Notes: generated from the sequence alone by a model not told the origin. Counted from the first letter of the stretch, positions 1 to 64,000 are shown. The stretch is DNA of 64,000 nucleotides from Thermoplasmatales archaeon (GCA_016806715.1 CP060531.1:620001-684000); one strand, 5' to 3'. A program made the numbers and translations.

Positions 1-1
1 G

Positions 2-316
2 GTTACATTATCACCTGGAAAGACAATGCTGGTCTCATCTTATTCACTGAATGGGAATAATGTGACTATTGTTTATAGTTTCACACTTCCAGTCTCATTT
101 TTTAGGAATTTATCAGTTAATAAGAATGTACAGACAGCAGGCGCAATGACCACTAGAGTGTTTAGTACCGGATATGTGAATGACGCCTCCGGGCAAGTGT
201 ATGTAGGGGCTCCTGACTATGAAATCGTACAAGTTGAATTCAAGGCTAATACCACAAATACTGCTTCCACTAATCTGGAATTCACTTTTGATTTGCTAAT
301 TACAGTCGATGGATAG
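2..316 (+). CDS. C-terminal fragment of an unknown beta-rich protein (5' end outside window)
   Basis: The reading frame is open to the left edge, so only about 104 C-terminal residues are visible. They are rich in Thr, Ser, Asn and Val in alternating hydrophobic/polar stretches, as in beta-sheet surface or virion proteins. There is no cysteine, and no membrane segment is visible near the end. I do not recognise the family. The position beside an integrase remnant and a tRNA suggests it belongs to an integrated element, but that is inference from context only. Confidence 0.5.
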   Translation, partial: VTLSPGKTMLVSSYSLNGNNVTIVYSFTLPVSFFRNLSVNKNVQTAGAMTTRVFSTGYVNDASGQVYVGAPDYEIVQVEFKANTTNTASTNLEFTFDLLITVDG

Positions 317-677
317 AGAGTAAATACCCATAATTCCTGGGAACAAATTTTATTTTAACTGTGCTGTATAAAAATGCAATTCTTCTTAAGTTAGGTGCTT
401 AAAGGCAAAACCTTCAAAGAACATAGTATTCCGTTTTATTCAGCAATTAGGGTCAAATGTGACAATACCATACGCTATTTAGCCCATGAAACAGAGGAGA
501 GAAAACCCTACCCCTCAAAATTGACTGGTTTATTGATATATACCCAACCCATGATTTCACTGTCCGAAAAGGAACTCTTTGTTGGACGGATTTAAATCAA
601 TTGTTGTATTGAAATTCCATGGTTCTTGACCTTGCCATGAGAGAATACATGAATTTTTTGGCTAGAATATTATACAG
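317..677. other. Intergenic stretch without a supported gene
   Basis: This A+T-rich stretch lies between the fragment at the window edge and the integrase remnant. It contains one 66-codon frame (395-595, plus, GTG start) with no recognisable motif, probably spurious. An in-frame TAG at 663-665 lies just upstream of the integrase fragment, so no intact N-terminal integrase half continues here in frame. Confidence 0.4.
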
Positions 678-1031
678 ATGGTTGCCCGGGCCAAATTCAC
701 CATTTTGAATACTGGGTCAATGAAGATTGCCCCGTACGGAAAACCGGTAACCGATGGTGGTGGTCATAACATTATTGACAGGATCGCCAAGAGAACTGGC
801 ATAGGTTTTTCACCGCACAACGGAAGAAAATTCTATGAAAGATATCCGTGGGATAATGGCCTGAAACCTGAGCTTATTCAGCAGCTTTTGGGCCTTAACA
901 GCGTGGGAACCACAATGATTCACATTCAGCCAGATGCTGAAGAGGCATTTTCAGGGGTTAGAAAGTATATGAAGAAACTGGATTTAGGAAGTCCTAGGGA
1001 AAGGTGTGAAAGAAACAGTCGCGCAAACTAG
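678..1031 (+). pseudogene. Tyrosine recombinase (integrase) C-terminal remnant
   Basis: The 117-residue product resembles only the C-terminal catalytic part of XerC/D-like and archaeal phage integrases. The HxxR box is visible (PHNGR), followed by the helix normally read as ELIQxLLGH. Two catalytic positions look lost. The LGH histidine is Leu (LLGL), and the tyrosine expected after the TT pair is His (TTMIH). A stop lies just upstream, and the N-terminal domain and first catalytic Arg are absent. Its 3' end is 12 bases from the 3' end of tRNA-Glu, the usual position of an integrase gene beside its attachment site. I read it as a dead fossil of a tRNA-integrating element. The family is assigned by eye. 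Confidence 0.55.
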
Positions 1032-1042
1032 ACTACATGGTA

Positions 1043-1117
1043 TGCTCCGACCGGGATTTGGACCCGGGTCGTCGGCTTGAAAGGCCGAAATGCTTGGCCG
1101 GACTACACCATCGGAGC
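1043..1117 (-). tRNA. tRNA-Glu (anticodon UUC)
   Basis: Read on the minus strand it folds as a complete cloverleaf. The acceptor arms are GCTCCGA and TCGGAGC. The anticodon stem TCGGC/GCCGA closes the loop CTTTCAA (anticodon TTC), and the T arm is CCGGG/CCCGG with loop TCCAAAT. The discriminator base is A; CCA is not encoded and no intron is seen. The 3' end abuts an integrase remnant, which makes this gene the probable attachment site of a past integration. Confidence 0.95.
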
Positions 1118-1202
1118 GCTTACGGTTAAACGGTTGAGAATATATTTACCTTTTCCTGACAATTCCAGATCATCAGGTTCTGCAAAACTGACAGATCAAG
1201 GA

Positions 1203-2237
1203 TCAATATCTAAGAATTGCACAATATCCGCCAAAATTCCTGACAAGCTGGCCTGTTTCACTTTGAGAGCTGAATATATGAATTCCCGTTCCAGACTTTG
1301 TAGCCATATCTAGGATCTTTCTTGAACGTTCCTTCCTGAACTCCTCCTCTGTAATCATGACCTTTTCTGCAGAGCCGGACTCAACACATTGGGATACAGC
1401 TTCGTACCCATAGGCTGCCTTTTCCCCGACTTTCAGGTTTCGCGTGAATTCCTCGATCAGCCTCTTTTCCTTCAGCAAACGCGATTCTGAGAATATCTGT
1501 TCACTCTCCGGTTTTGCCAGAAACTCGTATACCGCGCTCTGGTCCGATCTGCCTGTAGCAAAGTTGTAAACCTGGTATTTCCCCAATAAATTGTCTTCTC
1601 TTATAGATCCATATAGGTGATCATGCGTAAACCCGGGGCCAAGTATTATGATTATGGTTTCCTTCTTTATCATTGCTTTCAGGGTGGAAACAATCTCCGA
1701 CATGAATGTCTTCTCTGAGTAGTTATTCTGGTAGAACTTCCCGGACTTCAGTGAATCTATTCTGGCAACGGCCTGGATACCGTAACTCCTCATGATAGAG
1801 ATAGTTGCCTGTTCGTCATCGAGGCTTATGAATATGTATTCCTGGCTATAGTAGTGTGACTGAGCCTCCTTGATGAGCTTGGACTCTTCGGCATCCCATT
1901 CCCTCTTTTTGAGGTCAAACACGGTGCCTGGCGATATTATGAACGACTGATGTTCACCCCTGAGATTTTCGTTGTCGGATACAACGGTTCCGAGTATCTT
2001 GATCCTGTCAACAAACTCCTGGAACTCTATGTCCTCCGTCCTTATGGATAGCGTCACGGGTTTCCGCACCTGTTCCTTGAGCCGGTTTATGTCATCCTGC
2101 TTCTCCTGCCTCCTTAGCACGGTCATCCTGACAATGTCGTCTTTCCTGATTATGTTCCTGAGGTACCACAAGTCATCCAGATCTTCAACGTAAATAGTCT
2201 TCCATTCGTCACTATTCTGTTCCGAAATTATTCTCAT
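1203..2237 (-). CDS. pelA: mRNA surveillance protein Pelota
   Basis: A 344-residue protein matching the archaeal Pelota/Dom34 length and layout: an N-terminal Sm-like beta domain (about 1-130), a central eRF1 domain 2-like part (about 135-260) and a C-terminal eRF1 domain 3-like part (VMITEEEFR, then IFSSQSETGQL near the end). The family binds stalled ribosomes with aEF1A and works with ABCE1, also encoded in this window (27765-29537), to split and recycle them. It is the last gene of a tight minus-strand group: its ATG is one base after the stop of the Mut7-C gene, implying cotranscription. Assigned by recognition. Confidence 0.9.
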   Translation of the reverse strand: MRIISEQNSDEWKTIYVEDLDDLWYLRNIIRKDDIVRMTVLRRQEKQDDINRLKEQVRKPVTLSIRTEDIEFQEFVDRIKILGTVVSDNENLRGEHQSFIISPGTVFDLKKREWDAEESKLIKEAQSHYYSQEYIFISLDDEQATISIMRSYGIQAVARIDSLKSGKFYQNNYSEKTFMSEIVSTLKAMIKKETIIIILGPGFTHDHLYGSIREDNLLGKYQVYNFATGRSDQSAVYEFLAKPESEQIFSESRLLKEKRLIEEFTRNLKVGEKAAYGYEAVSQCVESGSAEKVMITEEEFRKERSRKILDMATKSGTGIHIFSSQSETGQLVRNFGGYCAILRY

Positions 2238-2238
2238 T

Positions 2239-2718
2239 CTACATCTCTTTCAGTTCTGCCAGTTTCTTCTTGATCCTGTCATAGTGGGAACCTTTCCAGT
2301 GGACCCTGCCGCAAGCAGAGCACACCCAGAACTCGTTGAATTTCCTGGATACTGCCTCCGGCACTGAGTCTCCATCGGCTTCACGCTTTATCGCAAGTCT
2401 GCCATTGCACACAGGGCATCGCGTCATTTCCCACTCGTCTCCGATCGGGAACTTCTCGAGTAAGGTGCGCAGCTGAACATCAGTATTGAATGATCCCAGA
2501 AGGATCGAGCCCTTTACCCGCCTTGACAGATCAACATCCATGGTTATAAGGATAAGGTTGGATGAGTAACACTTTCTTATTATTTCATCATCATCCACTG
2601 AACTGTCCACGTATTCAACATCATAACCGAAAAAACGCAACCAGCGGCTCAACTTACCCAGCATAGCATCGGCAAGGAACCTTTCACTGGATGCCTTTCC
2701 ACCTGTTGATGAGTTCAT
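2239..2718 (-). CDS. Mut7-C RNase (DUF82) domain protein with zinc ribbon
   Basis: A 159-residue stand-alone Mut7-C domain. The N-terminal PIN-like fold begins FLADAMLGKLSRWLRFFGYD, with acidic residues at the expected nuclease positions (DAML, then the DVDLSRR region). The C-terminal zinc ribbon has paired CPVC and CSAC knuckles. The family is predicted, mostly from sequence, to be an RNase. It overlaps the end of the UbiX-like gene by 35 bases and directly precedes pelota, so a role in RNA turnover fits the context, but no substrate can be read from the sequence. Confidence 0.85.
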   Translation of the reverse strand: MNSSTGGKASSERFLADAMLGKLSRWLRFFGYDVEYVDSSVDDDEIIRKCYSSNLILITMDVDLSRRVKGSILLGSFNTDVQLRTLLEKFPIGDEWEMTRCPVCNGRLAIKREADGDSVPEAVSRKFNEFWVCSACGRVHWKGSHYDRIKKKLAELKEM

Positions 2719-3253
2719 TATCTTTTCCCATTAGATCGAGGACTCTTGACACCATGAAGTTGATCATGTCGTCGATTTCCTTTGGCATATTGTAGAATGC
2801 CGGCATATATGGCGCAATTATTGCCCCAGCGGTAGAGAGCCTCACCATATTTTCCAGTGTAATTGTGCTCAATGGCGTTTCCCTTGGAACAAGGATAAGT
2901 TTCCTCCTTTCCTTCAACGCAACAGCCGCCACACGGGTTATCAGGGAATCCGCTATGCCTGCGGATATTCTCGCAAGCGTTGAAGTGGAGCACGGCATGA
3001 AGACAGCAGATGTGAACCTGAAACTTCCAGAGCTTATTTTTGCCGCAATGTCTGCGTCGCTGTACACGAATTCGGCTAACTCTTCGACGTCCTTCACCCG
3101 GAAACTTGTTTCCTGCTCGATAACAATCCTTGCACTATCGGATATGACCAGATGTACTCCTTCCCGACCGAGCTTTTCCAGCAGCCTTATTCCAAGAATA
3201 CTGCCTGACGCTCCTGTCATGCACACTATTTTTTGGTCTCCCGAATCCGCCAT
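2684..3253 (-). CDS. ubiX: UbiX-like flavin prenyltransferase
   Basis: A 189-residue flavoprotein of the UbiX/Pad1 family. The N-terminal FMN-binding MTGASGS motif, the PCST segment and the later IAxGxxDxLxxR...LKERRKL signature are all present. UbiX prenylates FMN to make the cofactor of UbiD-type decarboxylases; no ubiD partner is in this window. The gene lies between a small secreted protein and the Mut7-C gene on the same strand and overlaps the latter, so translation is probably coupled. Confidence 0.88.
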   Translation of the reverse strand: MADSGDQKIVCMTGASGSILGIRLLEKLGREGVHLVISDSARIVIEQETSFRVKDVEELAEFVYSDADIAAKISSGSFRFTSAVFMPCSTSTLARISAGIADSLITRVAAVALKERRKLILVPRETPLSTITLENMVRLSTAGAIIAPYMPAFYNMPKEIDDMINFMVSRVLDLMGKDNELINRWKGIQ

Positions 3254-3293
3254 TTCAGTTCATTCCGAATCATCAACTATACATTTAGAGCGA

Positions 3294-3860
3294 TCACTTT
3301 TTCCGGTTAAAGGCGAAGTATAGCACAAACATGACAACTACTATAGCAGCAATCGCCCCTATTTCCTCATATTCCGTAACCATGCTGTGAACTATTGGAA
3401 CAGACCATGTAAAGCCAGGGTATGCACCTGCGTCGAGAGCCTGTATGTTCGTATAGCCACTTATCTGTGACGGCAGGTTCTTTGTCATGTTGAACGCAAT
3501 CGACATGTTATGAATGCTTGGGAATCCACCTACTTTAGCGAGCGCCTGTATGAACACCATTCCATATGGATTCAATCCTGTATAAGAAAGATCAAAAAGT
3601 ACCAGGGGCTGCGTAACGTTAAGAGTCCAATTATAGGAGACGTAAGTGCTGTTATCTATGATTTTTGACAGGAAACTGCTCCATTCCGGAGTCGTGACAG
3701 TGTAATGCACCCCCGTAACGGGATTTGTATAATACACAACGGCGGGCAATGTAGCAGGTGGCGGTGAAAGCGTCGGGGTAGCTGCCGTAGAGACTGCCGG
3801 CACAGCCACAAGCATGGTAATTGAAAGGAGAGCTATTATCGAAATTACAAGATGATTCAT
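3294..3860 (-). CDS. Small secreted or membrane-anchored protein, unknown function
   Basis: 188 residues with a clear N-terminal signal/anchor (hydrophobic about 5-26, Ala-rich cleavage-like region) and one C-terminal transmembrane helix (about 163-184) followed by a short basic tail, NRKK. The extracellular part carries several NxS/T sequons and is rich in Thr, Tyr and Pro, as in cell-surface proteins of acidophilic archaea. No enzyme motif is visible. It is 40 bases upstream of the UbiX-like gene on the same strand and downstream of the giant surface protein, so it could be a surface partner of the latter. I do not recognise the family. Confidence 0.7.
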   Translation of the reverse strand: MNHLVISIIALLSITMLVAVPAVSTAATPTLSPPPATLPAVVYYTNPVTGVHYTVTTPEWSSFLSKIIDNSTYVSYNWTLNVTQPLVLFDLSYTGLNPYGMVFIQALAKVGGFPSIHNMSIAFNMTKNLPSQISGYTNIQALDAGAYPGFTWSVPIVHSMVTEYEEIGAIAAIVVVMFVLYFAFNRKK

Positions 3861-3970
3861 CTATATCCGCTTAGTTTCTCCCTATTCAAAACCTTTTTAA
3901 AAATCTTTTCTATCCTAAGTTCACTTTTATGGTATTAAAAGACATCAATGAAGTGTGAAAGCGTCATTGT

Positions 3971-6900
3971 TCATTCCGCCTCCCCGTTCACAAATACGTA
4001 TACCTCATTGCTCAAATCCCGCTCTGTTGTTATTTCTCCGGTGCCAGAGAGCCTCCTGACCGCCCTCCTGATCGAGCTTCCCGGCACTTTTGATTTCCTG
4101 CTGGTTTCCCTGATTTCACTGACTGATTTTCCTGAACTTCTCATCACCAGTTCCCTTGCCAGCCCGTCTTTCCTTCTTGAAATTGCATATCTTCCCCCGG
4201 ATACCGCAATAATTGACAGTAACGCTGCGTAGAAAGGATCGAAGCCTATCACATAGGTGTGCGTTGTGGCGGCAAAAGACCTTCCATCGTATTCCATGAT
4301 GCAGGTCACGTTGGAGCTTCCAAGAGGCATGTTTACCGAGATGGCCTGCCCCGACCCCACGTATTTCCCATTGAGATACCAGCTAAGGTTTACGTTCTGC
4401 AGTTCATTACCAGTCATTTCGAGTTTGAACCTCCCGGAAGTGCCAAAGATGCGGGAGGCAATGTTTGCTTCATTTACCGTCACATAGTAGGTTACGTTAA
4501 TGGTAATGCTGGACGAACTGTTGCTGTTCAGGCACCTGTCCTCTGCCGTTATCGATATGTTATACAGGCCGTTGGCTGGAAAGAATACCATTAAGCTCCC
4601 GTTCTGTTCAGGACCAGCCAGGCTATAGGTGTGGTTGCCGATACTTATCCTGATAAATTCAATGGGGGCCGGATCTCTTACCGAATATAATATCGTCGAG
4701 TAATTCGCGTACCTGACCTGCCTCTCGGGGGCAGTCACCATTACGACGGGTTTAAGCATGGAATATAGAACGGTGAAGTTGTCATAAGCAAAATTACCGC
4801 TCCTGCTCATGTCCAGCACTGATATATTGTACAGACCCTGTGAATCCGACAGGTTTACAGCCTCATTTTCCATGGTTTCAGGATCCTCCCTGTAGCCTCC
4901 CTTCGTGAATGAATAAGACATCTGGGTATTTCCAGCCACGCCTGGATTTATACGAATTGTGGAAACATTTGTGAAAATAGTTTTTCCGGTGGAATTTCCA
5001 AATGTCGGTACGGTGTTGTTTACAATGACCGTAAAATTTCCATGGGTGCTTGTACCACTCTGTGATACTGCAGAGTATGACAGTACGTACATACCATTTT
5101 CCTCGAATCCTCTGGAATCATGGGCAATAGTGATCTGCAGGCTGTTCCATGCATTAGTTTCATCAAAGACAGCACCGGACGGAGAGGTGAAATTTGCCCT
5201 GATGTCAGCGGATATGTTTGCCTTTATACTGATGTAGAGGGAACTGTTTCGTGAATTTCCAAAAAATGAGTACATGGAGTTGTTGCTTCCTGTTACTGCT
5301 ACTCCGGGTGAAAATGCAATTATGGTAAAGTTGTACTCAAAGGTAGCCAGATCCTTCCCATCACCAAGTACTGGATAGAGGTATAGAGTGAAATTGCCAT
5401 TTTCCAGCACTATCCGGTACTCTGATCCATTAACAATGGCGCTTTCGCTATAATTATTCCCAAGAATGCGCAGCTCATAGCTGGTGACGTTCTCCAGGGG
5501 CGTCCATGAGAAAGTCAGGTTATCCTGCCTGAAGAATTCACCATTGTACAGGTTAATGTTGAAATTGCTCAAAGACGTGTTAAGCACCGTGAATACAAGA
5601 TACCTGGAAAATTTCAGCCCATAAATATCAGTGATGTTCACATATACCGTGAACTGTGACGGGCCGGATTTTGCCGTAATGTTTGTGGCACCACCTGTAG
5701 AAATTATTGATTCCCGGACGGCAGGAGCAGAGACATTATATTCCTGCAGCCCGGTCACATTGGAAACATTGATCGATATTTCCTGCCCCCCGTCAACTGA
5801 ACTCCCGTTTGAAGGGTCGGAAAGCACTATTGGGTTATTGTTGTCCACTGTGCAAATAGCCGTATCCGAGGCACTGTACCCATCAACGTTGCTGGCATTT
5901 ACATACATCGTGTAGTTGCCGTCCGGAATCTGCCGTGAATCAATAATAAGGTAATCCCCGGAAGAGTTCTGGTGAAAATTCCCTATAGTTATCTCTACCC
6001 TGTACGCTACTTTTGAAAGAATGTTGACCGTCACGTTTGCCTCTCCTCTCATGAGATAGCGACTGCCAAGCCTGATGGTTATATTGTTTCCCGAATATAC
6101 TTCACTCTGGTTACTGAAGAATATCAGTATCTCACTGGAGTTGATTTCTGAACCTGCAGTGTAGTTATTGCTAAACCATAGCTGCGGTGACTTGATTTTT
6201 GGTATCTGCAGTGCCAGGCTGGATGAGGTTCCGGCCAGGACGTAAGCCGAACCGTTGAAGGTCACTGGATCCTGCCCCGGATAGACTACTGATGTACTTC
6301 CATTCTCCAGTTCCTCGTATATACCGTCTACAAGCGTGAAATAGTTATGACCAGCGAGGGTGTTGTTCATAACCGTCGTAACTCCCCCGCCAGATACGGT
6401 CGAACTGGAAATTCCCAATGTTCCATCAAACCTGGAAAATCTAACACTGGACAGCACCGTCTTATGCAGCGTAACCGGTGAAATTTCCTCAATGATTCCA
6501 GTTCCTGTACTCAGGTTTACGCCATCAATTATCACAGAACCGTTTTCTTGATATATCCCTGCCAGGTGATAGCTTGTTGCGGCATTCCATGCCGAAATGC
6601 TCCCCTGGACCTCTCCGCTTGAAGTATTGATGATAATAATGCCACCGCTGCTATTGTATGCTGCCAGGCGGTTGTTACCGAGCCTGAGCATGCCTTCAGC
6701 GTCCTGAAATCCACCGGTTGTGATATTCCCCTGTGCCCCGGTCGATGCGTTCAGAGAAAATATGGTCGATACCGGACCGTATGACATCAGAAAATACAGG
6801 GTATTTTCCTGCGCGGATATACCCCGAGGTATCATGGACGCATTGACGCCATCCAGCGCTGTATTTGAGAAACTCATATTTTCATAGTTATACCTGACAA

Positions 6901-7756
6901 CCGTATTGTTCCATGCAACATAATAGGCTGAATTGGTCCCTGGAACAAGGACTGCCTGATCGCCCGGGCCATATGGTCTAAGGTTGTGTGGAATGCCGGA
7001 GCTCGAGCTTCCCACCTCGGTACCGTTCGAGACTGTTTTGAAAATACCGTTTGGTGCCGTAACATCCGTTATGTTGTAAATGTTCATCTCTGATTTGGTC
7101 CCGCCGGCCATTATTGATAGATTGTTCGCAAACGGGATGTCCGTTGGCACACTAATCGGCAGAACCAGCTGGCTGGTGCTGTTTTTTGAGAGCTCCATGT
7201 AAAAAATATTACCGTAGGCGGCCGAGAAGTATAGCTTCAGATCGTAGTACATTCCAGTTTCCGGCTCGTAAGAAAGCCTGTACCTGTTTCCCATGGCAGT
7301 TACAGTTGTAGTGTTGTATCCTGAACTTATTGAAACACAGCCTGTCTCCGTATTGCCGAAATAGACAGAAAAGTTTGCCAGAGTATCTCCTGCACCCACA
7401 CTATTGTTCCAGCTAAATCCAATCTGGATCATGGCATACATGGAAGTATTGAAGGACATCTTCATGTAGGCTGCAGCAAAAGGGCCATAAGTTTTCACCA
7501 TGATGCTATTGCCATACTGCCCATCTTCCATTGAGAAGTTATAGTCAGTTCCTTCACCAGCCGTTGAGAACCGGATCCATGATTCATTGGATGGAAAAGC
7601 CCCATAATTTTGCCCTGAGAAACTGTAATAGCGTGATAAGGAGGCATCATAATGAACCGGAGAAGCGCTTGACACTATGCCCACGTTCGGCATTAGTGGT
7701 ATTAGTAGTATTAATGTAAAACATACAATTAATTTAATTGATGCCACTTTTCCCAT
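3971..7756 (-). CDS. Giant surface protein with C-terminal membrane helix and cytoplasmic winged-helix-like tail
   Basis: 1261 residues. The signal peptide is hydrophobic at about 7-30. The exterior has dozens of NxS/T sequons. An N-terminal concanavalin/LamG-like part (about 35-230) precedes a stretch resembling beta-propeller blades (about 255-520), then several Ig/PKD-like beta modules to about residue 1160. One transmembrane helix lies near 1180-1200. The last roughly 65 residues are basic and look like a winged-helix DNA-binding domain: SVSEIRETSRKSKV, SSIRRAVRRLS, then a beta wing to the end. This topology puts a putative DNA-binding domain inside the cell and a large ligand-binding-like body outside. 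Ligand and target are unknown. A short A+T-rich gap separates it from the divergent GAPDH gene. Confidence 0.8.
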   Translation of the reverse strand: MGKVASIKLIVCFTLILLIPLMPNVGIVSSASPVHYDASLSRYYSFSGQNYGAFPSNESWIRFSTAGEGTDYNFSMEDGQYGNSIMVKTYGPFAAAYMKMSFNTSMYAMIQIGFSWNNSVGAGDTLANFSVYFGNTETGCVSISSGYNTTTVTAMGNRYRLSYEPETGMYYDLKLYFSAAYGNIFYMELSKNSTSQLVLPISVPTDIPFANNLSIMAGGTKSEMNIYNITDVTAPNGIFKTVSNGTEVGSSSSGIPHNLRPYGPGDQAVLVPGTNSAYYVAWNNTVVRYNYENMSFSNTALDGVNASMIPRGISAQENTLYFLMSYGPVSTIFSLNASTGAQGNITTGGFQDAEGMLRLGNNRLAAYNSSGGIIIINTSSGEVQGSISAWNAATSYHLAGIYQENGSVIIDGVNLSTGTGIIEEISPVTLHKTVLSSVRFSRFDGTLGISSSTVSGGGVTTVMNNTLAGHNYFTLVDGIYEELENGSTSVVYPGQDPVTFNGSAYVLAGTSSSLALQIPKIKSPQLWFSNNYTAGSEINSSEILIFFSNQSEVYSGNNITIRLGSRYLMRGEANVTVNILSKVAYRVEITIGNFHQNSSGDYLIIDSRQIPDGNYTMYVNASNVDGYSASDTAICTVDNNNPIVLSDPSNGSSVDGGQEISINVSNVTGLQEYNVSAPAVRESIISTGGATNITAKSGPSQFTVYVNITDIYGLKFSRYLVFTVLNTSLSNFNINLYNGEFFRQDNLTFSWTPLENVTSYELRILGNNYSESAIVNGSEYRIVLENGNFTLYLYPVLGDGKDLATFEYNFTIIAFSPGVAVTGSNNSMYSFFGNSRNSSLYISIKANISADIRANFTSPSGAVFDETNAWNSLQITIAHDSRGFEENGMYVLSYSAVSQSGTSTHGNFTVIVNNTVPTFGNSTGKTIFTNVSTIRINPGVAGNTQMSYSFTKGGYREDPETMENEAVNLSDSQGLYNISVLDMSRSGNFAYDNFTVLYSMLKPVVMVTAPERQVRYANYSTILYSVRDPAPIEFIRISIGNHTYSLAGPEQNGSLMVFFPANGLYNISITAEDRCLNSNSSSSITINVTYYVTVNEANIASRIFGTSGRFKLEMTGNELQNVNLSWYLNGKYVGSGQAISVNMPLGSSNVTCIMEYDGRSFAATTHTYVIGFDPFYAALLSIIAVSGGRYAISRRKDGLARELVMRSSGKSVSEIRETSRKSKVPGSSIRRAVRRLSGTGEITTERDLSNEVYVFVNGEAE

Positions 7757-7839
7757 ATTTATATGAAATTTAAAAGGTTTTCATGGAACTTTTCCAGAAA
7801 TGGGTTGCTGCGAGTAAAAATGCGTGTAAAAACAAGCTC

Positions 7840-7846
7840 TTTATAC
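7840..7846 (+). promoter_or_regulatory. TATA-like element for GAPDH
   Basis: TTTATAC is centred about 27 bases before the ATG at 7870, the spacing expected for a leaderless archaeal transcript. It lies inside the longer open frame that begins at 7783, which argues against the upstream start. Confidence 0.5.
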
Positions 7847-7869
7847 CTCTCTCTAATCATGACATGATC

Positions 7870-8886
7870 ATGATAAACGTAGCTGTGAACGGTTATGGAA
7901 CCATAGGAAGGAGAGTGGCGAACGCAGTCCTTACACAAAAAGACATGAAGGTGACCGGAATCGTGAAGACAACTCCGGATTATGTGGCCAGGATGGCCGT
8001 CAAGAAGTTCAGTATATTTGTACCTGATGAGGCGTCTGCAAAAAAATTTCGCGACGCCGGGATAGAGACCGCTGGCTTACTCAAAGACTTACTGTTGTCA
8101 AGCGACCTAGTCGTGGATGCCACCCCTGAAGGAATTGGGGAGAAAAACAAGCAGCTATACAATGGAAAGATAAACGCAATATTCCAGGGCGGGGAGTCAA
8201 GCGCTGTCGCAGATGCAAGCTTCAATGCTTATTCCAGTTACGGAGAATGCACAGGTAAAAAATATGTCAGGGTCGTCTCCTGCAACACAACGGGACTCGC
8301 CAGGAGCCTGTATCCAATCCATTCAGCGTTCGGCATACAGCACGTCAATGCCACCCTCATAAGGAGGGCCACTGACCCCAATGACAGCAAAAAAGGACCG
8401 ATAAATGCAATAGAACCCAGCCTGAAATTCCCGTCCCACCATGCTCCTGACCTGAGAACCGTGATCAGGGATATTGACATAGATACTGTAGCTGTGAAAG
8501 TTCCCACTACTCTTATGCACGTTCACGTTATTGATGCCCGGCTGAAAAAAAGTGCAACGAGAGATGAGGTGCTCAGTACCTGGGGAAAGTACAGGCGTGT
8601 AAGGCTGATTTCCGGGAAGGATGGGATCACCTCGACCGCACAGGTTATGGACCTATCAAGGGAGGGGAACAGGGACCGATCCGATCTTTACGAAATAGTT
8701 ATTTGGTCGGACAGTGTTAGCGTAAAAGGAGACCGGTTAAATTACATTCAGGCAGTCCATCAGGAAAGTATAGTAGTGCCGGAAAACGTGGATGCCATAA
8801 GGGCTTCTATGGGCTCTGCGAGCCAGCAGGAATCTATAGATATGACAGACAAGGGTCTGGGAATAAACAATGAGGTGTTTTACTAA
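7870..8886 (+). CDS. gap: Glyceraldehyde-3-phosphate dehydrogenase, archaeal type II
   Basis: 338 residues from the chosen ATG. The N-terminal Rossmann motif [12 protein letters not shown] binds NAD(P). The catalytic cysteine is in [10 protein letters not shown] (about residue 138), as in archaeal GAPDH. It interconverts glyceraldehyde 3-phosphate and 1,3-bisphosphoglycerate, in archaea mainly in the gluconeogenic direction. The frame is open back to 7783, but the family starts at this motif and a TATA-like element sits at 7840-7846; ATG 7864 is the alternative. The stop overlaps the radA start (TAATG), suggesting cotranscription. Confidence 0.93.
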
Positions 8887-9854
8887 TGGCAGATAATGAA
8901 AAAGAGACTAAGAAGATAACCATAGAGGATCTTCCCGGGGTCGGAGAAGCGACTGCCGAGAAGTTGAGAGAAAACGGATACGACGACATAATGACCCTGG
9001 CTGTTGCATCACCAAAAGACCTGTCAGAGGTAAGCGGCATAGCGGAAGGAGCGGCTATAAAGATAATAAATGCTGCAAGAAAGGCTGCCGATGTTGGTAA
9101 TTTTGAGACAGGAGAAGAGATCCTTGCACGGAGGAAGGAAGTCAGGAAACTTACCACAGGGAGCAAGAACCTTGATGACCTCCTGGGCGGTGGACTTGAA
9201 ACCCAGTCAATCACGGAATTCTTCGGCGAGTTTGGATCTGGGAAAACCCAGATAATGCACCAGCTGGCAGTCAATGTGACCATGCCGTTCGAAAGAGGCG
9301 GACTGGAAGCGGAGACCATGATAATCGATACGGAGAATACGTTCAGGCCGGAGAGGATAGTCCAGATGGCAAAGGCAAAAGGCCTTGATCCTGATGAGAC
9401 CCTCAAGCGTATACACGTTGCAAGAGCATACAACTCACATCACCAGATACTGCTGGCAGAGAAAGCTGCTGATCTCGCAAAGGAATTTAACATAAAACTT
9501 GTTGTTGTGGATTCACTCACATCACATTTCAGGTCTGAATACATGGGGAGGGGTTCACTTGCCGAGAGGCAGCAGTTACTCAACAGGCACATGCATGACC
9601 TGCTGAAATTCTCTACAATTTACAATGCAATAATAGCCGTAACAAACCAGGTATCGGCCAGGCCCGACGTATTTTTTGGAGATCCAACCACCCCAATAGG
9701 CGGGAATATCGTCGGACATACGGCAACTTTCAGGATTTACCTGAGAAAAAGCAAGGCCGGAAAGAGAATAGCCAGGCTTATAGATTCCCCCTACCTTCCC
9801 GAGGGTGAAACGGTCATACAACTTTCTGAGGATGGAATCAGCGACGGAACCTGA
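8886..9854 (+). CDS. radA: DNA repair and recombination protein RadA
   Basis: 322 residues, the usual length for archaeal RadA. The N-terminal helix-hairpin-helix region ([12 protein letters not shown], about 16-70) precedes a RecA core with Walker A GEFGSGKT (114-121), a Walker B-like LVVVDSLTS strand and the NQVSARPD segment. It forms filaments on ssDNA and catalyses strand exchange in recombination and repair. No intein interrupts it. The first base of its ATG is the last base of the GAPDH stop codon, so translation is probably coupled. Confidence 0.96.
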
Positions 9855-9882
9855 TTCTCATTATGAATTTTTGAGGACAATA

Positions 9883-9890
9883 TTTTTATA
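9883..9890 (+). promoter_or_regulatory. TATA-like element for the ACT-domain gene
   Basis: TTTTTATA is centred about 25 bases before the ATG at 9912. This favours a leaderless start there over the GTG at 9900. Confidence 0.5.
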
Positions 9891-9911
9891 GCGAATCCAG
9901 TGACTTTATCT

Positions 9912-10427
9912 ATGTGGGATCAGATAAGCGGAAAATTTATCCGGAATCCGTCTCAGCAGAAAGTTGTAAAAAAAATGATCTCCATAGGGCTCAATGTGGA
10001 GATGGACATGGAAAGGAAGCTCCGGATTTACTGTGACGGGATAGAGATAAAACCAAATTCAATTGCTGAAGCTATTAATGTTGACAGGAGAGTTGTTGTT
10101 GAAACCCTCAGAAAAATAGCGGAGGACCCGGGACTTCTTGAATTTTTCCAGAACCTGAGACCTGTGTGCAACCTTGGTGTGGCAAGTTCCAAGGTTGGCA
10201 TGGGCGTGATAGAAATCCTTCCTGATTCAGCAAACCAGTCTGGAATAATTGCCGGAGTGGCTGACATAATAGCAAGGGAGAGGATAAGCATCCGCCAGGT
10301 AATTGGCGATGATCCGGACCTGGTTGAAGACCCCAAGGCTATAATTGTGACGGATGTCCCCGTGCCGTCGAACATGCTCAGCAAAATAAAGGCAGTGCCC
10401 GGCGTAAAAGCAGTAGTGATTCTCTGA
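9912..10427 (+). CDS. ACT-domain regulator with N-terminal HTH-like region
   Basis: 171 residues from ATG 9912. The first roughly 70 residues contain a predicted helix-turn-helix-like segment (SIAEAINVDRRVVVETLRKIAED). The C-terminal half is an ACT-like ligand-binding domain, with the SGIIAGVADIIARERISIRQ helix and a closing GVKAVVIL strand. Such proteins are annotated as regulators of amino-acid metabolism; the ligand is unknown. It stands alone downstream of radA with its own TATA-like element and converges on purK with a 3-base gap. Confidence 0.75.
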   Translation: MWDQISGKFIRNPSQQKVVKKMISIGLNVEMDMERKLRIYCDGIEIKPNSIAEAINVDRRVVVETLRKIAEDPGLLEFFQNLRPVCNLGVASSKVGMGVIEILPDSANQSGIIAGVADIIARERISIRQVIGDDPDLVEDPKAIIVTDVPVPSNMLSKIKAVPGVKAVVIL

Positions 10428-10430
10428 TAA

Positions 10431-11516
10431 TCAGATAAACCTGGCAAGGTCATTGCCGTATACAACAGACATTACCTGTCCGATCTTTACCCTGACTCCT
10501 TCCCTGGAGTCGGATATGCAGTTTACGTGCCCCATCTTCCTCTTCCTCCTAATCTCACTTTTGCCGTACCAGTATATCTGGGTGCCACCCAACTTGAGTA
10601 TGCTTAACTTCCGGACGTTATTGAGATCTGTACCGATTATGTTCACTATTCCACTTGGCCTCAGGAGTTCCGGAGTTCCCACCGGAAGGCCTTCAATGGC
10701 CCTAATATGCTGCTCAAATTGCGATATGGATGATCCCATAAGGGTATGGTGTCCCGTATTATGGACCCGCGGCGCAAATTCATTGATGACAGGCTTATCG
10801 TTTACGATAAAAAATTCAATGCCCATAACTCCAACGTAGCCTAGGGACTGAACAAGCCTCCTTGAAATCTCAAACATACCGCTGTCGTCTGACGGGGCGA
10901 GGTTATTGATCAGGATACCGTTGAGGTTCAGGTTGTAGGAAGGAGCGTGGGCAGAAATCTCACCCCTCGTTGACCGTGATATAATCATGGACGCTTCATA
11001 CTCGTAATCGATAAATTCCTCGACCACGTACTTCTGATCGGGCATGCCCTCCGGAACAGGATCGCCCTCCTTCAGGAAATACTGACCCTTGCCGTCATAC
11101 CCTCCAGCAGCCGTCTTGATCACACACCTTCCAAAATCCTTTCTGATCCTGGCAACGTCCTCAACCGTCTCTGCTATCTCAAACCTGGGAACCGGAAAAT
11201 TATTTGACCTCAGGAACTCCTTCTCCAGGCTCCTGTCCCTCTTGAGCTTTATGGGCTCAATTCCCGGCCTGAGTTTTCCCATGGAATCAGCATATTCAAG
11301 GGCTTCTCCATTTACGTGCTCAAATTCATATGTCACAATGTCGCATTCGTCTACGAACCTGGCATAGTCTTCGTAAGGAAAATGCCTGTCGGCTATTCTG
11401 GATGCCGGGTCATACCTGGTGCCTCCCAGGACATAATATTCATCGCCGAGTTTTTTTCCCTCCAGGATCGTCATCCAGCCCAGCTGCCCTGATCCGATGA
11501 TTCCGATCCTGGTCAA
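10431..11516 (-). CDS. purK: N5-carboxyaminoimidazole ribonucleotide synthase PurK
   Basis: 361 residues of the ATP-grasp family. The N-terminal [12 protein letters not shown] motif and the later [15 protein letters not shown] motif are typical of PurK. It carboxylates AIR with ATP and bicarbonate to give N5-CAIR in de novo purine synthesis. Its start overlaps the end of purE (ATGA-type, 4 bases). Together the two genes carry out the AIR-to-CAIR steps. Confidence 0.95.
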
Positions 11517-11983
11517 ACCGATTCACCGAGTACTCTCTTCTGTTCTGATTCCATGTAATCCTGCATTTTCTTTGCAATTTCAGGATATTTTATGGACAGT
11601 ATGCGGGCAGCCAGCAATGCGGCGTTCTTTGAATTGCCGATTGCAACGGTGGCTACAGGTATCCCTGACGGCATCTGCACTATTGACAGCAGTGAATCCA
11701 TTCCGTTAAGATTCCTGGTCGGTATGGGTACGCCTATGACGGGCAGGTGTGTGACTGACGCAGTCATTCCCGGGAGATGCGCTGCCCCTCCGGCTCCTGC
11801 AATAATAACCTCGATTCCCCTACCGGCAGCGCCGGACGAGAACTCTATCATGAACCTGGGTGTCCTGTGTGCGGAAACTATCTTTACTTCAGTTTCTATA
11901 CCGAACTCTTCCAGGGTCGTAATTGCGTCTTTCATGAAGTCGTAGTCGTTCCTGCTACCCATTATGACGGCAACCTTTTTCAT
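11513..11983 (-). CDS. purE: N5-carboxyaminoimidazole ribonucleotide mutase PurE
   Basis: 156 residues, class I PurE size. It shows [10 protein letters not shown], the SAHRTP motif containing the catalytic histidine, and the [11 protein letters not shown] loop. It converts N5-CAIR to CAIR. First gene of the purE-purK pair. A TATA-like run lies about 28 bases upstream, implying a leaderless start. Confidence 0.96.
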
Positions 11984-12005
11984 GAATGCCAGATGCAGAG
12001 AGAGA

Positions 12006-12018
12006 ATTTATTAATTTA
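12006..12018 (-). promoter_or_regulatory. TATA-like element for purEK
   Basis: On the minus strand this reads as a TAAATTAATAAAT-type A+T run centred about 28 bases upstream of the purE ATG, with a short gap and no Shine-Dalgarno, fitting a leaderless purE mRNA. Confidence 0.4.
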
Positions 12019-12045
12019 TGTCAGGCAAATTTTGATACCGATGAA

Positions 12046-13110
12046 TTATCTCTTATTGCTGGATAATTCATCTATATACCGTAGAAGTTCATCCTCGCTA
12101 CCGATGACCATGGACGCGGCTTTCCGGATCCTGTTCATTACTGCCATCCCGATGCCCTGATCATTGACTGCGTGTATGCAGCCCGCTAGAGATGATTTCC
12201 CTTCCAGTATCCTGAAAGCCTTGAACAGGTTCGAGGCTGGTTCGTACGGATTCCTGCCGTCACCGAGGGAAATGTTGTCTCCAGCCAGGCCATCCAGCAT
12301 CTGGGAAGTCCCTATCAGCGTTAGCACGCCGGTTATCTGGGGGATCTTCCTGAAGAGATCTTCATCGGTTATGAGAATCAGAGGCTTGTCAGGAGAATAG
12401 TGTGTATATTTCATGCCCGGTGCCAGGGGCGCGAAATCAGCATTTCCCTCCAGAGAGCGCTGATCAGATACAATCTTACCCAGGAATGGTTCGAGATCGG
12501 CGGGCGAATATACTCCAGGCCTGAGCATTACATATGGCTTCCTTGTAACATCCACTATTGTGGATTCGATTCCGAAGTAAGTCCTTCCCGCATCCAGTAT
12601 CATGTCTACCAGGCCGCTTAGCTCCTTGATTGCATCAGATGAGTCGACTATACTGGGTCTTGTCGCGATATTTGCACTTGGAGCTGCGATTGGCTTTCCG
12701 CTTTTCTCTATGATTGCAAGTGCCAGTGGGTTTGCAGGCATCCTTACCGCCACGGTGGGAAGGCCGGCGGTCACAATATCCGGAACGATATTGCTGCGCT
12801 CCAGGAGAAGGGTGACGGGACCCGGCCATATGCGATTTGCAGCATCCATGACCTCCTCCGGCACATTCCTGCAGATATCGTCCAGCTGGGCAATTGAACA
12901 TATATGCACGATCAGCGGGTTATCAGCCGGTCTCCTCTTGGCTGAAAAGATTTTCAGGCATGCCTCTGCGGAAAGAGCGTCGGCTCCTAGCCCGTAGACA
13001 GTCTCTGTTGGAAAAACAACCGTACCTCCTTCCCTTATAACTTTGGCTGCAGCCTCAACCACCCCCGGCTCCGGCTTGTTCTGATTGACTTTCAGTATTC
13101 TAGCAGGCAC
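12046..13110 (-). CDS. sua5: Threonylcarbamoyl-AMP synthase (Sua5/YrdC family)
   Basis: 354 residues in the two-domain Sua5 arrangement. The N-terminal YrdC domain (about 10-205) shows FPTETVYGLGADA, KRRPADNPL and APSANIATRPS. The C-terminal Sua5 domain is linked by the LAPGMKYTHYSP segment. It makes threonylcarbamoyl-AMP, the first step of t6A formation on ANN-decoding tRNAs. It is the only gene between purE and the radical SAM gene on this strand, with about 60 and 150 base gaps, so it is probably its own transcript. Confidence 0.93.
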   Translation of the reverse strand: MPARILKVNQNKPEPGVVEAAAKVIREGGTVVFPTETVYGLGADALSAEACLKIFSAKRRPADNPLIVHICSIAQLDDICRNVPEEVMDAANRIWPGPVTLLLERSNIVPDIVTAGLPTVAVRMPANPLALAIIEKSGKPIAAPSANIATRPSIVDSSDAIKELSGLVDMILDAGRTYFGIESTIVDVTRKPYVMLRPGVYSPADLEPFLGKIVSDQRSLEGNADFAPLAPGMKYTHYSPDKPLILITDEDLFRKIPQITGVLTLIGTSQMLDGLAGDNISLGDGRNPYEPASNLFKAFRILEGKSSLAGCIHAVNDQGIGMAVMNRIRKAASMVIGSEDELLRYIDELSSNKR

Positions 13111-13258
13111 ATGGCGTTATACCGCACTGATATTGAGTTTTATTGCCATACCAATTGGCAGCTAAAGCATGCGTGGTTCTCGGTGACTGCGTATCAGTTT
13201 CACAATATGACTTTTACCGTGAAAAATTTTGAAAATGCAAAAAGATGTGGGTTGTGGT

Positions 13259-14938
13259 TTATGCCCGGGAAAGCGATGCCAGGCTGGTAATCTCCTTCTG
13301 GTTCTCGTTACCCCACTTCTTTACCTTCTCTATGTCCACTCCCCTCTTCCTGGCTATATTCTCGACGGTCCTCAGCATAAGCCTTCCGCCAAGGGAAATA
13401 ATGCCACCGGTTCCAAGCCTGGATACAAACCCTCCACGGGTATCCCTGAACCCGTCCCTCGTTGCCATCTTCGCCAGATGCCTGTATGATGCGTAATAAA
13501 CGGCAAGCATTGACGTTGAGAGCATCTCGGTATTCAGGTTTCTGGATTTGATTCTTCCGAGCGGTACGTTCAGGAGCGGCGTAACCGTAAATTCGAACGG
13601 CCTTCCATCAACAAAGGAGTTGCTGAGCCTGTTTATCATGGCTATGCTGTCCCAGTTATCCTCGTCAGTTTCATCCTGCTGGCCAACCTGCAGGGTGAAT
13701 GCGGGTCTCCAGTAGTACCTGGTCTCCGTATGCACACCCTGCCAGACTATGTCCTGCCATGAACCATCGGGCCCTATCTTCAGCGGGAGTGTCTTGTTTG
13801 GCATATGCTTCCTGGCAAGCTCATCGCTGCCGGTTTCGACTCCCGTCTGGATGCCTATCCAGTTCCTTGGACCGGCCTTAAGTGTCTTGGAAAAATTGCT
13901 TATCATGTCCGGGTAACCCGCGGGTATGGATATCCTTCCGTGTGTTGGGTTAGATGTTTTCACGCCCTTTACTCCCATGGCTGCACTGAAGACTTCACTT
14001 ATAGCTTCCTCGTTCGGTTCGAACATGTTTCCGTGCTTGAACCCGAATATTTCGTCAGAGTGAAGCCACGCGTTTGTCTGCCCAGCCCGGACATTAACCT
14101 CAATTTCGCGCTTCATCTTTTCTACCGGGTAGTATCGTAATGGCCGCAGGGTGACTTCACAGAAATCACATCCTACCCCGCAACCCCTCATCACTTCGAC
14201 CATACCTTTCATTGACGGCGCGACTATTTCCGGGATCTCTTCCAGTTTAGGGAATGCCTGCTGGGTGATTCCTCTCGCAAGGAACTTCGGATCCTTTTTT
14301 ATGACTTTCCTGAACTGTTCATCATAGGTCATGTAACCCTGGTAGAACGCTCCGGGATCGATATCGCCGGAAGAAATCTGCTCGAAAAGGGTGCCAGCCA
14401 TGTCGTCCATCTCACCCTGGACTATGTAATCAAAATTGTATTTATCAATCTCGTCCCTCAAAATGGTAAACTCCCATACACCAGGCCCGCCTACTATGAG
14501 CTTCGCCTTTGTACCGGACCTGGCAGCATTGACCTTTGCGACCAGAGTATCCCATTCCCTCCTGACCCACGCACTTAGGTCCCCCCCGAAGAGAGCGAAG
14601 TAAGACATCGTTGTGGGACCAAGGCCAAGCGGGTCCATTGTCGAGATGCCTATTATCTCGGTATCATCCTTGATGAAGTTTGAAAGGTAGTCCTCATGCG
14701 CAACTGCAACCTCTTCCCTCTTGTACTTCCTGAGCAGTGCGGCCTCCAGTTTTCTTATGGAGTACTGAGAGAATACTGCCTGCCCATCCGGCAATGCTGG
14801 TGGCGCTGGACCTTTTAGAAACTTATATACCGGTGCAGGGATAATCTTGCTTGGGGCGCATGGGAGGAAATCCAGCAGAGGGAAATTCCTGTATTCATAG
14901 GCAAGCGTTGTGTCAGATATCAAAACAAATTTGGTCAT
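13259..14938 (-). CDS. B12-binding-type radical SAM protein
   Basis: 559 residues. The N-terminal part (about 1-215) looks like a cobalamin-binding Rossmann-type domain (GISTMDPLG, LIVGGPGVWEF). The radical SAM core follows, with the cluster motif CGVGCDFC (CxxxCxxC) near residue 258 and a TIM-barrel segment containing GVETGSDELARKHMPNK. The C-terminal about 120 residues are helical and end in a basic tail. Related archaeal enzymes of this class include lipid-modifying ones such as the GDGT ring synthases, but the substrate here cannot be read from sequence. No partner gene is adjacent. Confidence 0.85.
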   Translation of the reverse strand: MTKFVLISDTTLAYEYRNFPLLDFLPCAPSKIIPAPVYKFLKGPAPPALPDGQAVFSQYSIRKLEAALLRKYKREEVAVAHEDYLSNFIKDDTEIIGISTMDPLGLGPTTMSYFALFGGDLSAWVRREWDTLVAKVNAARSGTKAKLIVGGPGVWEFTILRDEIDKYNFDYIVQGEMDDMAGTLFEQISSGDIDPGAFYQGYMTYDEQFRKVIKKDPKFLARGITQQAFPKLEEIPEIVAPSMKGMVEVMRGCGVGCDFCEVTLRPLRYYPVEKMKREIEVNVRAGQTNAWLHSDEIFGFKHGNMFEPNEEAISEVFSAAMGVKGVKTSNPTHGRISIPAGYPDMISNFSKTLKAGPRNWIGIQTGVETGSDELARKHMPNKTLPLKIGPDGSWQDIVWQGVHTETRYYWRPAFTLQVGQQDETDEDNWDSIAMINRLSNSFVDGRPFEFTVTPLLNVPLGRIKSRNLNTEMLSTSMLAVYYASYRHLAKMATRDGFRDTRGGFVSRLGTGGIISLGGRLMLRTVENIARKRGVDIEKVKKWGNENQKEITSLASLSRA

Positions 14939-15125
14939 TTATTCCCACTAAGTGTAGATTCATTACCCTGATAAATATTTTCTGACAAAAATTAGAAAAT
15001 TGAAGTATTTTTCACCTTTTTTTGTCTTGAATTTATTATCCACTTCACTGCAAATTGTTCCGGGCTGATAATTAAGCGGCTTCTCCTGAGATGAAGAGAC
15101 ATTATTCCGCTAAATCATCGTGTGA

Positions 15126-16349
15126 TTAAACATTTATCTGGATATATTTTAGATGCCTCTTCATGCCGTGTGAGAAGAACATGAATGAAATTATCGCAGC
15201 GAGTCCGAAGGAGCCTATGGCCAGCCATGCCAGGCCTTCGTTGGATGCAAAACCGGAGAGTAGGAAAAACCCTGCTGATGGGCCAATCATGCTCCCCATG
15301 TTCCACATCATGCTCTTGAAAGCCATATACCTGCCTACCTTGTCACTTGTTGAATACCTTGATACCACGGAATTCTCGGCTGGGGCAGTCAGGTTTTCCC
15401 CCATTGTAATTATGAACATGTCAAACATCAATCCGGCAATACTCTTGGAAAATGCCACCAGAACATACCCCGCAATGTATGAAGCAGTTCCCAGGACGAG
15501 TGATTGAATGTCACTGAATTTGCGTACCAGCCTCGTCACCAGAGGTTGAGTCATTACAACCGTGAAGCCGTTTATGGCGTAGACATAACCGTAGAAGGCA
15601 GGGTTCAGGCGTAGTGCATTTGCCGAAAAGACTGGCAGGGAGGTCTGGAATTGGCCGGTTATGATTGAAAGGAGAAGTATGCCTGAACCAAACACAATAA
15701 TGAGGCGATCCAGCCTGAAGTGATGCGTATCGTCCCGACCCTTTTTTTGCTCACTGACATGGAGCTCAACATCTTTTACGAACCCCAGAATGAACAGAAG
15801 CGATACCATGGCAGTTATAATATTGAACAGAAAGATGAGGGAAAAATCAGTCTCAAAGAAGAAAATGCCTATAATCGGGCCGAAGATCCAGCCGATGTTG
15901 AATATCGTTCTGAACCTTGAATATGCTCCCGTCCGGCCTGTCTCAGGGGATGAGTCTGAAATAAGTGCGTTTATGGCCGGATATTCAATCGATGCCGGAA
16001 TAGCCATTGTGACAAAAGCAAGCTCTTGAAACATTGTCCCTGCATGGAAAATGTCCGTAAAATATAGGGCTGCAGAGCTCAAGGCATAGAGCATTGAGGA
16101 GATTACCAATGAGGGTTTTCTGCCGAAAAAATCAGCCAGTATACCGGACAGTGGCTCGAATAAAAACCCTGCTGCAAAGTACAGGGAGAATACCACCCCG
16201 GTAATGTAGAGAGGCATCTGCAGTACCACATTAAAGTACACGGCTATGAATGGCCACAGGGATCCGGTTCCCAAGGATCTTATCATTCTTGAGATTCCCA
16301 GATACTCAACGTTCCTGCCCTTCCTGATCTCATTGACCTGTGACATCAT
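15126..16349 (-). CDS. Major facilitator superfamily transporter
   Basis: 407 residues with about 12 hydrophobic helices. The MFS loop 2-3 signature is visible as GILADFFGRKPSL near residue 70, and a charged central loop (about 195-210, HVSEQKKGRDD) separates the two six-helix halves. Substrate unknown; the overall look is that of a drug or metabolite exporter. It is separated by about 190 A+T-rich bases from the radical SAM gene downstream and by about 75 from the unknown gene upstream. Confidence 0.87.
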   Translation of the reverse strand: MMSQVNEIRKGRNVEYLGISRMIRSLGTGSLWPFIAVYFNVVLQMPLYITGVVFSLYFAAGFLFEPLSGILADFFGRKPSLVISSMLYALSSAALYFTDIFHAGTMFQELAFVTMAIPASIEYPAINALISDSSPETGRTGAYSRFRTIFNIGWIFGPIIGIFFFETDFSLIFLFNIITAMVSLLFILGFVKDVELHVSEQKKGRDDTHHFRLDRLIIVFGSGILLLSIITGQFQTSLPVFSANALRLNPAFYGYVYAINGFTVVMTQPLVTRLVRKFSDIQSLVLGTASYIAGYVLVAFSKSIAGLMFDMFIITMGENLTAPAENSVVSRYSTSDKVGRYMAFKSMMWNMGSMIGPSAGFFLLSGFASNEGLAWLAIGSFGLAAIISFMFFSHGMKRHLKYIQINV

Positions 16350-16423
16350 GAGGTTCCAATGTACTGGGTATTAATTATCCTATAGGTTAATAAAATTAAT
16401 AAATAAGTCAGAAACCGTGAACT

Positions 16424-17356
16424 TTAGAAAAGATTTTCAATGGATAAAATCTGCGATATTGATATTTTCCAGTCCGGGAACTTCTGGCTCACCCCAGTCA
16501 CTATTTTAATGAATTTATTACTATAGTTCCGGGGAACCACAAAATCCATCTGGAAAAGCGACCCATCAAAACTCTGGAACCTGGAGAATGTCGGTATGGG
16601 ATACGATGCGGCTTCCTCTGATATGGCCTGCAGTACGTCATTTGATGTCCTGGCTTCGTAGGCTGATTGCTCTGCGGCCCTGTTAGGGGTAATAGAGGCA
16701 TTTCCTGCTGATCCTGCACTGGAAAGGTAAACGGCATCAATACCGCTGTTTGACATGTATTTTACTTCCCTTATCCATGGGGTTGGAACCGGGTTATTTT
16801 CAGGGGTCTTCTCGGAATCCGGAGGATAGCTTGATAACGAGATATAATCAAGCGGCATCAAAGAACTGATCTCCCTGAGGAATTTCAGTATTCCTTTGCT
16901 TCTGCCAAGATATATCGGTACAAGACCCTTAACCAGTGAGGATGCCTTTGCTATTGCCCCGGAAACTTCCTCAGTGTGCTCATGATTGAATCTTGTGTAA
17001 ATCTTCATGGAACCGCCGGATAATATTACTCCGTCCAGTACTGCGGATGGGATACCAGTTATAATCCTGAAATTCTCAACAGGTGGAAATTCCGTGCTTT
17101 TTGCCCTGATTGCCCATGTCACACCTAGATCGATTGCGTTAGACTGCTGCAGGAATATCCTCATTTCTCTTGAGATTTCCCCTTCCTTCGGTACAAACAG
17201 GAACAACTCTACGGTATCCGCAGATATAATGGAAATACCCGGTATGGAAACTCTCATTGAGTTGAAGGGCACGAGAAGCGTATCATTATTTCGTAACTCA
17301 ATAATACACTGACTGTCCAGTATCTTGTCAGAATTTTCAATGAGCACGATGCACAC
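16424..17356 (-). CDS. Conserved-looking protein of unknown function
   Basis: 310 residues, soluble, with no signal peptide or membrane helix. The first half is rich in beta strands. The centre contains LDYISLSSYPP and the second half ends in a basic amphipathic region. I recognise no family or catalytic motif. The coding character is good: long frame, few rare-looking codons, same strand as its neighbours. A perfect 14-base palindrome lies 44-57 bases upstream of its start, suggesting regulated transcription. Confidence 0.65.
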   Translation of the reverse strand: MCIVLIENSDKILDSQCIIELRNNDTLLVPFNSMRVSIPGISIISADTVELFLFVPKEGEISREMRIFLQQSNAIDLGVTWAIRAKSTEFPPVENFRIITGIPSAVLDGVILSGGSMKIYTRFNHEHTEEVSGAIAKASSLVKGLVPIYLGRSKGILKFLREISSLMPLDYISLSSYPPDSEKTPENNPVPTPWIREVKYMSNSGIDAVYLSSAGSAGNASITPNRAAEQSAYEARTSNDVLQAISEEAASYPIPTFSRFQSFDGSLFQMDFVVPRNYSNKFIKIVTGVSQKFPDWKISISQILSIENLF

Positions 17357-17399
17357 TATTGTCCCATTCAGTAATAAAGATTAAGCTGGTCATTGTTTC

Positions 17400-17413
17400 G
17401 CGAAATATTTCGC
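17400..17413. promoter_or_regulatory. Perfect 14-base palindrome, possible operator
   Basis: GCGAAATATTTCGC is its own reverse complement. It lies 44 to 57 bases upstream of the unknown gene ending at 16424, a position where a dimeric repressor or activator could act near the TATA/BRE region. No second copy was noticed by eye. Confidence 0.4.
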
Positions 17414-17474
17414 TCCGGATGATATGATCCTGACAGTCTGGGGGCGAACTCATTACATAAATTAGGAGTGAATG

Positions 17475-17496
17475 CCCTCATCCTTCTGGATGAGGG
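17475..17496. terminator. Hairpin downstream of formate-THF ligase
   Basis: CCCTCATCC, loop TTCT, GGATGAGGG form a perfect 9-base stem. It lies about 30 bases past the fhs stop in the direction of fhs transcription. The T-rich tail (TTATTTT) is on the plus-strand side, not after the hairpin on the minus strand, so the classical terminator reading is weak. An RNA-stability or regulatory element is equally possible. Confidence 0.35.
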
Positions 17497-17527
17497 TTAT
17501 TTTATGCACGGCTGGATAAATAATGGT

Positions 17528-19195
17528 TTAGAACAGGCCGATTATATTGCCTGCCTCATCAACATCGACATTTTCTGCTGCGGGATGCTCTGGCAATCCT
17601 GGCATTGTCATGATCTCGCCCAGGATAGGAACTATGAACCCGGCTCCGGCAGAAATGTTAATGCTTTCAACGTGCACCCTGAACCCTTTTGGACTGTTCA
17701 GAAGCGAGGCGTCATCGGACAGGGAATACTGTGTTTTTGCCATGCACACCGGCAGGTTGTCAAACCCCATCTTGGATATACGCTTCAGATCCCTAACCGC
17801 ATCCTTGGAGAATATTACATCATCGGCACCATAAACGTTCTTCGCTATTTTCAATATCTTTTCCCGGACCGGTTCAGATAGCTCATATACCCTGTTCACC
17901 TTTCCGCTGGAGCTACCAAGAGCATCCAGTACGGCCTGCGCCAGTTCAAGGCCACCCTCTGCTCCCTTGGCGTATACTTCCGAAAGTGCCCATCTCGCGC
18001 CTTCGCCTTTCAGGAGCTTTTCCAGGATACCTATTTCAGCGTCGGTGTCTGTCTTGAACCGGTTGATGCTTACAACCGGATCAAACCCGAATGACCTTAT
18101 CAGGGAAATATGGCGCTTAAGGTTCGAGAAACCTGATTCAAGTGCCTTAAGATCTTCAGCGTCGAGGTCCTTGGCTCCACCATTGTGTTTGAGCGCCCTT
18201 ATGGTTGCAACAAGGACAACTGCATTTACGGGAAGATTAGCCTGCCTTGACACCAGGTCAAAGAATTTCTCAGCGCCAAGCTCTGAACCAAAGCCAGCTT
18301 CAGTGATGAGGTAATCTGAAAGATTAAGAGCTATCCGGTCTGCCAGTATACTTGACGTCCCATGGGCAATGTTTCCAAAAGGACCTGTGTGAATCATTGC
18401 AGGGGTACCGTCCTGTGTCTGTACCAGGTTAGGTTTGAGAGCGTCCACCAGGAGGGAAGCCATAGCACCCTGTGCCTTCAGGTCTCTGCAGAAAACGGGA
18501 TTTAAATGTGAATCATAGCCAACTATTATTTTCCCAAGCCTCTCTTTCAGGTCCTCATAACTTGACGAGAGCCCGAGTATGGCCATTATTTCCGATGCCG
18601 GGGTGATGACAAATTTATCCATGTTCAGTGAACCAGTTTCCCTGTCCCCTACGCCGACAACTATGTTACGGAGCGACCTGTCATTCATGTCTATTGTCCG
18701 TGGAAACACTATTCTCTTCTGGTCTATTCCAAGTTTGTTTCCGTGATAGATGTGGTTATTTATCATAGCGGAAAGAAGGTTATGGGCCGCAGTGACTGCC
18801 GGAAAATCGCCCGTAAAAATCAGGTTTATCCTGTCGCTGGGCTCTACCGTAGCCATACCGCCACCCGTTGCGCCTCCCTTTATTCCAAAACATGGCCCTA
18901 GAGATGGTTCACGTATTGCGATAACTGCCTTCTTTCCCAGCTTCCGGAACGACTGGGCCAGCCCGATTGTGGTCGTGGTTTTTCCTTCTCCGGCCGGTGT
19001 CGGATTAATTGCCGTTACCAGTATAAGTTTCCCGCCGGCTGATTTCGGGCCGGCAAGTGACAGAGATAGTTTTGCAATTGAATTACCATACGTTTCATAA
19101 TCATCTTCATTCAGCCCAAGATCAGCTGCGACTTCCCTTATAGGCCTCAAATGCATCTTTTCGTTCATGTGATCCACATCTGGTGTATGCAACAT
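17528..19195 (-). CDS. fhs: Formate--tetrahydrofolate ligase
   Basis: 555 residues, the normal length. The nucleotide-binding motif TPAGEGKTT is near residue 70. The GIKGGATGGG, FTGDFPAVTAAHNLL and EAGFGSELGAEKF segments are typical of the family. It makes 10-formyl-THF from formate, ATP and THF. With glyA and a dihydropteroate synthase in this window it points to a folate-type one-carbon pathway. The start at 19195 is supported by a TATA-like element about 27 bases upstream; internal ATGs at 19168 and 19156 are alternatives. Confidence 0.95.
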   Translation of the reverse strand: MLHTPDVDHMNEKMHLRPIREVAADLGLNEDDYETYGNSIAKLSLSLAGPKSAGGKLILVTAINPTPAGEGKTTTTIGLAQSFRKLGKKAVIAIREPSLGPCFGIKGGATGGGMATVEPSDRINLIFTGDFPAVTAAHNLLSAMINNHIYHGNKLGIDQKRIVFPRTIDMNDRSLRNIVVGVGDRETGSLNMDKFVITPASEIMAILGLSSSYEDLKERLGKIIVGYDSHLNPVFCRDLKAQGAMASLLVDALKPNLVQTQDGTPAMIHTGPFGNIAHGTSSILADRIALNLSDYLITEAGFGSELGAEKFFDLVSRQANLPVNAVVLVATIRALKHNGGAKDLDAEDLKALESGFSNLKRHISLIRSFGFDPVVSINRFKTDTDAEIGILEKLLKGEGARWALSEVYAKGAEGGLELAQAVLDALGSSSGKVNRVYELSEPVREKILKIAKNVYGADDVIFSKDAVRDLKRISKMGFDNLPVCMAKTQYSLSDDASLLNSPKGFRVHVESINISAGAGFIVPILGEIMTMPGLPEHPAAENVDVDEAGNIIGLF

Positions 19196-19218
19196 TTCTA
19201 AATATTACTTTTCAATGA

Positions 19219-19225
19219 TATATTG
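19219..19225 (-). promoter_or_regulatory. TATA-like element for fhs
   Basis: On the minus strand this is AATATAT, centred about 27 bases before the fhs ATG at 19195. The gap shared with the divergent acetyltransferase gene is only about 75 bases. Confidence 0.35.
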
Positions 19226-19270
19226 GATGTGCTTTTCCCATGTTTTCCAACTGTGCAGTGAGGAATATTT

Positions 19271-19990
19271 ATGAGCCTGAGAATTGCTTCAGCTGACGAC
19301 TGGGATGATATCAGCAGGATATCTACAGCATCAGGATATGACGATTACATCAACACCATAGGACCTTCATATATGGAAGACGGTGTGGTTGTGGTGTATG
19401 AGGAAAATGGAATTTCAGGTTTCGGCAAGATAAACTACCTGAATGACGGTTCTGCATGGCTCAGCGGACTGAGAGTGCACCCGGATGCCTGGAGGTCGGG
19501 AATTGGTTATAGAATAAGCGATCACCTGGTTCATATGGCCAGGGAGATGGGATGCACTGAGGCAAGAATGCTGATTGAGGACCACAACATAAGGTCGATT
19601 AGCCTATCCAGCAAGATGGATTTTAGGCCAATAGCATCATACGGCTTCTTCGATGGTTCGCCTGAAACGGAGGACTGGAAGGATTCAGATTTTAATGATA
19701 CGCTCATGGTGAATGAGGGATGGTATTTCGTCGTGCTGAACGATGCTTACAGGGGAAATGGAAAATTTAGGGAATCTCCTGGAAAGACACTGGCTTATGT
19801 ATGGAATGGAAACACAAATCTTGTCCAGATCGTGAGATGCGGTAAGGATCTCAGGTTGGAGAAAGAGGGAATAACCTGCATTTCCAGCAGTGAAGCCAAA
19901 TCTCTCAATGGAAAGTTCAAACCGCTACAGGACTTTGAGTCGGCTACAGTTTATGAGAAGAAGTTGCTGGCTGATCCTAGAAAACTATAA
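19271..19990 (+). CDS. GNAT-family N-acetyltransferase with C-terminal extension
   Basis: 239 residues. The GNAT fold occupies about 1-140, with the acetyl-CoA loop region VHPDAWRSGIGYRISDHLV and the following helix. About 90 further residues form a second alpha/beta part with no motif I recognise. The substrate is unknown. GTGAGG precedes the ATG by 7 bases as a ribosome binding site. It is followed after 23 bases by the Gfo/Idh gene and may be cotranscribed with it. Confidence 0.8.
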   Translation: MSLRIASADDWDDISRISTASGYDDYINTIGPSYMEDGVVVVYEENGISGFGKINYLNDGSAWLSGLRVHPDAWRSGIGYRISDHLVHMAREMGCTEARMLIEDHNIRSISLSSKMDFRPIASYGFFDGSPETEDWKDSDFNDTLMVNEGWYFVVLNDAYRGNGKFRESPGKTLAYVWNGNTNLVQIVRCGKDLRLEKEGITCISSSEAKSLNGKFKPLQDFESATVYEKKLLADPRKL

Positions 19991-20013
19991 GACTCGAAAA
20001 TTGTTCTTGTTTT

Positions 20014-20985
20014 ATGGATTTTGGGATCATAGGACTCGGAAATCACTCCATGAACCGGGTTATTCCGGCAATAAGGAAAGCTGGCTTCAGCATAGGGTCA
20101 ATTTACAGCTCGGATGAAGTCAAGGGCAGGCAGGTAGCGGAATCCAATGGATCAACATACTATCATGACCTGAAGAGCATGCTGGCTTCAGGCGTGGAAG
20201 CCGTGTATATAGGTTCCCCGAATTTCCTGCACTATCCCCAGGCTAAAATGGCACTGGAAGCGGGAAAACATGTTTTGCTGGAAAAGCAGATGACGCTCAG
20301 CGTGCAGGATGCCTCTGATCTTGTGTCGCTGAGCAGGAGCAGGGGACTTAAGCTGGCGGTAGGCTTTCACATGAGATTTCATCCGGCAGTTGAAAAAGCA
20401 AGGAATCTTGTCGCGTCCGGTGCAGTAGGAAAACCGGAAATCATTTCAGGGATGTGGGGAGGACCACCCTCATCTCCACACACCAATGAGAAGCAGAAGT
20501 GGTGGACCGAGGACGACAAGGTTGGCGGCGGATCAATTATGGGAACCGGTGTGCACGTTATTGACAGCCTGATTTATGTTCTTGGAAAGAAGCCTGAAAA
20601 AGTGATGTCGGTCAAATTTCCCCCCGGCAAGGTTATAGATTCAACCCAGCAGGTGGGATTGGTTTATCCGGATATGGTTGCGACAGCAATTTCATCAAGA
20701 GGGACGCCGTCCCCAGATAACAGCCTTTATATTTTTGGAACCGAAGGCACTCTTGCCTGCAGGGATGTCTTTGGAGTAGGCATCAAGGGGTCGCTGGTAC
20801 GCGATGGCAGGGTAATGGAGACATATGATGGGGGATCACCGTATGAAGGGGAGGTCAGATCGTTTGCTGCTTTGGTCAATGGAGAAAGCTCCAATATTGC
20901 CAGAGGTGAAGATGGGGAGAACGTAGTCAGGATAACAGCCGCAGCAAACCAATCAGCCTTATCTGGACTGGTTGTGCCTCTTTAA
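20014..20985 (+). CDS. Gfo/Idh/MocA-family oxidoreductase
   Basis: 323 residues with an N-terminal NAD(P) Rossmann fold (FGIIGLGNH) and the family's catalytic region. LLEKQM replaces the usual EKP motif but keeps the lysine, and GGGSIMGTGVHVIDSL contains the conserved histidine. These enzymes oxidise sugars or related polyols with a nicotinamide cofactor. The substrate is unknown; glucose- or xylose-type dehydrogenases are plausible. It probably shares a transcript with the preceding acetyltransferase. Confidence 0.88.
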   Translation: MDFGIIGLGNHSMNRVIPAIRKAGFSIGSIYSSDEVKGRQVAESNGSTYYHDLKSMLASGVEAVYIGSPNFLHYPQAKMALEAGKHVLLEKQMTLSVQDASDLVSLSRSRGLKLAVGFHMRFHPAVEKARNLVASGAVGKPEIISGMWGGPPSSPHTNEKQKWWTEDDKVGGGSIMGTGVHVIDSLIYVLGKKPEKVMSVKFPPGKVIDSTQQVGLVYPDMVATAISSRGTPSPDNSLYIFGTEGTLACRDVFGVGIKGSLVRDGRVMETYDGGSPYEGEVRSFAALVNGESSNIARGEDGENVVRITAAANQSALSGLVVPL

Positions 20986-20989
20986 ATAC
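20980..20989 (+). promoter_or_regulatory. TATA-like element for polB
   Basis: CTTTAAATAC overlaps the 3' end of the Gfo/Idh gene and lies about 60 bases before the polB ATG, which would give a short leader. Confidence 0.3.
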
Positions 20990-21046
20990 CGGCTGGAAAA
21001 CACACCTAAGCCAACAGAGGCATGATTAATACCATAACAGGATATA

Positions 21047-23407
21047 ATGAATGAGATGAAGGTAAAATTCAGGATAGTGGCATCCTCTTACAGGCAGAGA
21101 GATATCACCGTTGAACTGTTTGGCAGGACAGAGGACGGTAAGTCTGTCACAGCTTTGTATTTCGGCTTCAAGCCATACTTTGACATAGTAGCTCCATCCG
21201 AGGCATTCATGCAGACATTCAGGAAAAACCCTGAGTACGTGAGTGAAGAAGACAGGAAATTGTGGCTTTACGGTTCGGAAAAGGCGGTAAAGAGAGTGTT
21301 CGTGAAATCCCCATGGAAAGTGCCGGAGCTCAGGGCTCTAACCGATTCGCAGACGCTTTCTTCAGACATCCCCTTTCATCACCGCTTCATCTATGACCTT
21401 GATCTCGCGTCCAGCGTGGAAGTTGAAGGTGAGGAGCTGCCGGATGAGAAGAGAAGATATTCCACTGATATTGTCCTTAGGATAGATAAGATATCCAACA
21501 CGGTGCCATTTAACCCTGAACTCAAGATCCTGAGTTTTGACATTGAGAATTCAATCCAGTCCGGAGAGATTTACGTGATAGGTTATGCCATCTCCATGGG
21601 TAACAAAACGAAAAAGGGGGAGGTTTCCGGCAAGGAGCGAGATCTGCTCCAGAATTTTGTAAAACTGGTATGCGACGAGGATCCCGACGTGCTCACCGGT
21701 TACAACATAGACGGATACGATCTTCCAATGATCCAGGAGAGAATGGCAAAGAATGGAGTAGAATTCAATATAGGGAGGGATTTCAGGAAACCTAACCGTG
21801 TGAACAACCAGTACTGGAGGCTTCACGGAAGAGTCATAAGCGATACATGGTGGAATGTAAAGAAGATATTGCACCCTAAACACGAGACGTTGAATTATGT
21901 CGCACTGGAGCTCTTAGGAGAAGGGAAAGACAACATCAACAGGCTGAAGATAGAGGAGGAGTGGGCAAACCGCCGCCAGGAAGTAATAGATTACTGCATC
22001 AAGGACTCCTATTTGACCCTTGAAATATTCAAGAGAATGAGGGTCATCGACAGGAACCTGTTCATGTCAACAGTAACCAAGCTCCCTCTTGATGACGTGA
22101 CCAATGGAGGCACAAGCAACTACGTTGACTCCATACTGATCAGGCAGGCGGACCGCGAGAACATTGGCGTTCCAATGACATCACACGATCTCAAGGAAAA
22201 CCCGATAGAAGGAGGATATGTGCATTCAATCGGGGCCGGGCTTTATGATAATGTCGTGGTACTGGATTTCAAGAGCATGTATCCATCCATGATAATGAAG
22301 TACAACATTTGTTTCACAACATTCAATCCCAATGGGACGATAGTTGCACCAACCGGAGCAAGATTCCTAGATCCATCAAAGCGCATTGGCCTTGTTCCAA
22401 GAATCCTTAAAACCCTTATGGAAGAGAGAGACAAAGTAAAGAAGGACATGAAGAAAGCCGCAACGGAAGATGAGAAGAATTATCTGGATGGAATACAGGG
22501 TGCCCTGAAAATCCTCATGAACACCTTTTACGGAGTGCTTGCATCTTCTTTCTACAGGTTCACTAATCTTGAGATAGGTGGAGCCATAACAGCCTATGCA
22601 AGGGAGACCATTACCGGTCTCATAAACCTTCTCAAATCCGAGGGGAAGAGAGTCATTTATGGCGACACGGACAGTATATTCATAGAATCAGGGGCGACCA
22701 CACACGAGGATGCCATAAGGATTGGCGAAGACCTGAGCAAGCGACTTTCAGACAAGGAGGGGATCATAGTGGAGTTTGAGAAAGTCATGGATCCATTTTT
22801 CTCCCATGGAGCCAAAAAAAGGTACGCCGGAAAGATTGTATTCCCTCTTGAGCAGAACGGTACAGTTCTCGTGAGAGGATATGAAGTCAGGAGAACGGAT
22901 TCCTTCGACCTGCAGAGCGAGGCTCTTTCAAAGGTGTTTGATTATGTCCTTGGCAAGGACGTGGAAGGGGCCCAGGAATATGCAAACAACCTGGTTAAGA
23001 TGGTGAGTGCAGGAGACCCTAGCATAAGTATGGAGAAACTCGTGATATCACGCTCGGTGAGAAAATTTGGCGAGTACAAGGAAAATATGAATCTCGCCAA
23101 TGTAAGGGTTGCAAAGAAACTCATGGACAGGGGGGAGACCTTCATCCCCGGCATGAAAGTCTCGTGGATTGTGACAAACAGCAAAAAATCTCCCCAGGAG
23201 GTTGAACCGTTCATTGACGGGACAAAGTTTGATAGTGTCCCGGACTGGAATTATTATGCCAGCCGGGTAAGGGAAACTCTGAATCGTGTGCTTGAAAGCC
23301 TCGGGGATGAAATGAAGATACTTGAACCTTCAAACGGCTCCAACGGAAACGGAATGGCCACAAAATCGAATACGAAGGCAACCACCCTCGATGAATTCAT
23401 GGGCTAA
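21047..23407 (+). CDS. polB: Replicative-type family B DNA polymerase
   Basis: 786 residues with an intact exonuclease and polymerase set. Exo I is SFDIEN (about 165), Exo II YNIDGYD and Exo III YCIKDS. Motif A is LDFKSMYPSMI, motif B ILMNTFYGV and motif C YGDTDSIF, with D540 and D542. No intein is seen. The last roughly 30 residues form a Ser/Asn/Gly-rich linker ending in TTLDEFMG, which resembles a PIP-box-like PCNA-binding tail. It is probably the main chromosomal polymerase. ATG 21056 is a possible alternative start. Confidence 0.96.
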   Translation: MNEMKVKFRIVASSYRQRDITVELFGRTEDGKSVTALYFGFKPYFDIVAPSEAFMQTFRKNPEYVSEEDRKLWLYGSEKAVKRVFVKSPWKVPELRALTDSQTLSSDIPFHHRFIYDLDLASSVEVEGEELPDEKRRYSTDIVLRIDKISNTVPFNPELKILSFDIENSIQSGEIYVIGYAISMGNKTKKGEVSGKERDLLQNFVKLVCDEDPDVLTGYNIDGYDLPMIQERMAKNGVEFNIGRDFRKPNRVNNQYWRLHGRVISDTWWNVKKILHPKHETLNYVALELLGEGKDNINRLKIEEEWANRRQEVIDYCIKDSYLTLEIFKRMRVIDRNLFMSTVTKLPLDDVTNGGTSNYVDSILIRQADRENIGVPMTSHDLKENPIEGGYVHSIGAGLYDNVVVLDFKSMYPSMIMKYNICFTTFNPNGTIVAPTGARFLDPSKRIGLVPRILKTLMEERDKVKKDMKKAATEDEKNYLDGIQGALKILMNTFYGVLASSFYRFTNLEIGGAITAYARETITGLINLLKSEGKRVIYGDTDSIFIESGATTHEDAIRIGEDLSKRLSDKEGIIVEFEKVMDPFFSHGAKKRYAGKIVFPLEQNGTVLVRGYEVRRTDSFDLQSEALSKVFDYVLGKDVEGAQEYANNLVKMVSAGDPSISMEKLVISRSVRKFGEYKENMNLANVRVAKKLMDRGETFIPGMKVSWIVTNSKKSPQEVEPFIDGTKFDSVPDWNYYASRVRETLNRVLESLGDEMKILEPSNGSNGNGMATKSNTKATTLDEFMG

Positions 23408-23464
23408 GGTCATTAAATAGAAAGTATTTTATATTGTCTGACATTATATTAAAAGTGAGGCACA

Positions 23465-23764
23465 TTGGCATATCCAGTATTCCTTGAACCGTTCAGTCAG
23501 GAGATAACTGTTCTCCTCCTCTTCGTAGACGGCCTGTTTTTTGGTCTTGCAATCAAGAAAGCATTCACGTCAGTCGTTCTGCTAATCGTAGCATTCATGG
23601 TTGCATATTTCATTGGCTTTTCTCTCATACCGAAAATTTCAATCAGCAATCTGGTGAGCCAGGTCTCCAGTTACGCATCTACCGTTCATTTCGGCAGCAT
23701 CGTCATATCGTTCTCGATAATCATGTTCTTCATAGGATTTGCAATAGGGCTCTGGAAAGGATAG
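23465..23764 (+). CDS. Small four-helix membrane protein, unknown function
   Basis: 99 residues, mostly hydrophobic, with about three or four transmembrane helices (about 13-30, 33-52, 70-95). It starts at TTG with GTGAGG 5 bases upstream. No family recognised. It lies between polB and geranylgeranyl reductase on the same strand. Confidence 0.6.
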   Translation: MAYPVFLEPFSQEITVLLLFVDGLFFGLAIKKAFTSVVLLIVAFMVAYFIGFSLIPKISISNLVSQVSSYASTVHFGSIVISFSIIMFFIGFAIGLWKG

Positions 23765-23793
23765 AAAGCTGCAGACATCAGCTCCCTTGCAAT

Positions 23794-23800
23794 CTTTTTA
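23794..23800 (+). promoter_or_regulatory. TATA-like element for geranylgeranyl reductase
   Basis: CTTTTTA is centred about 26 bases before GTG 23823, supporting a leaderless start there rather than at the upstream TTG 23787. Confidence 0.4.
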
Positions 23801-23822
23801 TTCTGGGAAGAACTTGCGGACT

Positions 23823-24965
23823 GTGCATGATGTCCTCGTTGTCGGATCCGGACCTTCCGGTTCATACGTGAGCTACAAGCTTTCCAGTCTTGGCTTTGAT
23901 GTTGTAAACCTTGAGGAACACAGGGAGATAGGAAGACCGGTGGAATGCACTGGGCTTGTTTCTGAAAGAGTTTTCAAGTACGTCCGAACCAAAGCCGAGG
24001 TAAATTCCGTCAATGGAGCACACATATTCTTCCCCAACGGAAAAAGTATCCATATCCATAAGGGTGACAGGACAATTGTTATGGACAGGGACCAGTTTGA
24101 CAAGGATGCTTCCGCTATGGCCATAGCTTCCGGTGCTGATATCCGCATAGATTCCCGCGTACTCAGGGTCAGGGTTGACGGCGAGGGCGTAACAACAACG
24201 TACCGCCAGGGCGGTAACCTCAGAGAAATAAGAAGCAGGATAATTGTCGGAGCAGATGGCGTGAACAGTATAGTCCGAAAGGAGCTTGGATACGAGAGGC
24301 CTTCAAGAGTAATATCCACTTACCAGGTTGATTCTGCTGCCAGTATGGAGGACCAGAGTAGCGTAAATGTGTACGTCGGATCCCAGTCAACACAGGGATT
24401 TTTCGGATGGGCAACTCCAGCAGGTGAACTTTCAAAGATCGGCGTAGGGGCGTACAGAAAGCCTGCGTTAGAGCACTTCAAGTACATAAACAGGAAATTC
24501 GGGTCACAGAAAATACTCGGGATAAATGGCGGAGGCATACCGATTACATTCCTGAAGAAGACTTACGGAAAGAGAAACCTTCTTGTCGGAGACGCAGCGG
24601 GAATAGTAAAGCCTCTCTCCGGCGGGGGCATATTCACGGGAATCGTATCTGCAAAGCATGCAGCGGAAGCAATAAAAAATACTCTGGAGACTGAAGACTT
24701 TTCGGACCGTTCCCTTTCAGGTTACCAGGTTTCCTGGAAAAAGGAACTGGGGATGGAACTCAGGTTTGATGCTATGGCACAGAAATTCTTCAGTGGCATA
24801 CCCGACAGATCGCTGGATCGCATATATGAGATTCTGTCCAGACCGCAGAACATAGAGACAATAAACAGGGTGGGTGACATTGATTTCCCTTCCAGAGTCA
24901 TTCTCTCGATACTCATCAGAAACCCTGGAATCATGGCACAGATATTCAGAAGGAACGGCAAATGA
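23823..24965 (+). CDS. Geranylgeranyl reductase family flavoprotein
   Basis: 380 residues from GTG 23823. The N-terminal FAD-binding motif VVGSGPSGS is followed by the RPVECTGLVS segment. The substrate-channel motif is seen as FFGWATP (family YxWxFP-like), then VGDAAGIVKPLSGGGIFTGI, typical of digeranylgeranylglycerophospholipid reductases. These saturate the isoprenoid chains of archaeal membrane lipids. The frame extends upstream to TTG 23787, but family members start at the Rossmann strand. The last codon overlaps the start of the transporter gene (ATGA). Confidence 0.92.
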   Translation: MHDVLVVGSGPSGSYVSYKLSSLGFDVVNLEEHREIGRPVECTGLVSERVFKYVRTKAEVNSVNGAHIFFPNGKSIHIHKGDRTIVMDRDQFDKDASAMAIASGADIRIDSRVLRVRVDGEGVTTTYRQGGNLREIRSRIIVGADGVNSIVRKELGYERPSRVISTYQVDSAASMEDQSSVNVYVGSQSTQGFFGWATPAGELSKIGVGAYRKPALEHFKYINRKFGSQKILGINGGGIPITFLKKTYGKRNLLVGDAAGIVKPLSGGGIFTGIVSAKHAAEAIKNTLETEDFSDRSLSGYQVSWKKELGMELRFDAMAQKFFSGIPDRSLDRIYEILSRPQNIETINRVGDIDFPSRVILSILIRNPGIMAQIFRRNGK

Positions 24966-25858
24966 ACAGGAATACCTACTTATACCTAGGACTTCTCCTG
25001 CTCGTCACGTTTTTCTGGGGGCTGACTTTCCCGCTAATAAAGAATACTCTTGAATTTGTCTCCCCTATGGTGTTCCTTGCTCTTCGCTTTGGCCTTTCGA
25101 CTGCCTTTCTTGTGCCATTCCTCATCGGGAAGAAGGGGATATTTGTCAGGAGAAACGTTATGCAGGGGTCCATAGCAGGAATACTCCTATTCTTCGGGTA
25201 TTATTTCCAGACTGTCGGGCTTGAATACACAACCGCCGCGAAGTCTGGCATAATAACAGGCATATATGTTGTGCTTATTCCGTTAATTTCGTATTATTAC
25301 CTGAAGAGACGTGCCTCAAGGTATGATGCCATTGCATCTGTTATGGCTTTTTCAGGCCTTATCATTATGTCAAGCAGTGCACTTTCCAATTCCGGCATAG
25401 AGCTTGGAGACATTCTCACACTATTCGGTGCTGTTGCCTATGCCTTTCAGATTGCATACCTGTCAAAATATTCCGAGGGGATCGACAGTGTTGTTTTTAC
25501 CTTCTACCAGCTGCTTGTCGTGGCTGTTTTATCGGTTGTGTTCCTGCCGACCTATCCATCTCTGCAAATTGACCTCAACTATTATGCGATCTTCACCATA
25601 GTGTTTACTGCACTTTTTGCGGGTACGTTCGCAATGTTCATAACCACAAGGGCTCTCATTTTCATTGAACCCACAGCGGCGGGAGTAATTTTCGTTGGTG
25701 AGCCAATTTTTGCAGCTATTTCAGCAGTTATCATAAATAAGGAGGTACTCGGGCCATACACACTCATAGGGGGGGCGATTATGGTACTGGCCATGTTCAT
25801 TACAACAGTGGATAAGTTCATATCATCCAGACACAGAACGAGTCTTTCAGGAACCTGA
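24962..25858 (+). CDS. EamA/DMT-family transporter
   Basis: 298 residues with about ten transmembrane helices and two EamA repeats (about 5-140 and 150-290), each with a GALIF/PTAAG-type signature (TTAAKSGII; EPTAAGVIFVGEP). Substrate unknown. It overlaps geranylgeranyl reductase by 4 bases, so the two are cotranscribed. Its 3' end overlaps that of convergent tgtA by 12 bases. Confidence 0.9.
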   Translation: MNRNTYLYLGLLLLVTFFWGLTFPLIKNTLEFVSPMVFLALRFGLSTAFLVPFLIGKKGIFVRRNVMQGSIAGILLFFGYYFQTVGLEYTTAAKSGIITGIYVVLIPLISYYYLKRRASRYDAIASVMAFSGLIIMSSSALSNSGIELGDILTLFGAVAYAFQIAYLSKYSEGIDSVVFTFYQLLVVAVLSVVFLPTYPSLQIDLNYYAIFTIVFTALFAGTFAMFITTRALIFIEPTAAGVIFVGEPIFAAISAVIINKEVLGPYTLIGGAIMVLAMFITTVDKFISSRHRTSLSGT

Positions 25859-27757
25859 CCCATCCTTTCCGGATATGCTGTGATGAACCTTGACAGCAAC
25901 TCCGCTCCTGTATTGCCCCATTTCAGCACCTGAAACTGTGGCTCTTCCTACTGCCACAAAATTGTCGTTCCCGTCTACGATGAGGGTTTCGTTCAGGGGC
26001 ACGATATCCGGGTCCCATGTCTTGATAAACTTGAAAAAAACATTGAAGCCCTTGGAGTTGAAAGCAGCACTCTCGTTGTCTACCTGAACCCTGAAACTGG
26101 GAAATGGCGAGATATCCCTGAGGATCTTCCCTCCTTCAACATTCAGCGTAAGGAATCCATCGTGTGCCCTCATGGTTGCTATAATCCTGTTTTCAGGAGT
26201 CATTATGTTCCTGATGCGTCCGGTGTTTCTGGACTTGATAATCCTGACGTTATCCGGAAACAATTTTGTCCCGATCCCGATGGAGAACTGGAGATCCGCC
26301 ACCGTCCTTATTTTCTGCAGGTCAAAGTTCCTGGAGGAACTTTCCATTGCATCCTCTTTCTCCGATGCATTTTGAGCATCCGTTTTTCTGCCCTCTGATC
26401 TGAAATCACTGTATTGCCCCCTGGATGCCGAGATCACCTGTTCTACCGGAAACGTTTCATTCAACTCAATGGGTACAGACATGTTTTCCCACCTTATCAT
26501 AATCCTGTGGTCAGTCCTGTTGTACACATTGGAGATGAAGTTCCCGTCCATCCTGCCGGGTTTCCATGTTTCCCCTGCTATTTCTTCTGTCCGGCCTTCC
26601 GGCTGCGTGTTTTCTGAAAAGCGTCTTATCCTCTCCAGCACAGGATGCGAATCCGAATATGAATCAAAGTAGAAGAATGGGGATTTCTTGTAAAGCTCCT
26701 CGTATTTGGCCAGTTCCCTGGACCTTTCCAGTATTCTCCTGAAGGCATTGAAAAGGAACGGATGCGATCTTGCCTTAGACTCGACGTATTGCCACAGGGT
26801 CTGTTCAAAGATCCTCTCCCTTATTTCTGAGACCTCCATGAAAATAGCTGTCAGGTTGTGTCCTGCAATTGCTTTCACCTTCTCCTCCTCTGGGGCGCCA
26901 ATTAATTCCTGGACTGTGTATTTTCCATTCAGGGGGCTCCAGTAAGGGAAAACTGACATGCTCACAAGGTCCCTGGTTCCGTCGGGGAACAGGAGTCGGG
27001 AATTCCTGGCGTATTTTATGTAAGATGCTGAATCGAACATGTCCACGCCGAGGAGGACCGACATTCCCATGAACATGGGATGCCCGCCGCCAAATAGATG
27101 GATTGGCTTATCGAAACTGGAATTCACCTTTGAATCAATTATTATGTCGACAAGCCGGGTGTAATTGTACGATTCAAGCAGCGGTACAACACCTCCGATC
27201 GGGAGATAGGTCGCTTTGCTGCTTCCCATTAGCCTGGCAGACTTTACCCTAAGATCAGGGTATATTGATCCCTGTATTGTTCCGGCCAGCATGCTGCCCT
27301 CATGGTCAGCAATCTCGTTCATCCGCCTGTATGTTTCGTCCACGGCTGCCTCAGCCTCGGCATGGCTGTCCGAAGGCCTTGAGAAGATATCCAGTATCGT
27401 AGCTATATCACTACCTATTTTTCTCTGGAAATCCACTATCTCCACGTTATTGTACTCAATATTCCCGTAAACATAGCTCTGGAATGTCCCGGAATCAGTC
27501 ATAATCGGTCCGTCAAAATTCATGAGGGAGTGTATGCCATTCTTCTCGGCTGCCTCCCTCAGTTTCTCCGTTCTACGGATGATATAGCTGTTTGTTATGA
27601 TTGAATTTGCACCGAGCTTCCTCATTTCATTCGGGGAAATGACGACTATGTTGGGGTTGACCACCGGCATGACCGCTGGAGTTTCTATAATCCCATGCCC
27701 TGTTGAAAACCTGGCTATTCTTGCCAAACCGTCCCTGTGAATCAATTCCATTTCCAC
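25847..27757 (-). CDS. tgtA: Archaeosine tRNA-guanine transglycosylase TgtA, lacking the zinc cysteines
   Basis: 636 residues: a catalytic TIM barrel (about 1-340), linker domains and a C-terminal PUA domain (about 555-630). It exchanges guanine 15 of tRNA for preQ0 on the way to archaeosine. The active-site segments MTDSGTFQ and FGGGHPM...MFDSASY keep the catalytic aspartates. The zinc loop normally read FPCSCPVCSKYT is FPYWSPLNGKYT here (residues 272-278 differ). The protein contains no cysteine at all, although the downstream GHNL histidine remains. It follows ABCE1 by 8 bases and is likely in the same operon. Confidence 0.93.
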   Translation of the reverse strand: MEMELIHRDGLARIARFSTGHGIIETPAVMPVVNPNIVVISPNEMRKLGANSIITNSYIIRRTEKLREAAEKNGIHSLMNFDGPIMTDSGTFQSYVYGNIEYNNVEIVDFQRKIGSDIATILDIFSRPSDSHAEAEAAVDETYRRMNEIADHEGSMLAGTIQGSIYPDLRVKSARLMGSSKATYLPIGGVVPLLESYNYTRLVDIIIDSKVNSSFDKPIHLFGGGHPMFMGMSVLLGVDMFDSASYIKYARNSRLLFPDGTRDLVSMSVFPYWSPLNGKYTVQELIGAPEEEKVKAIAGHNLTAIFMEVSEIRERIFEQTLWQYVESKARSHPFLFNAFRRILERSRELAKYEELYKKSPFFYFDSYSDSHPVLERIRRFSENTQPEGRTEEIAGETWKPGRMDGNFISNVYNRTDHRIMIRWENMSVPIELNETFPVEQVISASRGQYSDFRSEGRKTDAQNASEKEDAMESSSRNFDLQKIRTVADLQFSIGIGTKLFPDNVRIIKSRNTGRIRNIMTPENRIIATMRAHDGFLTLNVEGGKILRDISPFPSFRVQVDNESAAFNSKGFNVFFKFIKTWDPDIVPLNETLIVDGNDNFVAVGRATVSGAEMGQYRSGVAVKVHHSISGKDGSGS

Positions 27758-27764
27758 ACCAGAT

Positions 27765-29537
27765 CTATTCTGAATAATAGTAATTCCCTGAATTTTTCTG
27801 CATCCTGTCGAGGCTGCTTCCCTGCTTGTTTATTCTTGGCCTCTTTGTTACCTGGTCTCTCCTGAAAGTAACGCCGGCATCCTTCAGGAAGATGTTCATG
27901 CCCGTCTTCATGTCTGTGGGGCCAAATGACGTCCCATGGCTGCCCGGTTTGCCGGAGAACACGATGAGTTTGTCCGATATAAGATCAATGAAGTACACAT
28001 CGTGATCCACGACCATGGCACTTTTCCTGTTGTTTTCCATTACCCTGCGTATTATTTTTGCAGCCGCCATCCTGAACGCACTGTCCAGGTGCGCTGATGG
28101 TTCATCCAGCAGGTAGATATCAGCTTCACGCGCCAGAGTTGTCGCGATTGATACCCTCTGGAGCTCACCTCCGGAGAGATCGTTGACGACTGCCTCCATC
28201 AGTTCATTTATCTGCATTGGCCCCATTATCTCGTTCATAATGAATGGGGACGAAAAAGCTTCGGAAGATACTGAAAGGATCAGGTCCCTCACGGTTCCGG
28301 AGAAGTCTGTTGATATGTACTGCGGCTTGTAGGCGACCCTTACTGCTCCAGAAATTGAACCGGTTTCCGGTTTAAGTATCCCGGCAAGCATCTTCACGAA
28401 CGTGGTCTTTCCCAGCGCATTCCTTCCAAGTACCCCAATTGTCTCACCGGTCTTTACATATCCACTGGAAACCTCCAGGCTGAACTCGGCAAGCTTCAGC
28501 GAAAGGTCTGACCATTCCACGAGTTGTATACCCGTCTGTTCAACCTTGTGCGATCTGTCCTGAAACTGGATTTCATAGGGTCTTATCCTGACATTTTCCT
28601 CCCTGAGGTATCCGGCAAGAAATGCATTTATCGCACGGTTTGTGGTCTTCTGCTCCGATATGACTCCATACGCCCCTGGAGAACCGTATACCAGATGTAC
28701 CGTGTCTGCCATCCAGTCCATGAGCGCAAGATCGTGCTCCACGATCATTACCGTCTTCTTCTCCGCCATCTCCTTAACAATAGATGCAACCCTCATCCTG
28801 TCGTTTACGTCCAGATATGATGACATTTCATCGAACAGGTAAATGTCGCCATCCTTGAGCAAAGAAGTTGCTATTGCAAGTTTCTGCAGTTCTCCACCGG
28901 AACACGAGGCAACATCTTTTCCCAGTGACCCCCCCATGTCGAGCATCTGAGCGACTTCGTCCAGCCTCCCTTCAGAATCCCCTCTTTTCAGTATCTCTCC
29001 CAGTGTTCCCTTAACCACTTTAGGTATCAGGTCAACATGCTGGTCCTTGAGTACGACCCTGGTTTTACCGGCATAAAGATCCTTGAAGTAACTGCCCATA
29101 AGTGTCCCTGCATAATGATCTATCACTACATCTTTCGATGCATCCCCGTCATATTTGCCGAAATTTGGAACAGTTATGCCTGCAAGAATTTTCAGCGTTG
29201 TGCTCTTGCCCATTCCATTCTGCCCCAGAAGAGCGGTTACCTTGCCCTTGGAGATTGTTGGCATGGAGTATACCCTGAAACCATTGACGCCATATTGGTG
29301 CACAACGTCACGGTTAAGTTCATCCGGGACCGTGATGATCTTAATTGCACCAAAGGGGCACCGCTTTTGGCATATGCCGCACCCTATGCAAAGGTTTTCA
29401 GTAATGAGAGGCTGACCCTCCGGGTTGGGGAAATCAATTGTCATTATGCCGCTGCGCACAGGAGGACAGTAGTACTGGCATTCATGATTGCATTTCTTTG
29501 GATGGCATTTTTCCTGGTCTAAAATCGCTATATGCAA
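27765..29537 (-). CDS. Ribosome recycling ATPase ABCE1 (Rli1)
   Basis: 590 residues. The N-terminal ferredoxin-like part has eight cysteines for two 4Fe-4S clusters (C11, C16, C20, C24, then CIGCGICxxxCPFG). Two ABC domains follow, with Walker A motifs GQNGMGKST and GRNALGKTT and signature motifs CSGGELQK and LSGGELQR. It splits post-termination and stalled ribosomes with aRF1 or Pelota (also in this window). It sits between an unknown small gene and tgtA with gaps of about 10 bases. Confidence 0.97.
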   Translation of the reverse strand: MHIAILDQEKCHPKKCNHECQYYCPPVRSGIMTIDFPNPEGQPLITENLCIGCGICQKRCPFGAIKIITVPDELNRDVVHQYGVNGFRVYSMPTISKGKVTALLGQNGMGKSTTLKILAGITVPNFGKYDGDASKDVVIDHYAGTLMGSYFKDLYAGKTRVVLKDQHVDLIPKVVKGTLGEILKRGDSEGRLDEVAQMLDMGGSLGKDVASCSGGELQKLAIATSLLKDGDIYLFDEMSSYLDVNDRMRVASIVKEMAEKKTVMIVEHDLALMDWMADTVHLVYGSPGAYGVISEQKTTNRAINAFLAGYLREENVRIRPYEIQFQDRSHKVEQTGIQLVEWSDLSLKLAEFSLEVSSGYVKTGETIGVLGRNALGKTTFVKMLAGILKPETGSISGAVRVAYKPQYISTDFSGTVRDLILSVSSEAFSSPFIMNEIMGPMQINELMEAVVNDLSGGELQRVSIATTLAREADIYLLDEPSAHLDSAFRMAAAKIIRRVMENNRKSAMVVDHDVYFIDLISDKLIVFSGKPGSHGTSFGPTDMKTGMNIFLKDAGVTFRRDQVTKRPRINKQGSSLDRMQKNSGNYYYSE

Positions 29538-29546
29538 ATTTCACAC

Positions 29547-29975
29547 CTAATTTGGTTTCCAGTATTCGTCGGGAATCTCGCTGTATATCTGGAAGTCACT
29601 ATCCTGTGAAATCTTTGTTTCCAGTATCTTCATGGCCGAGAGTTCTATTATTCTGGGTACGTTAAGTATCCAGTAGTGAATCCTCCACTCCCGACCATCG
29701 TAAAGGGTGGTCTCCTCCCTTTCTGTCTGAAGAACACCGATATCCTCCATTGTGTAGAAAGCGTCCCTGTCCTCAGGCTCAAGCATATTGTCGATCACTC
29801 GATCGTTGTATCCAAAAAAGTTTATGAGATGTTCAGCGGCTTCTACTGACTCTTCATGGCTCATTCTTCTGTTCTGAAGACTTAGTCCTTTACTGATAGA
29901 ATCAGCCAACTCATCAAGATTTGTAAAATTTCTTTTTGGTTTGTTGGTTGGTGTATCGGCATTCTTAACCTTCAT
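29547..29975 (-). CDS. Unknown protein upstream of ABCE1
   Basis: 142 residues, soluble, charged. A Lys-rich, probably disordered N-terminus (about 1-18) precedes a compact helical part with LADSISKGLSLQ and HLINFFGYND, and a C-terminal half that resembles a winged helix (FYTMEDIGVLQTEREETTLYDGREWRIHYW is split over 93-122). I do not recognise the family; a small DNA- or ribosome-binding regulator is possible. It ends 9 bases before the ABCE1 ATG, so it heads that operon. Confidence 0.6.
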   Translation of the reverse strand: MKVKNADTPTNKPKRNFTNLDELADSISKGLSLQNRRMSHEESVEAAEHLINFFGYNDRVIDNMLEPEDRDAFYTMEDIGVLQTEREETTLYDGREWRIHYWILNVPRIIELSAMKILETKISQDSDFQIYSEIPDEYWKPN

Positions 29976-30204
29976 TTTATCCTCTTTAAATGATTTTTAT
30001 GCGTCTTACTATATTGAATCAGCGTTAATAAGGTTATCTTAGAATTCACAGATAATGGTTATTTTAGCGCAATTACAGTATATCTTATTGAAAATTTAGG
30101 TGTGAAAGATTCAAAATTTACTGGTACCTGCAAGATATTTTTTTACCTCGAATGGTTACAAAAGGCTAAGAAAAAGTAAACTAAGATCAAGAGAATGACC
30201 CTGC

Positions 30205-31260
30205 ATGGATGTGCTGGCTGTATTTCCCTCAAGAAGCATTGCCCAGATTTCCGGCGAGGGAAAGGAGATAGGAGTTGAAATAGTAGTCAGGAGCGGCACC
30301 GCGCCTAATACTGTGGAAAAATGCAGAAAGATATCAGACCTTGGAAATGGTCTCGATCTTTTTTCCGGCAGCGTAAACATGCAGGAACTCGAACTTCTGA
30401 TATCCCGGATTCCAGGCATGGAACCCTTTTCACGTACCCTGTCAACCGGAATTTTAAACCGGCTCCGCAGGAAGAAATTTGTCCCTGAACTTATGGGCAT
30501 AGTCAACACAACGCCGGATTCTTTCTATCCCGGATCCAGGATATCTCCGGGCGATACTGCAGCGCTGGATGCCATGATAGATGAGAAACCGGACATCATC
30601 GACATTGGAGGCGAGAGCACAAGGCCGGGGAGTTTACCTGTCACTGTTGAAGTAGAGCTGGCGAGGATCAAGCCTGCCATAGAATACGTTTCCAGCTCAA
30701 CCGACATACCCATATCGGTCGACACAACAAAGCCCCGGGTTCTTGAAGGGGTGCTGGACTATAACGTGAAATATGCAAATGACATCAGTGGTTTTGCGGA
30801 CCCTGGGATGGCATTGCTATCCAGTGAACACGATCTCAGGTACATATTGATGCACATGAGGGGAACTCCCGAAAACATGCAACAACTCTCGGTGTATAAA
30901 GACGCAGTCGCAGAAATCATGACCTTCTTCTACGGGAAAGTTGCAGAACTGACGAACTTCGGGCTCAGCCTCGATCAGATTATTGTGGACCCGGGAATAG
31001 GCTTTGCAAAGACTCCTGAGACAAACATTGACCTTGTCAGGCACATTTCCTCGTTGAACATGGGGCTTGACTTACTCGTGGGAACTTCTCGGAAGAGTTT
31101 CATGAAAAAGATATCCGGCACCGAACCCGAAAGAAGGCTTTACGGAACACTTGCGTCTTCAATATACTTAATGGAGCACGGGGTTAACATTTTAAGGCTT
31201 CACGATGTATCAGCGAATCGAGAAGCCCTGAAAAACTACAGCATGATTTCTGGTTACTGA
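30205..31260 (+). CDS. folP: Dihydropteroate synthase with N-terminal extension
   Basis: 351 residues. The DHPS barrel (about 95-345) shows GIVNTTPDSF, DIGGESTRPGS, DPGIGFAKT and the LVGTSRKSF loop. It joins p-aminobenzoate to dihydropterin pyrophosphate. The first about 95 residues are an extra domain with alternating strands and helices and no motif I recognise. The ATG at 30205 lies in good coding context, so the extension is probably real. The stop overlaps that of convergent fur by 7 bases. Confidence 0.9.
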   Translation: MDVLAVFPSRSIAQISGEGKEIGVEIVVRSGTAPNTVEKCRKISDLGNGLDLFSGSVNMQELELLISRIPGMEPFSRTLSTGILNRLRRKKFVPELMGIVNTTPDSFYPGSRISPGDTAALDAMIDEKPDIIDIGGESTRPGSLPVTVEVELARIKPAIEYVSSSTDIPISVDTTKPRVLEGVLDYNVKYANDISGFADPGMALLSSEHDLRYILMHMRGTPENMQQLSVYKDAVAEIMTFFYGKVAELTNFGLSLDQIIVDPGIGFAKTPETNIDLVRHISSLNMGLDLLVGTSRKSFMKKISGTEPERRLYGTLASSIYLMEHGVNILRLHDVSANREALKNYSMISGY

Positions 31261-31682
31261 TGATCCAGTGATTCTTTCCTTGCGCAATCTGAACATAGCC
31301 CGGACATTATTAGAGTCGCACTCTCGACTTTCCTGTCTCCAAGCAGTTCCGATGTTTTGATACTCTCCGGGTCAAGCTGGACGTCCTCTATCTTCCCGCA
31401 TTTCCTGCACACAAGATTTCCATGGAACTCAAGGTTCGTCTCAAACCATGTCTGTCCGTCAGCTTCAAAAGACGTAATGGCTCCAGAATTCTTCAGAACT
31501 CTTAGCACATTATATACTGTTGCCTGCGTTATGGTTGTTTCGACCTTCTTTACATTCCTGTACACATCTTCGGCAGTGAAATGGCCCGGCTGGCGATTCA
31601 GGTAATCAATCACGCCGATCCTCTGAGGTGTTATTTTATACTTGGATTTCTTCAGAGACTGTATATATTCCTCTTTCTTCAT
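31254..31682 (-). CDS. Fur-family transcriptional regulator (Fur/PerR-like)
   Basis: 142 residues with an N-terminal winged helix (TPQRIGVIDYLN, FTAEDVYRNVKK) and a C-terminal dimerisation domain carrying the structural zinc cysteine pairs CRKC and CSDC. Fur-family proteins sense iron, zinc or peroxide; the metal specificity cannot be fixed from the sequence. It is divergent from cbiA over about 145 bases, a likely control region. Confidence 0.92.
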   Translation of the reverse strand: MKKEEYIQSLKKSKYKITPQRIGVIDYLNRQPGHFTAEDVYRNVKKVETTITQATVYNVLRVLKNSGAITSFEADGQTWFETNLEFHGNLVCRKCGKIEDVQLDPESIKTSELLGDRKVESATLIMSGLCSDCARKESLDHQ

Positions 31683-31827
31683 TTTGAATGTATTTTGGTA
31701 AACCTAATAAGCTTTATCACTTAATAGTAAGGTGCGTTTGTTTAACTGGAATAAATAGATTGCCTTTCAGCGCTATTTTCAAATATCCCGCGCAAATTCC
31801 ATACAGAATGGTTCAAAAGTGGGTGGC

Positions 31828-33102
31828 ATGAAACTTTTTGGAATAACAGCACCTTCAACAGGGTCTGGGAAAACCAGCGTTACACTTGGAATCCTGAGCA
31901 ACCTTAAAAATGCCACTTCCTTCAAGATCGGGCCTGACTACATCGACCCGATGCTCTCTTCTTCCATAACGGGAAATCAGACACACAACCTGGACAGGTG
32001 GATACAGGGAAGGCATTTCAGGAAAGCTCTTGAACTTGCCTCGTCTAAGTTCGATTATGGAGTTGTGGAAGGTGTGATGGGCCTGCATGATTCAGGCATG
32101 GACATGGACCTCAGCACATATTTCTATTTCAGGGCGCTGAAGATTCCATATATACTGGTAATTGATGTTTCAAAACTCGCCGAATCAGCTTATTACATGG
32201 CTTCAGGTTTTTTAGGAAAGTTAGCACTAGGAGTTATCATCAACAACTACTATTCAGAGAAGCACCTCCAGATGGTTTCAAAACCTTTCCTGGAACACAA
32301 CGTGAAGATTATCGGTGCCATCCCGCACAGTGAAGACTTATCCATACCCGAAAGGCACCTGGGACTGTTCATGGTAAACGAGGTAGAAAATCTTTCTGGC
32401 AAGGCAAGGGAGATTGGAAGGCATATCAACATGGACTTCCTTGACAGTGTGCCTGACGTCCATTATCCTGTACTTAAAAGCGAAATACCGGAAAAGGGTT
32501 CGTCCAGCATCTGGATTGCACGGGATGGCGCTTTCAGTTTTTACTACGGATCAACCATGGAATTCCTAGAAAGACTGGGGGAGATAAACTACTTCTCCCC
32601 TGTCAGCGGTGAAGTACCGGAAAATCCTGATTTTGTTTATTTTGGAGGAGGGTACCCGGAACTATATGCAAAAAGCCTTTCAGAGGCATCCAAACTTCGA
32701 TCAAGCATCCGGGATGTTTCAGAATCCGGCATACCTGTGATTGGAGAATGCGGAGGATTGATGTATCTTGAGAGCAACCTCAGTGTTGAAGGAAGGGACT
32801 ACGCAATGTCCGGGGTTTTTAGCGGATCTGCGGAGATGACCGGCCATCTCACCCTTGGATACACGGAACTTTATGTTGTGAAGGACAACCCCCTGTTCAG
32901 TATGGGGGAAACAGTGTATGGTCACGAGTACCACTACAGCAACATATCGGACAGCACCGAGAAGACGATGAAAAATCTTAGGGGAAGAGGAATAGACGGC
33001 ATGGACGGCATGGTTTCCCGTAACACACTGGGGTCTTACACCCACATTGATTTCCTTAGGTACGGGAAGAGGGTCAGGAAACTTGTCAAACCTCGGTTAT
33101 GA
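31828..33102 (+). CDS. cbiA: Cobyrinate a,c-diamide synthase
   Basis: 424 residues from ATG 31828 (GTG 31819 possible). An N-terminal P-loop ATPase (APSTGSGKTSV) with FKIGPDYIDP and GVMGLHDSG, and a C-terminal class I glutamine amidotransferase part with GECGGLMYL containing the nucleophile cysteine. It amidates the a and c side chains of cobyrinate in B12 synthesis or salvage. No other cobalamin gene is in the window, but a B12-binding-type radical SAM enzyme is at 13259-14938. Divergent from fur. Confidence 0.9.
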   Translation: MKLFGITAPSTGSGKTSVTLGILSNLKNATSFKIGPDYIDPMLSSSITGNQTHNLDRWIQGRHFRKALELASSKFDYGVVEGVMGLHDSGMDMDLSTYFYFRALKIPYILVIDVSKLAESAYYMASGFLGKLALGVIINNYYSEKHLQMVSKPFLEHNVKIIGAIPHSEDLSIPERHLGLFMVNEVENLSGKAREIGRHINMDFLDSVPDVHYPVLKSEIPEKGSSSIWIARDGAFSFYYGSTMEFLERLGEINYFSPVSGEVPENPDFVYFGGGYPELYAKSLSEASKLRSSIRDVSESGIPVIGECGGLMYLESNLSVEGRDYAMSGVFSGSAEMTGHLTLGYTELYVVKDNPLFSMGETVYGHEYHYSNISDSTEKTMKNLRGRGIDGMDGMVSRNTLGSYTHIDFLRYGKRVRKLVKPRL

Positions 33103-34456
33103 ATGCCAGATATGCAAGGTAGCTTTCATAAAGATCCTTCTTGCTGAGCAGTTCACATGGTGAGTGCATCCCCAGTACGGGTGGGCCCGCGTCTATGACC
33201 GGTATTCCATACCTGGCTATGTCCTGTGCCACTGTTCCTCCTCCCCCGGCATCAACCTTCCCCATGGTACCGAACTGGTATTTCACGCCCTTATCCGAGA
33301 AAATTTTTCGAATGTGCGCAACGTACTCTGATGGTGCTTCTGATCCGGAGTACTTTCCACCGTATCCCGTATATTTTGCAACCACAATTCCCCTTCCCAT
33401 CCTGGCTGCGTTATGATCGTCATGAACGTCCTTGAAACTGGGGTCCATTGCCGAATCCACATCAGCGCTGATTGCCCTGCTGTTCTTTAGCACACGGTAG
33501 AAATCAGACATGGTGTAATCCGGCCCGACTCTCCTGAGTATAGAATGAATGGTCGATTCTATCATGTTGCTCATTGATCCTGAGATGCCAAACCCGCCTA
33601 TTTCTTCCTTGTCGTAAAAAATTGCGAGTGAACTGTACCGGGAACCGCTATTTTCCAGCAAAGCCCTGAAAGTCGCGAAAGCTGATGCCCTGTCGTCGTG
33701 CCCATAACCAGCAATAATCGAGTTATCAAAACCGCTGTATCTCGGGCCGAAAGCCGGTACCAGACTGAGGTCGGCAGAGGCAAGATCCTCCTCTTCCAAC
33801 CCGTATTTCTGCTTCAACAGCGATAGTACATTTGACTTTACAGGCTCCTTGTCGGCATTGCCAGCGAATGTGCCTACGATCAGGTTCATCTCTTCTGCTT
33901 CAACTCCGTCTTTCAGCTCGCGCTTGAACTGTTTATCGGCAAGGTGAGGCAGGAGGTCTGGCATTACGAACACAGGCTCTGAGCGTTTATCTCCCAGCCG
34001 GATCCCAATGACCTCTCCTGATTTCAGCACAGCCTGACCATGAATTGCCAGAGGCACGTTAACCCACTGGTATTTCTTGATACCACCGTAATACTGGGTC
34101 TTCATCAGCGCTATACCCGTGTCAGAATCCTCATATAATGGCCTGGGTTTCAGATCTACCCTAGGGGAATCTATGTGAGACGCCAGAATCCGGAATCCGT
34201 CGTTGAAAACGTCCTTCCCGATGGTGCCGGCAATCAGGGCCCTGTTCCCAAGCTCCTGAAAGAAAAAAGACCCGAAGGGTAGTGTGGTGAATTCCTCCAG
34301 GTTCTTGTATCGGAATGCCTTCAGCTTTTCCTTGAGATAAACAACCACCTCGGATTCAGTCTTGCAGTTCTCAATGAAATCTATATATGAATCGGAAAAA
34401 CCTTCAATCTTTTCCTCTATTGTTATTTTACCGCTTTCTCCCTCATCCTCAAGCAT
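33086..34456 (-). CDS. M18-family aminopeptidase
   Basis: 456 residues. Zinc-peptidase motifs are in order: SHIDSPRVDLKP with the first metal histidine, DKEEIG with the catalytic and metal acids, SADVDSAMDP, and GPPVLGMHSPCELLSKKDL near the C-terminus. M18 enzymes remove N-terminal acidic or other residues from peptides and are usually cytosolic dodecamers. GTG 34462 is an alternative start. The 3' end overlaps that of cbiA by 17 bases in convergent orientation. Confidence 0.92.
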   Translation of the reverse strand: MLEDEGESGKITIEEKIEGFSDSYIDFIENCKTESEVVVYLKEKLKAFRYKNLEEFTTLPFGSFFFQELGNRALIAGTIGKDVFNDGFRILASHIDSPRVDLKPRPLYEDSDTGIALMKTQYYGGIKKYQWVNVPLAIHGQAVLKSGEVIGIRLGDKRSEPVFVMPDLLPHLADKQFKRELKDGVEAEEMNLIVGTFAGNADKEPVKSNVLSLLKQKYGLEEEDLASADLSLVPAFGPRYSGFDNSIIAGYGHDDRASAFATFRALLENSGSRYSSLAIFYDKEEIGGFGISGSMSNMIESTIHSILRRVGPDYTMSDFYRVLKNSRAISADVDSAMDPSFKDVHDDHNAARMGRGIVVAKYTGYGGKYSGSEAPSEYVAHIRKIFSDKGVKYQFGTMGKVDAGGGGTVAQDIARYGIPVIDAGPPVLGMHSPCELLSKKDLYESYLAYLAFITEV

Positions 34457-34648
34457 AGCCACAATACATCATCTTTGGAAGTATTAATATTTCTCAATAC
34501 TTATTTATGTATGCTGCAAAGTACGTTATAAAATCCGTAAAGTTGTACTCTAAACCGCCAATTACAGGCGAATCTTTGCCGGCAGGCAATCCTTTGATAT
34601 CGGTGTGGAAGGCATGTACTGCCGGAAGAGATTAGGTGATATCCAACT

Positions 34649-34655
34649 CTTAATA
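34649..34655 (+). promoter_or_regulatory. TATA-like element for hisS
   Basis: CTTAATA is centred about 26 bases before the hisS ATG at 34678, with no Shine-Dalgarno between, as expected for a leaderless mRNA. Confidence 0.4.
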
Positions 34656-34677
34656 ACCACTAATCCATGCAGAAATA

Positions 34678-35985
34678 ATGACATTTGAGAGGGTCAGGGG
34701 TTTCAGAGATCATTACCCTGAAGACATGATGCCCAGGAAGAATGTATTCAACACAGCGGAAGCAACAGCCGAATCCCTAGGCTTCAGGAAAGTGGATTTC
34801 CCCAGCCTGGAATACCTCGATCTATATCGCCTGAAATCCGGTGAAGAACTGGTTGGACAGACATTTTCATTTGTTGATAAAGGAGGCAGGGAAGTTACAA
34901 TGATACCCGAAGCCACCCCATCCGTAGTAAGGATGATAACCGCACGCAAAGACCTCGTAAAACCCATACGCTGGTACAGCATCCCTAAAATATTCAGGTA
35001 TGAGGAACCCCAGTCAGGAAGATTCAGGGAACACTACCAGTTCAACGCCGATATTTTCGGTGTGGATTCACCGGAGGCTGATGCCGAAATCATAGGCCTT
35101 GCTGGTACAATTCTCGACAAACTGGGGCTCGGTACAAGATATGAAATCAGGATCAGCAGCAGGCCACTGCTGGAAGCAATACTGAAATCTGTGGGCTGCA
35201 GGGATGTGCAGTATGCATTTGCAGTGATCGACAGATTCAGGAAGATAGAAAAGGCTGAATTTTTTTCAGAGATGGCGGTTGCCGGAGTTGAACCTGATAA
35301 TGTGAATACCCTTTACGGCATGATCTCCAGCACCCTGGAACCGGGAGATATCGCTGCAGCAACAGCTATTTCGGGAAATGTGTCCGTCGAGACAGAAATA
35401 TCAAGGATACAGTATATTGCTGAACTCGTTTCAAGAATGATACTATCCCCGGTAAAGGTCGACCTATCCATAGTGAGAGGCCTTGCATATTACACAGGGG
35501 TGGTGTTTGAAGCCTACGATGTGGCAGGGAAACACCGTGCAATACTTGGAGGTGGAAGATACAACGGACTGGCCGCCCTTATGTCTGATCAGGATATCCC
35601 GGCTGTAGGATTTGGCATGGGCGATGCAGTAATTGAATTGCTCATGAAAGAGGAGGGAAAGTGGCTCTATACAACTGATAAACCACTTTTCTATGTGTGC
35701 TGCGCAAGTCCTGAGTCAAGAAAGTATGCTTTCTCTGTGTCAAAGCAGGTCAGAGACTCCGGAGGAATCACGATAGACGAACTCTCGAGCAGAGGACTCT
35801 CTGCACAACTAAGAAATGCTGCAGCCGAAAAATGCGATTATGCAGTAATAATCGGGGAGAGGGAGGAGAAGTCAAAAAGCGTCACTTTCAGGAACCTCAA
35901 TAGTGGCGACCAGATCGAGGTGGGATATGAGGATATAGACAGGTATGTCAGATCGAGACTGGAAGGTAAAGGTGAAAAAACCTGA
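34678..35985 (+). CDS. hisS: Histidyl-tRNA synthetase
   Basis: 435 residues of the class II HisRS family. Motif 1 region is RGFRDHYPEDM, motif 2 FRYEEPQSGRFREHYQF and the histidine-binding segment LAYYTGVVFEAYD. Motif 3 is AVGFGMGDAV, followed by a C-terminal anticodon-binding domain (about 335-430). It charges tRNA-His. Monocistronic by spacing. Confidence 0.95.
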   Translation: MTFERVRGFRDHYPEDMMPRKNVFNTAEATAESLGFRKVDFPSLEYLDLYRLKSGEELVGQTFSFVDKGGREVTMIPEATPSVVRMITARKDLVKPIRWYSIPKIFRYEEPQSGRFREHYQFNADIFGVDSPEADAEIIGLAGTILDKLGLGTRYEIRISSRPLLEAILKSVGCRDVQYAFAVIDRFRKIEKAEFFSEMAVAGVEPDNVNTLYGMISSTLEPGDIAAATAISGNVSVETEISRIQYIAELVSRMILSPVKVDLSIVRGLAYYTGVVFEAYDVAGKHRAILGGGRYNGLAALMSDQDIPAVGFGMGDAVIELLMKEEGKWLYTTDKPLFYVCCASPESRKYAFSVSKQVRDSGGITIDELSSRGLSAQLRNAAAEKCDYAVIIGEREEKSKSVTFRNLNSGDQIEVGYEDIDRYVRSRLEGKGEKT

Positions 35986-36289
35986 TTACCGCCCCAAACA
36001 GCAATAACCGGAAAATCACTCTCCGGAAACGCGCCTGTTTAACCAGCGAGTTGCATTTTGTCCCGTATTAAGAAATCCCCGCCTGGGAATGAAACTTGTT
36101 AAAGTCACATACAGAATCAATCCCCGGCTAAAACGAAGATGCAAAATTTGTTTTGCGGAAAACCTCAGTCACCTTGCCTTGAATCCTCCAGGCTTTTTCT
36201 TTGGGACATTGCGAAATATATCTTCAGCGGGAAGTTTGTATCTCCGGGGGAGAATGACCTGGAAAATAGAACAGGACGGGAATCTGTGC
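35986..36289. other. Intergenic stretch between hisS and the broken HTH_10 gene
   Basis: About 300 bases with no supported gene. A 96-codon plus-strand frame at 36089-36379 has no recognisable motif and overlaps the 3' part of the HTH_10 pseudogene, so I do not accept it. Confidence 0.4.
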
Positions 36290-36994
36290 CTATTTCTGTG
36301 CCTGATTCTTGAGACTCTCCAGGTAAAGCGAGATATAGGGCTCCATTGTGCTGATGACCCTTGTCCTCGCCTTGTTTAAATGCTCTTCCATTGTGGACTT
36401 AGAAACACCATTCATCTTTGCCAGCTTTTCTATTGAGATTCTTTAGGGAATGGAGAAATAGCCGTGTTGAAGGGCGCTCTTCATGATTTCCAGTTGCCTG
36501 GCGGTCATTCCGCTGAATATAGACTGGAGTGAAATAGTATACATATCCCTCAGGGATTCCGGGTATACAGTAACTTTCCTCAAGATGTCGACTGAACCTA
36601 TGTTATTGAGATCGCTAAACAGTTTCTTCAGATATTCATCCAGGAGCGTGACGACAGTCAGGCTCTCCTTCCCCCCCTTATACTTTACGGGCGCTTTCCA
36701 GATGCAATTGTCGAGCTCTGCTATTCGTATGGTGGAATTGGTTCTTGAGCACCTGCATACAAGCATCGCAGACAGCCGGCGTTCTTTTTTAGAACTGTAT
36801 ATGATCTTAGTATTGAGCTCCGCTTCTATATTCGGGAAGTAAGCAGAAACCTCTTGCAGATCACTTTCTTCCCCATAGAATTCAAGATAGTCCATGGCAG
36901 AGTTGCACCACCTGAAAAAAGTAACATCCGGAAATAACCTGGAAAGCTTGCCGAATGGCAGATCATTGGCGAGAATTAGATCAACTTCGTCCAT
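36290..36994 (-). pseudogene. HTH_10 (bacterio-opsin activator-like) regulator interrupted by one in-frame TAA
   Basis: Start ATG 36994 fits a TATA element at 37014-37019. The N-terminal about 130 residues form the sensor-like part. The C-terminal HTH_10 begins at GMTARQLEIMKSALQHGYF. Codon 184 (36445-36443) is TAA exactly inside the helix-turn-helix, after GYFSIP. The frame resumes at once as RISIEKLAKMNGVSKSTMEEHL and runs 50 residues to TAG at 36292-36290. Family members read an unbroken P-R/K-K-I-S-L-E-like string there, so a single Lys- or Arg-codon change explains the break. The truncated product would lack its recognition helix. It is recent pseudogenisation or a sequencing error. Confidence 0.75.
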
Positions 36995-37013
36995 GATGAC
37001 CAATCCAGACCGG

Positions 37014-37019
37014 TTATAA
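37014..37019. promoter_or_regulatory. Shared, self-complementary TATA element TTATAA
   Basis: TTATAA reads the same on both strands. It is about 23 bases before the minus-strand ATG 36994 and about 43 before the plus-strand ATG 37060, so one element could serve both divergent genes. Confidence 0.4.
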
Positions 37020-37059
37020 GTATATGCCTGATCACGACATAATACGTTTGGTAATAAAA

Positions 37060-37320
37060 ATGGCAAACATAATTGTTGAACACAGGTGGAAAGAACACAA
37101 CAAGGCAGAAGCTTTCAAGGTAGTTGGAAGCATAGTTGATATGGCTAAGAATGGAAAGCTCCCAGCGGGGTTCACACTTAAGTCCATAAATGTCATAGGT
37201 CAAGAGGACCGCGCTGTATGCAACTGGGAAGCCCCAAGTGTTGGCGATATGCAGAACCTGCTTAAGAGCGTCAATCCACCGACAAAACACGAAGTTTACG
37301 CGGCTGATAAAATATTCTAA
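37060..37320 (+). CDS. Small DUF4242-like ferredoxin-fold protein
   Basis: 86 residues from ATG 37060: NIIVEHRW, KVVGSIVDMAKNG, LPAGFTLKSINVIGQEDRA and the closing CNWEAPS segment. The alternation of two strands, helices and an early His pair resembles the DUF4242 family of small metal-responsive alpha/beta proteins. Assigned by eye, so only tentative. It is divergent from the broken HTH_10 regulator, which may have controlled it. A hairpin plus T-run follows the stop. Confidence 0.65.
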   Translation: MANIIVEHRWKEHNKAEAFKVVGSIVDMAKNGKLPAGFTLKSINVIGQEDRAVCNWEAPSVGDMQNLLKSVNPPTKHEVYAADKIF

Positions 37321-37339
37321 GGGCTTAATAATACCAAAA

Positions 37340-37386
37340 GTACCTGGAAAGTTATATTCCAGTACAAATTCTCAACCCATTTTTTT
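37340..37386 (+). terminator. Hairpin and T-run after the DUF4242-like gene
   Basis: GTACCTGGAA (37340-37349) pairs with TTCCAGTAC (37357-37365) with one bulged C and a 7-base loop. A run of seven T follows at 37380-37386. It sits 20 bases past the stop codon in convergent intergenic space. Confidence 0.45.
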
Positions 37387-37622
37387 CTGTTAACTGACTA
37401 TTTTGCTTGCTCCAGCGCTTATCACGCTATTAGTTCCAGAGTGTGCCGAATTTGAAGATAAATTAGGTAATGTTTGCTGAGCAATGGTTTCTGTGCAGCT
37501 CTTGCTATCTTAATTTTGAGTTTCATCAACAATAATCAATGCATTCATCAAGTTAGTGGGCTGCCGAATGTTGCATTTATCCAAGCATAAGAAATTAAGG
37601 GATGAGTATACATAATTTCTTT
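37387..37622. other. Convergent intergenic stretch
   Basis: Space between the 3' ends of the DUF4242-like gene and the HPP gene, A+T-rich. I see no gene, tRNA or clear repeat in it beyond the terminator described before it. Confidence 0.4.
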
Positions 37623-38069
37623 CTATGTCGTTTTGCGTAGTCTTCCCATAACAATTTCCGAGAAATAAGTGATCACCAGTATGACAGAAAGCACAATCAG
37701 AGAAGTGATTGCAAAAGATAAGGCATTGTGAACGATGTATGAGAAAATTGCAAGAGCTATGGCAGGCGGATGACTGTAACGCGAGTAGGATACGAAGAGG
37801 GAAACAATGATGACATTAAGTGCCATGGAATAAAGAGAAATGCCCAGAGAAATATGAATGACCTCAGAAGACAGGATAACAAAAATATATGAAACAGCAA
37901 CAAACGACTTCCTGGAGAATTTGCTTTTACTTTCAAAGATCATGAGATAAGCTGAAACCGCATATGGCGGAGCAAGGAGAAACAGCGATCCGTATGAGGA
38001 AATAGCTATTATAATAAGCAAAGTAGCAGTGTAGAAAAGGAACCCGATGGCCTTAGGGATGTTCATTTT
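37623..38069 (-). CDS. HPP-family membrane protein
   Basis: 148 residues from ATG 38069. About five hydrophobic helices, with the family's HPP tripeptide in YSHPPAIALAIF between helices. HPP proteins are small integral membrane proteins, some linked to nitrite transport; function here is unknown. The frame is open back to 38228, but a minus-strand TATA (TTATAAA, 38103-38097) lies about 31 bases before ATG 38069 and the extra N-terminal residues are unlike membrane-protein sequence. Confidence 0.7.
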   Translation of the reverse strand, partial: KMNIPKAIGFLFYTATLLIIIAISSYGSLFLLAPPYAVSAYLMIFESKSKFSRKSFVAVSYIFVILSSEVIHISLGISLYSMALNVIIVSLFVSYSRYSHPPAIALAIFSYIVHNALSFAITSLIVLSVILVITYFSEIVMGRLRKTT

Positions 38070-38096
38070 GCACCCACTGAGAGCAATATTGCATGG

Positions 38097-38103
38097 TTTA
38101 TAA
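38097..38103 (-). promoter_or_regulatory. TATA-like element for the HPP gene
   Basis: On the minus strand this is TTATAAA, about 31 bases before ATG 38069. It decides against the long N-terminal extension of the frame. Confidence 0.45.
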
Positions 38104-38835
38104 TGTCCATGCAATCCAGGGCACGAAATAATAGTTCCAAAGATGCGTATTATACAATATTTGAGTACTGTTTCATGATTTTGGTCAGCTAAAGCATACA
38201 GACATGGAGTGGAGGGACCACTGTACACAGCTTATAAATTTGAAATGTTCATCGCATCTCTTGTGCTCGTAATCACTGTCTAGGAAGAAGACGAGTTTAT
38301 GAAAGAGATTATCAACGAAGTGCATAGTTCCATGGCCATGGAATTGTTTTGCCCCAATGTATAACCTATTTCAGGGATCTGAGTATCCTATTCCACCTGG
38401 TTCCTGTAGAATTTCTTCAGTTCCGTTACTTCAAAAATTATGTGTGACTAACAATACTGCTGATCATTTCCGGAATCTTTAACTCAGATTTCGAAACCGC
38501 CTTGTTGGTAATGGGTGTCTATACCCTTGCCAATCCAAGGACTGAAAGGGGAACATTGACCACTGGATCGGACAATATTAAATGTGATTTCATCCTTGGG
38601 ACTAATATTCATGGACTCTCGTTTTCCCATCGTTACTCCATGAAGTTCAATCAATGCGCATGAATTTGAATTGTTTAATATCAACAACTTTTCGCTGGGG
38701 CGGCAAAAATTTGAGTCTTTATGGTTTGAGAATCGTTGCGCAATAGTTAGGGATCCAATAAATCGACAAAGAATTGATAATGCCCGGTTAACGAAAAATT
38801 ATTAAGCGTCCAGAAGTTTAATGGTTGGGTTTAAG
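38104..38835. other. Gene-poor stretch of about 730 bases with broken short frames
   Basis: No supported gene. A 67-codon minus frame at 38484-38687 and a roughly 70-codon plus frame ending near 38660 (its upper part looks like a hydrophobic helix, LLIISGIF) both lack recognisable motifs and overlap each other. The region sits 1.6 kb before orc1/cdc6 and could hold decayed coding sequence or non-coding signals. I see no repeated origin-box-like motif by eye. A TATA-like AAATTATTAA near 38796-38805 probably belongs to the next gene. Confidence 0.4.
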
Positions 38836-39069
38836 ATGTCTATAGCTTTTGTTCTGATCAGCACCGTTCCGGGAAAGGAGCATGAGGTTTACAACAAGAT
38901 ATCGAAAATAAACTACGTTGTTGAAATTCACCCTCTTTTCGGGGAATACGACCTCATAGTGAAGATCGATGCCAAGGACTATAGCGAACTTGGTAAAATT
39001 GTGGTGGACCAGATAAGAACTATAGAGGGCGTTATAGATACTAAAACTCTAACGGGAATCAAACTTTGA
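38836..39069 (+). CDS. Stand-alone Lrp/AsnC-type ligand-binding (RAM) domain protein
   Basis: 77 residues from ATG 38836, matching just the C-terminal effector domain of Lrp/AsnC regulators (AFVLISTVPGKEHEVYNKI...GEYDLIVKI...IDTKTLTGI), with no DNA-binding domain. Such stand-alone domains form oligomers and may bind amino acids or modulate full-length Lrp proteins. ATG 38821 is in frame, but the TATA-like element at about 38800 favours 38836. The next gene starts 9 bases after the stop. Confidence 0.8.
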   Translation: MSIAFVLISTVPGKEHEVYNKISKINYVVEIHPLFGEYDLIVKIDAKDYSELGKIVVDQIRTIEGVIDTKTLTGIKL

Positions 39070-39078
39070 GGTGAATGA

Positions 39079-39387
39079 TTGAGTAGTCTAATTCTTAATT
39101 GGCAGAGTTTTATATTGGTGATGTTCGGCCTGATGGCAGTAGCACTTTTTGTGCTCGGCGTACTTACAGCTTACTTCGGTAGCGGCAAGAGCAGAACTGT
39201 GGGTGCTATACTACTGGTGCTTGGCATAGTTGTGGCTTTACTCGACATATTTGTAATAGACCATATGTATTTCAAGCTGGATTTCATAAACGAGATCGTG
39301 TATCCGGCAGTTTTCTACATAGTTGCTGCAGCTGTAGGTGCCGTGATAGGACTTCTAATATTCCTTGGCGCCATAATGAAAACTTAA
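39079..39387 (+). CDS. Small membrane protein, unknown function
   Basis: 102 residues with three hydrophobic segments (about 10-33, 42-60, 75-100). TTG start 9 bases after the preceding stop, with GAGGTGA overlapping that stop as ribosome binding site, so it is probably cotranslated with the RAM-domain protein. No family recognised. Confidence 0.6.
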   Translation: MSSLILNWQSFILVMFGLMAVALFVLGVLTAYFGSGKSRTVGAILLVLGIVVALLDIFVIDHMYFKLDFINEIVYPAVFYIVAAAVGAVIGLLIFLGAIMKT

Positions 39388-39398
39388 TTTTTACAACA

Positions 39399-39406
39399 TA
39401 TTTTAA
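39399..39406 (+). promoter_or_regulatory. TATA-like element for guaAB
   Basis: TATTTTAA is centred about 28 bases before ATG 39431 and supports that start over TTG 39413. Confidence 0.4.
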
Positions 39407-39430
39407 TCCCCTTTGCATTTTCCATCTGAC

Positions 39431-40372
39431 ATGAATTTTAATTCTCAAGAATTTGTAGAGACAGTTAAAAAACAGATAATGAATGAACTTGCTGGCAAGG
39501 GTATACTGGCGTGTTCTGGAGGGCAGGACAGCACCCTACTGGCTGTCATTGCCAATGAAGCTGCCGGTGACAGGATATTATCGGTTTTCATAGACACCGG
39601 ACTTCTTCGAGAAGGCGAGGTTGACAGCGTCAGGAAGACCTTTTCCAGTTTTTCGATAAATTTTAAGGTTATAGATGCCTCAGAGGAATTCATATCCGCC
39701 CTCCGTGGAGTGACTGATCCGGAGCAGAAGAGAAAAATAGTCGGAAACAAGTTCATAGAGATATTTGAACGCGTCGCGGCTGATTATGGCGCCAATACCC
39801 TGCTCCAGGGCACAATAGCTCCAGACTGGATAGAGAGTGGAGGGAAGATAAGGGATGTTATCAAGAGCCACCATAACGTAGGAGGACTACCGGAAAAGAT
39901 GAAACTTAAGCTGCTTGAGCCACTGCGTGATCTTTACAAGGATGAGATCAGGGAAGTTTCAAGGTACCTGAACATACCCAGAATCATTCAGCCATTTCCT
40001 GGCCCCGGCCTCAGCGTACGCATAATTGGCGAAGTCACGAGGGAGAGGCTGGACCTTCTCAGGAAAGCAACAAGCATAGTCGAAACTTCCATTGAAAAAT
40101 GGTATGCAGGAAGTGAGGAACTCCCATGGCAATTCTTTGCAGTTCTGCTCCCGGTGAGGACAACCGGAATACACGGAGACAAGAGGTCCTATGGATACAC
40201 TGTGGCAATAAGGGCCATAGACACCATGGATGCGATGTCCGGAACCTTTTCGAGGCTTCCATTTGACCTCCTTGACAATATGTCGACCTCCATAACAAAT
40301 GAGATAAAAGAGATAAACAGGGTGGTGTATGACGTTACAAACAAGCCCCCCGGAACAATAGAATGGGAGTAA
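39431..40372 (+). CDS. guaAB: GMP synthase subunit B (ATP pyrophosphatase)
   Basis: 313 residues from ATG 39431, the archaeal stand-alone ATP-PPase subunit of GMP synthase. The N-type PP-loop is [12 protein letters not shown], the dimerisation domain [15 protein letters not shown], and the C-terminus ends in KPPGTIEWE as in the family. It aminates XMP to GMP using ammonia from a separate glutaminase subunit, which is not in this window. Confidence 0.94.
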
Positions 40373-40408
40373 CCCCTGTCGTAATTTGATGGAGGCACAT
40401 GATAGACT

Positions 40409-41527
40409 ATGTTGATTGTGAAGAATGCTGCTAGCCTTGATTTTTCCTTTGTTCCTGGAAAATTACCTGCAAGGGAAGCGGAACTGGATATACTCAGGAA
40501 CATTATCATGGAACCTCTTAAGAGTGGCGTTTCCTCGACAATTATAATCTACGGTCCGTCAGGAACCGGAAAGACTGTGACTGCCAAGTATCTCCTCAGG
40601 AGCGACCCTAAAATAATCACTGTATATGAAAATGCCCTCTCGTTCGGCAGCCTGAAATCCCTTCTTGTTGACGTCCTTCTCAAGACTGGCAAGGTTATAC
40701 AGGATAAGGGCGTCACGTACCAGCAAATTTTCAGGATACTCAGGGGACAGATATCGGAAACCGGCGGGAAGATGCTTATAGTGATTGATGAGGCGTCAGG
40801 CATCATGAAAACAGATCCAGAAGGGTTCTACAATCTCATAAGGGCCGAGGAGCTGTATTCCGCGAAACTATCATGCATACTAATATCCATAGATGACCCT
40901 ACAACTTACCTGACGGGAAAGCAGAGAAGGTCATTTGGTGTCTTTTCCTCCATAAAGTTCAAGCCGTATTCCGAAGCCGAACTTGAGATGATTGTTGGTG
41001 ACAGGGCAAGGACAAGCCTGCACAGTGGAACCTATGCACCAAGCATAATTTCAGAGATCGCCCTTATCGCGTCGAGGTTTGGCAGTGCCAGGGTGGCAAT
41101 AGAACTCCTGCAGAAATCCGCCTATATGGCACAGGCCAACGGTACCGAAGCCATAACACCCGAGGATGTTAGGTCTGCCAAGGCACTTATAAATCCATAT
41201 GTCACGGAAAGCAAGCTTTCCGATCTCGATACTGATGAACTGATAGTGCTCATGGCAATATGCAGGAACCTGTTTGATAACCCGGAAACTGACATTTCCA
41301 GCACGTACAGTACCGCAAGAATAATCGCGGAGACCCATGATTACGACATTCCGGATCTGCAGAAAATTTACCGGGTGACGAGCAAACTCGAATCTGTCGG
41401 CATGATAGACAGCCGGATCTCAGGCAGGGGAGACAGGAAAGGCGTAAGCAAGTCCATTTTCGTGAATGATATACCTGTAAAGGTACTCTTCGAGAAGATC
41501 GAGGACATGATCAGCAGGGCAGTATAA
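40409..41527 (+). CDS. cdc6: Orc1/Cdc6 replication initiator
   Basis: 372 residues of the archaeal Orc1/Cdc6 AAA+ family. Walker A GPSGTGKT is at residues 49-56, Walker B MLIVIDEA near 123, a sensor 1-like ISID segment, and a C-terminal winged helix (about 285-370). It recognises origins and loads MCM. GGAGG lies 13 bases before the ATG. An 11-codon mini frame (ATG 40400) overlaps the start and is probably fortuitous. Its 3' end overlaps that of the convergent degenerate polymerase by 17 bases. Confidence 0.93.
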   Translation: MLIVKNAASLDFSFVPGKLPAREAELDILRNIIMEPLKSGVSSTIIIYGPSGTGKTVTAKYLLRSDPKIITVYENALSFGSLKSLLVDVLLKTGKVIQDKGVTYQQIFRILRGQISETGGKMLIVIDEASGIMKTDPEGFYNLIRAEELYSAKLSCILISIDDPTTYLTGKQRRSFGVFSSIKFKPYSEAELEMIVGDRARTSLHSGTYAPSIISEIALIASRFGSARVAIELLQKSAYMAQANGTEAITPEDVRSAKALINPYVTESKLSDLDTDELIVLMAICRNLFDNPETDISSTYSTARIIAETHDYDIPDLQKIYRVTSKLESVGMIDSRISGRGDRKGVSKSIFVNDIPVKVLFEKIEDMISRAV

Positions 41528-43505
41528 CCTGATTGCCTCTTGCACTGGATACCAGAAAGTCAAAGCTCTCGAAGGAACGCTTCAGGTACCTGAGGTAAAA
41601 ATTCCGGTCTATTCCTGTTGTTCTTTCAGGCAGCTGCACGACACCGTGCTTCCTGTCACTTACTACAACTGATACGGATTCCCCCGGCATTATGTCATCC
41701 CCGGATGAAGAGAAAAATTTCATGGTCGCACGCTGCAGGTTGTTAACCCTGTATTCTTCCATGTGCCTGCTCACCCTTGTCTCCAGGGCAAAATCATAGA
41801 GATCAAACGAGGTCATCTCCCTGAGGTACTTTTTTTCCAGGGCCTTAAGTTCTCCAGACATTGACAGTACATCATCCCTGTTTTTACATGCCCTGAAGAT
41901 ATCAAGCGCCTCCACCTGAAATCTTTTCGCAAATGCCGGGAAATCATTCCTGCGGATTTCAAGCCCACGTACCTTGAATGTGCCGTCCCTTCTCCTTCCC
42001 AGGTATCGCCCCGGAGATCCCAGGCCATTTTTTCCCTTAAAGAATGCAATCCAGCTGTACTCATCGTCAACAACTATATCAATGCGTGTCTTTTCCCTTA
42101 TCTCCTTCAGCAGGTCGCCCATGTCGCCATCCCCGCTCAGCCACAGCGAATCAACTATACCGTGTATGACGTGGAACCCGTGTTTCTCTGCAAGCTTCAT
42201 CGCTGTTGAAAATGCCCACCTGCCAATCGCGGTTATTGCCTCGTGAACTTCTATCCTCCCGAACTTCGCATTCTTGTATCCTGTGTAGCCGAAGGATGTA
42301 AGGAGCATCCACTTCAATGCCGCATCCCTTTTCTGTATAACCGGGTTGCCCTCCCTTATGGATTTGTACATAAGACGCCGATCAAGGAGTTCACCCAGCG
42401 CTGACGGAAGGAACCCTTTTTTCCCTGCGTCAACGCGATAGCCAGATCCGGGAAGTGCAGCCCCGCCATCCATTCCTATTGTTTCCGGGGAAAGATTGTA
42501 CCTCACGATGATGCTCGGGTACATCGATGAAAAATCTATTTCCGTCACATTCTCGTATATGCCAGGATCCGGTTGCAGGACAATTCCACCCTTGTCTCTT
42601 TCAAAGAGTCCGGCCGCTGGCTTCTCTTTTTCGTGATCATCCTTGTACAGAGGCACGAGTATTCCATTCTTTATTGCATGAGACACCTCGAGGGATGAGA
42701 CCGCAGTCCCGGGAGTTACCCTTGAAGCCAGCACAATTGGCAGTGATGACATCCTCGACACCTCGTAAAGGCCGGCCAGACCACTTTCAGAATATATGAA
42801 CGAGTCGGAACTTATGCATATCTTACCGGGCATGCTTATTTCAGGTGATTTATGCATGACACGACCGTAAGACTCGTATGAGGATTCGCTCCCTGCCCTG
42901 TAGTATGGCAACCTGTATCCCATTCCGGAGATCCTGTTCAGTATTTTCTGAAAAACAAGCCTGGAGTTGCTGTAAAGAATGATTGTGCTATTGTTTATGG
43001 CTTCAGCGACGTCACTGAATGACGTACCGGTCGGTGCCATTTCCTTTCCATCTATGCTTATGGACGTTAGCCCTGAAAAATCTGTCTTTCCGCCTATGAC
43101 AACTGAAGGTATCTCAGGATCTGTATCATACCGTGATCCAGTGCCGAAGAATGACAGCCCCCTCTCCGACATGAACCGAAGATGCTGGTTTATGCCGGCA
43201 TTGTATGCTGATAGTTTCCTCGACGATCCTATCACCCCTATTGCATCTATAATGCCCATTATCTGGGACTGCCTCATGGTTATCTCTAATCCATGCAACT
43301 GCCCGTAAACGTTCCTGCGGGTCGTGTACATATATGATATGCCGCGGACAAGATCAAGTTCACCGGACAGCCTTTCCAGATCGTATTCAGAACCGGAGAC
43401 AAATATCCATGGATGAAAGCTGTATTTCCTCCTGGTTATCCTTCCTTCGTCGTATTCCCAGAGAGTTATCACATCCGTCCCCGTGGCGTTTATTATCTGC
43501 CTCAA
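41511..43505 (-). CDS. Second family B DNA polymerase with disrupted catalytic motif (PolB2-like)
   Basis: 664 residues. Motif A IDFSSMYPSII (Asp near 324) and motif B region KWMLLTSFGYTGYKNA are recognisable. Motif C, normally YGDTDS, is HGIVDS: the first aspartate is Ile450 and only Asp452 remains. No Exo I DxE or matching Exo II/III residues are seen, so proofreading is also absent. This pattern is known for archaeal PolB2 proteins, long considered inactive, though a crenarchaeal member is implicated in damage tolerance. It starts at TTG inside the stop of the 83-residue gene (TTGA), the last of a three-gene cassette. Confidence 0.85.
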   Translation of the reverse strand: MRQIINATGTDVITLWEYDEGRITRRKYSFHPWIFVSGSEYDLERLSGELDLVRGISYMYTTRRNVYGQLHGLEITMRQSQIMGIIDAIGVIGSSRKLSAYNAGINQHLRFMSERGLSFFGTGSRYDTDPEIPSVVIGGKTDFSGLTSISIDGKEMAPTGTSFSDVAEAINNSTIILYSNSRLVFQKILNRISGMGYRLPYYRAGSESSYESYGRVMHKSPEISMPGKICISSDSFIYSESGLAGLYEVSRMSSLPIVLASRVTPGTAVSSLEVSHAIKNGILVPLYKDDHEKEKPAAGLFERDKGGIVLQPDPGIYENVTEIDFSSMYPSIIVRYNLSPETIGMDGGAALPGSGYRVDAGKKGFLPSALGELLDRRLMYKSIREGNPVIQKRDAALKWMLLTSFGYTGYKNAKFGRIEVHEAITAIGRWAFSTAMKLAEKHGFHVIHGIVDSLWLSGDGDMGDLLKEIREKTRIDIVVDDEYSWIAFFKGKNGLGSPGRYLGRRRDGTFKVRGLEIRRNDFPAFAKRFQVEALDIFRACKNRDDVLSMSGELKALEKKYLREMTSFDLYDFALETRVSRHMEEYRVNNLQRATMKFFSSSGDDIMPGESVSVVVSDRKHGVVQLPERTTGIDRNFYLRYLKRSFESFDFLVSSARGNQVILPC

Positions 43506-43753
43506 ACGCTTTCATCCCCGAGTCGCTTTTCCATGGCATCGATCCTCTTTGCGAGTTCCAGTATTATGGAGATCAGGAACCCGGAGAAACTGTCAAGTGT
43601 CGATGTTGATACTTCCGGTGAATGGATCTGCCCCATGGCGATTATCCGTTCAAAAACCGCCACGTCCTCCATTCTCATTACTGATTCCATCTTCCTGATC
43701 CGATCGACCATGAGTCTTGTCTCCTGCCTGGCCGTCAATGTTGTTCTTCCCAA
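43502..43753 (-). CDS. Small helical protein in the PolB2-like cassette
   Basis: 83 residues, all predicted helix, charged, with repeated hydrophobic spacing suggesting a short coiled coil (RLMVDRIRKMESVMR, then ISIILELAKRIDAMEKRL at the end). No motif recognised. It overlaps the preceding gene by 19 bases and the polymerase start by 4, so all three are translationally coupled. A polymerase accessory or bridging role is inference. Confidence 0.65.
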   Translation of the reverse strand: MGRTTLTARQETRLMVDRIRKMESVMRMEDVAVFERIIAMGQIHSPEVSTSTLDSFSGFLISIILELAKRIDAMEKRLGDESV

Positions 43754-44199
43754 GAGTACAGTCCTCCCTCAACATGCTTCTCAACGTTGTGCTCCAGGGA
43801 AACAAAACGCTTGCCCATGTACTGCATAAAAATTCCAGGTTCGCCGATTACATAAAAGTATATCATACAGCCACGGTAGTATGACTTTATCTTCATGATG
43901 TCGTATATACTCTGCAGGATATCTGGTTCCCATGATGATATGATCTCTGACCGGATCCCTATGAAATGTGGATCGTTGTCTGTCTCCATCAGTGCTTTCT
44001 GCATCTGGTAGGATGTCAGTATTCTCTGCACCATTACGCTCTCTACGGCATTTTCTGGGAATTGCCTGAGAAAATCCACCATGATGCCATCGGACACCAT
44101 GAGGTGCTTCTTCCCGCCGTCTCCGGCTTCTTCCATGAACCTGCCGAATTCAGCGGCTCCAAGGTTGTCGGATATCATCATCCTGAGGTGGCCTGACAT
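43735..44199 (-). CDS. Unknown protein heading the PolB2-like cassette
   Basis: 154 residues, soluble. An N-terminal helical part (MISDNLGAAEFGRFM) precedes a mixed alpha/beta part containing IKSYYRGCMIYFYVIGEPG. I recognise no family; the length and start would suit a small regulator or nuclease-like protein, but no catalytic motif is visible. A TATA-like TATTTTC (44230-44224, minus) lies about 28 bases upstream, so it probably heads the operon. Confidence 0.6.
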   Translation of the reverse strand: MSGHLRMMISDNLGAAEFGRFMEEAGDGGKKHLMVSDGIMVDFLRQFPENAVESVMVQRILTSYQMQKALMETDNDPHFIGIRSEIISSWEPDILQSIYDIMKIKSYYRGCMIYFYVIGEPGIFMQYMGKRFVSLEHNVEKHVEGGLYSWEEQH

Positions 44200-44223
44200 G
44201 TTCCAAATTATCAGGACATACGT

Positions 44224-44230
44224 GAAAATA
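44224..44230 (-). promoter_or_regulatory. TATA-like element for the PolB2-like cassette
   Basis: TATTTTC on the minus strand, about 28 bases before ATG 44199. Confidence 0.3.
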
Positions 44231-44324
44231 GTTTTGAGTAAATAAAAAAATGAGCAAATGAGATATTGCGAATACTTTCTGAACGCATTTTCATGGAATG
44301 AGATTACCCTGAAACTCCGACGAG

Positions 44325-46169
44325 CTAATAATTAAGGCTGGATTTTCCATTGTTTTTGAGCTTGTCGTTCAGTTTCACTGCAGCCCTGATTATGCCGAGA
44401 TGAGTGATGGCCTGCGGAAAATTCCCCAGGAGTTCCTTCGTGTCAAAATCCACTTCCTCGGAAAACAGGCCGAGATGGTTTCCCATTGCCATAATTGTCT
44501 CAAACACTTCCTTGGCCTGACGGGTCCTGTTCATCGCAATGAGAACCTCAACGTACCAGAAAGAGAGCAGGAGAAAAGCGTTGTCTCTTCCCTTCAGGCC
44601 GTCATCCTCGAGATATCTCCGGAAAAGGAAATTGTTTCCCATTAACGTCTTCTCTATCAGGCTAACAGTACCGATCATTTTCTTGTCATGCGGTGGAAGG
44701 AAACCAAGCAGTAGCATCCTTAACAGAGCGGCATCGGTATCATTTGATCCATAGTACTGCATGAAGCTGTTTTTCTCCTTGCTGAAGCCAAGAGTTATAA
44801 TCTCTTTTTTTATGGTGTTCTCTGTCTTCTCCCACTGCGAGTATGGAGCAGACAGCTCAAGCATTTTACCGAGTTCCCTGGCCCTGTGGAAAGCCGTCCA
44901 TGACATTAACTTTGAATAAACGTAATGCTTGGGCTCTGTCCTGAATTCCCATATGCTGGAATCAGGCATTTTCCAGGTCACTGCCAGGTTATCAAGGATA
45001 TCTATGACAAAATCCCAGAGATATGAATTTATCAGCCCGCCTATCTTTCCGAGGTAGTATATTGCATTTATTATTGACCCGTACTGGTCCACCTGAAGTT
45101 GTGAAGAAGCTTTGTTTCCTATTCTAACCGGCCTGGATGACATGAAACCATCATAATCCAGCTCAACTTCGTCTATATTTTCATCATTGTTTATGGAATA
45201 TATTGTTCTGACGCGCCCTTCCCTCTGTATCATGTTCATTATATCGTACAGGAATTTTGTAGCCTCTTTCTTGTACCCGATCATTGACAGGGATTCCACG
45301 ACATACGCGGTGTCCCTTATCCATGCGTACCTGTAGTCCCAGTTCCTCTCGCCACCAATGCATTCCGGTAAACTCGCGGTGGGGGCTGCAACCATCAATC
45401 CGGTCGGTTCAAAGAAAAGGCTTTTTAAGGTTAACGCGGACCTGTTCACACTTCCCCTGAATATCCCATGATAATTGCTCAGGTTGCTCCAGGTCTTCCA
45501 GTAATTTTCTGTGTCTTCCAGCCTGGCGTATGACTTGTAGTCACTAACCCGGTCGAGATGCTTGATCCCGTAGAGAACGATCATCCACCTCGAATCACCT
45601 CTCTCCATCTTAATAGTGCTTGAAACGTGTGGGCCGGTACCCTGTAAAGCGGCATCTGTGGCAAGTCCTATGCTGTAGCCGTTTCCGCGGAAGATAACGC
45701 CATTCCTGTTCCTGAACATTCTTGGGACCAGGGAGCCGTAACCGAAATTTGGCTTGAAATTCACATCTACGTCTATGTCCGCATAAGGCGCTTCCAGCGA
45801 CCTGTGGATCTCTGGAAAATTTATGGTAGTATATTCAGACGCGGGAATAAAATCTGTGACCCTGAGTACAGTTTGCCTGTTCTTCAGGAATTCAGTTATC
45901 AGGATATTTGTGTACTCTTCGTAACTCTGCCTCACAGCCAGGCCTTTTATATCTGATGGCCTGACGGAGAAAAACCCGCCCTTGTCCTTGTCAAGAATTG
46001 AGTCAAAAACTGCAGGGGAGTTGAAGTTAGGCAGGCATGCCCAGTCAATAGTGCCATTCATGCTTACGAGGGCAGCTGTTCTGTTGCTCGCAATCATTCC
46101 ATGGTTTTTTATCTTTGAATATCCATTTATTTCTATGTCGTCGATGTTTATTGTTTCTCCTAATGCCAT
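44325..46169 (-). CDS. Glycoside hydrolase family 15 (glucoamylase or trehalase)
   Basis: 614 residues: N-terminal beta-sandwich (about 1-230) and C-terminal (alpha/alpha)6 barrel. Family marks are GTIDWACLPNFNSPAVF, GGERNWDYRYAWIRD and the catalytic-acid region IWEFRTEPKHYVYSK. The second catalytic region, usually G-E-E-G-x-F, reads GRDNAF, so the base may be Asp instead of Glu. Thermoplasma GH15 members act on alpha-glucans or on trehalose. No signal peptide, so intracellular. Substrate not decidable here. Confidence 0.9.
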   Translation of the reverse strand: MALGETINIDDIEINGYSKIKNHGMIASNRTAALVSMNGTIDWACLPNFNSPAVFDSILDKDKGGFFSVRPSDIKGLAVRQSYEEYTNILITEFLKNRQTVLRVTDFIPASEYTTINFPEIHRSLEAPYADIDVDVNFKPNFGYGSLVPRMFRNRNGVIFRGNGYSIGLATDAALQGTGPHVSSTIKMERGDSRWMIVLYGIKHLDRVSDYKSYARLEDTENYWKTWSNLSNYHGIFRGSVNRSALTLKSLFFEPTGLMVAAPTASLPECIGGERNWDYRYAWIRDTAYVVESLSMIGYKKEATKFLYDIMNMIQREGRVRTIYSINNDENIDEVELDYDGFMSSRPVRIGNKASSQLQVDQYGSIINAIYYLGKIGGLINSYLWDFVIDILDNLAVTWKMPDSSIWEFRTEPKHYVYSKLMSWTAFHRARELGKMLELSAPYSQWEKTENTIKKEIITLGFSKEKNSFMQYYGSNDTDAALLRMLLLGFLPPHDKKMIGTVSLIEKTLMGNNFLFRRYLEDDGLKGRDNAFLLLSFWYVEVLIAMNRTRQAKEVFETIMAMGNHLGLFSEEVDFDTKELLGNFPQAITHLGIIRAAVKLNDKLKNNGKSSLNY

Positions 46170-46412
46170 GAATACCTTATGGTAGGGGTGATTCAGTATC
46201 CGATAATAATTCTTACTGTGTATATTACCAGATAGGTGTACTGCTATTGCTGCAATTTATAACAGAAATCGTTATTTATAGCCATTTTCCTGACCATACA
46301 GGCTCCAGCTTTCGCAAGCTAATCTGCCAAATCCTGCACAGTGTCAAGTGAACAGCGCGGATAACCTGAAAGGGTCTTGCAATTAACGCCAGAGAGGAGA
46401 GAGGAAATGATT

Positions 46413-47702
46413 CTACTCGGCGATCCTGATATAACTATACGGCTTCATCTTTCCGAAGCAGTACTTTATCTCTCCATGCGACTCTTTCAACTCCTTCACG
46501 GCAGATATTACCCCTTCAGGCGATTTCTTCCTTATGACCACGTCGGCGATAAGCCCGGCAATCTCCTTCATTTCGGACTTCCCGAAACCTATCCTGGTCA
46601 CTTCCTGTGTGCCAAGCCTTATTCCACTCGGGTCCTGAGACCTCTTGTTGTCATCCCACGGAAGGAGATTCTTGTTGGCTATGATGTGTGCGCTTTCCAT
46701 AGACTCAGCCGCTAACCTGCCTCCTCCATAGCCTCTCACGTCCACCACGATTGTGTGTGATTCCGTAAACCCGCGGTTTTCTCCAAGAACCTTGAATCCT
46801 GCAGAGCTCAGCTCCTCGGCAAGCGCCTTTGCGTTTGATATTATCTGGTCTGCGTATGCTTTTCCGAACTCCAGCTCCTCGGCAAGCGTGACCCCAAGGG
46901 CGGCCATGCTGTTAAGATGGTGGTTGCTTATGGTTCCAGGGAAAATTGCCCTTTGGAGAGATTTCCAGGTATCATCGTCTGTGTTACCGAGAAGTATTCC
47001 GTGTTGCGGGCCGGGAAGAGTTTTGTGCGTACTTCCCGTGATTATGTCAGCGCCTTCTCTCAGGGGATCCTGGAACCTGCCTCCGGCTATAAGGCCAAGC
47101 ACATGGGCACCGTCGTACCATACCTTGCATCCAACCTCCTGGAAAGCATCCTTCAGCTGGGCTATGGGTGTGGGAAAGAGGAATACAGATTGGCCAAAGA
47201 GGCATACCTTCGGTTTCTCTGCCTTTATGAACTTAATTGTCTTGTCTACATCTATGTTCATGTTGTCAACGTCAAAGGGGTAGTTGACAACGTTCACTCC
47301 GCGAAGCCCCATGGCACCGAACTTGGCAGCGCTTATATGTCCGCCGCCGGAAAGGGGAGGAGCAGCCACCTTGTCGCCAGGCTTTGCCAGGGCGTATATT
47401 GCGGCCGTGTTTGCCCCTGTCCCAGATACAGGCCTGGGATCAGCCTGATCGACCTTAAACAGACGCCTGGCGAGGTCGATGGTAAGATCCTCTACCTGAT
47501 CAACAAAGAAATTCCCCTGATAGTACCTGTGATGTGGCAGACCCTCGGCATACCTGAATCCGAAGTCTGTAAGAAGCATTTCCATAGCCATTGGGCTCAT
47601 TATATTTTCAGACGCAATGAGTGGTATGCTTTCTTCGAAGAACTTGTTATGATCAATTGCAAGTTGTCTTATCTTCAAAACACTATCTATATTTTTTTCC
47701 AT
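46413..47702 (-). CDS. glyA: Serine hydroxymethyltransferase
   Basis: 429 residues. The PLP lysine is in TGSTHKTLPGPQHG, and RPVSGTGANTAA and YDGAHVLGLIAGG are typical. It interconverts serine and glycine and moves a one-carbon unit to a pterin. Thermoplasmatales also carry fhs and folP, as here, so THF is the likely carrier. An A+T-rich TATA-like run (about 47721-47730) lies 24 bases before the ATG. Confidence 0.95.
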   Translation of the reverse strand: MEKNIDSVLKIRQLAIDHNKFFEESIPLIASENIMSPMAMEMLLTDFGFRYAEGLPHHRYYQGNFFVDQVEDLTIDLARRLFKVDQADPRPVSGTGANTAAIYALAKPGDKVAAPPLSGGGHISAAKFGAMGLRGVNVVNYPFDVDNMNIDVDKTIKFIKAEKPKVCLFGQSVFLFPTPIAQLKDAFQEVGCKVWYDGAHVLGLIAGGRFQDPLREGADIITGSTHKTLPGPQHGILLGNTDDDTWKSLQRAIFPGTISNHHLNSMAALGVTLAEELEFGKAYADQIISNAKALAEELSSAGFKVLGENRGFTESHTIVVDVRGYGGGRLAAESMESAHIIANKNLLPWDDNKRSQDPSGIRLGTQEVTRIGFGKSEMKEIAGLIADVVIRKKSPEGVISAVKELKESHGEIKYCFGKMKPYSYIRIAE

Positions 47703-47899
47703 TTTATTATATCCATAGTGAATATATTTAGCTTATCACACACATGTTTCACGGGATTGCCAGATTGAAAATTAGCAGAAACAGGGCAAACACCCTTCAT
47801 TTGCCTGAATTACTCAAGCGATTGAGACGCTTACCATAACAAGTTAGGCTTGCTTCTTACATATAAGTAAAGCATAAGTAATTATAGGTACCGGTAAAA

Positions 47900-48433
47900 A
47901 TGACTGATCTTGTTGAGGTTCTCATAATCGATCACCTCACCATAAAACACACTGGTGAACTTTTCGACCCTGACAGTGAATTAGGTGATTTTATAAACTT
48001 TCACAGTTATCTGAAACAATGCCATATGGAGATTGAGGAAAAAATACTCTTCCCTGCACTCAAGAAAGGAGTATGGGGGGATGAGAGATGGTTCTTCCTC
48101 AAGATAGAACAATTGATAAAAGACCATAAACTCCTTGATGACCTGGTCCAGAACATAATTGAATGGCACAGAACCGGGCAACTGGACCTTGTGAGAGAAC
48201 ATATACCGCTCTATTTCAAGATCCTTGTTGATCACAACAACAGCGAAGAATCTTATATTTTTGGCAGATGGAAGCAGATGCCGGAAGAGAAACGTTATAC
48301 AGCATTGAGAGAAGCAAGGGAAGTGGTAAGAAACTTCGGGCTGAAGAGATATCTGGGAGTTACTGAACTTTCAGAGGGTGCTTTCCATTACATGTTCGGC
48401 GAACCAGCGGGAATTGAGAACCCGGCCGTATAA
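47900..48433 (+). CDS. Hemerythrin-like HHE domain protein
   Basis: 177 residues with a four-helix HHE bundle over about 1-135. Metal-ligand-like positions: H12, HMEIE (HxxxE), DHKLL, and DHNNSEE (HxxxE). The family binds a di-iron centre and senses or carries O2 or NO, or protects against them. The C-terminal about 40 residues are an extra tail. The gene stands alone between glyA and a gene-poor stretch. Confidence 0.88.
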   Translation: MTDLVEVLIIDHLTIKHTGELFDPDSELGDFINFHSYLKQCHMEIEEKILFPALKKGVWGDERWFFLKIEQLIKDHKLLDDLVQNIIEWHRTGQLDLVREHIPLYFKILVDHNNSEESYIFGRWKQMPEEKRYTALREAREVVRNFGLKRYLGVTELSEGAFHYMFGEPAGIENPAV

Positions 48434-48990
48434 ATCGGATCTTAAGCAATTGTCCCGGGAAAACCCAATCCCACAAGATTCTAACCGGACCCACATATTA
48501 CCCGGGAATACGGATATAACTTCAAAACGTGCCGCTTTAGTTTATTCAATCAATACAGTATTATATAATCTATAATATTCAAAAAGCATCCTGGTAATCT
48601 TTTTTTGTTTTCGATCCCTTTCCATTTCTGATTTTATTTCTGAAATTTCTCCAACCCCTTTCTGAAATGCCAAATGTCTTGACCTCATTGGGCCTGAGCG
48701 TTAAAGTCTATCACATGAAATCTTCCCTGTTCCCATATTCAAGATAGGAATCCTGGATTAAAACGAATACACTGACTTCATCAAGATCATTGGACTCGTT
48801 CCCTAAGTATCTTACCTTATCCACGATGATGTGTTTCCCTTCAGCAATGGCTTCCACATAATCGGACTTGCCATCATCGTGCCTCATACATGATTTTAGT
48901 ACATCTTCAAGGGGTTTCCAGTATTCTCTGATGGATGCGGTAATTTACAGCTTTACCCATGAACCCACATGAAAGTCCGATGAGCCTAAA
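48434..48990. other. Gene-poor stretch with a coding-like remnant
   Basis: No intact gene. A T-run (48600-48606) could terminate the hemerythrin-like gene. On the minus strand, 48711-48944 is an open frame of 77 codons without a proper start; TAA lies directly upstream of it. Its product (YWKPLEDVL...HIIVDKVRYLG...VFVLIQDSYLEYG) is protein-like and vaguely recalls a PAS-type sensor domain. It is either a decayed gene fragment or chance. Confidence 0.45.
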
Positions 48991-49227
48991 TTATTTAGTG
49001 ACCCAACAGTATCTTGTTAGGGTTAGTCCAGTAAAAACAGCCATTATACCAGCTCCAATTAATATGCCAGCTATTATATAATAAACTGGTGCAATTGCAT
49101 AAAAACTGTGCACAATAGCTATAATAATGCCAATTATAAAGAGAACTAAGCCAAAAATTAGATACCCCTTTCGCCTCTTCACCGTTATCCTCTTTTCTCT
49201 TTCTCCAATTATTATATCGCCTGGCAT
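48991..49227 (-). CDS. Small membrane protein, unknown function
   Basis: 78 residues from ATG 49227: a short polar head with EREKRITVKRRKG, then two transmembrane helices (about 23-45 and 50-70) rich in Ile. The longer start at 49257 is in frame, but TATAAAC on the minus strand (49254-49248) lies 24 bases before ATG 49227. No family recognised. Confidence 0.55.
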   Translation of the reverse strand: MPGDIIIGEREKRITVKRRKGYLIFGLVLFIIGIIIAIVHSFYAIAPVYYIIAGILIGAGIMAVFTGLTLTRYCWVTK

Positions 49228-49257
49228 TTTATCGCATTCTCCCACTGGTTTATACAT

Positions 49258-49642
49258 TTTATGCCTATAAGAGGTTGTATCGGGTATCTTAATGCAAGCT
49301 CGAACTCAGATAGTTTGTTTCAATTCTGTTAATGCTAGGTCTCAAGGCTCAGTTTCCTTAGTCAAGGCAAATATTAAAATCTAGTTAATGGAATATTGCG
49401 ATATATATTGAAACATTTTCTCGGCCTCATCTATACCTCCCGCATATTACCCCGGGATTAAATATGAGACAATATCGAAACCGCGCTGAATAAATGAATT
49501 AGGCGAGCAAAAAATCCGTGATTTGCTGAGGGGCTCACAGAATAAAGATTCTTGCGTTCAACTATTCATCCTTATCTACTGTCTATTCCGTGAAACCAGC
49601 GGAGAATTGATAATGTCAAATATGAGTTAAAAATAAGCCTGC
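49258..49642. other. Intergenic stretch without a supported gene
   Basis: A+T-rich stretch of about 385 bases between divergent genes. I see no tRNA, clear repeat or long frame in it. Confidence 0.4.
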
Positions 49643-51307
49643 ATGAAACTGCAGGAACCCGGTTATATTGGTAACCTGAAAATAAAAAACCGTATTGTGA
49701 TGGCACCAATGATATCAAATCTGGCTCAGTCAAGTGGATATACCAGTGAAGAACATATTGCATACCTGGAAGAGAGGGCTATCGGAGGGACCGGTCTCAT
49801 AATAACAGAATACACCTATGTTAACAACAGCAACAGCAAAGGATCAAGGAATGAACTTGGAGCTTTTTCCATGAACATGTCACCTAAGCTCAAGCGACTG
49901 ACTGACAGGGTTCACATGCATGGATCGCGGATATTCATGCAACTGGTGCATGCAGGCGGAAAGGCAAACGAACAGATCAACGGAATTCAAAGTTTTGCCC
50001 CGTCCGCAGGGGATTACAATGGCCATGCCGCACGGGAAATGACCGCTGCAGAGATAGAGTCTGTCATCAGCGATTTTGCAAATGCGGCGAAGCTCGCAGA
50101 GAATTCAGGATTTGATGGTGTAGAAATCCACGGGGCACATGGATACCTCATTGGGGAATTCATCTCACCTGCTCTTAACAGAAGAATCGACATGTATGGA
50201 GGTTCGTTTGAGAACCGGATACTTTTTCCCCAGAAAATTATAGATGGCATCAGGTCTGAAGTCAATATTGCGGTTGGAATAAGGCTGAGCCTTATGGAGT
50301 ATGATCCTGACGGCTATCCTCCGGAATACGGGCTCAAAGTAGCAGAATCTCTTGATGGCATTGACTACGTGCATTTTTCGGCCGGGCGAAACGCTCCCCC
50401 AGGTTCTTCAGCCTCATTTTACAGCGATCACCTGCACATTGCCAAAATGCTTCCCAGAAAGCCGGATATCACAACTATCGTCGTGGGTTCAGTAACTGGA
50501 AGGGAAGACGTGGAACAGGCACTGGAGAAATCGGACTTTGTCTCTGTTGGAAGGGGGCATCTTGCAGATCCCTATTTTGCAGGGAAGGTAATGAATCAGA
50601 ATGTGCCTCTGCGGCCATGCATAAGGTGCAACCAGAACTGCAGGGACCTGAATTACGGGGAGGTCAGGTGCGCTGTGAATCCCGATCTAGGCTACGAACT
50701 CCTTGTTAAGAGGAATTACCCCGCCTTGAAAGGTGATGTGACAATCGTAGGTGCCGGAATCAAGGGAATGGAAGCGGCGCTCCTCGCCTCAAAGGCTGGC
50801 ATGTCTGTTACACTCCATGAGAAAAGAGGCAGCGTAGGAGGACAACTGCTGGACATCACGGATCCTTACAAGAAAAAGGATTTCCAGCCACTGCTCAGAT
50901 ATTATGAACACGCTCTTGCCAGATCCGGTGTGACTGTCCAGCTGGATTCCGATTACAAAGGCGATGGTATTTACTGCCTTCCGGACGTGAAATACGATGA
51001 GCTGAAATTTCATGACGATATAGCAATAGATTCCAATATATACCAGTACCACGACCTTGCACTGGAGTTTGCTGACAGTGGACACGTAGTTATGAGTCTG
51101 CGGAGTTTTCATGGAATGGACAGGGGACGATTGGAAGGTTTTTCTGCCCTTGCGAGGAAGAAGGGCATAGAACTCGTCCCGCATGAAGGTAGGGAGTTCG
51201 ATTTATCCAGGATTGAAAAAGACCAGTACGACATAAGAAAGGCCATAATATCTGGAAGGGAAACGATGAGAGAATATATACGGCTGAATGGCAATGAATT
51301 TCTCTAG
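49643..51307 (+). CDS. Old-yellow-enzyme/dienoyl-CoA-reductase-like flavoprotein with shortened C-terminal domain
   Basis: 554 residues. An N-terminal FMN TIM barrel (about 1-330) with MAPMISNLA, QLVHAGGKA, GVEIHGAHGYLIGEFISPALNRR and YGGSFENR. An iron-sulfur loop has four cysteines (CIRCNQNC...RCAVNP, about 330-350). A C-terminal Rossmann domain follows (VTIVGAGIKGMEAAL). Full-length relatives are about 640-670 residues; roughly 100 residues of the nucleotide-binding part are missing or divergent. The substrate is unknown. The stop overlaps that of convergent kptA by 4 bases. Confidence 0.87.
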   Translation: MKLQEPGYIGNLKIKNRIVMAPMISNLAQSSGYTSEEHIAYLEERAIGGTGLIITEYTYVNNSNSKGSRNELGAFSMNMSPKLKRLTDRVHMHGSRIFMQLVHAGGKANEQINGIQSFAPSAGDYNGHAAREMTAAEIESVISDFANAAKLAENSGFDGVEIHGAHGYLIGEFISPALNRRIDMYGGSFENRILFPQKIIDGIRSEVNIAVGIRLSLMEYDPDGYPPEYGLKVAESLDGIDYVHFSAGRNAPPGSSASFYSDHLHIAKMLPRKPDITTIVVGSVTGREDVEQALEKSDFVSVGRGHLADPYFAGKVMNQNVPLRPCIRCNQNCRDLNYGEVRCAVNPDLGYELLVKRNYPALKGDVTIVGAGIKGMEAALLASKAGMSVTLHEKRGSVGGQLLDITDPYKKKDFQPLLRYYEHALARSGVTVQLDSDYKGDGIYCLPDVKYDELKFHDDIAIDSNIYQYHDLALEFADSGHVVMSLRSFHGMDRGRLEGFSALARKKGIELVPHEGREFDLSRIEKDQYDIRKAIISGRETMREYIRLNGNEFL

Positions 51308-52041
51308 TTCTCTGATTTCCTGATTTTTCTCTCTCTCCTTTCTTTAACTTCCTCGACCTCGCGTCTCTCTTCATCGGTAAGTTCCACATCCTCCTTTGGG
51401 GACACGAAAACGAACTCAGGAGGTATTTCCTTTGCCACAAATATATCACTGGTTGCCCGGTATACAGGTCTACCTGAGGATACAAGCCGTGCGGTATCGA
51501 CTTCAAGAACGGCAGGAGAATCTATATGAAAGAGTCCGGAAACGTATGCCTGCCTGTAGGTCTTCGATAGGTGAATCCATGTCTTATCCGAGGGGGTGAT
51601 GCCGGTTTCCTTTATGAAATCGTATTCCTCATCCGTTGTCTGATAGTAGAGTTTTCCAGGTATGTCGTCGGATGGGAGATCGTCCATCTCTACAGGTATG
51701 GTATGCCCGTATGTTGCCCTTATTTCATGGAGGCTGTTGATCGCATACCTCTCCTTGGTGTCGGTCTTCACCATTGCTTCCAGATGGTAAGGAGTAAGCC
51801 ATGAAAAGTTCCTCTTCTCTGCCCTTATCGCCGGTACAAGTGAATATATCTTTATCCACCCGTGTTCGTTCAGCCGGATACCGTAATTTTCTGGAAAGTG
51901 CCTCAGCATCCCGGCAAGTATTCTGCTCAACCCTTCGATCTCAAGCTCGTTCATCAGCCTTTTTCCAACAACTCCGCAAACAGGGCACTCTTCACCGCGG
52001 TAAGGGCCATGCTCCTGGCATTTCATAAGATCGTTTTTCAT
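51304..52041 (-). CDS. kptA: RNA 2'-phosphotransferase KptA/Tpt1
   Basis: 245 residues with an N-terminal zinc knuckle-like region (CQEHGPYRGEECPVCG) and the Tpt1 core. Family residues are LSRILAGMLRHFPENYG, IRATYGHT and LYYQT. It removes the 2'-phosphate left by yeast-type ligation onto NAD+; in archaea its in vivo role is less clear. A basic helical tail (about 215-245) follows. Its start overlaps the end of prs by 4 bases, so the two are cotranscribed. Confidence 0.9.
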   Translation of the reverse strand: MKNDLMKCQEHGPYRGEECPVCGVVGKRLMNELEIEGLSRILAGMLRHFPENYGIRLNEHGWIKIYSLVPAIRAEKRNFSWLTPYHLEAMVKTDTKERYAINSLHEIRATYGHTIPVEMDDLPSDDIPGKLYYQTTDEEYDFIKETGITPSDKTWIHLSKTYRQAYVSGLFHIDSPAVLEVDTARLVSSGRPVYRATSDIFVAKEIPPEFVFVSPKEDVELTDEERREVEEVKERRERKIRKSEN

Positions 52042-52898
52042 ATGCTTTTCACCCCAATCCCATCTACTATCTCTTTAGCCACACTTATTTTACTTGAACC
52101 TGATTCGATAGTATCAGTAACCGCGAGATCGTCTGCTATGGATTTGATTGTGTTTTCGGAATCGCCCGTGAATATTCCATGAACAGCAGAGACATATATC
52201 TTCGCAGCTCCCATTTCCCTGATAAGTTTCACAGCCTTAACGATTGTGCCGCCCGTTGAAATGATGTCATCAACGATCAGTACATTCTTTCCCCTTAGGT
52301 CGACATCAGGAATTCTCATCTCAACGGTGTTGGAGTCGATCCTCTTCTTGTCGATATAAAAGTGTTTAGTTCCCAGCATGGCAGCAATCTTCATCGCTCT
52401 CTGCGATCCGCCGTCGTCCGGGGATATGACGTAATTTATGTTCTTCCCTGCATAATGGGAAGCTATTGAATCAACTATGCTTATGTTCATGAACGGCTTT
52501 GAGGAATAGGACAGTGTCTGCTCGTCATGAATGTCCACAGAAACGATGGTATCTGCAAAACGCTCAATGAGATACGTCCACACCTTTGAGGATACGGGTT
52601 CCCCGTCCTTGTACCTCATGTGTTGCCGTGCGTATCCAAAATAAGGTATGACTGCAGTCAGGCTGTGGGGTTCACATTCCTTCACGGCATCCAGCAGAAG
52701 CATTGTCTCGATTATATTTTCATTGCTCCTGGTGTTGCTCACAAGGATCACGTCACATCCCCTTATATTGCCATTAACCCTCAGATAAAGCTCTCCATCT
52801 GGAAACTTTTTTCGTTCGACTTCCGCTATGCCTGATCCCGTATATTGCGAGATTTTCTGAGCCAGTATTCCAGAAGATGAGCCTGCTACCACTATCAT
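52038..52898 (-). CDS. prs: Ribose-phosphate pyrophosphokinase
   Basis: 286 residues from ATG 52898. N-terminal VVAGSSSG, RKKFPDGELYLR, and the PRPP-binding loop DDIISTGGTIVKA are typical. It makes PRPP from ribose 5-phosphate and ATP for purine, pyrimidine and histidine synthesis. The frame extends to 52940, but GAGGT directly precedes ATG 52898 and family members begin there. The gap to the enoyl-CoA hydratase stop is about 10 bases. Confidence 0.94.
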   Translation of the reverse strand: MIVVAGSSSGILAQKISQYTGSGIAEVERKKFPDGELYLRVNGNIRGCDVILVSNTRSNENIIETMLLLDAVKECEPHSLTAVIPYFGYARQHMRYKDGEPVSSKVWTYLIERFADTIVSVDIHDEQTLSYSSKPFMNISIVDSIASHYAGKNINYVISPDDGGSQRAMKIAAMLGTKHFYIDKKRIDSNTVEMRIPDVDLRGKNVLIVDDIISTGGTIVKAVKLIREMGAAKIYVSAVHGIFTGDSENTIKSIADDLAVTDTIESGSSKISVAKEIVDGIGVKSI

Positions 52899-52908
52899 AA
52901 TACCGACC

Positions 52909-53709
52909 TCAATCAGCAGGACTTTTAAAGTTTTTAGCATTGTCCCGGTGTTTATTCACAAACTTACCGATCCTGTCCTGTGTTTCATCTGACGCAAGCA
53001 GGAGCCCAAAAGCAGTTGCCTCGTATTCCAGGGCTGACACAACATCGGTCCCGACTCCGTTTACCATTACTGTTTTAATTGTACTGACAGTATCGTATGG
53101 CTTTTCAGATATTTTTTCTATGAGCCCCTTTACAAAACTTTCTGCGGAATCGTCAGGGACAACCATGTCAACGAGCCCTATCTCCAAAGCCTTGGAAGCT
53201 GAAATTTTTGACCCGGTCAGCGCAAGGTACAAAGCCATGCCATGACCTATGAGCCTCGGCAGGATGACGTTACCCCCTGCACCTGCATTTATTCCAATGT
53301 CTATTTCAGGCTGACCGATTATGCATGTCTCGGTTGCAACCCGGATATCCGCAGATTCCGAGATCTCGAGTCCGCCTCCCAGCGCATACCCATGAAGCAG
53401 GGCAATTATTGGCTTGGGGAACGACCTGAACTTAATCACCACATCGTTCAGCTTTCTGTGGAAATTTATGGCTTCCTCTATGCTGATACCGTAGAACTGC
53501 TTTATATCTGCCCCGGCAGAAAAATTCCTGCCGTTTCCAGTCAGTACAACAGCCCTTACTTCCCTGTCGAATCTGCATTCCTCCAGGGCAGACAAAATCT
53601 CACTGGCAACCCGGGTGGTAATCGTGTTCAGCTTCTCAGGCCTGTTTATCATAATCCATACTGAATGATCCTCTCGCTTGACAATGATTTCAAAGTATTT
53701 CGCTGCCAT
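52909..53709 (-). CDS. Enoyl-CoA hydratase/isomerase family protein
   Basis: 266 residues of the crotonase fold. The CoA-binding strands and oxyanion-hole motifs are visible: FSAGADIKQF and ALGGGLEISESADIR, with the second catalytic acid region GQPEIDIGINAGAGGN. It hydrates or isomerises enoyl-CoA, but the specific reaction is unknown. It lies upstream of prs and kptA in a likely operon. Confidence 0.87.
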   Translation of the reverse strand: MAAKYFEIIVKREDHSVWIMINRPEKLNTITTRVASEILSALEECRFDREVRAVVLTGNGRNFSAGADIKQFYGISIEEAINFHRKLNDVVIKFRSFPKPIIALLHGYALGGGLEISESADIRVATETCIIGQPEIDIGINAGAGGNVILPRLIGHGMALYLALTGSKISASKALEIGLVDMVVPDDSAESFVKGLIEKISEKPYDTVSTIKTVMVNGVGTDVVSALEYEATAFGLLLASDETQDRIGKFVNKHRDNAKNFKSPAD

Positions 53710-53817
53710 GGGTTTGTATCATTACCGTAATTATAATTGTTGATGTTCGTTCCATAGATCGGTGCGGCTATAATTTCAGTGAGAAAGCATTAATTAAGGC
53801 ACAGAGTTCATGATGAG

Positions 53818-54354
53818 ATGCACCCATACGTACTGAAAGGCACGCTGGTTTCTCTTTCCAGTGACCTCAATGAGAAATTTGCTCCTGCTATTGCAGAACT
53901 TGCCAATGACTCAACGATAGCGGAAGCTATTGGAGGTCACGGGTTTCCACATCCTTACTTGACGGAGGATGCACTTGATTTCTTCAACATGAACAGGAAA
54001 GCCGAAAAAACAGAGTTTGCGATCGATTTCATAATATTCCTTGGCGATAAGCCCGCAGGGATAATCGGGCTGAAAGATATTGATCACGAGGACAGGAAAG
54101 CACATGTTGGTTACTGGGTTGGCAGGGAGTTCAGGTGCAGAGGGGTGGCATCAGAAGCCCTGAGCCTGGTGTGCCGTTTTTCCCAGCAAACCCTAGGGAT
54201 CAGAAGGTTGTACACGAAAGTATTAGAGGACAACCCTGCATCGATGAAAGTACTTCTCAGGAACGGGTTTAGCATAGAGGGTTATGAAAGAGACTCATTC
54301 TTTTCCAATGGAAAGTTCCACTCCATGTTCCTGTTTGCACGCATCCTGGAGTGA
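53818..54354 (+). CDS. GNAT-family acetyltransferase (RimJ/RimL-like)
   Basis: 178 residues of the acetyltransf_3 type, with HVGYWVGREFRCRGVASEALS as acetyl-CoA loop and helix, and LEDNPASMKVLLRNGF as the typical last helix. RimJ/L relatives acetylate protein N-termini; the substrate here is unknown. Confidence 0.85.
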   Translation: MHPYVLKGTLVSLSSDLNEKFAPAIAELANDSTIAEAIGGHGFPHPYLTEDALDFFNMNRKAEKTEFAIDFIIFLGDKPAGIIGLKDIDHEDRKAHVGYWVGREFRCRGVASEALSLVCRFSQQTLGIRRLYTKVLEDNPASMKVLLRNGFSIEGYERDSFFSNGKFHSMFLFARILE

Positions 54355-54420
54355 CTAAGCGCACACCGAAGACGTGATTGCCTATTTTCCCCAAGAAATT
54401 TTCATTCATCGGCACTAATA

Positions 54421-54429
54421 ATTAAAATA
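54421..54429 (+). promoter_or_regulatory. TATA-like element for the peroxiredoxin gene
   Basis: ATTAAAATA is centred about 25 bases before ATG 54450, with no Shine-Dalgarno. Confidence 0.4.
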
Positions 54430-54449
54430 CGCGTCTTCGTTGGCATTAC

Positions 54450-54917
54450 ATGGCCATTAAGGTCGGTGAAAAGGCACCCGATTTCAAGGCAGTATCGGAT
54501 ACTGGTTCTTCTATCACACTTTCTGACGCCCTGAAAGATGGACCGGTAGTACTGTATTTCTACCCGAAGGATGAAACGCCAGGCTGCACCACTGAAGCTT
54601 GTACCTTCAGGGACAGGTGGGATGACATAAAGAAGCTTGGAGCAACTATTTTAGGAGTGAGCTCTGATTCGCTGGAATCGCATAAAAAATTCAAGGAGAA
54701 GAGGAATCTTCCATTCACGTTGCTCTCTGATCCGGACAAGTCCATCAGAAAACTTTATGGAGCAACTGGGGCAATATTACCTCCAAGAATTACCTTTGTT
54801 ATCGACTCGGACGGGACGATAAGGCACGTGTATAATTCCCAGCTGAATGCAAGAAACCATGCTGTTGAGGCCATAAACGCGCTTAACCTGATCCGGCAGA
54901 AGAAGGAAGAACCATAA
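54450..54917 (+). CDS. bcp: Bcp-type thioredoxin-dependent peroxiredoxin
   Basis: 155 residues of the peroxiredoxin Q/BCP class. The peroxidatic Cys46 and resolving Cys51 lie in PGCTTEACTFRD, five residues apart, as in this class. It reduces peroxides using thioredoxin and fits an aerobic acidophile. Monocistronic by spacing, with its own TATA-like element. Confidence 0.93.
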   Translation: MAIKVGEKAPDFKAVSDTGSSITLSDALKDGPVVLYFYPKDETPGCTTEACTFRDRWDDIKKLGATILGVSSDSLESHKKFKEKRNLPFTLLSDPDKSIRKLYGATGAILPPRITFVIDSDGTIRHVYNSQLNARNHAVEAINALNLIRQKKEEP

Positions 54918-54969
54918 AACTGAAGTTGGGATTTAAGTAATCGATTGGGCTTCGGATTATAATATCTGC

Positions 54970-55707
54970 ATGACTACAATAGTGAAGCTTGGCGGATCAA
55001 TTATTACTGACAAGACTCAGTACCGCAAGTTCAGGAAACCAGAATCTGAGAGAGTTATAGCCATGCTGCATTCATTGCATGATGATCTCATCCTTGTACA
55101 TGGAGGAGGGTCTTACGGCCATATCAAGGCAAAGGAATACGGCATACCCGGTCCTGTCAGCGAAAGGAGCGGGATCGGCTTTTCATTGATCCACTGTGAC
55201 ATGCTAAGACTCAACAGCGAGGTATCGGATCTGCTTCTCTCGCAAAATTTTAAGTTTGTTTCCATACCACCTGCAAACATAATCTTCGGGAAGTCAAGAT
55301 CGTTTTCAGGATTCAGGAAATACCTTGAGGCTGGATTCATGCCCGTCACGTTCGGGGATGTATACGTCAGGAACAGGTCTGAGTATGGCATATACTCAGG
55401 AGATACCCTGGTTTATGACCTTTCCAGAATTTTCCAACCTGAAAGGGTCGTGTTCGTGAGCGACGTGGATGGAATATTTGACAGAAACCCAAAAATATAC
55501 AGTGATGCAAAACTTTTGACAGACCTCAACGAGAGTGCCAGTTTCCAGTCCCAGGTTACAGATGTGACAGGCGGGATAGGGAGGAAGCTGGAAGTCATGA
55601 AAAAAGTGAAAAAGTATGCAAAATCTGTTTATCTTATAAACGGATTAAAGCCGGAGAGATTGGGTATGCTGGATTCCCCGGATCTAATTGGGACAGTGAT
55701 TCAATGA
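54970..55707 (+). CDS. ipk: Isopentenyl phosphate kinase
   Basis: 245 residues of the amino-acid kinase fold with VKLGGSIITDK, the HGGGSYGHIKAKEYG loop containing the conserved catalytic histidine, and VFVSDVDGIFD. It phosphorylates isopentenyl phosphate to IPP, the last step of the archaeal alternative mevalonate route used by Thermoplasma. It overlaps the IPP isomerase start by 4 bases (ATGA). Confidence 0.93.
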   Translation: MTTIVKLGGSIITDKTQYRKFRKPESERVIAMLHSLHDDLILVHGGGSYGHIKAKEYGIPGPVSERSGIGFSLIHCDMLRLNSEVSDLLLSQNFKFVSIPPANIIFGKSRSFSGFRKYLEAGFMPVTFGDVYVRNRSEYGIYSGDTLVYDLSRIFQPERVVFVSDVDGIFDRNPKIYSDAKLLTDLNESASFQSQVTDVTGGIGRKLEVMKKVKKYAKSVYLINGLKPERLGMLDSPDLIGTVIQ

Positions 55708-56756
55708 TAGAGAACCGTAAAGAGGAGCACATAAGGATCGCCGAGAAAGAAGTAGTTTCTTCGGAGTACAATTATTGGGATGACATAAAGATAATACACC
55801 AGGCTATACCCGAGGTTGATTTTGACAGGATAGATACAGAGGTGGAATTTCTTGGAAAATCCTCAAGATATCCGTTCCTGATATCATCCATGACGGGCGG
55901 AACCGAACTGGCGAAGAGGATAAATGGAAACCTAGCAGCTGCAGCAGAACATTTCGCGGTAGGGATGGGTGTCGGAAGCATGAGGGCTGCAGTAGAGAAG
56001 AAGGAACTCGCGGAAACGTATTCGGTTATAAACCAATACAGGATTCCATTTAAGGTGGCTAACATAGGGGCTCCCCAGCTAATAAACCAGAAAAAAGCAG
56101 CCTTCAGCGATTCCGATATTGAATATTGCTTCAACCTCATAGATGCTGATTTTCTAATAGTCCACTTCAATTTTCTCCAGGAAATGGTACAACCGGAAGG
56201 GGACAGGAATGCTAGAGGAGTTCTGAAAAGACTTTCAGATATTGCCTCCAGTTACCCGGTGATTGCAAAGGAAACCGGAAACGGATTTTCTCGGGAAGCT
56301 GCAGCTGAGCTTAAGGATGCGGGAGTAAAAGCCATAGATGTCGGTGGTCTCGGAGGGACCTCATTCGCGGCAATTGAATACTATAGGGCAGTCAAGGCTA
56401 GCGATTCAGAGAAGATGCATTCAGGCAAGACCTTCTGGAACTGGGGAATTCCTTCCCCCGCTTCCATAAAATACTGCAATGTGGGCCTTCCGATCATAGG
56501 CAGCGGAGGACTGCGCAATGGACTTGACCTTGCAAAGTCAATAATGATGGGTGCAAGACTTGGTGGATTTGCCAGGAATTTCCTCAACAGCGCTGATAAA
56601 TCGCTTGATGCACTGAAAGCACAGATTGACGAGATAATCAGGGACTTGAAGGTAACGATGTTCCTGACCTCTTCCGGAAACGTGGATGACCTGAGGAAGG
56701 CCAGGTTTATTGTAACTGAACCACTTAAATCGTGGGTTTCTGCCTATGGTGAGTAA
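55704..56756 (+). CDS. fni: Type 2 isopentenyl-diphosphate delta-isomerase
   Basis: 350 residues of the FMN-dependent Idi2 type: SSMTGGTELAKRIN, GVGSMRAAVE, the KETGNGFSREAAAEL strand and GGLGGTSFAAIEYYR. It interconverts IPP and DMAPP. The overlap with ipk and the adjacent zpr1-like gene point to one transcript; ipk and fni together feed polyprenyl synthesis for membrane lipids. Confidence 0.95.
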   Translation: MIENRKEEHIRIAEKEVVSSEYNYWDDIKIIHQAIPEVDFDRIDTEVEFLGKSSRYPFLISSMTGGTELAKRINGNLAAAAEHFAVGMGVGSMRAAVEKKELAETYSVINQYRIPFKVANIGAPQLINQKKAAFSDSDIEYCFNLIDADFLIVHFNFLQEMVQPEGDRNARGVLKRLSDIASSYPVIAKETGNGFSREAAAELKDAGVKAIDVGGLGGTSFAAIEYYRAVKASDSEKMHSGKTFWNWGIPSPASIKYCNVGLPIIGSGGLRNGLDLAKSIMMGARLGGFARNFLNSADKSLDALKAQIDEIIRDLKVTMFLTSSGNVDDLRKARFIVTEPLKSWVSAYGE

Positions 56757-57288
56757 GTTGGAGAATCAGGATCCTCCAATGGAAATTGAGACCGACATAC
56801 CATGCCCTGTTTGCGGTGCCCATCTCTTCCTGATATTTTATTCGACAGAGATACCATACGAAGGCGACATATTGATACAGACACAGATGTGCAGGAACTG
56901 TTTCTACAAGGACACATCAATCCAGAGGGCTGAGGGGCTTACGCCAATAGAAACCTCCCTGACAATACAGGATGAGAGTGATCTTAATGTTGTGATTTAC
57001 AGATCACCGGGGGCCCGGGTGTCCATACCAGAGATAGGTGTCGAAATAGAGCCGGGCACGGCATCAAATGGAGATATAACAACTGTAGAGGGCCTGCTGA
57101 TGGCAGTCAGGGACCAGATGATCTTCATATCAGACAGCGCGGAGAATGAGAAAAAATTTGAAGAAATCATGGAGATTTTAGACTCGGTCCTTGATGGCAG
57201 AGGACCAAGCGTGACCATAAGCATAGATGATCCAAGAGGGATCAGCAAGATAGTGAGCCACAGGGCAGTAACAAAAAGCAAGGAATGA
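56746..57288 (+). CDS. ZPR1 zinc-finger domain protein
   Basis: 180 residues with a zinc finger CPVC...CRNC near the N-terminus (about 20-60), followed by the ZPR1 beta domain (SLTIQDESDLNVVIYRSPGA, then the acidic-beta segments). ZPR1 proteins bind elongation factor 1A in eukaryotes. Archaeal single-copy members are less studied. It overlaps fni by 11 bases and ends the ipk-fni transcript. Confidence 0.85.
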   Translation: MVSKLENQDPPMEIETDIPCPVCGAHLFLIFYSTEIPYEGDILIQTQMCRNCFYKDTSIQRAEGLTPIETSLTIQDESDLNVVIYRSPGARVSIPEIGVEIEPGTASNGDITTVEGLLMAVRDQMIFISDSAENEKKFEEIMEILDSVLDGRGPSVTISIDDPRGISKIVSHRAVTKSKE

Positions 57289-57373
57289 AATTTGCTGCAT
57301 CAAATATGCAACACCCTACTTTAAAGCATGTATTAGTGTACACTACCTTTTCATTGCACATTTCCACACTCAA

Positions 57374-57382
57374 TTTTAAATA
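57374..57382 (+). promoter_or_regulatory. TATA-like element for the ATP synthase operon
   Basis: TTTTAAATA is centred about 34 bases before the atpK ATG at 57412. It would give a leader of only a few bases. Confidence 0.4.
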
Positions 57383-57411
57383 ACCTGCACCTATGATCCT
57401 ACGGTAAATTC

Positions 57412-57639
57412 ATGGTAACGATAATTGATGCGTATCTGGCAATAGCTGCTTCGATCTCAATAGCTGGCGGCCTGATAGGAACCGGAATGGCACAGCAGGG
57501 AATTGGCGCAGCCGGAATGGGAATAATAGCTGAAAAACCTGAGAAATTTGGTCAGGTCCTTTTCTTCTTCATCATTCCCGAAACTCTCTGGATCATAGGG
57601 GTAGCTTTTGGAATAATTCTACTGCTGGGCATTCTTTAG
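57412..57639 (+). CDS. atpK: A-type ATP synthase subunit K (proteolipid)
   Basis: 75 residues, one two-helix hairpin with a glycine-rich first helix (GGLIGTGMAQQGIGAAGMG) and the ion-carrying glutamate in helix two (IPETLW). It forms the rotor ring. It is the first gene of the operon, unlike the H-I-K order of many archaea. Confidence 0.93.
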   Translation: MVTIIDAYLAIAASISIAGGLIGTGMAQQGIGAAGMGIIAEKPEKFGQVLFFFIIPETLWIIGVAFGIILLLGIL

Positions 57640-57648
57640 ACGGTATAT

Positions 57649-58212
57649 ATGCCTATAGATCAGATCAAGGAGGAAATAATTTCGCGGAGAGATTCCGAAC
57701 TCGAGGCTCTTAGATCCAGGTTCAGTACTGAACTCCTGTCAATAAATACCAGAGTGGAGAAACAGAAGTCAGAGATCGGCTCTTCATATAAAAAAAAGAT
57801 TGGGGAAGATACTGCGGCACACGCTAAGAGAACAGTTGACGGCGCCACTCTTGAAGCCAGACGCATCGTTAATGCAAGGATGGAGGAACTTCTCAACAGT
57901 GGGCTCGCCATGTTCCTTGACCAGTTGAAGACAATCAGGGACTCAAAAGAATATACAGTAATTCTCAACTCTATGGTTAAGACTATCATCAGGATGATTG
58001 GTAACAATTGCATTATCTATGTCAGGCATGAAGATGTACCAAAAATAAATGCTGTGGAAACCGATCGGGTGAAGGAAAGCAACCTTGACGGCGTTGGCGG
58101 CCTCCTTGCCAGAAGCACTGATGGCAGGGTTGAATTAGACCTGACACTGACTACTGTGTTCAGGGACATCAGGGAAAACCTTCTGCAGGAAATAAGCAGC
58201 CGGATAAGGTGA
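57649..58212 (+). CDS. atpE: A-type ATP synthase subunit E
   Basis: 187 residues. The long helical N-terminal half with charged repeats (EEIISRRDSELEALRSRFS) and the compact C-terminal domain (VGGLLARSTDGRVELDLTL) are typical of peripheral-stalk subunit E, which pairs with H. The 3' end overlaps the subunit C start (GTGA). Confidence 0.9.
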   Translation: MPIDQIKEEIISRRDSELEALRSRFSTELLSINTRVEKQKSEIGSSYKKKIGEDTAAHAKRTVDGATLEARRIVNARMEELLNSGLAMFLDQLKTIRDSKEYTVILNSMVKTIIRMIGNNCIIYVRHEDVPKINAVETDRVKESNLDGVGGLLARSTDGRVELDLTLTTVFRDIRENLLQEISSRIR

Positions 58213-59282
58213 TTATTATTAATTCAGGATATTCTGGGAGCTATGGGAAAGTCAGGGTCAACATGGTTGACTTCCTTCCGCAGGATTTTTACTTCAAGGC
58301 ACTGGAGATGAGTACCTTTGACGAAATTACACAGGCGCTTTCAGGAACCAGCTACAAGGAGGATATAGATGCACTTTCCCCATCCTACTCTAACCCTGAA
58401 CTGCTGGAGATGGCGATCAACAGGCACCTATTAAAAAAAAACAGGCTCGCCCTCGCCACCCCTCCTCCTATGGCCATAGAACTTATGAAGGCATATTTCT
58501 CCAAATGGGATATTGAGAATATCAAGTCTGTCATTTCCAGCAAGCTTCTTGACTACAAGTTGAAAGAAAACGAGACTTTCCTGATGAGCTTCAGGGATAT
58601 TCCGCTTGGACTTTTCAGCGGGAACCTGACCCATGAGGATTTTGTCAACATAATGTCCCTTGGAACTGTGAGGGAAATATTCAATTACCTTGCAAAATTT
58701 GGCTACGGGACTTACCTGCTTCAGTTTATCGGCGATCAGGATGGCAGTGGAGCAGTTTCACCGTTATTCTCTGCGCTGGATGATTATTACTACTCAAGGC
58801 TCTTTGCGCAGATGAAGTTTGTCAATGGCGATGAGGGTCCTCTGTTCAGATACTTTGCTGGAGAAATAGACAGGAGGAATATCATGCTTTCCCTCAAGGC
58901 CAGGGTGTTGGACATAAAATTTGACATCGTGAAGTCAGATATAATATCCGGCGGTTTCATTCCAGTGGATAAATACAGGGAGTTCTTCGACAGTGCCTCC
59001 GTGGACGAGATGGGTGGAAAGATAAAGCCTTTTTATGACCTGGAGGAGCCCCTGGAAGCTTATCGTGCTAATGATTCATTAAACAGCTTTGACACTTACC
59101 TGAAGAAAATAAACTACAGGAAGTATATGCCAGTACTCAGGACACAGGCGATGTCGCTTGGGTCGATTTTCTCGTTTATATTCACCGCCGAGAAAGAAAG
59201 AGAAAACCTCAGGGCAATAGTGATGGGCAAGGCATATTCGCTGAGAAATGAAAGGATAAGAGAGATAATGACGGTGGGATAA
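58209..59282 (+). CDS. atpC: A-type ATP synthase subunit C
   Basis: 357 residues, mostly helical, as in the V/A-type central-stalk adaptor linking rotor ring and D/F. GTG start overlaps the stop of atpE. The YSGSYGKVRVN start aligns with the family's Y-x-x-x-R-V-R-type N-terminus. Confidence 0.9.
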   Translation: MIIINSGYSGSYGKVRVNMVDFLPQDFYFKALEMSTFDEITQALSGTSYKEDIDALSPSYSNPELLEMAINRHLLKKNRLALATPPPMAIELMKAYFSKWDIENIKSVISSKLLDYKLKENETFLMSFRDIPLGLFSGNLTHEDFVNIMSLGTVREIFNYLAKFGYGTYLLQFIGDQDGSGAVSPLFSALDDYYYSRLFAQMKFVNGDEGPLFRYFAGEIDRRNIMLSLKARVLDIKFDIVKSDIISGGFIPVDKYREFFDSASVDEMGGKIKPFYDLEEPLEAYRANDSLNSFDTYLKKINYRKYMPVLRTQAMSLGSIFSFIFTAEKERENLRAIVMGKAYSLRNERIREIMTVG

Positions 59283-59287
59283 AGCAT

Positions 59288-59626
59288 ATGAGTGTAAGTA
59301 CGCTTAAAACAGAGCCGGGGACAATAGCGGTCATTGGGGAGAGAGAAGTAGCGCTTGGATTCAGGCTCGTAGGACTGGACAACTCGTTCATAGGCGAAGG
59401 AAAAAATGGAGTGGATAAGTTCCTTGAGCTTCTGAGATCTGAAAAGTATTCGCTTATAATGGTTTCTGAAAGGCTTAAGCCATACATGGATATGAAGACC
59501 ATAGCATATATCGAGACGGCGACTAAACCTCTCGTTGTATTCATCCCCGTACCAGGGCAGATTGGTGAAGAATCCGTGGAGGCACTGGCAAAGAGGGTTT
59601 TAGGAGTTGATATAAATGGACAGTAA
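59288..59626 (+). CDS. atpF: A-type ATP synthase subunit F
   Basis: 112 residues. IAVIGEREVALGFRLVGL begins the small alpha/beta domain, then LIMVSERL, and a C-terminal helix that enters the rotor. Central-stalk regulatory subunit. It overlaps the atpA start by 11 bases. Confidence 0.93.
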   Translation: MSVSTLKTEPGTIAVIGEREVALGFRLVGLDNSFIGEGKNGVDKFLELLRSEKYSLIMVSERLKPYMDMKTIAYIETATKPLVVFIPVPGQIGEESVEALAKRVLGVDINGQ

Positions 59627-61382
59627 TACAGGCAGGATAGTACGGGTATCGGGACCCGTTGTAATTGCTGAAGGCGTCAGTAATGCCAAGATGTATGATG
59701 TTGTCAGAGTTGGCAAAATCGGTCTTGTTGGAGAAATAATAAGGATAAGAGGTGACAGATCAACCATCCAGGTATATGAGGATACAAGCGGAATCAGACC
59801 TGGTGAGTCGGTAGAAAACACAGAAAAGCCTTTATCTGTTAAACTGGGACCCGGACTGCTTACTTCAATATACGACGGGATACAGAGACCCCTGAACCTG
59901 CTCAGGCATGAAAGTGGCGATTTTATTGCAAGAGGGCTTACAGCCCCCCCAATAGATGAGAAGAAGATGTGGGATTTCGTTGCAACCTCGGAGAACAATT
60001 CCATAGTCTCGGAAGGAGACTTCTTAGGATATGTTCAGGAAACTGATCTGATCAGGCATAACATAATGGTCCCGTTCGGTGTAAACGGAAAAGTCAATGG
60101 CATAAAATCAGGGAAATTTACTGTAGACCAGACAATAGCATACATTGAGCGTGATGGCCGGAAGATAGAAGTACGCCTTTCTCAGGACTGGCCCGTACGG
60201 GTATCACGTTCTGTTCGCAGGAAGCTCCCTCCGGACGTACCCCTGATAACAGGCCAGAGAGTGATTGATTCACTGTTTCCTGTTGCCAAAGGTGGCACAG
60301 TTGCCGTTCCCGGGCCGTTTGGATCGGGGAAGACCGTCGTCCAGCATCAGCTCTCAAAGTGGGCGGACAGCGACATTGTCGTATACGTGGGCTGTGGAGA
60401 GAGAGGCAACGAGATGACTGAGATACTCTCAACCTTCCCTGAACTCCAGGACCCGAAGAGCGGAAAACCGCTGATGCAGAGAACTGTCCTCATAGCTAAT
60501 ACTTCCAACATGCCTGTAGCTGCAAGAGAAGCAAGCATATACACGGGCATAACTATAGCAGAATACTACAGGGACATGGGATACGATGTGGCATTGATGG
60601 CAGACAGCACTTCAAGATGGGCCGAGGCACTGAGGGAGATATCCGGGAGACTGGAAGAGATGCCGGGAGAAGAGGGATATCCTGCGTATCTGGGAAGACG
60701 ACTATCAGAATTCTATGAAAGATCCGGCAAGGCGGAGGTGGTTTCTAGCAGCGAGAGGCGTGGGTCTATAACTATTGTCGGTGCAGTTTCACCACCTGGA
60801 GGGGATACATCCGAACCGGTTTCCCAGAACACGCTGAGAGTTACAAGGGTCTTCTGGGCACTGGATGCGTCACTGGCTTCAAGAAGACACTTTCCGTCCA
60901 TTAACTGGCTGAACAGCTATTCGCTTTACCAGCGCGATCTCGCCGGCTGGTACAACACCAATGTCTCCAAGGACTGGGAAAATGTCTATTCCTCAACAAT
61001 GGGAATATTGCAGAAGGAAGCTGAATTGCAGGAAGTAGTTCAACTGGTTGGATACGATGCCCTTCCGGAAAAGGAAAAGTCGGTCCTTGACATTGCAAAG
61101 ATGATAAGAGAGGATTTTCTCCAGCAGAGCGCATTTGACGACGTAGATACATACTGTTCCCTTAAAAAGCAGTACATGATGCTAAATTCCATTATACAGA
61201 TGGGAAAACTTCAGTCCGAAGCCCTTGACAGGGGAATAACGATGTCAATGCTGCAGAGTATTCAGTCCAGGGAGAAGATATCCAGGATGAAAGAAGTCAG
61301 GGAAGATGATTTCAATAAATACTACGAGGAGTTGATGATGGAAATGAATAAACAGGTATCTGACCTCAAGGGGGGACACTGA
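59616..61382 (+). CDS. atpA: A-type ATP synthase catalytic subunit A
   Basis: 588 residues. The beta barrel (about 1-70), A-type insertion (about 110-190), and nucleotide-binding domain with P-loop [13 protein letters not shown] (about 230-243) are followed by ERGNEMTEI and [13 protein letters not shown] hydrolysis/synthesis sites form with subunit B. No intein interrupts the P-loop, although the Thermoplasma acidophilum homologue carries one there. Confidence 0.97.
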
Positions 61383-61383
61383 A

Positions 61384-62781
61384 ATGCCGGAATTAACGTA
61401 TAAATCAATATCAGAAATCAGCGGACCTCTCCTCTTTGTTGAACAGGTCCCAAATGCGGCTTATAATGAACTTGTAGAAATAACGCTCCCAAATGGGGAA
61501 ACAAGGACAGGACAGGTACTTGACACACGGGCTGGACTGGCCATAGTTCAGATATTTGGCCAGACTGCAGGGCTTGACATCAAGAGAACAAGCGTAAAGT
61601 TCCTTGGAAGAACGGCCACGGTTTCTGTTTCCGACGACATGCTGGGAAGGATATTTAACGGCCTTGCACAGCCTATCGATCAGGGGCCGCCGATCCTGAG
61701 CAAGGAAAAAGTCGAGATTGTTGGTAATGCCATCAATCCAGTGTCCAGGGAGGAGCCATCAGAATTCATAGAAACGGGGATATCAACCATAGATGGGATG
61801 AATACTCTTGTCAGGGGGCAGAAACTGCCCATATTTTCAGGATCAGGATTGCCTCACAACCTGATAGCAGCGCAGATAGCGAGGCAGGCGAAAGTTCTCG
61901 GGAAGGATGAAAATTTCGCAGTTATCTTCGGTGCTATGGGAATCACCAGCGAAGAGGCGAACTTCTTTATAAACGAATTCAGGAGCACGGGCGCAATCTC
62001 AAGATCAGTGCTATTCATGAATCTTTCCTCAGATCCATCCATGGAGCGGATAATACTTCCGAGAATGGCACTGTCGACGGCCGAATACCTTGCGTATGAA
62101 AAAGGAATGCACATACTTGTCATACTTTCAGACATGACAAACTACTGTGAAGCACTCAGGGAAATTTCGTCAGCACGTGAAGAAGTTCCAGGAAGGCGCG
62201 GTTTCCCGGGGTATATGTACACAGATCTTAGCACCATATATGAAAGGGCTGGAAAGATAAGGTCCAGAAATGGCTCTATCACACAGATCCCTATACTGAC
62301 GATGCCTGGCGATGACATAACAAACCCGATCCCGGATCTGACCGGATACATAACAGAGGGGCAGATAGTCCTGTCACGTGACCTCCAGAGAAAGGGGGTA
62401 TATCCACCTATAGACGTGCTCCCGTCGCTTTCCAGGTTGATGAACCAGGGGATAGGAAAGGGAAGAACCAGGGAAGACCACCGCGGGGTTGCGGATCAGC
62501 TTTACTCAGCCTATGCCAATGGTAAGGATCTCAGATCCCTGAGCGCCATAGTCGGGGAAGAGGCTCTCGGCTCCAACGACAAGCTCTATCTTAAGTTCGC
62601 TGACGAATTTGAGAGAAAATTCGTCAACCAAGGAAGAATGGAGGACAGGAACATTGAAACTACCCTTGATATTGGCTGGGAAATGATGTCACAACTGCCT
62701 GTTTCTGACATGAAGAGGCTGAAGAGGGACTTCATAGAGAAATATGGGAAGTGGCAAGAGGAGAAAAATGCAGTCACTTGA
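61384..62781 (+). CDS. atpB: A-type ATP synthase subunit B
   Basis: 465 residues, the non-catalytic nucleotide-binding partner of A: no Walker A loop, but the [18 protein letters not shown] segment, [14 protein letters not shown] and the [21 protein letters not shown] motif are typical. It begins one base after the atpA stop and overlaps atpD. Confidence 0.96.
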
Positions 62782-63409
62782 AGTGCGTCCTACCAGAATC
62801 GAGTTGATAAAAACAAACAGAAGGATAAAACTGGCAGCCAGGGGACTGGATCTCCTGAAGATGAAGAGGTCTGCGCTTGTAATGGAATTCTTCACCATAG
62901 CTCGCCAGATAAGAGGTATGAGAGAAAACCTGAGGAAGGATGTTGAGGATGCCATAGATGCATTCAAGATCGCTGAAATACTGGACGGAACAATGAACGT
63001 TGAGCGAGTGGCAAATATGTCAGCCGACTCAACGGTGAGTATATCCACCAAGAACGTGATGGGCGTGAAAGTGCCGGAAGTCGACATAAATTATTCCAAG
63101 AGCGTACTGACTGACAGGTACAGGGCAGTAGCTGTGCCAACCGGAATAAATGATGCTATTTCCAGGTATGAGAAGATATTCAGGCTAATCATTGAGATAG
63201 CGGAAAAGGAAAACTCCATGAGAAAGCTGCTCTATGAGATAGACCGCACGAAGAGGAGATCCAATGCCATAGAGAACATCCTCATACCGGGACTGAAAGA
63301 ATCCGCCAAGTACATAAAAATGAGACTGAGCGAGATAGAAAGGGATGCATTTACAACGCTGAAAATCATAAAGAAGAAAATGGAAAACCTGGAAGAGAAT
63401 CCGCAATGA
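62768..63409 (+). CDS. atpD: A-type ATP synthase subunit D
   Basis: 213 residues from ATG 62768: [18 protein letters not shown] begins the long coiled-coil central stalk, with a second long helix near the C-terminus. It connects the A3B3 head to subunit C. The frame is open back to ATG 62744, but family members start at 62768. The stop overlaps the next ATG (ATGA). Confidence 0.93.
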
Positions 63410-63573
63410 AGACCTACGAGAAGTTTATCAGGAAAACGGACTATCGATCCATATCTGATGAATCGAAGGACGCACTGAGGAGATTCAGACGTGTCAGGAC
63501 AGAGATCAGGGCATTAAGCCTTGCAGCCGGACTTGTTTCTGTCATCCTGGTTTGGCTTCTTGTGGTGAATTAG
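63406..63573 (+). CDS. 55-residue single-pass membrane protein inside the ATP synthase operon
   Basis: 55 residues. A basic, Arg-rich N-terminal part (about 1-36) is followed by one transmembrane helix (about 38-55, LSLAAGLVSVILVWLLVV). ATG overlaps the atpD stop by 4 bases, and the next gene starts 13 bases after its stop, so it is cotranscribed and probably translated. It is too short for many gene callers. It matches no ATP synthase subunit I know; it may be an accessory or assembly factor. Confidence 0.65.
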   Translation: MKTYEKFIRKTDYRSISDESKDALRRFRRVRTEIRALSLAAGLVSVILVWLLVVN

Positions 63574-63586
63574 GTGGTGCCAATTT

Positions 63587-63910
63587 ATGGATAATGATCT
63601 GGAATATCTGAAAGAAATTAAGGAAGCACAAGACAAAGCTGAGAATGACGTCAGGAGCCTTGCTGCGGATCAGGAAAAGCAGCTGTCGGAACTCCGTGCC
63701 AGGCTGGATGAGGAACTGAAGCAGAAAACTGACGAGTACCAGGAGATGTATAACGAGGCTATGAAAAAAGCGGCTAAAGATGCTGCAGAACAGGCACAGC
63801 TTATCATGGAGGATGCGAGAAAAAAGGCCAGTTCCATGAAGCTGGATCTTGACCACGACACAGCAAGAAAAATACTTATTGAAGAGATACAGAAATATCT
63901 GGAAGGATAG
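63587..63910 (+). CDS. atpH: A-type ATP synthase subunit H
   Basis: 107 residues, almost all one long charged helix with heptad spacing (LRARLDEELKQKTDEYQEM) and a C-terminal ARKILIEEIQKYLEG, as in the peripheral-stalk subunit that pairs with E. Placed after D rather than at the operon's start. The ATG is preceded by GGTGG. Confidence 0.85.
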   Translation: MDNDLEYLKEIKEAQDKAENDVRSLAADQEKQLSELRARLDEELKQKTDEYQEMYNEAMKKAAKDAAEQAQLIMEDARKKASSMKLDLDHDTARKILIEEIQKYLEG

Positions 63911-63914
63911 GCAC

Positions 63915-64000
63915 ATGGTTTTGAAACCTGAGAGAATGGAGAGAATAAGGATAATAGCGGCTAACCGCAGGAAAAAAAATATTATTTCAGCCCTGCACAA
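63915..64000 (+). CDS. atpI: A-type ATP synthase subunit I, 5' part (cut by window edge)
   Basis: 28 codons visible. VLKPERMERIRIIAAN matches the subunit a/I N-terminus, and the position directly after H agrees with the H-I pair of other archaea. The full protein should be about 600-650 residues and carry the proton channel. The stop is outside the window. Confidence 0.8.
   Translation, partial: MVLKPERMERIRIIAANRRKKNIISALH

Follow-up and report, generated by a model that had tools for sequence, protein, structure and literature searches.

Three overlapping genes in the 64,000-nucleotide stretch of a Thermoplasmatales archaeon genome analysed here (the window) form a PolB2 mutasome, a system known from Makarova 2014 and Timinskas 2025 (Table 1). 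Together with a convergent orc1/cdc6 gene, this locus very probably specifies a damage-inducible lesion-bypass holoenzyme; its bypass function, its geometry and its induction are read from Sulfolobus work and from published models. The mutasome itself was already known; the member found here is marked by an iRadA that is strongly reduced, an Orc of the non-initiator type that is always convergent, and a conserved promoter element. The machine, studied mainly in Sulfolobus, is thereby extended to the Thermoplasmatales.

Table 1. Features of the PolB2 mutasome locus (positions counted from the first letter of the window)
Feature	Coordinates	Strand	Remarks
Reduced iRadA gene	43735..44199	-	154 aa, ATG start; first in operon
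PPB2 gene (arCOG07300)	43502..43753	-	83 aa, TTG start
polB2 gene	41511..43505	-	664 aa, TTG start
Second Orc1/Cdc6 paralog gene	40409..41527	+	arORC2-like, non-initiator clade
Tandem promoter element TCATTTGC-TCATTT	44248..44261	-	48 nt before iRadA start codon
BRE/TATA-like CAAAACTATTTTC	44224..44236	-	centre ~26 nt before ATG

Organization and conservation of the cassette

The open reading frames and their coordinates agree with the original prediction of a three-gene cassette in which neighbours overlap by 19 and 4 bases. The iRadA and PPB2 genes share positions 43735-43753 and the PPB2 and polB2 genes share positions 43502-43505 (TTGA), where, as had been described, the TTG start of polB2 lies across the TGA stop of the PPB2 gene. 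The orc1/cdc6 gene is convergent with polB2, and their 3' ends overlap by 17 bases. The adjacency of this gene had been pointed out correctly but was underused, as the gene is part of the cassette unit. An Rfam search of positions 38000-48000 gave no matches.

Conservation of the two small genes with the polymerase, which had been proposed as a check, was found throughout the window's family: the order iRadA-PPB2-PolB2 with the Orc gene facing it is constant in all 60 complete loci (the window and 59 others), and one further locus, which begins inside polB2 at a contig end, still carries the Orc gene. The gene overlaps recur in 40/60, 40/60 and 47/60 family loci, and iRadA and PPB2 are a single ORF in one locus. 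The outer neighbours in the window, GuaA and GH15, recur in just 3 and 17 of 60 other loci. Values of dN/dS for the cassette are mostly 0.06-0.14, indicating purifying selection, in keeping with the earlier argument that the protein is made for a purpose and is not decaying. The possibility that PolB2 is a decaying pseudogene was rejected on these values and on its conservation in 64/77 genomes.

The PolB2 polymerase

The polymerase was assigned to NCBIfam NF004416 (PRK05761.1-2) with 591 bits versus a cutoff of 516. A tree separated the PolB2 group from PolB3 with branch support of 100/99, bearing out the predicted PolB2-type identity and placing the enzyme outside active PolB3, the grouping that had been named as the alternative. 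The 26 PolB2 rows, which formed one side of the branch, included sequences from archaea (Archaeoglobales, Methanomicrobiales, Methanoperedens, Theionarchaea and Micrarchaeota) and from four bacterial groups; the tree also contained PolB3 of the same genome and its relatives plus two solved archaeal PolBs. All PolB2 rows keep the second motif C Asp, lack the first and have a D(K/R)-type loop, whereas the PolB3 rows read YGDTD.

Motif A (EIDFSSMYPSII, with D324) is intact, and the D(K/R) motif (D304-K305) lies upstream of it. Motif C is H448-G-I450-V-D452 (HxxxD). Because HGIVDSLW and the YGDTDSLF of solved PolBs fall in the same place in the HMMER alignment, Ile450 takes the place of the first Asp, with D452 retained; motif C thus aligns at the site first given for it and not elsewhere. 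Chance does not account for this pattern: position 450 is I or V in every close relative, and the genes and their overlaps recur under the selection described above. D304, D324, H448 and D452 are invariant across 37 rows, and motif B is invariant as well. Against Pfam, the polymerase domain was matched and no exonuclease domain match was obtained. Sequence, alignment and Pfam search therefore concur with the initial description of a polymerase with motif A kept, Ile450 in the first motif C Asp position and no exonuclease. An AlphaFold2 model of the full-length protein reached a pLDDT of 88.6 and a pTM of 0.84.

What does not stand is the label "catalytically degraded". The HxxxD motif C is shared by Sulfolobus Dpo2, an active, non-proofreading extender polymerase that equals the replicase Dpo1 in activity (PMC8764526); targeted mutagenesis in Sulfolobus requires Dpo2 (PMC7390963). 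Since an enzyme with this motif is active and needed there, "degraded" would fit the motif and not the polymerase activity to be expected. It was suggested in 2014 that PolB2 might be catalytically dead and act with the Orc paralog in replication restart, as a scaffold or a regulator, and the lost motif C Asp, the missing exonuclease match and the tight linkage to the Orc gene are all compatible with such a role. However, the invariance of motif B and of the catalytic metal ligands D324 and D452, together with the activity of Dpo2, makes this very unlikely, and we regard PolB2 as a probable working polymerase.

PPB2 and the reduced iRadA

The two small partners had been taken as uncharacterised; they are in fact PPB2 and iRadA, both described previously (PMC4104785 and PMC11791011). 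Judged by its sequence, the 83-aa gene product is PPB2, the partner of PolB2 (arCOG07300). Residues M1, G2, R3 and R9 are invariant in 35 aligned relatives, and they belong to the N-terminal MGRT arm described for PPB2/arCOG07300 (PMC11791011). The PPB2 profile matches 154/391 Thermoplasmatota genomes, with a PolB2 gene beside it in nearly every locus fetched. In published models PPB2 is a trimer of three-helix chains, placed between PolB2, iRadA and DNA (PMC11791011).

The 154-aa protein gave no match in Pfam, NCBIfam or PDB sequence searches, and its profile finds members only in the window's family and in a single sister family. Two candidate assignments were discarded: DUF3467, found for 1/39 members at an E value of 0.016, below cut-off, and a beta-lactamase in the PDB sequence search of the family, a chance match. 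Elsewhere in the phylum, the same slot is occupied by an iRadA whose similarity to Rad51 is clear (E 6e-9 in L161 and L254) and which matches DMC1 and RadA in the PDB. When the 154-aa profile was aligned with iRadA profiles, hhalign scores were 35-42 (HH-suite probability only 31-78%), whereas none of 20 column-shuffled controls scored above 17 and a reversed profile scored 11. Within the alignment, the segment VQRILTSYQLQKIL of the 154-aa protein corresponds to VARAFTAYQLVSLI of iRadA and to YARAYTSEHQVELL of RadA/DMC1. In the Rad51 structure, this segment contributes to the pocket that receives the oligomerisation motif of the neighbouring protomer. A comparable contact has been proposed between PolB2 and iRadA (PMC11791011).

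The Walker A pattern GxxxxGK[ST] is absent anywhere in the 154-aa sequence, and the P-loop position is a short turn at about residues 11-14. An AlphaFold2 model (pLDDT 80), built from sequences of the short family only and without any RadA, folds like RecA, UvsX, RadA, RAD51C-XRCC3, KaiC and SulA (Foldseek; TM ~0.5). Sequence similarity to iRadA is weak, but slot, profile and predicted RecA fold together make a strongly shortened iRadA, with its P-loop collapsed, the best explanation for the protein. The lack of a RadA match in the sequence searches would also be expected of an unrelated small protein that took the iRadA slot in this order. We consider such a replacement unlikely, as: the gene shares both the slot and the PPB2 overlap seen for iRadA elsewhere; the profile score is far above those of the shuffled and reversed controls; the RecA/RadA-like fold was predicted from an alignment free of RadA; and divergent forms exist in sister families. 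As a reduced iRadA, the protein would be a natural minimal RecA core, which may keep just the polymerase-docking surface.

The second Orc

The 64/77 family genomes that have PolB2 are exactly those with a linked second Orc; it is absent from the 13 without PolB2, four of which are 99% complete. This co-loss is not independent proof of function, as the genes lie side by side and would both disappear through one deletion or one missing contig. The PolB2-less genomes show that the second Orc is dispensable. In a tree, it groups with the second Orc of a sister family (100/97), and the other Orc of the genome, Sso Orc1-1 and Ape Orc1 form a separate clade; the second Orc is accordingly placed, by its sequence, outside the initiator clade. 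In Euryarchaeota, many PolB2 neighbourhoods had been noted before to include arORC2 genes (Makarova 2014, PMC4104785). The linked Orc is an intact AAA+/winged-helix Orc1/Cdc6 protein, which is compatible with its being the replication initiator of the organism and with the cassette merely lying close to an origin. This is most improbable, however, with another Orc grouping with Sso Orc1-1 and Ape Orc1, the linked one missing from the 99%-complete genomes without PolB2, and its gene starting just 36 bases from the upstream gene.

The promoter element

The tandem element YCATTTKCTCATTTT was found in 49/59 family promoters at up to 2 mismatches, when 1.3 were expected from Markov controls, and it lies mostly 46-50 nt (~47) before the first start codon of the operon. 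The exact element occurs as a single copy in the window's own genome, with 0 for the reversed-pattern control. Genomes of one genus (g8) each carry 4-11 copies (reversed pattern, 0), many of which lie 46-47 nt ahead of small conserved genes. No earlier description of this conserved tandem element was found in the literature searched.

Because the BRE/TATA-like box is centred ~26 nt before the start, the operon message is probably leaderless; among 27 aligned promoters the A+T fraction is 1.0 at -27 and -26. Archaeal activators bind upstream of the TATA box, and this is where the tandem element sits.

Damage genes of Sulfolobus are under the control of Orc1-2, which acts through ANTTTC (PMC9738581). 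Many copies of the tandem element include ATTTTC, which fits this hexamer, but ANTTTC alone is only modestly enriched, being present in 43/60 promoters against an expectation of 25 and a maximum of 39 in shuffles. One ATTTTC in the window, near -25, is the TATA-like box and was rejected as a DDRE. In a sister family (f4), a variant of the element is found along with an unlinked second Orc, and in another (f3) the cassette is kept and neither is present. This distribution, seen in few lineages, suggests that the second Orc may act on the tandem element, with element counts in genomes lacking the second Orc too low to discriminate. The chances are somewhat better than even that a different regulator, e.g. 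an HTH or RHH factor, binds the tandem CATTTT element. A different regulator is favoured by the positions of the element in related genera, where it also lies ahead of small genes, of a MazE-like gene and of one for a CdrS-like RHH protein, and by a similarity to the DDRE that extends over a 6-mer only; the joint occurrence of element and second Orc in the window's family and in f4, and the lack of both in f3, speak for the Orc in these few lineages.

Discussion

Lesion bypass, in which a PolB2-type protein had been said to be implicated when the locus was first described, is still the best reading for the cassette on the strength of Sulfolobus work and published models. In the mechanism that we propose: PolB2, which lacks proofreading, would extend primers past lesions and mismatches; PPB2 would bridge the polymerase, iRadA and DNA with its MGRT arm; and iRadA would be a dead RecA-fold adaptor, cut to the bare core, that binds PolB2 as RadA protomers bind each other. 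The operon would be transcribed as one leaderless message and be translationally coupled through its overlapping genes. DNA damage probably switches it on from the tandem CATTTT element ~20 bp upstream of the TATA box, and the second Orc may bind this element.

The locus shares with the PolB2 mutasome described previously (PMC11791011, PMC4104785) the gene order and all three components, the MGRT arm, the D(K/R) motif, the HxxxD motif C, an orc gene nearby and an occasional iRadA-PPB2 fusion. It differs in that iRadA is only ~116-163 aa long without sequence-detectable RadA similarity, the orc gene is always convergent and mostly overlapping, and the promoter carries a conserved tandem element. 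PolB2 resembles Sulfolobus Dpo2, a damage-inducible extender (PMC8764526, PMC7390963), in having Ile for the first motif C Asp and, as its sequence predicts, no proofreading. E. coli Pol V (UmuC, UmuD' and RecA) has been argued to combine, in a similar way, a lesion-bypass polymerase with a RecA-fold subunit and a small partner that oligomerises (PMC11791011). However, Pol V is a Y-family enzyme with an active RecA partner, whereas the polymerase here is of the B family and its RecA-type partner is dead.

As in Sulfolobus, where Orc1-2 drives the damage response (PMC9738581), a second, non-initiator Orc is tied to PolB2, although the candidate element here consists of CATTTT half-sites repeated in tandem. 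The co-occurrence of the element and this Orc raises the question of whether Orc is an archaeal DNA-damage master switch outside the Sulfolobales as well. A more far-reaching reading, which we put forward tentatively and hold to be possible rather than probable, is that the second Orc of the Thermoplasmatales is a dedicated damage regulator. By binding the tandem CATTTT element upstream of the TATA box, it would activate the mutasome and, in certain genera, a broader regulon that comprises small genes and a regulator of cell division resembling CdrS, and the mutasome with its minimal dead RecA core would be the cell's only lesion-bypass polymerase. If so, Orc-driven damage control would be an ancient archaeal scheme and not a peculiarity of Sulfolobus.

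Sulfolobus has the Y-family polymerase Dpo4, whereas a search for this family (PF00817) gave no match in the window's own 97%-complete genome; the control search was positive in 11/14 genomes. With no such match, PolB2 would then be the sole known candidate translesion polymerase in this genome, and the pairing of a Y-family inserter with a PolB2 extender known from Sulfolobus cannot apply unchanged. As the mutasome is apparently the only translesion system here, the work must be divided differently between inserter and extender polymerases. In Sulfolobus itself, Dpo2 is a poor inserter that works beside the Y-family enzyme.

Further occurrences of the tandem element

Three families of small genes are preceded by the tandem element, the CATTTT-type repeat, mostly at a distance of 46-47 nt, in genus g8 and one outgroup. 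The families encode unknown proteins of 60-67 amino acids, MazE-like proteins of 55-65 amino acids and an unknown protein of 61 amino acids (loci L313-L315, L322, L325, L326, L328, L330-L332, L334, L336, L337, L339, L340 and L348 of the related genomes). These small genes in g8 and the outgroup are a candidate damage regulon.

At four other loci (L316, L324, L335 and L338), the tandem element is followed by a conserved stretch without a clear open reading frame; this stretch may specify a small RNA, or else hold a gene overlooked by the ORF rule. Near-identical copies of the element also precede transposon-like genes in the related genome G038 (L317-L319 and L321), and part of the high element count of this genome is therefore repeat-borne.

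In genus g12, the tandem element lies about 93-95 nt upstream of a gene for a CdrS-like RHH regulator (L312 and L345; the label comes from an NCBIfam CdrS match of 40 bits, which is under the cut-off), hinting at a connection with cell division control.

Variation and surroundings of the mutasome operon

The sister family f3 (L155 and L156) keeps the PolB2 cassette with a divergent iRadA, and has only one Orc and no tandem element. At another related locus, iRadA and PPB2 are fused in one open reading frame. The mutasome operon lies about 35 kb from the canonical radA, both being inside the window.

Coordinates of the fused gene, the canonical radA and the other PolB gene
Feature	Location	Strand	Evidence
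Canonical radA of the organism	window 9129-9845	+	Pfam Rad51, 282 bits
Other PolB of the genome, PolB3 type	window 22079-23299	+	motif C YGDTD intact
iRadA-PPB2 fusion	L060:2875-3522
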